Positions 1-19,187 of a stretch of 19,187 nucleotides of DNA are shown here, one piece after another. A program made the translations under genes and the position numbers. This DNA comes from an uncultured Flavobacterium sp. (GTDB lineage: Bacteria; Bacteroidota; Bacteroidia; Flavobacteriales; Flavobacteriaceae). The notes beneath the pieces are model-generated. The model made no database searches. It was not told where the DNA came from and saw only the letters and a program-made list of their open reading frames with translations. The stretch covers positions 1 to 19,187 of the forward strand of contig CAMLFV010000020.1 of NCBI GenBank assembly GCA_946479395.1, read 5' to 3'. Position 1 is the first letter of the stretch, and each line of letters starts with the position of its first letter.

Positions 1-828
1 TATGCGTTAATGTACCCAAACATTAGAATTGTTGATGTAGTGAACAACGAAACTTTTTGGGGAAATAAAAAATATGCCATTACCTTGGCAATTAAAGCCA
101 GCAAATATGAATACTTGGTTTGCATTGATGCCGATAAAAAAATACAATCAAATAATTGGTTGGTTCAGTTAACATCGCATTTTACCTTAAACAAAACCAT
201 TATTTTAGGATCTTTTTTTTACAGCAAACAAAAAGGCTTCTTCAACAAATACTTGCGTTTTTTTCACACCATGCAGCAAATTCAGTCGGTTGCTTGGACA
301 AAAATCAGTCAGCCTTACAGTTTAAATCTGCAGCAAATCGCCTTTAAAAAAGAAGATTTTTACAATGTAAACGGGTTTATCAACCACATGCAGAAACCTT
401 TATTCATGAACGAATATCTGGTGAACGATGCATCAACATCAAAAAACACCACGATTTGCGAACATCCCGATGCAATGATTGAAACCGAAGCGTTGAACCG
501 TAAAGATTTTAAAATTTTTAAAAACCAGCAAATCAAACTATTATCAAACCTTAAAGGATCTGCAGCATTTAAAATCAAACTTTTTAATTTACTACAATTT
601 TTATTTATCGCAACTGCAATTGCATCATTCATAACCCTTGAATATTGGTATGTTACGTTGGCAATTGTACTTTTACGTTACCTTATTATCTGGATATTAT
701 TTGCTAAAGCAGCTAAAAAATTCCGTTACAACGATCTAGCTTTTTACTTTCCTTTGTTCGATTTGTTTTATATCTTTATGCAAATTCAACTATTTTTAGG
801 AAACCTTTTCAAAAAATCAACAACGTAA
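1..828 (+). CDS. Family 2 glycosyltransferase, membrane-anchored, 5' end outside the window
   Basis: The frame is open to the first base, so the ATG at 10 is internal and roughly the first 80-100 residues, including the nucleotide-binding start of the GT-A fold, are missing. What remains begins inside the GT2 domain. KKYAITLAIKAS followed by CIDADKKIQSNNWL is the usual GK.AL..AI plus DxD-like metal/sugar-nucleotide site. The C-terminal third (about residues 195-268) has two or three hydrophobic segments (LLQFLFIATAIASFITL, YVTLAIVLLRYLIIWILF, FYFPLFDLFYIFMQIQLFLG), so the protein probably sits in the inner membrane and transfers sugar to a lipid or envelope glycan. The region after NGFINHM reads QKPLFMNEYLVN, where I would expect a GEDD-like acidic motif. 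The catalytic site may be divergent. One base separates its stop from the sigma factor start, which implies co-transcription. Substrate unknown. Confidence 0.8.
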   Translation, partial: YALMYPNIRIVDVVNNETFWGNKKYAITLAIKASKYEYLVCIDADKKIQSNNWLVQLTSHFTLNKTIILGSFFYSKQKGFFNKYLRFFHTMQQIQSVAWTKISQPYSLNLQQIAFKKEDFYNVNGFINHMQKPLFMNEYLVNDASTSKNTTICEHPDAMIETEALNRKDFKIFKNQQIKLLSNLKGSAAFKIKLFNLLQFLFIATAIASFITLEYWYVTLAIVLLRYLIIWILFAKAAKKFRYNDLAFYFPLFDLFYIFMQIQLFLGNLFKKSTT

Positions 829-829
829 C

Positions 830-1399
830 GTGGCACAAAAAACGGCAAGTGAAATTGCAGTATTAATAGAAAATGCAAAAACAGGAAGTCAGACTGCTTT
901 TACTGCCCTGTTGGATATTTATTGGACAGAAGTGTATCATTTTATCTTGAAAAGAACCGAAAATGAAACCGATGCCGAAGATATTACCATTGAAACTTTT
1001 GCCAAAGCGTTTGATAAACTTTCACAATACAAAACCGAATTTGCGTTTAACACGTGGCTGATTGCCATTGCTAAAAATGTTCATATTGATTTAATCAGAA
1101 AGCGAAAAAGCAATGATATAGTTAATTTAAACGATAACGAAGAATTTTTGTTTGATACCCTTGCAGATGAAGACACCTTAGAAGACCAATTGATTTACGA
1201 ACAAAATCTGGCAACATTAAAACTTTGTATTAAACAGTTAAAACCGCATTATCAGCAAATTATTCAGTTGCGCTATTTTCAGGAACGAAGTTATAATGAA
1301 ATTGCCGAAATAATCAACGAGCCGTTAAACAATGTGAAAATTAAGATTTTGCGTGCTAAAAAATTATTGACCGAATTGATAAAAAAGCAAAACGAGTAA
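830..1399 (+). CDS. ECF-type RNA polymerase sigma factor
   Basis: The 189-residue protein has the two-domain layout of extracytoplasmic-function sigma factors. Region 2 covers about residues 20-95, with the core-binding and -10-recognition helix DAEDITIETFAKAFDKL and then FNTWLIAIAKNVHIDLIRKRK. Region 4 covers about residues 130-185, with QLKPHYQQIIQLRYFQERSYNEIAEI and a recognition helix around NNVKIKILRAKKLL. The start is GTG at 830, giving MAQKTASEI; no in-frame ATG lies close enough to keep all of region 2. The gene starts one base after the glycosyltransferase stop, so it is probably translationally coupled to it. No anti-sigma factor gene follows. The next gene is separated by 61 bases containing its own promoter-like box, so what controls this sigma factor is not visible. 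Confidence 0.93.
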   Translation: MAQKTASEIAVLIENAKTGSQTAFTALLDIYWTEVYHFILKRTENETDAEDITIETFAKAFDKLSQYKTEFAFNTWLIAIAKNVHIDLIRKRKSNDIVNLNDNEEFLFDTLADEDTLEDQLIYEQNLATLKLCIKQLKPHYQQIIQLRYFQERSYNEIAEIINEPLNNVKIKILRAKKLLTELIKKQNE

Positions 1400-1433
1400 T
1401 TTTAAAACGACACAATTTTGTTAATTTCTTTAC

Positions 1434-1441
1434 TATTTTTG
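1434..1441 (+). promoter_or_regulatory. Bacteroidota-type -7 box TATTTTTG
   Basis: TATTTTTG matches the flavobacterial -7 consensus TAnnTTTG exactly. It ends 19 bases before the ATG at 1461. A TTTTG lies 13 bases upstream (1416-1420 region), closer than the usual spacing to a -33 TTG, so only the -7 box is well supported. Confidence 0.45.
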
Positions 1442-1460
1442 AAGTATCAAAATTATTAAA

Positions 1461-2123
1461 ATGAAAGAAGATATTTTAGAACAATTAGTTGACGGTTATT
1501 TTCTTCGACAACCTGCTACATTTACTAAACACAATGTAAAGTTCAAACCAAAAAAAGAAGATATAGCTTTATTAGATAATCTAACTCGAGGAAAATTTTC
1601 CGTTCATTCAGATATTGATGTTTTAGCAATACATTTAAACGAAGAAAACGAGAAAAAAGTATCTGTAGTTAGTTGTAAATCTTGGCAAGATGGTTTTGAT
1701 ATTGATTTGTATTATAACCATTTGATCGACGAAGAAAAAAGAAATGTAAAAAAGGGAACAGGTCCTATTTGGAAGAGATTTAGAGAATTAGTAGAACCTA
1801 ATTGGGCTAAAGCTTTCAGAGAAAAAATATATGAAGAAACAAATTCATACGATTTCACATATTACATTGCAGTTACAAAGATTACAAAAAAATCAAAAAT
1901 TGAAGACTTTGAAAATTGTGATACATTTCTAAATCTACTTTCAGATAACGGTAAAAACAAGGTCAAAATAAAATTTCTAACCTTAGGAGATATTGTTTCA
2001 GAAATAATGAATGAGAACAGTAACACAACAGTTGAATCAACAGAAATTGGACGATTTCTTCAACTCATAAAAGCTGCCGGACTAAAGTTTCAGCCTACAA
2101 CAACTCAAATAGTCGTTCCTTAA
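1461..2123 (+). CDS. Hypothetical protein, possible PD-(D/E)XK-like nuclease fold
   Basis: I do not recognise a named family. The 220-residue protein is soluble, with no signal peptide or membrane segment. Residues 50-75 read SDIDVLAIHLN, a short charged turn, then VSVVSCKSW. This is an acidic residue on one strand (D53), a hydrophobic strand, and x-C-K (S71-C72-K73), which resembles the PD-(D/E)XK core of restriction-type and repair nucleases. The usual acidic residue before xK is serine here, so activity is uncertain. The next 40 residues are rich in K, W and R, and the C-terminal half is helical with alternating charge. The gene has its own -7-like box and sits at the edge of a region full of defence genes, consistent with a nuclease role but not proof of one. 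Confidence 0.6.
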   Translation: MKEDILEQLVDGYFLRQPATFTKHNVKFKPKKEDIALLDNLTRGKFSVHSDIDVLAIHLNEENEKKVSVVSCKSWQDGFDIDLYYNHLIDEEKRNVKKGTGPIWKRFRELVEPNWAKAFREKIYEETNSYDFTYYIAVTKITKKSKIEDFENCDTFLNLLSDNGKNKVKIKFLTLGDIVSEIMNENSNTTVESTEIGRFLQLIKAAGLKFQPTTTQIVVP

Positions 2124-2140
2124 AGTAAATTTATAAATTT

Positions 2141-2689
2141 ATGAGAAAAGTAATTTTAGATTTAGCGGTTAGTTTAGATGGTTTTATTGAAGGATCGAAC
2201 GGAGAAATAGATTGGTGTATCATGGATGATGATATGGATTTTGATGGATTTCTTTCCAATATAGATACTATTTTTTATGGCAGAGTAAGTTATGATTCAT
2301 GGGGAAATTATCAACCTGATAACAATGCCGATACTTCTGAAAAAGCCTTTTGGTAAAACATTCATTCAAAAAAGAAATATGTTTTTTCAAGCGAAATCAG
2401 AAATGATGAAAATGCTACTTTTATAAATTCTAACATTGCCGATAAAGTTGCCGAAATTAAAAATCAATCGGGAAAAGATATCTGGCTTTACGGCGGGGCA
2501 AGTCTTATTCAAACTTTTATTCAGCTAAATTTGATTGATGTTTATAGAATTTCGGTTCATCCCATAGCTTTAGGAACGGGCAAACCGTTATTTGAAAATC
2601 TTACCAACCGATTGAATTTAAAACTGATACAAACCAATACCTTTAAATCGGGCGTTGTACAATTGATCTACGAACCTGTAAAAGATTAA
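2141..2689 (+). pseudogene. Dihydrofolate reductase/RibD C-terminal family protein, broken by one in-frame TAA
   Basis: The first 71 codons encode MRKVILDLAVSLDGFIEG, NGEIDW and IDTIFYGRVSYDSWG, the standard N-terminus of the small DHFR-like/RibD-C oxidoreductases. A TAA at 2354-2356 interrupts the frame after EKAFW. The same frame then continues without another stop to 2687-2689 and encodes the rest of the fold: IHSKKKYVFSSEI, the NADPH-binding turn DIWLYGGASLIQTFIQLNLID, VYRISVHPIALGTGKPLF, and a final FKSGVVQLIYEPVKD. A single substitution such as AAA or GAA to TAA would explain it, since no length change is needed. Restored, the protein would be about 181 residues, normal for the family. 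Two bases separate its end from the Crp-like gene. The cause could be a recent nonsense mutation or a sequencing error. Confidence 0.88.
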
Positions 2690-2691
2690 AT

Positions 2692-3267
2692 ATGGTTGAA
2701 CTTTTCAAAGCGCATTTAGATAAATTTGTTTCGATAACCAATGTTGAATTCTCTCAAATAATTTCATTTTTTGAAGTGAGATCAATCCGAAAAAAAGAAA
2801 ATCTTTTAGAAGAAGGACAAATATGCAAAGAACATTTTTTTGTTTTGAAAGGTATTTTACGCAAGTTCTACATCAACGAAAAAGGATCTGAGCAAACTAC
2901 CGAATTTGCTATTGAAAACTGGTGGATGACAGATAATATGGCATACAAACATCAATCGCAAACCGAATTTTACATTCAGGCAGTTGAAAAAACAGAACTT
3001 TTAGTCATCACACAAAAAAATCAGGAATTACTTTTAAATAAATTTCCACAATTAGAACGTTATTTCCGGTTTGTTTACCAACATGCGTATGCTGCCGCAC
3101 AAATGCGTATTAAATACATTTTTTCTTTTGCTAAAGACGAATTTTATTTTAATCTTTTAAAGAAACATCCCGAATTTGTTCAGCGTGTTCCGCAATATTT
3201 AATCGCATCTTTTTTAGGTTTTACGCCAGAATATTTAAGCGAAATTCGCAAGAAAAATGTTTCTTAA
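2692..3267 (+). CDS. Crp/Fnr-family transcriptional regulator (short flavobacterial type)
   Basis: The 191-residue protein has an N-terminal cyclic-nucleotide-binding-like beta-roll (about residues 15-120). Segments FEVRSIRKKENLLEEGQIC, FVLKGILRKFYINEKG and IENWWMTDNM are typical of the Bacteroidota Crp/Fnr-like group. The C-terminus is a compact winged helix, with YLIASFLGFTPEYLSEIRKK as the recognition element. No iron-sulphur cysteine set is present, so an FNR-type oxygen sensor is unlikely, and the ligand is unknown. Genes of this type often sit beside small redox or AhpD-like genes that they are thought to control. Here both neighbours, the DHFR-like gene and the carboxymuconolactone decarboxylase gene, are broken, leaving the regulator intact but apparently without its local targets. 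Confidence 0.9.
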   Translation: MVELFKAHLDKFVSITNVEFSQIISFFEVRSIRKKENLLEEGQICKEHFFVLKGILRKFYINEKGSEQTTEFAIENWWMTDNMAYKHQSQTEFYIQAVEKTELLVITQKNQELLLNKFPQLERYFRFVYQHAYAAAQMRIKYIFSFAKDEFYFNLLKKHPEFVQRVPQYLIASFLGFTPEYLSEIRKKNVS

Positions 3268-3329
3268 ACCAGTTTAAGTTTTTGCATTGAACTGTTTCTC
3301 AACTTTGCATCAGATAAAAATAAGAAATC

Positions 3330-3452
3330 ATGACAAAACGTATTAACATCAACAAAACGGCACCACAAGCATATAAAGCAATGATGGGATTAGAAATGTA
3401 TCTTGCAAAGCGCACTACTAAAATAATCTGTGAATCAGCGGGTATAATATAG
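3330..3452 (+). pseudogene. Truncated carboxymuconolactone decarboxylase / AhpD-like gene (N-terminal fragment)
   Basis: A 40-codon frame begins MTKRININKTAPQAYKAM and continues MGLEMYLAK, the conserved start of AhpD-like carboxymuconolactone decarboxylases of flavobacteria. After about codon 27 the match ends: the tail RTTKIICESAGII stops at TAG. The catalytic CxxC region that should follow (typically INGC.YCI) is absent from this frame and from the next bases. The break is near 3410, so the rest of the gene has been deleted or replaced. It follows the Crp-like gene by 62 bases, in the arrangement expected of a regulator and its target. Family assignment rests on about 27 residues. Confidence 0.65.
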
Positions 3453-3478
3453 ACATTCTGACTGCAGTACAGTTTTAT

Positions 3479-3516
3479 TTTATCAAAAAATCAGTATATT
3501 TGAATTTATCAAAAAA
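3479..3516 (+). promoter_or_regulatory. Promoter of the XRE gene flanked by 12-bp direct repeats
   Basis: TATATTTG at 3495-3502 matches the flavobacterial -7 consensus exactly. The 12-mer TTTATCAAAAAA occurs at 3479-3490 and again at 3505-3516, a 26-bp period, so the -7 box lies between the two copies. A repressor bound at either copy would cover the promoter. The downstream gene encodes an XRE DNA-binding protein, so autoregulation is the simple guess. The repeats are A-rich, and chance cannot be excluded. Confidence 0.5.
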
Positions 3517-3526
3517 CGGAGGCCTT

Positions 3527-3943
3527 ATGGAGACTACAAGCAAAAAGCATTTAGGACGCAACATCAGCCGCATACGCGAAATGAAAGGAATGAAACAGGA
3601 AACACTTGCCGAGATTCTGGGTATCAGCCAACAGAAAATGTCGGTAATAGAAAATACAGAAGAATTGGACGATGCCAAACTAAACGAAATTGCCAAAGCT
3701 TTGGAAGTACCGGCAAGCGCTATTAAAGAGTATTCTGACGAAAGAATGATTAATTTTGTAAATAATTTTTATGATAACAGTTTATCAAATAGCCAAGGAG
3801 CAATATTTTCTCCGTCTAATTGCAACTTCAATCCTTTAGACAAACTTGTTGAAGCGTACGATGAAAACAAGAAATTATACGAACGCCTTTTACAGGCAGA
3901 AAAAGATAAAACTTCGTATTTGGAGCAATTGTTAAAAAAATAA
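3527..3943 (+). CDS. XRE-family helix-turn-helix transcriptional regulator
   Basis: The 138-residue protein has an N-terminal lambda-repressor-type HTH at about residues 8-64: LGRNISRIREMKGMKQETLA, then ILGISQQKMSVIE as turn plus recognition helix, then a last helix KLNEIAKALEVPASAI. A linker follows, and the C-terminal LVEAYDENKKLYERLLQAEK region is probably a coiled coil for dimerisation. I chose ATG at 3527 over the in-frame TTG at 3500 because the TTG lies inside the -7 promoter box and GGAGG at 3518-3522 is well placed for 3527. A clear ribosome-binding site like this is unusual in Bacteroidota. The gene is alone on its strand, and faces the end of the hsd cluster tail to tail. It may control its own promoter; any role in the defence cluster is speculation. 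Confidence 0.9.
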   Translation: METTSKKHLGRNISRIREMKGMKQETLAEILGISQQKMSVIENTEELDDAKLNEIAKALEVPASAIKEYSDERMINFVNNFYDNSLSNSQGAIFSPSNCNFNPLDKLVEAYDENKKLYERLLQAEKDKTSYLEQLLKK

Positions 3944-3978
3944 GAATTACTCAATTAACGAACCATACCATAAAAAGT

Positions 3979-4018
3979 AAAAAATTCGGCTATTTCAGAA
4001 AGAGACAGCCGATTTTTC
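3979..4018. terminator. Probable bidirectional intrinsic terminator
   Basis: TCGGCT (3986-3991) pairs with AGCCGA (4007-4012) across a 15-base loop. On the plus strand TTTTT follows. On the minus strand the hairpin is followed by ATTTTTTAC. It lies about 40 bases after the XRE stop and about 180 bases past the hsdR stop, between two convergent genes. The remainder, 4020-4198, shows no gene or RNA that I can support. Confidence 0.65.
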
Positions 4019-4198
4019 TATATATAAACGTTTTTGCCGAAAATGTGTTTCATGCACTAAAGTAGCCTTTGCCATGCTTTATGTACGGAGTATCTACCTA
4101 GGTACTGTTTTAGAAGATCTTTCGGTTGGGTGGTTTTGCGTTATTTTTATTTTTTAAAACGATACGTGCTAGAAATATATGTTATTCGTAACGGGTAA

Positions 4199-7100
4199 CT
4201 ATCTATTCTTCTTAAAATTCTCTGCTTGTTCCAATACATTTTTATACACATCGTCTTGTGTAATGGGTGGATAACCGAATTGATGCAGTTTTACAATTAT
4301 ATCCATTTTAAGTTGTGCTTTAATATCGTCACGGTCGCTCCAATCAGGATATTTAGCGGTATTGTCAACAATGCTTTTTATTTCACGAGCTAGCTCAAGC
4401 ATCTTATCTTTATCAAATTCAAAACCGTATTGTTTACAAATCATATCCAAAATGTCATAGAAAGCTTTTTCTTCGTAATCTATTCCTAAATCTTGAAACG
4501 AATCCATTTCAACACGAAGTTTGATTATGAGATCCAACATTTGTTCTGCGGTATCAAACTGAATGCCTTCATAATCTAAGATATCACCTTCGCTTCGTTC
4601 ATTATAGCGATTAATGATCGATTGCAATCGCTCTGAAAAATCTTGTCCTTTAACTTTATTAACCTTTTTAAAATCGTTAATTGTCTGTTTCAGTAATCGT
4701 TCTAATATTTTTATTTTCGTATTGGGTAATTCCAAATTAGATATTTTCTCGATGAATTTATCATTGAACAAATCAATCGCATTTGCTTTATTGTCATCTA
4801 ACTTAAAAATCTCTTCAACACCTTCAGAAATAATTGCTTCTTCTACCAACTTAGCAACTTTTGCATTCATTTGAGCCGTATCGGGTGCTTCACCTTTTGT
4901 TAGTTTCACCACAATAGATTTTACTGCAAAATAAAAATGAATTTCATCTACTTCTCTCGAACTAAACAATTCTGAACCGCTTACTAGATTGTATGAAGAT
5001 TTTAGCTTCTTGGTTACATTCACAAAAAACTTCTCAGATTCTTCTGTCAGCAATACCAATTCAGAAGCTCTGTTTAAACAGTTTAAACGCTGAACAGGTA
5101 ATCCTTCAAAATAATCTTTTGTATCAAAGCGATGAAAAAATTGGCGTAATAAATCTAACTGATCTCTAACAATGATTTCTGCTTGTGAAATATCTTCAAA
5201 ATCATCATCGGCAGTTTGATTGTTAAACATACCTAAGGCATGATTCAAATTCTTTTTGATGCCGATATAATCTACTACCAAACCACGATCTTTTCCTTGG
5301 TATTTTCGGTTTACTCGAGAAATAGTCTGTATTAGATTATGTGTTTGCAAAGGTTTGTCAATATAAATCGTATCCAAAAAAGGAACATCAAAACCTGTTA
5401 ACCACATATCAACCACGATGGCAATTTTAAAATTGGAATTGATTTGTTTAAACTGTCGATCCAGTTCTTTACGATCCTCTTTACTACCTAATAAATCCCA
5501 CAATTCCTTTTCATCATCTTTATTACGTGTCATAATCATCTTAACACGCTCAATAGGCTTGATTTCTTTTTGTTCTTTTTCGCTCAATGATTCCGGAAGC
5601 ATCATTTCTCCCCATTCAGGTCGTAAAGCTAAAATCTCTTGATACAACTTGTAAGCAATGCCACGAGAAGCACATACAAACATGACTTTGCCGGCTACTG
5701 TTGCGTTTTCTTCCAAACGATTTTCATAATGCTCCACAAAATCTTTCGCAATTGCTTTTATACGGTCACCATCACCTAAAACCACTTCCATTTTGGCAAT
5801 GGCTTTTTGGCTGGCTTCTACATGATATTCTGATGCACCTTCGGCCACCGCATTTTCATAATATTGTTCAATTTCCTGAACTTTATTGTAATCTAAATTC
5901 ACTTTTGCAGCCCGACCTTCATACACCAATCGCACGGTAATTTCATCATTTACCGATTCAAGCATGGTATATTGATCTACCACGTCACCAAATACTTCTA
6001 ACGTTTTATCAATTGGTGTTCCTGTAAAACCTACATACGTTGCATTTGGTAAGGAATCGTGCAGGTATTTGGCAAAACCATACAATTTCGTAACACCTTT
6101 CTCTTCATCAATTTTTACTTTCAAATCTAAATTGACTTGGGAACGATGGGCTTCATCTGAAATACAAATAATATTGGTTCTGTCTGATAAAATATCTGCA
6201 TCTTCGGCAAACTTTTGTACCGTTGTTAAATACACACCGCCACTTTCAATCCCTTGCAATCGGTTTCTTAAATCAGCTCTTGATTCAATATTGATGATGT
6301 TTTCATCTCCAATAAATTTTTTGGCATTGGTAAAATCTTTAGATAATTGATCGTCTAAATCGGTACGATCGGAAATGATGATGATGGTTGGACTTGCAAA
6401 TTCTGTAGAACGCATCAACAAACGAGAAAGGTACAACATAGTGTAACTCTTACCACAACCTGTTGCTCCAAAATACGTTCCGCCTTTACCATCGCCTTCG
6501 GGTTTACGGTGTTTCAAGATATTTTGATAGAGTTTGTTAGACGCATAATATTTCGGATAACGTGTTAATATTTTCAGTTCGTTTTTTGATGTATCAGGAA
6601 ACAACACAAAGTGATGAATAATATCAACTAAACGGTTTTGGTTCAACATTCCATGAACTATTGAAGTAGTAGTCTCAATACCTGTTAAGGCTTTCTTTTC
6701 TGCTCCAGTAATCTTGTTCCATCCGTAGAAAAATTCGTACGGTGAAAACACTGTTCCGGCTTTATTGTTCACCCCATCACTAATCACACAAAATACATTG
6801 TATTTCATCAGTTCCGGAATATCTTTTTTATAGCGAATTGTCAACTGTTTAAAAGCATTATAGATAGTAACCTTTTCTTCAATCAAAGTCTTAAACTCAA
6901 ATACCACCAACGGAATTCCGTTTATATACAAAATTAAATCAGGAATACGCAGTTCCGAACCTTGAATTTCTAATTGATTGACGATTTTGAAGGTATTGGC
7001 TTGTATGTGCTCAATATCTATATATCGAATATGTAAATCTTTCTTATTAGGATCATTTCGTTTAAAAATCAAACCATCTGCCAATAATTTATAGATGTAT

Positions 7101-7336
7101 TTGTTAGATTCATACAAATTAGAAGCCGATTGAAAAGCGATTTCATTGGTAATGCTTTCCAATTCTATTTCTTCTAAATCTTCATAACGATTCTGTAAAA
7201 ACGCACGCAAATCATCCTTGATCAATACCTCTTGATTCGAGCTTCTCTGCAACTGTTTTCCATCAACATAAGTATAGCCTTCTGTTTCCAAAAGGCTGAT
7301 AAATGCTTGTTCTAATTGAGATTCGGTGTATTTCAT
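4199..7336 (-). CDS. hsdR: Type I restriction endonuclease, R (HsdR) subunit
   Basis: The 1045-residue protein is the DNA-translocating and cleaving subunit of a type I restriction complex (R2M2S), which cuts unmodified DNA far from the recognition site. The N-terminal nuclease domain has PD at 132-133 and E147-F-K149 (IPDLILY then VVFEFKT). The superfamily 2 motor follows: Walker A GATGCGKS at 290-297, DEAH at 394-397, a VGFTGTP motif near 440, DMWLTGFDVP and then QTISRVNR at 670-677. The C-terminal 300 residues are helical and would contact HsdM/HsdS. Length and motifs are complete, so the subunit looks active. It is the last gene of the minus-strand cluster, 29 bases after the AbiEii toxin gene and far from hsdM/hsdS. 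Its nearest upstream promoter-like element is the one before abiEi. Confidence 0.97.
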   Translation of the reverse strand: MKYTESQLEQAFISLLETEGYTYVDGKQLQRSSNQEVLIKDDLRAFLQNRYEDLEEIELESITNEIAFQSASNLYESNKYIYKLLADGLIFKRNDPNKKDLHIRYIDIEHIQANTFKIVNQLEIQGSELRIPDLILYINGIPLVVFEFKTLIEEKVTIYNAFKQLTIRYKKDIPELMKYNVFCVISDGVNNKAGTVFSPYEFFYGWNKITGAEKKALTGIETTTSIVHGMLNQNRLVDIIHHFVLFPDTSKNELKILTRYPKYYASNKLYQNILKHRKPEGDGKGGTYFGATGCGKSYTMLYLSRLLMRSTEFASPTIIIISDRTDLDDQLSKDFTNAKKFIGDENIINIESRADLRNRLQGIESGGVYLTTVQKFAEDADILSDRTNIICISDEAHRSQVNLDLKVKIDEEKGVTKLYGFAKYLHDSLPNATYVGFTGTPIDKTLEVFGDVVDQYTMLESVNDEITVRLVYEGRAAKVNLDYNKVQEIEQYYENAVAEGASEYHVEASQKAIAKMEVVLGDGDRIKAIAKDFVEHYENRLEENATVAGKVMFVCASRGIAYKLYQEILALRPEWGEMMLPESLSEKEQKEIKPIERVKMIMTRNKDDEKELWDLLGSKEDRKELDRQFKQINSNFKIAIVVDMWLTGFDVPFLDTIYIDKPLQTHNLIQTISRVNRKYQGKDRGLVVDYIGIKKNLNHALGMFNNQTADDDFEDISQAEIIVRDQLDLLRQFFHRFDTKDYFEGLPVQRLNCLNRASELVLLTEESEKFFVNVTKKLKSSYNLVSGSELFSSREVDEIHFYFAVKSIVVKLTKGEAPDTAQMNAKVAKLVEEAIISEGVEEIFKLDDNKANAIDLFNDKFIEKISNLELPNTKIKILERLLKQTINDFKKVNKVKGQDFSERLQSIINRYNERSEGDILDYEGIQFDTAEQMLDLIIKLRVEMDSFQDLGIDYEEKAFYDILDMICKQYGFEFDKDKMLELAREIKSIVDNTAKYPDWSDRDDIKAQLKMDIIVKLHQFGYPPITQDDVYKNVLEQAENFKKNR

Positions 7337-7365
7337 GTTTTTTATAGTAGTGTTTGGTATTTGGA

Positions 7366-8364
7366 TTAGTGAGATTGATTCATTAAATCTTCAATTTTTT
7401 TCATTTGTTTAATCAAATCTGTCCAAGATAAACTATCTCCAACAATCATATTTTGTTGCATGATTTTATAATCGGCCTCCCATTGAGCAATTATTTCATC
7501 AGGTGGTAGAATACTCAATTTTCCTTTTTCGTGATTGGAGTAATCGACACCTCGTAAAGGCGTAACCTTTTTACGATGCTCCACTATGGTTTCAAACAAC
7601 TCATTATCAGCAAGAGCTAGTTCTCCAAATCCAGCAACCATCATTTTATCTAAATCGTACAAATGACGCGTCAATCGGTCGGTTCTAATTATATCTATCG
7701 GTTTTGAAAATTCTTCATGTAATAATAAAACCTTCTCTATAAATGTTCGTGTTGGTACAACCACCTGTACATCAAATCCATCCGATGTAAAGGGTAATTC
7801 TTTGTAATTTTCATCAATAAACGAAAGGATGTTTTTAGTTTCAGCTGGTTCTATTAACGATCTTGCTCCCATTTCTAACAATACTCTTTGTTGAATATAA
7901 GGATTGGTCATTGGAACTACAGATTGATAATACACTTCCAATGTATTCGGGTCGCTGGTATCATCAACTTTATCATTATATCGTATTACATATTGGTCAC
8001 GATGAATGCCCAATTGATCCAATTGATGCATCAATTCTTCTCTAAATTCATTGATAATAAATGAACCCGATGCTTTTCTTAGTTTTTTGATTTTCGTACC
8101 TGAATCCAAGTCGTCAAAACCTAACAAATGTCGATCTATGATTAAATCAATATCTTCTGAAAAGCGATCAATGATATGATAGGCTTTACTTAAAGAAGTA
8201 CCTCCTTTAAAAATAATGGAATCTGCATATTGAGATTGAAAGATAGCTTTCAATAAAATACACACCCACCAATCCTTTTCTACAACAAATGCAGGCAAAC
8301 CTTTGGCTATACCTGTTTGTTCTAAAACTTGTATCTTTTGTTCTGTTGATAGGTTAATCCACAT
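7366..8364 (-). CDS. abiEii: AbiEii/AbiGii-family nucleotidyltransferase toxin
   Basis: The 332-residue protein belongs to the DNA polymerase beta-like nucleotidyltransferases. GGTSLSKAY at 54-62 and EDID with D71 and D73 form the nucleotide- and metal-binding site, preceded by VVEKDWWV (27-34). The later ARSLIEPAETK and TRHLYDLDKM segments match the conserved C-terminal motifs of the family. AbiEii is the toxin of abortive-infection type TA systems. Studied members transfer nucleotides, some to tRNA, and stop growth on phage infection. I chose ATG at 8362-8364 (MWINLSTEQK) because homologues start at this point and the longer frame to 8418 runs far into the antitoxin gene. It overlaps the antitoxin stop by 11 bases, so translation is probably coupled. 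Confidence 0.93.
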   Translation of the reverse strand: MWINLSTEQKIQVLEQTGIAKGLPAFVVEKDWWVCILLKAIFQSQYADSIIFKGGTSLSKAYHIIDRFSEDIDLIIDRHLLGFDDLDSGTKIKKLRKASGSFIINEFREELMHQLDQLGIHRDQYVIRYNDKVDDTSDPNTLEVYYQSVVPMTNPYIQQRVLLEMGARSLIEPAETKNILSFIDENYKELPFTSDGFDVQVVVPTRTFIEKVLLLHEEFSKPIDIIRTDRLTRHLYDLDKMMVAGFGELALADNELFETIVEHRKKVTPLRGVDYSNHEKGKLSILPPDEIIAQWEADYKIMQQNMIVGDSLSWTDLIKQMKKIEDLMNQSH

Positions 8365-8968
8365 TTTTAGAAGTTGTATATAGGTTATTGATGTGTTTCT
8401 GTATCCAAACCGGTGCATATTTTACCTGCTTTTGGACCACTTGGGAGTCGAGTTGCACTATAGAAGGCTTTATTTTTTCTATAAACTCTTCGGTTACGTT
8501 GTTTTGGCCCACCTCTTTAAACGCTTGTACAATCAAATGCAACAATTCATCTTTGATGGCAAAACTTTTAGGAACCGTTTTTTTGAATTGAATGCTACGG
8601 TTTCCTATTTTAATTTCTCGTTGCGAACCATCGGACAGATACACCGCTTTTAGAGGAACTTGTGTGGTTAGCCCCAACAAATACAAAGCGAATACACCCG
8701 TTGGGGCAATACGTGCTTTGTCGCGTTGTGCTATTTGCTTGGCTATTTCTTCCGTAGTAGGATAAAGAGTACCTAACAAAGGATCTCTTTTAGGTTTTAG
8801 ATAAATGCCTTGAGCCAAACGTTCTAATATGCCTTCATTAACCAAACGAAAAAGCGTTAAACGGATATTACCAGCTGAACCATACGCATAGAAATCTTCA
8901 GCGAAAAACATTTCGCCTAACGATGATTTTAAAATCTTTGTTTCTATTTGATTTTTAGAGGATTTCAC
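8354..8968 (-). CDS. AbiEi-like antitoxin (DUF6088 type)
   Basis: The 204-residue protein starts with a winged-helix DNA-binding domain (about residues 1-60): KILKSSLGEMFFAEDFYAY, then IRLTLFRLVNEGILERLAQG and a basic wing IYLKPKRDP. The middle (about 65-135) has ALYLLGLTTQVPLKAVYLSDG, a pattern seen in DUF6088/AbiEi proteins. The C-terminal part is helical. AbiEi antitoxins repress their own operon and block the paired AbiEii toxin. Here the gene precedes and overlaps abiEii, and a perfect 17-bp inverted repeat lies 16 bases before its ATG, which fits autoregulation. A gap of 124 bases separates it from the OLD gene, so it likely begins a transcription unit. Confidence 0.88.
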   Translation of the reverse strand: MKSSKNQIETKILKSSLGEMFFAEDFYAYGSAGNIRLTLFRLVNEGILERLAQGIYLKPKRDPLLGTLYPTTEEIAKQIAQRDKARIAPTGVFALYLLGLTTQVPLKAVYLSDGSQREIKIGNRSIQFKKTVPKSFAIKDELLHLIVQAFKEVGQNNVTEEFIEKIKPSIVQLDSQVVQKQVKYAPVWIQKHINNLYTTSKNVD

Positions 8969-8983
8969 TTGGTAATGTCATTT

Positions 8984-9022
8984 TATTTTGTAACAAATTT
9001 AGTGAAAATTTGTTACAAAATA
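8984..9022 (-). promoter_or_regulatory. Operator-promoter of the abiE module: 17-bp perfect inverted repeat over a -7 box
   Basis: TATTTTGTAACAAATTT (8984-9000) and its exact reverse complement (9006-9022) are separated by AGTGA. Each arm itself contains an 11-bp dyad TTTGTnACAAA, centred near 8992 and 9014, 22 bp apart and so on roughly the same helix face. On the minus strand TAAATTTG (9001-8994) is an exact -7 consensus, inside the left arm and spacer. Transcription would start about 20 bases before the abiEi ATG. A repressor filling both sites would cover the promoter completely. AbiEi is the obvious candidate, since studied AbiEi proteins bind inverted repeats at their own promoter. Confidence 0.8.
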
Positions 9023-9092
9023 TATTTCTTTATTCGTTCGTTTGAATGACTTATTAAAGCTTTTACTAATTGTGATTTGGTGTGTTTCATGA

Positions 9093-10838
9093 TTATTTAT
9101 GAGAAATAATGTTTTTTAAATACTTAATAATAGGAACATTATCTATCTCATTAGACGTTAAATTTGGCTGCAATACTTCTTTCCAATACAAGTTGGCATT
9201 ATAAGGTTTACCATCAGAAATTAAATAATCTTTATATCTATATTTTTCTAAAATATTTTCATCTTTATGAGCCGGCTCAAAAGTTGGTGTATTTACTTGT
9301 AATAGTCCACAAGAATAATTCTGTTTTTCATAATCAAATTTTAATTGTTGATAAATAGATTTTTGAATTCCAGATTCAAAAGGTATTAATCCATGACTGT
9401 CTAATTCTTTCAACTCTGCTTTATCGGAGTCACAAATAATATGATATTTAATATTAAATCTTGAAAATATTTTCTGAAAGAAAGGAATATTACTCACTGT
9501 ACCACAATTGACTACAAAAATATCTTTATCTGTTTCTACTTCATTGAAATATCCTCTTAAAATAATTTCTTCTGTTGGTCCTTCAATTAAAACAACTTCA
9601 TCAGCATAAAAAGATTCGCATATAAATGGGTTGAATCTTAATACTTCATTCATTTCTTGTTTTAATTCTTCTTTAGTTCTAATGTCTTTTGAATTTTTTA
9701 AAAATTCATCATTTATTTGAAATAATCGTGTTCCGTCATCATGCTTCACCATCCTAACCAATGATGATTTTTCTTTTGTTATGTCTATCATTTGAGGTGA
9801 ATGTGATGCACATAAAACCTGATATGGTGTATCAGTTTCACTAACTTTATAGATTAATGTACGCAATTGCTTCATTAATTTGGGATGAAGAAATAATTCT
9901 GGTTCTTCAAAAAGTACGATGTAATCTTTTCTGTTTTCTACTCTTTGAAACTCTTCAGCAACATCCTTCATTAACAATAATGAAAAAATAGCAGATCTAA
10001 CAGCACCATGTCCTACTCGGTCATGACTTGTTGGAATCGTTTCATCTTTCTCACCATTACTATTATGCTCAAAATGAATCGAAAAACTTTTACCTATTGA
10101 ATTCTCAGTCCATTTAGCTTTATCCTTTTCACTCAATTCAATTTTTGTATTTGGAAACAGAGATTGGAAATATTTATTTACTTCTGCTTTGTAAGATTGA
10201 ATTGATTCTGGATTATATAGTTTATCTTGTAACTCTTGAATTTTAGCTTGTGCTTCTTTTAGCTCTTGTCGTTCTTTATCTTCTAAATTAGCATTTGCTT
10301 TTTGCTTTAAAATTTCATTTATAATAGCTTCTCCTTCTGCTTCAGTAGGCATGGCTTTAATAAAAATAGGAGTCGGTAAAGCAGCTTGAAATACAGTATG
10401 TAAGCCAATTCCTCCATAGTTTTTTACTTCATATTTGCTATTAATATAATCCCAAGTGTAGTTTTCTATTTCAGGAGTAATTTTTTTTGCTGAATTTGCT
10501 TTTACTACTCTTTTAACTTTTAATAAATTATTTTCATTAAGCCATTTTTTGAGACCTTCTTTCTTATTTATAATAGCATCTTTATCAAAATCATATTCAT
10601 CTAGTTGTAATACTATTTCAAATTCAATCTCATTTTCAATATTCATTCTATAAAAATCTTCTAATGTTGCATTTGAATTCTTATAATAAAATTCATAAGC
10701 TTTTAAAAAGCTTGACTTCCCAACGTTATTTTGACCTAATAGAAAAATTGTGTTAGAATTGTTAAATTCTATAGTATTGTTTTCTAATCCACCTGCAATT
10801 CCTCGAAAGTTATTTACCCCAAAAGATATAATCTTCAT
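9093..10838 (-). CDS. OLD-family ATP-dependent nuclease (ABC-type ATPase plus TOPRIM)
   Basis: The 581-residue protein has an N-terminal ATPase of the RecF/SMC type, starting MKIISFGVNNFRGI, with Walker A GQNNVGKSS at 35-43. A helical insert with charged coiled-coil character follows (about 165-215). Walker B is VLFEEPELFLHP near 310, then VLCASHSPQMIDI (H-loop). The C-terminal TOPRIM domain has VVLIEGPTEE (near 419) and HIICDSDKAE (near 470), the metal-binding residues for DNA cleavage. OLD nucleases include phage P2 Old and the Gabija GajA protein. Neither neighbour is a UvrD-like GajB helicase, and no partner is visible, so this is best read as a stand-alone (class 1-type) OLD. It lies 20 bases after hsdS in the same direction and is probably co-transcribed with hsdM-hsdS. 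Confidence 0.92.
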   Translation of the reverse strand: MKIISFGVNNFRGIAGGLENNTIEFNNSNTIFLLGQNNVGKSSFLKAYEFYYKNSNATLEDFYRMNIENEIEFEIVLQLDEYDFDKDAIINKKEGLKKWLNENNLLKVKRVVKANSAKKITPEIENYTWDYINSKYEVKNYGGIGLHTVFQAALPTPIFIKAMPTEAEGEAIINEILKQKANANLEDKERQELKEAQAKIQELQDKLYNPESIQSYKAEVNKYFQSLFPNTKIELSEKDKAKWTENSIGKSFSIHFEHNSNGEKDETIPTSHDRVGHGAVRSAIFSLLLMKDVAEEFQRVENRKDYIVLFEEPELFLHPKLMKQLRTLIYKVSETDTPYQVLCASHSPQMIDITKEKSSLVRMVKHDDGTRLFQINDEFLKNSKDIRTKEELKQEMNEVLRFNPFICESFYADEVVLIEGPTEEIILRGYFNEVETDKDIFVVNCGTVSNIPFFQKIFSRFNIKYHIICDSDKAELKELDSHGLIPFESGIQKSIYQQLKFDYEKQNYSCGLLQVNTPTFEPAHKDENILEKYRYKDYLISDGKPYNANLYWKEVLQPNLTSNEIDNVPIIKYLKNIISHK

Positions 10839-10858
10839 AATTTTAGTGTTTCTTTAGT

Positions 10859-12094
10859 TTATAGTATTTTAGTTTTAGTTACCCCCTCCAACGTTGCCAA
10901 GCGACTTAACAACAACGCTTGAAGTTGAGTGAGTTTTTGGTTTTGTTTTACTTTGTTAATTATTTGTTCAAAAACTTGAAAAAATTTATCATTAAATAAT
11001 TTAATAATATTATAGTTATATACAATTTTTATGTTTCTAATAAAACTTAATGTAATATATTTCTGAGTACTACCATTTAGCTCGCTTTCTAAATAGATTT
11101 TAAAATCAGTACTATTTAAAAACAAGTATAAAAATGATCTAAATTCTAAATAATTAGATGTTTTTATTAATCCTAAATTCTTAATAGCAAAGTCAATGGA
11201 TTTATAAGTGACTAAATTAACAGTACCAACAGTACCTATCATTGAAACCAAAATATCTCCAAAATCAACTTTACTACGTTTATTAACTTGGATAAAATCA
11301 ATTTCAGAAATACTATATGCATTATTTAAATCAATATCAAATTTATTTATATGCATTGATGTAATCAATTTATTTCCTTCTCGTACTTCTTTTGGTGAAT
11401 CATGTGTTCCATCTTTACATTCTACAATATCTCCCAAACTCTTCAACTCCCAACCCTCAGGAATTTCCTTTTCTAATTCTTGGTTGTACACCATTGCACC
11501 GCCAGAGGATTTGTAAGGTTGTCCTTCTTCGTTCGGAAATTCAAAATCAACAAACCATTGCTTGTACAACGTTTGAGCAGTTGCTTCTAACTTCTCGCAG
11601 ATTTGTTCGTTGACTTTTATTTTGTTTTCTACCGCTTGGTATTGGGCTACAATTTCGCGCTGTTTTTCGATGGATGGAATTCTAATTTCAATTGATTTTA
11701 ATGCATCTAAACTTAATCCACCACGTACGTCTGCATCTGTATAAAACCAACATTGTCTATCAAATTTACTTCTACGAAACCAAAGCATTAAATATTCTGG
11801 AATAACCTCTTCATCTATCACTTCAAACACATCGTAAGCAGGAGAAACAATAAATGGATAATCATAGGTAGACATTGAAATTGGTAATCGTTCATCTCTT
11901 CCAACGTGCATTCTATTACATGCAAATTGATTCTTTACAACGACTTTGTATTTTTTTAAATCAACTCCAATCGTATTTGCTACAGAAGGCATAAAGAATT
12001 TATCAATATTAATTCCGTAAAGAATAGTTGCAATACCATCTACATTTTTATTAGAAATAAATTTGACAATATCTCCTAACTTTTTATAACTCAT
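10859..12094 (-). CDS. hsdS: Type I restriction-modification specificity (HsdS) subunit
   Basis: HsdS reads the bipartite recognition site for both the methyltransferase and the nuclease. The 411-residue protein has two target-recognition domains. TRD1 covers about residues 1-150 and ends at the conserved IRIPSIEKQREIVAQYQAV. The central helix follows (VENKIKVNEQICEKLEATAQ, then LYKQWFVDFEFPNEEGQPY). TRD2 runs from about 215 (EIPEGWELKSLGDIVECKDG) to about 370, before the distal helix FEQIINKVKQNQKLTQLQAL. The N-terminal TRD starts directly at MSYKKLGDIVKF, with a short lead, as is common. It overlaps hsdM by 11 bases, typical of a tight hsdMS pair. No second hsdS copy or inverted repeat that would allow specificity switching is present in the window. 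Confidence 0.95.
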   Translation of the reverse strand: MSYKKLGDIVKFISNKNVDGIATILYGINIDKFFMPSVANTIGVDLKKYKVVVKNQFACNRMHVGRDERLPISMSTYDYPFIVSPAYDVFEVIDEEVIPEYLMLWFRRSKFDRQCWFYTDADVRGGLSLDALKSIEIRIPSIEKQREIVAQYQAVENKIKVNEQICEKLEATAQTLYKQWFVDFEFPNEEGQPYKSSGGAMVYNQELEKEIPEGWELKSLGDIVECKDGTHDSPKEVREGNKLITSMHINKFDIDLNNAYSISEIDFIQVNKRSKVDFGDILVSMIGTVGTVNLVTYKSIDFAIKNLGLIKTSNYLEFRSFLYLFLNSTDFKIYLESELNGSTQKYITLSFIRNIKIVYNYNIIKLFNDKFFQVFEQIINKVKQNQKLTQLQALLLSRLATLEGVTKTKIL

Positions 12095-13643
12095 AGCCCA
12101 ACGATTTAAACACGTTTGCTACTTCTTGTTTCAAGGCTTCTTCTTGCTGAAACAAGTCTTTCAATTCGGTTTGCAACGTTTGCATTTGGGTATCGTAATC
12201 GATATTTTCGTCACGGTTGACAAACTCAATATATTTACTTGGTACCAACGAATAATCTTTTTTAAGGATCTCTTCTAAGGTTGCAGAGTAACAATATTCG
12301 GGTTCGTTCGCATAAGTCGTAGCTACATCTTTTTGTTGCCAGTTGTGATAGGTTGATGCTATCTGCTCAATATCTTGTTCAGCAAACTGAATGAACTTCT
12401 TTTCAAACGGTTCACCCTTTTGGCGTAAATCCATAAACAACACTTCACCTTCACGGTTACGATAGTTTTTCACGCCATCGTTTACTTCCACAGTGCGTTC
12501 TGTTTTATTACGGTTCAATATCCAAAGCGTTACCGAAATATCTGTAGAATAAAACATGGCTCTTGGTAAAATCACAATCGCTTCTACCAAGTCGTTTTCT
12601 ATAATTTGTTTACGGATTTTGTATTCTTCACCACCACCCGAAAGGGCACCATTGGCTAAGATAAAACCAGCGACACCGTTTTGCGACAATTTCGAAATCA
12701 TGTTCAAAATCCACGCATAGTTGGCATTGGATTTTGGAGGCACTTCGTAACCTGTCCAACGTGGATCGTCGGTTAATTCGTTTTCAGCGCGCCAATCTTT
12801 TAAGTTGAACGGCGGATTCGCCATGATGTAATCGGCTTTCAGTTCTTTATGCTGATCGTCACTAAACGTATCGGCGGCTTTATTTCCTAAATTGGCAGAA
12901 ATCCCACGAATGGCTAAGTTCATTTTTGCCAGTTTAAAGGTGGTGTTCGTTAACTCTTGTCCGTAAATGGAAATGTCTTTTTTGTTGCCTTGGTGTTTTT
13001 CAATAAACTTCAACGACTGCACAAACATACCACCCGAACCACAAGAAGGGTCATAGATTTTTCCTTTGTAGGGTTCAATCATTTCGGCAATTAAGTTTAC
13101 AATTGACTTTGGCGTATAGAATTCACCTTTCCCTTTTCCTTCGGCAATGGCAAACTTGCTCAGGAAATATTCGTACACACGCCCCACAATGTCCTGGGCT
13201 TCATCACGAAGCGTATCGATGTTGTTGATGGTATCCAATAATGCCGAAAACTTAGATTGATCCAATCCTAAGCGAGAGAAATAGTTATCCGGCAACGCAC
13301 CTTCTAACGATTTGTTGGTACGTTCTATGGTTTTAAGTGCAGTATCTACTTTTAGGGTAATATCTTCTTGTTTGGCGTTTTCAATAATGTATTCCCAACG
13401 CGATGCTGATGGCAAATAAAATACATTTTCTGCCTGATAAAATTCCGGTATTTCTAAGAAGGCTTCTTTTCCTTCTGCAATCAATTCTTCTCTACGTTTA
13501 ATAAATTTATCGCTTGCAAACTTTAAAAAGATCAAACTTAATACTACATGTTTATATTCAGATGGTTCTACTGAACCACGTAATTTATTGGCAGAATCCC
13601 ATAGGATTTCTTCGGTACTTTTTGTTTGGACTTTTTTAGCCAT
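12084..13643 (-). CDS. hsdM: Type I DNA adenine methyltransferase (HsdM) subunit
   Basis: The 519-residue protein methylates adenine N6 within the HsdS-defined site, protecting host DNA. An N-terminal helical domain (about 1-165) starts with EEILWDSANKLRGSVEPSEYKH. The Rossmann methyltransferase core has GEFYTPKSIVNLIAEMI, the SAM-binding motif DPSCGSGGMF from D198, and catalytic NPPF at 276-279. EGEVLFMDLRQKGEPFEKKF and a helical C-terminus complete the family layout. All key residues are intact. It is the first gene of the minus-strand defence cluster, with a promoter-like box 24 bases before its ATG, and overlaps hsdS. Confidence 0.97.
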   Translation of the reverse strand: MAKKVQTKSTEEILWDSANKLRGSVEPSEYKHVVLSLIFLKFASDKFIKRREELIAEGKEAFLEIPEFYQAENVFYLPSASRWEYIIENAKQEDITLKVDTALKTIERTNKSLEGALPDNYFSRLGLDQSKFSALLDTINNIDTLRDEAQDIVGRVYEYFLSKFAIAEGKGKGEFYTPKSIVNLIAEMIEPYKGKIYDPSCGSGGMFVQSLKFIEKHQGNKKDISIYGQELTNTTFKLAKMNLAIRGISANLGNKAADTFSDDQHKELKADYIMANPPFNLKDWRAENELTDDPRWTGYEVPPKSNANYAWILNMISKLSQNGVAGFILANGALSGGGEEYKIRKQIIENDLVEAIVILPRAMFYSTDISVTLWILNRNKTERTVEVNDGVKNYRNREGEVLFMDLRQKGEPFEKKFIQFAEQDIEQIASTYHNWQQKDVATTYANEPEYCYSATLEEILKKDYSLVPSKYIEFVNRDENIDYDTQMQTLQTELKDLFQQEEALKQEVANVFKSLGYEL

Positions 13644-13663
13644 GAATTTATTGATGTTTTGCG

Positions 13664-13691
13664 TAAATATACTAAATGTTAAAAAGCAAAA
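13664..13691 (-). promoter_or_regulatory. Candidate promoter of the hsdM-hsdS-OLD unit
   Basis: On the minus strand TATATTTA (13671-13664) matches TAnnTTTG at seven of eight positions. TTTTG (13691-13687) lies 15 bases upstream as a possible -33 element, although this spacing is short. The hsdM ATG is 20 bases further on. No other promoter-like element is better placed. Confidence 0.35.
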
Positions 13692-13789
13692 GAAATGAAA
13701 GCAAAGGAAAATGTTATGAGGAAACCCACAAATTGAGTATTTTATCTATAAAATTGTAAATTAAAATACGATGTTGCTAGGGAATATTT

Positions 13790-13797
13790 TATATTTG
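13790..13797 (+). promoter_or_regulatory. -7 box TATATTTG before the thioredoxin-fold gene
   Basis: TATATTTG is an exact TAnnTTTG match 23 bases before the ATG at 13821. A TTG at 13774-13776 is only 13 bases upstream, so the -33 element is unclear. The gene is divergent from hsdM, and the 177-base gap between them holds both promoters. Confidence 0.5.
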
Positions 13798-13820
13798 AAC
13801 GTTTTAATTACAACTTAAAA

Positions 13821-14792
13821 ATGCTTATGAAACTATTATTTAGTACAATAATCTTACTTTTATCAAGCATCTCATTAAATGCTCAAACAGACTGTAAAGA
13901 ATTATTGGCGCAGAAAATCAATCTATATGATGATCTAGAAAAAACACAGTTGGAACTGACAACAAACTTCTCCAAGCTTACTGATTGTGGATTAGATGAA
14001 ACGGATATGGTCTTTTTTAGTCAGCCTCCTTTTTTAGCAACATTGGTTATTGGCTGGTTAAACGAGGATTCTGAAATGGTAACCTATCAAAAGCTATTAG
14101 ATGAAATATTAAAAATGAAAGCAACGCCTGAATATAAAGAGTCCGTTACCTTTTATAATGATTTTGTAGCCTTACGCAATAAAAAAATTGATCTTGCGAA
14201 TTGGGAAACAGACAGCCAAATTCTACTAACATTGGCAAAAGACGAACGTGCCGTTGATGCCATTTATCAGGTTATTAAAGAAAATCCAGATGAATTTGAA
14301 ACTTATGGCGACATGATGGACGAATTTAATAAGCTTGCCGATTCTATGATAAGTATCAAAGAACCCTTGGAAGAAGAAACTCCTTTTTTCACTGATGCCG
14401 AAATAATTGATTTCGATGAGTTGCTTTTAACTGCACATATCTGGGGTAAACCTTTACTGATTTATTTTACCGCTTATGCAGATGTTAATTCTCGAAAAAT
14501 GGAAGAGGCTTTTTTATATGACAGTGACATACTGGATTTTTTAAATGCAAATTATTATACTGCAACATTATTTGTGGATGAGAAGAAAGAAGTTCCTGAG
14601 AAATACTTTACAAAAAATGAAAAAACAGGAAAATTAATGAAAACGTACGGAGCTTTTTATAACAAGATACAGGAAGAGCGTTTTAAAAATCAGACTCAGC
14701 CTTACTTTGCTATTGTATCTACTGACGGAAAAATTTTAAAAACACATGGTTTCACCCTAAAGAAGAAAGAATTTAAAAAGTTTTTAAAGTAG
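13821..14792 (+). CDS. Secreted thioredoxin-fold protein, DsbD C-terminus-like, lacking the CxxC
   Basis: The 323-residue protein has a signal peptide (MKLLFSTIILLLSSISLNAQ), probably cut after Ala21, so it acts in the periplasm. The middle (about 25-190) is helical with no family that I recognise. Residues about 195-323 resemble the C-terminal thioredoxin domain of DsbD-like proteins: IIDFDELLLTAHIWGKPLLI, YFTAYADVNSRKMEEAFL, FLNANYYTATLFVDEK, TGKLMKTYG, then QTQPYFAIVSTDGKIL. Related proteins have GYGCVNCRKME. Here the two redox cysteines are D221 and S224, so thiol-disulphide exchange by that site is not possible. The only cysteines near the mature N-terminus are C25 and C56. The start could also be the ATG at 13827. 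A chaperone-like or binding role is possible. Confidence 0.8.
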   Translation: MLMKLLFSTIILLLSSISLNAQTDCKELLAQKINLYDDLEKTQLELTTNFSKLTDCGLDETDMVFFSQPPFLATLVIGWLNEDSEMVTYQKLLDEILKMKATPEYKESVTFYNDFVALRNKKIDLANWETDSQILLTLAKDERAVDAIYQVIKENPDEFETYGDMMDEFNKLADSMISIKEPLEEETPFFTDAEIIDFDELLLTAHIWGKPLLIYFTAYADVNSRKMEEAFLYDSDILDFLNANYYTATLFVDEKKEVPEKYFTKNEKTGKLMKTYGAFYNKIQEERFKNQTQPYFAIVSTDGKILKTHGFTLKKKEFKKFLK

Positions 14793-14859
14793 ACGCTTCT
14801 ACCACATAGGTACATAGAAAATATAAAATTTTAATCTGTCTATATAAATACACATACTC

Positions 14860-15120
14860 TTAAAAATCGGAATCCTCTTCCTCATCTAAAAAATCAAGCT
14901 CGTCATCTTGTTGTTTATAATCATGTGCAACGCCGGGCGGGTTGAACAAACCCCAAGTGTCGGTAATAAAGTGTATATTGTTGAATGCAGCAACCCACTC
15001 TACAAACAACAATCGGAATTCTTCGATCTGCATTCGGATGATTTGGTAATATTCCACATCTTCAAAACCCAACATTTTCATGGTGTGGTACGAAACCGTT
15101 AAATCACGTGTGTGGTACAA
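14860..15120 (-). CDS. Small acidic hypothetical protein
   Basis: I do not recognise a named function. The coding frame begins with TTG at 15120, and the first ATG is 14 codons in (MKMLGFEDVEYYQI). The segment upstream of that ATG (TRDLTVSYHT) looks coding rather than random, so either TTG is the start or the 5' end has been lost. An in-frame TAG lies about 25 bases before the TTG. The protein is helical in its first half (IIRMQIEEFRLLFVEWVAAF) and then has DTWGLFNPPGVAHDY. It ends in a strongly acidic tail (DDELDFLDEEEDSDF). There is no signal peptide or membrane segment. It lies between the thioredoxin-fold gene, which it faces tail to tail, and hipA, 54 bases upstream. Confidence 0.55.
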   Translation of the reverse strand: MYHTRDLTVSYHTMKMLGFEDVEYYQIIRMQIEEFRLLFVEWVAAFNNIHFITDTWGLFNPPGVAHDYKQQDDELDFLDEEEDSDF

Positions 15121-15174
15121 TAGTGGTACATAAATAAAATGCTATATAAATATTTTTTTACAATTGCAGATTGT

Positions 15175-16404
15175 TTACAATTTTGTAATTGCCTTCTGAA
15201 TTAGTTTCATGTTAGACTTGCTGATTTCAAATTCTTCAGACAACCTCATCCACTTTGCAAGTGCAGAACGAGTTTGCTCAATAACATTTTCTACAAATTC
15301 TTTTGACAACTTCGCTTCTAAACCTAGTTTAGTAAGATGCCTGACACTTATATTTCGTCCTTCTCCCATAACCATTGTACTTTGCTCTCCTGCTGGACCG
15401 TTGGAAAAAGTAAGGTCGTAAGCAGGTGATAATTTCCATTCGCCAAATTCATTCATCAGAAATGTAAAATTTTTTGAGTGATCGTCTCTATTGTGTGCCA
15501 TGACATTAAAAACCGCTAATCGAAACATATTTTCTACTTCTCGAATATCTTTCGTTAATACACCTGTCAATGACAATAAATCTTCATAGTCAAGAGACGG
15601 AAATCTAAAATTATTATAAATCAAACCGCTGACCGTATGCATGTGTAAACGTTTGTTGCCATTTCTGTCAAAACGTTTTACAGCAAAATAGCCATTTCCC
15701 CTTTGGGAAGAAAACAAATGAATTGTCGGCATTTCAATTCCAGCATCTATCGCCATTAATGCGTAAACATATTCTATTGCGCCGGCATCAGTTCCATCTT
15801 GCGAATTTGGAAATTTTACCATCCAGTGTTCAAAACCATTGCTTAGCTGATCTGTTCCATGTATTATGTTTTTTCTTTCAGAATCAATACCAATCAATGC
15901 TTTTGGTCGTGCTCCGGCAGAAGATCCGTTCAAAGCTAAAAGTTCTGCAATTACTTCTTCCGATTCACCCTCCAAAACTTCCTGGGTGTGACTAGCCAGT
16001 AAATCCAAATCAATCATTTCATCGTTTCTATTAAGGCTTTGATCAGGTTCATAAACTAAAGCACCTAAACCATTTAATCCAACATGCGCTAAACGATCAA
16101 GTGGAGATATATCTGTCGCAGAAAAACCTTCCGAACGAAGTAAACGATCAAAAAGTAACCTTCCCCAACCATCTGGTAAACTATCGTTGAAAACTCCAGC
16201 TAAACCCTCAAAAGGAATTTGGGGAAGTTCTATCACACCACGTTGCAAAGGAAGTTTTATAGGAGAAATTTCTAAATTGCTATGCAAAAAAGCTTCATCA
16301 TATTCAAAATAGATCATGGTATTACGAATAGCCAAACGCCCAACGGGTTGAATTCCAGAGCCGAAATTCAAACCTACTTTTATTTCTTTAACAGCTGTTT
16401 TCAT
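15175..16404 (-). CDS. hipA: HipA-family serine/threonine kinase toxin
   Basis: The 409-residue protein is a full-length HipA. HipA toxins phosphorylate translation factors, in E. coli glutamyl-tRNA synthetase, and produce dormancy. The N-terminal subdomain is VGRLAIRNTMIYFEYDEAFL and then LPLQRGVIELPQIPFEGLAG, followed by FNDSLPDGWGRLLFDRLL, a family signature. The phosphate-loop region is SSAGARPKALIG from S161, the ATP-binding lysine lies in FAVKRFDR, and the catalytic loop is HNRDDHSKN from H304 with D307 as the likely base. SPAYDLTFS is the metal-binding segment. All expected residues are present, so it looks active. It overlaps hipB by 4 bases. Confidence 0.95.
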   Translation of the reverse strand: MKTAVKEIKVGLNFGSGIQPVGRLAIRNTMIYFEYDEAFLHSNLEISPIKLPLQRGVIELPQIPFEGLAGVFNDSLPDGWGRLLFDRLLRSEGFSATDISPLDRLAHVGLNGLGALVYEPDQSLNRNDEMIDLDLLASHTQEVLEGESEEVIAELLALNGSSAGARPKALIGIDSERKNIIHGTDQLSNGFEHWMVKFPNSQDGTDAGAIEYVYALMAIDAGIEMPTIHLFSSQRGNGYFAVKRFDRNGNKRLHMHTVSGLIYNNFRFPSLDYEDLLSLTGVLTKDIREVENMFRLAVFNVMAHNRDDHSKNFTFLMNEFGEWKLSPAYDLTFSNGPAGEQSTMVMGEGRNISVRHLTKLGLEAKLSKEFVENVIEQTRSALAKWMRLSEEFEISKSNMKLIQKAITKL

Positions 16405-16709
16405 TTTCTGCTTCCTCGTTTTCTAGTTGGTTTTTCCTCTGATTTTAATACTTCGTCAATAGATTTAAAATGTTGCTCTTTGGGTTTTAAAGCATCAACT
16501 ATCTCTTCTAAACCACCAACAACCGAAAGTATTTTTAAAAATGAATCCAAAGAAATTACTCCCTTTTGTTCAAATTTTCGCAATGTTGATAATGGCACAC
16601 CAGCTCTCTCCGACAAACCTTCCTGAGTCAGTTCCATTTGTAATCGTCGGGCACGGATGCTTTCAACGATTTTTCTCTGTACTTTTGACAACGATATAAA
16701 TAACATCAT
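16401..16709 (-). CDS. hipB: HipB-like antitoxin, XRE-type DNA-binding protein
   Basis: The 102-residue protein has a helix-turn-helix at about residues 10-70: IVESIRARRLQMELTQEGLS, ERAGVPLSTLRKFEQ, then SLDSFLKILSVVGGLEEIVD. The last 25 residues are lysine/arginine-rich (EEKPTRKRGSRK) and probably flexible, as in other HipB proteins, where the tail contacts the toxin or is degraded. Start codons ATG at 16709 and 16706 are adjacent; either is possible. Antitoxin-first order with a 4-base overlap is standard for hipBA. The upstream region carries repeated dyad elements around an exact -7 box, fitting autorepression. Confidence 0.93.
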   Translation of the reverse strand: MMLFISLSKVQRKIVESIRARRLQMELTQEGLSERAGVPLSTLRKFEQKGVISLDSFLKILSVVGGLEEIVDALKPKEQHFKSIDEVLKSEEKPTRKRGSRK

Positions 16710-16710
16710 G

Positions 16711-16781
16711 GTAGTATTTAAGCAGTATTAACAAGAATAAATACTACTATTGTAGTACAAATATACAAAAACTACTATTGT
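16711..16781 (-). promoter_or_regulatory. hipBA operator-promoter with repeated ACTAC/GTAGT elements
   Basis: On the minus strand TATATTTG (16765-16758) is an exact -7 match. Around it ACTACTATTGT occurs twice as a direct repeat (16743-16753 and 16771-16781). GTAGTATTTA (16711-16720) is the reverse complement of TAAATACTAC (16738-16747). TACTAC-TATT-GTAGTA forms a further short dyad at 16742-16757. At least four half-sites of the ACTAC/GTAGT type thus lie between the hipB ATG and just upstream of the promoter. HipB of E. coli binds four operators in a similar arrangement, with a different sequence. Confidence 0.75.
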
Positions 16782-16933
16782 GAACTAAAGATAATTAATC
16801 TAAAAGTATATTTGCTATCCGTTTGGATATTACATCACATACTTTTAAAAATCTGTAATACTCCCCAAAATTAAGACAGCAATTTAAGATATGAAATTAA
16901 CAAAAAAAGATTAATTTTAAAATCAAATAATTT

Positions 16934-17209
16934 ATGTCAACAAGAAGAAAATTTAGTAAGGAGTTTAAATGAAAAGTGGTTTTGGAAGCACTGAAAGAAC
17001 GCACCACCATAGAACAACTCGCTAAGAAGTACGAATTGCAACCCTCTCAAATCAGTCTTTGGAAATCTAAAGCTTTGAGCAATTTTGAGAACGTTTTTCA
17101 GGCAGAAACTTTAAATGAAAAAGAAAAACAAATCGACACCGAGAAACTTTACGCCACAATCGGTCAGCAAAAAGTAGAGATTGAGTTCTTAAAAAAAAAC
17201 TTGCGATGA
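16934..17209 (+). pseudogene. IS3-family transposase orfA (helix-turn-helix subunit) with early TGA
   Basis: ATG at 16934 encodes MSTRRKFSKEFK, the usual start of IS3-type OrfA, and then hits TGA at 16970-16972. The same frame continues KVVLEALKERTTIEQLAKKY, LQPSQISLWKSKAL, and a coiled coil TEKLYATIGQQKVEIEFLKK, ending at 17209. A C-to-T change in CGA would explain the stop. The remainder can be translated from an internal GTG, but lacks the first strand of the HTH domain. The A9 run just before the end is the site of the -1 frameshift that would make the OrfAB transposase. Confidence 0.8.
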
Positions 17210-17433
17210 TGCCTTTGCAAGAACGGCGGGAACGGATAGACAAAGACAACAAAATGCTGAATATTACCAAACAATGTGAGTTGTTATCCATCCACCGAAG
17301 TGGATTGTATTACAAGCCCAATGCAGAAAAAGATGAAAATTTGCAGATTATGGAACTTTTAGATAAACAGTATTTTGAAACCCCTTTTTATGGTGTTCTA
17401 CGCTTAACAGACCGAGGAAAATTAGTAAAATAA
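17206..17433 (+). pseudogene. IS3-family transposase orfB, truncated after the N-terminal domain
   Basis: The frame starts MMPLQERRERIDKDNKMLNI, then CELLSIHRSGLYYKP and IMELLDKQYFETPFYG, the HTH_21-like N-terminal part of IS3 OrfB. After PFYG the text becomes VLRLTDRGKLVK and stops at 17431-17433. The DDE catalytic core (about 200 residues) is gone. Read through the A9 run, orfA would fuse to this frame as KKKLAMMPLQ. The tail after FYG may be residual element sequence joined by an internal deletion or sequence from the flank. Confidence 0.82.
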
Positions 17434-17508
17434 CTTCGGGCGATTTCTTGCTTTGAACTTGTTCTAAACAAAATTATTACACACTTTAAATAAGCTTTAG
17501 ATTTGCTC

Positions 17509-17558
17509 ATTGGGCTTCGCATCGTGTAATCTTACTACGACACGAGATGAAAGCCCAT
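17509..17558. repeat. Imperfect inverted repeat between the IS remnant and the OmpA-like gene
   Basis: TGGGCTT (17511-17517) pairs with AAGCCCA (17551-17557) and TCGTG (17522-17526) with CACGA (17541-17545), with short mismatched stretches between and a 14-base loop. No T-run follows on either strand, so it is not a standard terminator. It lies just past the 3' end of the OmpA-like gene and could still fold in its transcript. Confidence 0.45.
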
Positions 17559-17578
17559 TGAACTAAAAATTACTTATT

Positions 17579-18583
17579 TTAATTTGTTTTTACTAATTCT
17601 ACTCGACGATTTTTAGCCTTTTTTTGCTCAGAATCGTTTGTAAATAAAGGCTTTTCGGAACCAAAACCTTTGGCAGTTAGTCGAGATTTATCAATTCCGT
17701 ATGCAATAATATTATTCATTACAGAATTGGCGCGGTCATTCGAGAGTTTTTTGTTTTGTCCGGCATCGCCTGTATTGTCGGTATGTCCTTCAATAGAAAT
17801 TTTTAAGTTTTTATCTTTTTTAAGTGCTTCTGCAATTTGTGATACAACTTCTTTTCCTTCAGCCGAGATATTTGATTTATCTACATCGAAATTGATATAT
17901 AAAATCGACTTTCCTTTTTCAGTCAAATCCTTCACTATTTCATCAGCTGTAACTTTAGTAATGGTTTGTATAAAAGCTTCTTCTTGTAAAACGTTTAGTT
18001 TTCCACTTGCGTTGTTAGAAGTAAATTGAACATAAATGTTGCCTTTATCTTTACTTCTAATTATGTAGAATTGAATATGCTGATTCCAATATCCCATATC
18101 ACCGTCATTCCCTTTATTAGGATCTTTTTTGTGATAACGCTCATATTCTTCTTTGGTAATTTCTCCCTCAAAAACTTTTACCGCTCCCACTGAAAGTAAA
18201 TAATCTTCCATACTTTTTACGAAATATCGTTGAGAATACTCTTCACCCCGTTCATTGGTGACGTATATTTTATACAATCTTCCTTCAAAAGGCGTCATAA
18301 TTCCATTGATTGGAAAGAAGCATACATCAAATTTTCTTTCAAAAGGTTTGTTCATAGATTGTAATCCTTTTGGAAGATTGATGAAAGGAAAATCTCCAAT
18401 ATCGGCAGTTGAAAACGGAATGTCTTCAATATTGAATTCACTAGAAAATTTGGTTTCTTCTTTTTTAATTTCGCTACCTTGTACTATATTCTCTGTTGTA
18501 TCTACTGTTTTTTGTTGTTTTGATGATTGATTACAAGAGATGACTAAAGCAGACAACCCAAGAATCACAATTGCTTTGTTCAT
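17579..18583 (-). CDS. OmpA-family lipoprotein
   Basis: The 334-residue protein has a lipoprotein signal MNKAIVILGLSALVISC, with the lipobox cysteine at 17. The next residues are NQSSKQQ, without the acidic surface-export signal, so it is expected on the periplasmic side. Residues about 50-200 form an extracellular-type domain that I do not recognise. The C-terminal ~110 residues are an OmpA-like peptidoglycan-binding domain: ILYINFDVDKSNISAEGKEV, KISIEGHTDNTGD, SNDRANSVMNNIIAYGI, and FGSEKPLFTND...NRRVEL. The D and R residues that hold diaminopimelate (in GHTDN and NDRA) are intact. It probably tethers the outer membrane to the cell wall. It starts 49 bases after the neighbouring lipoprotein stop and may share its transcript. 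Confidence 0.9.
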   Translation of the reverse strand: MNKAIVILGLSALVISCNQSSKQQKTVDTTENIVQGSEIKKEETKFSSEFNIEDIPFSTADIGDFPFINLPKGLQSMNKPFERKFDVCFFPINGIMTPFEGRLYKIYVTNERGEEYSQRYFVKSMEDYLLSVGAVKVFEGEITKEEYERYHKKDPNKGNDGDMGYWNQHIQFYIIRSKDKGNIYVQFTSNNASGKLNVLQEEAFIQTITKVTADEIVKDLTEKGKSILYINFDVDKSNISAEGKEVVSQIAEALKKDKNLKISIEGHTDNTGDAGQNKKLSNDRANSVMNNIIAYGIDKSRLTAKGFGSEKPLFTNDSEQKKAKNRRVELVKTN

Positions 18584-18632
18584 TTGTATAGATTTTTTTG
18601 TAAGTCTTTTTTTAATTAAGAAGCTAATTAAT

Positions 18633-19094
18633 TTATTGTTTTACTCCTTCAAAATCAAAATGAACATCTGTTACGGATTGCTCATCTGTACTAACACTAA
18701 TGTTTTTATTAGAGCCATAATAATGGAAAATACCCTCTAAACTACCTATTAAGGAAACAATATCCTGTGTGTTTTCACCAAAAAAAGCACCTGTTTCTAC
18801 AGTGAAAGTTTTAGGAGTTACATACGAATACTCTTCATCTGATTTTGCGGAAACTTTTAATTTATTACTTCCTTCTTTTGTAACGATAATAATAGCATCG
18901 AACCATTCATATGAACCATTTGTATCAGATGAGCTTAATTTTCCTTTATACGTTCCCACAGCAGCATCAATAGTACCTTGTGCTGGTTGTTCGTGTCCAT
19001 TGTCATCATCTTTACTACAGCTTGTAGTTAATGTTCCCAATGTTAATACCGATGCAAGTGCTAATATTGCAATTTTTACGTTTACTTTTTTCAT
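18633..19094 (-). CDS. Hypothetical lipoprotein with flavobacterial surface-export signal
   Basis: The 153-residue protein has a type II signal peptide (MKKVNVKIAILALASVLTLG, then TLTTSC) with the lipidated cysteine at 26. The mature start CSKDDDNG has the K-(D/E)2 pattern known from Flavobacterium and Capnocytophaga as the lipoprotein export signal that sends lipoproteins to the outer face of the outer membrane. The rest is beta-rich: GTYKGKLSSSDTNGSYEWFD, IIIVTKEGSNKLKVSAK, TPKTFTVETGAFFGE and SVTDVHFDFEGVKQ. This resembles a small beta-barrel/lipocalin-like fold, but I assign no family. It is the only Cys in the mature protein. It probably forms a unit with the OmpA-like gene downstream. 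Confidence 0.85.
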   Translation of the reverse strand: MKKVNVKIAILALASVLTLGTLTTSCSKDDDNGHEQPAQGTIDAAVGTYKGKLSSSDTNGSYEWFDAIIIVTKEGSNKLKVSAKSDEEYSYVTPKTFTVETGAFFGENTQDIVSLIGSLEGIFHYYGSNKNISVSTDEQSVTDVHFDFEGVKQ

Positions 19095-19187
19095 GTTTAT
19101 TTCAATTTTATGATGAAACGCAAATCTCTATAAAATGCAGAATCAAGACAATCATCTAAAACAATGATATTCTTTTTAATGGTTTAC

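Follow-up and report, generated by a model that had tools for sequence, protein, structure and literature searches.

The window, by which we mean the whole 19,187-nucleotide stretch that was analysed, carries a type I restriction-modification operon with further defence genes lying between hsdS and hsdR. The original prediction had given the order hsdM-hsdS-OLD-abiEi-abiEii-hsdR, and this was borne out, with six genes all on the minus strand. The spacings it reported also hold: hsdM and hsdS overlap by 11 bases, gaps of 20 and 124 bases separate hsdS from OLD and OLD from abiEi, abiEi and abiEii overlap by 11 bases when the 8364 start is used, and 29 bases lie between abiEii and hsdR. Below, WIN denotes the window and L-numbers (L001 and so on) the other loci compared. 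The features, in the order of transcription, are as follows.

12084..13643, minus strand: hsdM, type I DNA methyltransferase subunit, 519 aa (Pfam N6_Mtase 1.8e-104, HsdM_N 1.2e-21); the left conserved border
10859..12094, minus strand: hsdS, type I specificity subunit, 411 aa (Pfam Methylase_S 2.6e-19)
10838..10948, minus strand: hsdS tail element (s-tail), the final ~90 bp of hsdS plus intergenic sequence (blastn matches to WIN(rc) 8240-8350; nhmmer)
9093..10838, minus strand: OLD-family ATPase/TOPRIM nuclease, 581 aa, the hsdS-side cargo (Pfam AAA_15 5e-21, OLD-like_TOPRIM 8.9e-15; PADLOC Old 9.3e-66; PDB 6p74, OLD, 3.4e-11)
9045..9090, minus strand: probable hsdR-start fossil (r-head), MKHTKSQLVKALISH compared with MKYTESQLEQAFISL in hsdR (nhmmer E 2.8e-4 and 5.1e-4; 41/51 identical to the head of its own hsdR)
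8984..9022, no strand: 39-bp dyad TATTTTGTAACAAATTTTCACTAAATTTGTTACAAAATA with perfect 17-bp arms (sequence comparison across loci)
8354..8968, minus strand: abiEi, DUF6088 antitoxin, 204 aa, GTG start (Pfam DUF6088 3.3e-62; PADLOC AbiEi 1.6e-64)
7366..8418, minus strand: abiEii, nucleotidyltransferase toxin, 350 aa, or 332 aa from the ATG at 8364 (Pfam AbiEii PF08843 1.3e-34; PADLOC 2.3e-100)
4199..7336, minus strand: hsdR, type I restriction subunit, 1045 aa (Pfam HSDR_N, SWI2_SNF2, T1RH-like_C; PDB EcoR124I HsdR 2w00 2.3e-24); the right conserved border

Separate M, S and R genes, each with a Pfam match, identify the host operon as a type I system. HsdR aligns to the EcoR124I subunit across the nuclease and helicase regions and contains DLILYINGIPLVVFEFK, GATGCGKS and DEAH, which we take to be the HsdR motifs. 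HsdM is 84-96% identical to that of the 22 close relatives having the protein. In the tail alignment hsdS reads GGGGG before its stop in the window compared with GGGG in most relatives, and this one extra G before the usual stop makes the window HsdS 7 residues longer. The OLD product joins an ABC-type ATPase to an OLD TOPRIM domain, with both AAA_15 and OLD-like_TOPRIM above cut-off, as expected of that family. Gabija (GajAB) was rejected for this gene, given a GajA model score of 8.7e-20 compared with 9.3e-66 for Old and the presence of abiEi, not a UvrD-like helicase GajB, as the next gene. An OLD homologue was also seen on a Vibrio plasmid, with no hsd gene annotated nearby. The following two genes form an AbiE (type IV toxin-antitoxin) pair, with PF08843 at 120.6 bits against a cut-off of 22.5 and an overlap of 11 or 65 bases depending on the start of abiEii. 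AbiEi falls far under the cut-off of the NCBIfam AbiEi equivalog (20 vs 150) and so belongs to the DUF6088 kind. A HipBA pair lies 1.5 kb upstream of hsdM.

The 124-base gap between OLD and abiEi holds an apparent decayed hsdR start as well as the dyad. The ATG of the hsdR-like sequence comes 2 nt after the OLD stop, and clearer copies occur at the same place in L012 (nhmmer 1.3e-5) and L018 (3.9e-8). The window copy is a weak match (E 3e-4 to 5e-4, 41/51 identities) that becomes convincing mainly through these two loci, and we regard it as a probable fossil. A small open reading frame before abiEi was considered as a lost antitoxin and set aside when comparison showed its likeness to the hsdR start. 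Given the weak fossil before abiEi, OLD probably lay next to hsdR at one time, with AbiE probably a separate cassette that has its own dyad; a fossil in this position points to separate addition of the two. In AbiE systems AbiEi represses its own expression through inverted repeats, and the dyad is presumed to be the AbiEi operator/promoter. It is kept upstream of abiEi in L004 (with one arm mismatch), L008, L012 and L018, and has changed symmetrically (GTAAC to GTCAC and GTTAC to GTGAC) in L020 and L104. Its spacing does not suit the consensus of a Bacteroidota promoter.

Comparison with relatives whose HsdR is 49-95% identical to that of the window places this arrangement in context. Of 53 loci, window included, 51 have more than 300 bp between hsdS and hsdR and so count as filled, with a median of 4394 bp; L005, L013, L024 and L084, with no hsdS on the contig, are excluded from this count. 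The cargo includes SIR2-pAgo, Hachiman-like, RADAR-like, GmrSD, RloC/PrrC-like, TIR, STAND, Fic, HipBA and other genes, with an AAA_13 gene within the slot in L010 and, by similarity, in L079. We extracted 155 cargo and downstream proteins and scanned 40 of them with Pfam (38 from the cargo, as cluster representatives or singles, and 2 from downstream), ten of these also with PADLOC; 10 of the 38 cargo proteins have no Pfam match at E 0.001. On these comparisons, the slot is almost always filled within this lineage and its contents vary, and the three systems of the window do not make up a fixed unit. Among E. coli genomes that match the junction, hsdS and hsdR are contiguous in 854 of 856, although this sample is clonal and biased, and the junction search joins pieces up to ~700 bp apart so that small inserts could hide in the 854. 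Two genomes are non-contiguous, of which the one listed matches hsdS only. HsdR had no match in viral contigs. On plasmids it matched 264 records, the best at 60.9% identity; of the plasmid-derived loci the Klebsiella slot is empty, the Psychrobacter slot holds one gene in 3/3, and the Chryseobacterium slot (L032) is filled. An E. coli stretch listed as a plasmid (L030) has unannotated DNA at the expected position of hsdM and hsdS. None of the loci compared represents an empty-site ancestor of the window.

While placing three systems in one unit is correct as a description of gene order, the functional layering that was proposed along with it did not find support. In that proposal restriction would act first, and coupled OLD and AbiE modules would fire upon restriction failure or DNA ends. 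The compact, co-directional gene order is in its favor, as is the published behavior of PrrC in the ecoprrI type IC locus, which is triggered by inhibited restriction, and of its homologue RloC, which is triggered by DNA breaks (described in PMC12707154). Neither OLD nor AbiEii matches AAA_13, and a PrrC-type guardian was rejected for the window cargo. The prediction was to fall if the order were confined to this genome with other insertions in close relatives, and the first half of this was found: in a BLAST comparison with the window genes, 0 of the 56 other loci combined this OLD with an AbiE pair in the hsdS-hsdR interval, four of these contigs being without hsdS. OLD of the window type occurs without AbiE in two other slots (L083 and L098), and an AbiE pair of the window kind occurs without OLD in L104. 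Two Weeksellaceae genomes (L110 and L111) carry this OLD with no recognisable hsd gene within 19-kb stretches, which rules it out as an obligate hsd partner. In four loci with abiEi at 93-97% identity the gene after it varies, being Fic in L008 and L012 and something else in L004 and L018. A layout with an OLD-superfamily gene on the left and a toxin-antitoxin-like gene on the right does recur loosely (OLD-like, abiEi and Fic in L008; OLD-like and HipBA in L016), and this could still hide cooperation. In favor of layering, the five-gene Vibrio cluster containing TgvAB protected better than tgvAB alone for several phages; against it, an HsdR nuclease mutant of that cluster protected like the unmodified one (as reported in PMC11411939). 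Taken together, we consider a layered device very unlikely.

What separates many of the cargo units is a copy of either ~50 bp of the hsdR start, as found in the first ~50 bp of hsdR, or ~90 bp around the hsdS end, the s-tail sequence, which recurs as fossils in the slots of relatives by both blastn and nhmmer. Eleven hsdR-start and ten hsdS-end copies are spread over 14 of 24 close loci, a count that leaves out L005, L013 and L021-L023 and does not include a degraded hsdR-start copy seen in L008. A control with 100-bp windows, covering hsdR and hsdM and leaving out the interior of hsdS, gave 11 extra copies for hsdR 1-100, none for 19 other hsdR windows and one for the hsdR end (L008 15175-15369), and the 10 hsdM windows gave a single match, to a paralogous hsdM. 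We also searched 16 of 23 sibling whole genomes, the seven left out being mostly Chryseobacterium-type. The 26 hsdR-start places in these 16 genomes comprise 16 genes and 10 fossils, all of the latter 0.8-3.6 kb upstream of hsdR, and the 24 hsdS-end places in 14 of the 16 comprise 14 genes and 10 fossils; both kinds of fossil are confined to the neighborhood of the hsd locus. In two E. coli chromosomes, further matches to the hsdR start were rejected as fossils, since the stretches fetched show a normal hsd locus whose slot contains no annotated gene.

The geometry of the fossils is regular. Relative to the stop of the preceding cargo gene, 9 of 11 hsdR-start fossils begin at -4 to +14 nt and 10 of 10 hsdS-end fossils at -18 to +13 nt, and in the loci with both counted kinds (L004, L014, L016 and L017) the hsdS-end fossil is to the left in 4/4. 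Many cassette borders are marked by a remnant of either the hsdR start or the hsdS end. The scars are common in one group without being universal, with hsdR-start fossils in just 2 of 23 more distant loci (L032 and L104), one of which also has a weak hsdS-end match. Fossils are missing from 10 of the 24 close loci and from 5/5 of the further close loci L078-L082, and L027, which resembles L009 plus a PDDEXK gene, appears to be a scarless insertion with no hsdS-end fossil detected. We found no description of hsd fossils in the literature searched.

The history of the cargo can be compared with that of its borders. Among 60 locus pairs with a common cargo block of >500 bp, the cargo is closer than hsdR in 45 and not closer in 15; when hsdR is required to align over >2500 bp, it is closer in 30 of 40, by >5 points in 16. 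This is apparent for L026 and L081 (cargo 98.9% over 2361 bp vs hsdR 86.3%), for L008 and L012 (96.2% over 1882 bp vs 77.0%) and for the window and L004 (abiEi block 95.7% vs 80.6%). Cargo is thus frequently nearer between loci than the flanking hsdR, and moves largely independently of it. The hsdM and hsdR trees also differ. The window and L019 have 95% identical HsdR within one supported set of four, yet the HsdM data reject a clade of the two (p-AU 0.0004), and the HsdR data reject the HsdM grouping of the window with six others (p-AU 1e-4), the groups in both tests having been picked after the trees were seen.

How the cassettes enter the slot is a further question. Fossils might be target duplications, left either by transposition-like insertion with a long target duplication, as the Kobayashi group proposed for restriction-modification genes, or by a site-specific recombinase whose attachment sites would be the hsdR start and hsdS end. 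The copy-cassette-copy geometry at the hsdS end, the hsdR start and once the hsdR end (the L008 copy) would fit, and long, variable target duplications are described for restriction-modification systems (PMC3031569). The L104 and L032 fossils are each nearest to their own hsdR (rank 1 of 54), with 126/138 identities in L104, a locus with 59% identical HsdR where abiEi-abiEii sits between the fossil and hsdR, in parallel to the arrangement proposed for the window. However, fossils often match another lineage better than their own: the own-locus copy is never rank 1 in 12 r-head and 10 s-tail comparisons, and the L001 fossil matches L026 at 97/105 vs 67/87 for its own hsdR. The duplicated unit of L104 includes an apparent abiEii end, which suggests tandem duplication or circle integration and not duplication of a naive target, and no recombinase family was seen in a limited search of 40 cargo and downstream proteins. 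Because of the matches to other lineages and the abiEii remnant we do not take simple target duplication as the sole mechanism, and we consider this explanation unlikely, though worth keeping in view.

A different selective reason for the arrangement would be that the hsdR-proximal module is kept since its promoter controls hsdR, with AbiEi repressing both restriction and toxin and delaying restriction until the host is methylated. The dyad lies directly upstream of abiEi-abiEii-hsdR, genes that overlap or are 29 bases apart, toxin-antitoxin-like genes adjoin hsdR in L008 and L012 (Fic) and in L090, L096 and L104 (AbiEii-like), and RptR regulates an embedded island of toxin-antitoxin and restriction-modification genes in E. 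coli (as described in PMC12255303). On the other hand, many loci have hsdR-proximal cargo that is not toxin-antitoxin-like, and promoter-like sites show no excess (42 vs 43.8 in shuffles, in a scan that does not cover Bacteroidota-type promoters). We consider this reading rather improbable. Ordinary crowding in a defence island, with cargo landing anywhere near restriction-modification genes, is hardly credible. More defence-like genes do flank many loci, including an AAA_5 and McrBC-like pair after hsdR in 8 of 28 (assigned by clusters, with Pfam of one member) and the HipBA upstream of the window hsdM, but the 51 of 53 filled intervals and the confinement of extra hsdR-start and hsdS-end copies to the hsd locus in the 16 genomes argue for a special slot.

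We therefore favor, with good confidence, the reading that the hsdS-hsdR interval of this operon is a slot for exchangeable, independent defence cassettes and not for cooperating layers. In the window OLD would likely be the inner cassette, formerly directly before hsdR, and the AbiE pair, together with a dyad of its own, the second, likely flanked by the fossil hsdR start on one side and the intact hsdR on the other. New cassettes would stack at both slot edges by recombination that uses the long conserved hsdS or hsdR as its anchor; with a homologous anchor on one side and a non-homologous join on the other, a short piece of the old border would remain. Later homologous exchange between loci may then reshuffle the units. 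The products would give parallel protection with no single sensing cascade, HsdMSR modifying self DNA and cutting unmodified DNA, OLD acting as an independent ATP-driven nuclease, and AbiEi repressing its own promoter and restraining the AbiEii nucleotidyltransferase. Given the abiEi/abiEii overlap and the 29 bases before hsdR, the promoter controlled by AbiEi may also transcribe hsdR.

The embedding of genes between hsdS and hsdR is already published. In the EPEC RRDM island DarTG2 is embedded there (Zhang et al. 2025, PMC12255303), which like the window places a toxin-antitoxin pair in the hsdS-hsdR interval of a type I system. Unlike the window, the island as described has no second embedded system such as OLD and has a promoter-side repressor, RptR (79 aa); the passages of that paper drawn on here describe no hsd fossils. 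No RptR candidate was seen in the window, where an ORF scan found a single operon-strand ORF of 20 or more aa between hsdM and the next gene, of 20 aa, and the exact motif TAGCTA is not repeated in the operon promoter and occurs once, inside hsdM. TgvAB lies inside the V. cholerae VPI-2 type I operon (PMC11411939), and like the window it and PrrC are described as defence genes inside a type I cluster; TgvAB is GmrSD-like and PrrC an anticodon nuclease, whereas the cargo here, OLD and AbiE in the window, is exchanged from one genome to the next. Campylobacter jejuni hsd loci also have intervening ORFs (rlo/mlo) and rearrangements (Miller et al. 2005, cited in PMC5183652), but there ORFs also lie between hsdS and hsdM, and the citing account does not mention hsd fossils. 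More generally, embedded defences fall under the 'guilt-by-embedding' of defence genes in immune loci (Payne et al. 2024 preprint, cited in PMC12988326). The insertion of restriction-modification genes with long target duplication described by the Kobayashi group (cited in PMC3031569) may resemble the window family in its long duplications, though there restriction-modification systems insert into the genome, while here other defence genes insert into the restriction-modification operon.

More tentatively, and with somewhat more doubt than belief, the type I hsd loci found in Flavobacteriia and Sphingobacteriia may be integrase-free capture arrays, in which cassettes stack at two fixed joints, one at the end of hsdS and one at the start of hsdR, with the fossils supplying homology for later exchange, so that a new specificity gene and defence genes would be imported together while hsdM and hsdR stay constant. 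These findings replace the reading that three systems cooperate with a testable growth rule for defence islands. Since the hsd fossils record cargo that formerly abutted hsdS or hsdR, the order of acquisition should be readable from sequence. The slot, filled in nearly every locus here while nearly all matching E. coli junctions are contiguous, offers a bounded place to search for new defence genes. If the AbiEi promoter drives hsdR, the choice of cargo would tune restriction as well.

Re-calling the genes of the window returned the gene order, strand and spacings of the original prediction, and profile searches agreed with its family assignments. What we take to be the catalytic motifs appear intact by eye in HsdR (FEFK, GATGCGKS, DEAH), HsdM (NPPF), OLD (GQNNVGKS, LFEEPELFLHP, TOPRIM-type EG..DSD) and AbiEii (KGGTSLSKAY..SEDIDL). 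The window OLD matches 6p74, an OLD-family nuclease of solved structure, and its HsdR matches that of EcoR124I; the likeness of AbiEii to AbiGII (9hlo) is faint (E 0.01). Gabija was ruled out because OLD is not followed by a GajB-like helicase. At the end of hsdS (10882-10887) the window has GGGGG versus four Gs in most relatives, before the usual stop; the extra G lengthens HsdS by 7 residues and is a possible slippage site.

An HsdR scan of genome contigs led to 28 loci. A further 27 stretches came from strong matches in 17 genomes of 395 Flavobacteriales and 28 of 397 Flavobacteriaceae (some in both), and the plasmid locus L032 was added. Gene order was thus read in 56 loci besides the window (handles of the form L001). 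The interval between hsdS and hsdR, here called the slot, exceeds 300 bp in 51 of the 53 loci, window included, that have both the hsdS end and the hsdR start (median 4394, maximum 7046), and is empty only in the distant L022 and L023 (49%). In E. coli, 854 of the 856 genomes matching the hsdS-hsdR junction query of a related system are contiguous, in a clonal, biased sample in which pieces up to ~700 bp apart were joined, so small inserts could hide in the 854; the sample is biased but the contrast is clear. OLD and AbiE together in the slot, the arrangement that had been proposed as a search, occurred in none of the 56 other loci (BLAST to window genes). The set in the window is one of many combinations in this lineage.

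Cargo genes by locus (Pfam scan of 40 proteins, 38 of them cargo, out of 155 extracted from the slots or downstream; ten also scanned with PADLOC; assignments by Pfam unless stated)
SIR2-pAgo: L004
Reverse transcriptase and RhuM: L005, upstream of hsdR, hsdS off contig
HamB-type helicase: L001; L011 (clustering)
RdrB-like: L007; L015 (clustering)
GmrSD: L006, L010
AAA_13, RloC/PrrC kind: L010
KAP ATPase: L009; L027 (clustering)
SIR2 and HerA: L018; L025 (clustering)
STAND/DUF4062: L019
TIR: L011, L026
Fic: L008; L012 (clustering)
Schlafen/AlbA: L014
PD-(D/E)XK: L002; six others (clustered with the L002 protein)
OLD-like: L008
Abi_C: L017
HipBA: L016 (similarity to the window's own HipA)

Ten of the 38 scanned cargo proteins had no Pfam match. 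Schlafen/AlbA-type proteins lie in the slots of L014, L083, L094, L097, L099, L100, L101 and L104, directly before hsdR in 7 of 8; the type was assigned by Pfam in L014, to which the L083 and L094 proteins are just 23-25% similar. A protein of 205-222 aa sits directly before hsdR in L001 (10151-10774), L004 (9242-9910), L017 (9369-10004) and L078 (12304-12921), behind an hsdR-start fossil in three of the four, with a 43% relative in L103. Its L001 member has no Pfam match, and it is a candidate defence gene.

Aligning the window with its relatives revealed short extra copies of the hsdS end and the hsdR start inside the slots. In profile searches the extra hsdR starts numbered 11, spread over 10 loci, and the extra hsdS ends 10, spread over 8; at least one such fossil is present in 14 of 24 loci. 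In a control with 100-bp stretches along hsdR and hsdM, hsdR 1-100 gave 11 copies, 19 other hsdR stretches none, and hsdR 3001-3100 a single copy, which in L008 follows a HipA-like gene located downstream of hsdR; the sole hsdM match was one paralogue. This L008 copy of the hsdR end spans ~195 bp (15175-15369) and marks the hsdR end as a possible third joint. Across 16 whole genomes (~52 Mb) the hsdR start was found in 26 places at E 0.01, of which 16 are the genes themselves and 10 are copies; every copy lies 0.8-3.6 kb upstream of the hsdR it accompanies. The hsdS end was found in 24 places in 14 of these genomes, every one at an hsd locus. The distant group has hsdR-start copies in just 2 of 23 loci (L032 and L104), and five further close loci have none.

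Nine of the 11 hsdR-start copies begin -4 to +14 nt from the preceding cargo stop, where a directly following hsdR would start (the others at +64 and +95), and all ten hsdS-end copies begin -18 to +13 nt from a cargo stop. In the close group the hsdR-start copies reach ~35 to 93 bp into the gene, in L104 and L032 ~107 bp. Because several have lost the start codon (L012, L017, L018), we regard them as relics in decay and not as leaders maintained by selection. In the loci that have both counted kinds, the hsdS-end copies lie left of the hsdR-start copies (4 of 4 loci), which we read as growth at both slot edges. In the mechanism we favour, recombination takes hold in a conserved hsd gene at one end, while the other end is joined without homology; a short remnant of the old border would stay behind, and later exchange at such remnants would reshuffle the units. 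Insertion by long target duplication, as described for RM insertions (PMC3031569), or by a site-specific enzyme is a less likely mechanism.

A cargo block of >500 bp is shared by 60 locus pairs and is closer than hsdR in 45, not closer in 15; where hsdR aligned over >2500 bp, cargo is closer in 30 of 40 pairs, by >5 points in 16. Examples are L026/L081 (98.9% versus 86.3% for hsdR), L008/L012 (96.2% versus 77.0%), window/L004 (abiEi block, 95.7% versus 80.6%) and window/L083 (OLD, 81.3% versus 70% over the alignable part of hsdR), while L019/L020 (74.5% versus 82.8%) and L093/L094 (85.4% versus 94.3%) are contrary. The HsdM and HsdR trees (23 proteins each) conflict: for groups picked after the trees were seen, the HsdM data reject two groups of the HsdR tree, the pair of window and L019 (p-AU 3.8e-4) and a wider set of four, and the HsdR data reject a group of seven in the HsdM tree (p-AU 9.6e-5). 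From this conflict we conclude that hsdM and hsdR have been parted by recombination, for which the slot is the likely crossover zone.

The window carries a probable relic of its own and, next to it, a dyad:
9045-9090: hsdR-start relic between OLD and abiEi, its ATG two bases past the OLD stop
8984-9022: 39-bp inverted repeat (dyad) upstream of abiEi, presumed AbiEi operator
The relic is weak by itself, but the corresponding stretches of L012 and L018, 91-95% identical, contain clearer ones. From this we infer that OLD probably once adjoined hsdR; either the AbiE cassette (presumed operator, antitoxin, toxin) then came in between the two, or an exchange replaced the OLD side as far as the relic. 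L104, a 59% relative, has the same design: its relic matches its own hsdR at 126/138 positions and follows an apparent abiEii remnant. This second case speaks for AbiE cassettes having used the hsdR border more than once.

Both modules also occur apart. OLD of the window type is in the slots of L083 (85%) and L098 (70%), in 1 of 397 Flavobacteriaceae genomes (L098 itself) and in 3 of 320 Weeksellaceae genomes. Two of these three copies are intact, in stretches of 19 kb where no hsd gene is recognisable; the third, on a 6-kb contig, is interrupted by TGA codons. In 23 sibling genomes nothing was found beyond one 26% match, and among the matches listed in a protein search (120 of 781) homologues reach Enterobacteria at ~55%. 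These scattered occurrences show a rare mobile gene that uses the slot without needing it. The homologue in L109/L112 (G956 contig 84) has 20 in-frame TGA codons, either read as an amino acid or marking a decayed gene.

An abiEi 93-97% identical to the window's is followed by Fic in L008 and L012, a 222-aa protein in L004 and a reverse-oriented gene in L018. L004 has an abiEii piece (73%) beyond hsdR, L020 a 75% abiEi 7.5 kb beyond hsdR, L104 a complete abiEi/abiEii pair (63% and 68%) before hsdR, and L090 and L096 distant AbiEii-like genes before hsdR. The near-constant DUF6088 antitoxin (93-97%) keeps the dyad in L004, L008, L012 and L018, with AbiEii downstream in the window; it might be an antitoxin that accepts several partners, or else a stray regulator.

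Around the locus, a HipBA pair lies 1.5 kb upstream of hsdM (15175-16709, minus strand), and 90-95% identical pairs lie on the opposite side, downstream of hsdR, in L018 (13688-15219) and L019 (18538-20069), showing that this pair, too, changes its place around the locus. A two-gene module, AAA_5 ATPase plus McrBC-like, stands directly behind hsdR in 8 of the 28 loci (L002 by Pfam; L003, L007, L010, L012, L019, L020 and L024 by clustering). In L004, hsdR has an in-frame stop at codon 10; restriction may be inactive, or the protein may be made from a later start.

Embedding between hsdS and hsdR is already known. Published cases are DarTG2, at a site called a potential recombination hotspot (PMC12255303), TgvAB in a type I RM operon (PMC11411939), PrrC, from a locus of type IC (PMC12707154), and rlo/mlo ORFs within hsd loci (PMC5183652, citing Miller 2005), with embedded defences in general treated by Payne et al. 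2024 (as cited in PMC12988326). Full-text searches, which covered few subscription papers and preprints, turned up no description of relics of the hsdS end or hsdR start between cargo genes. The original prediction suggested that the modules may act as layers; because their company changes between loci, they are best seen as functionally parallel. The AbiEi dyad, lying upstream of abiEi-abiEii-hsdR, could put hsdR under AbiEi control, which would be new in the regulation of these systems.
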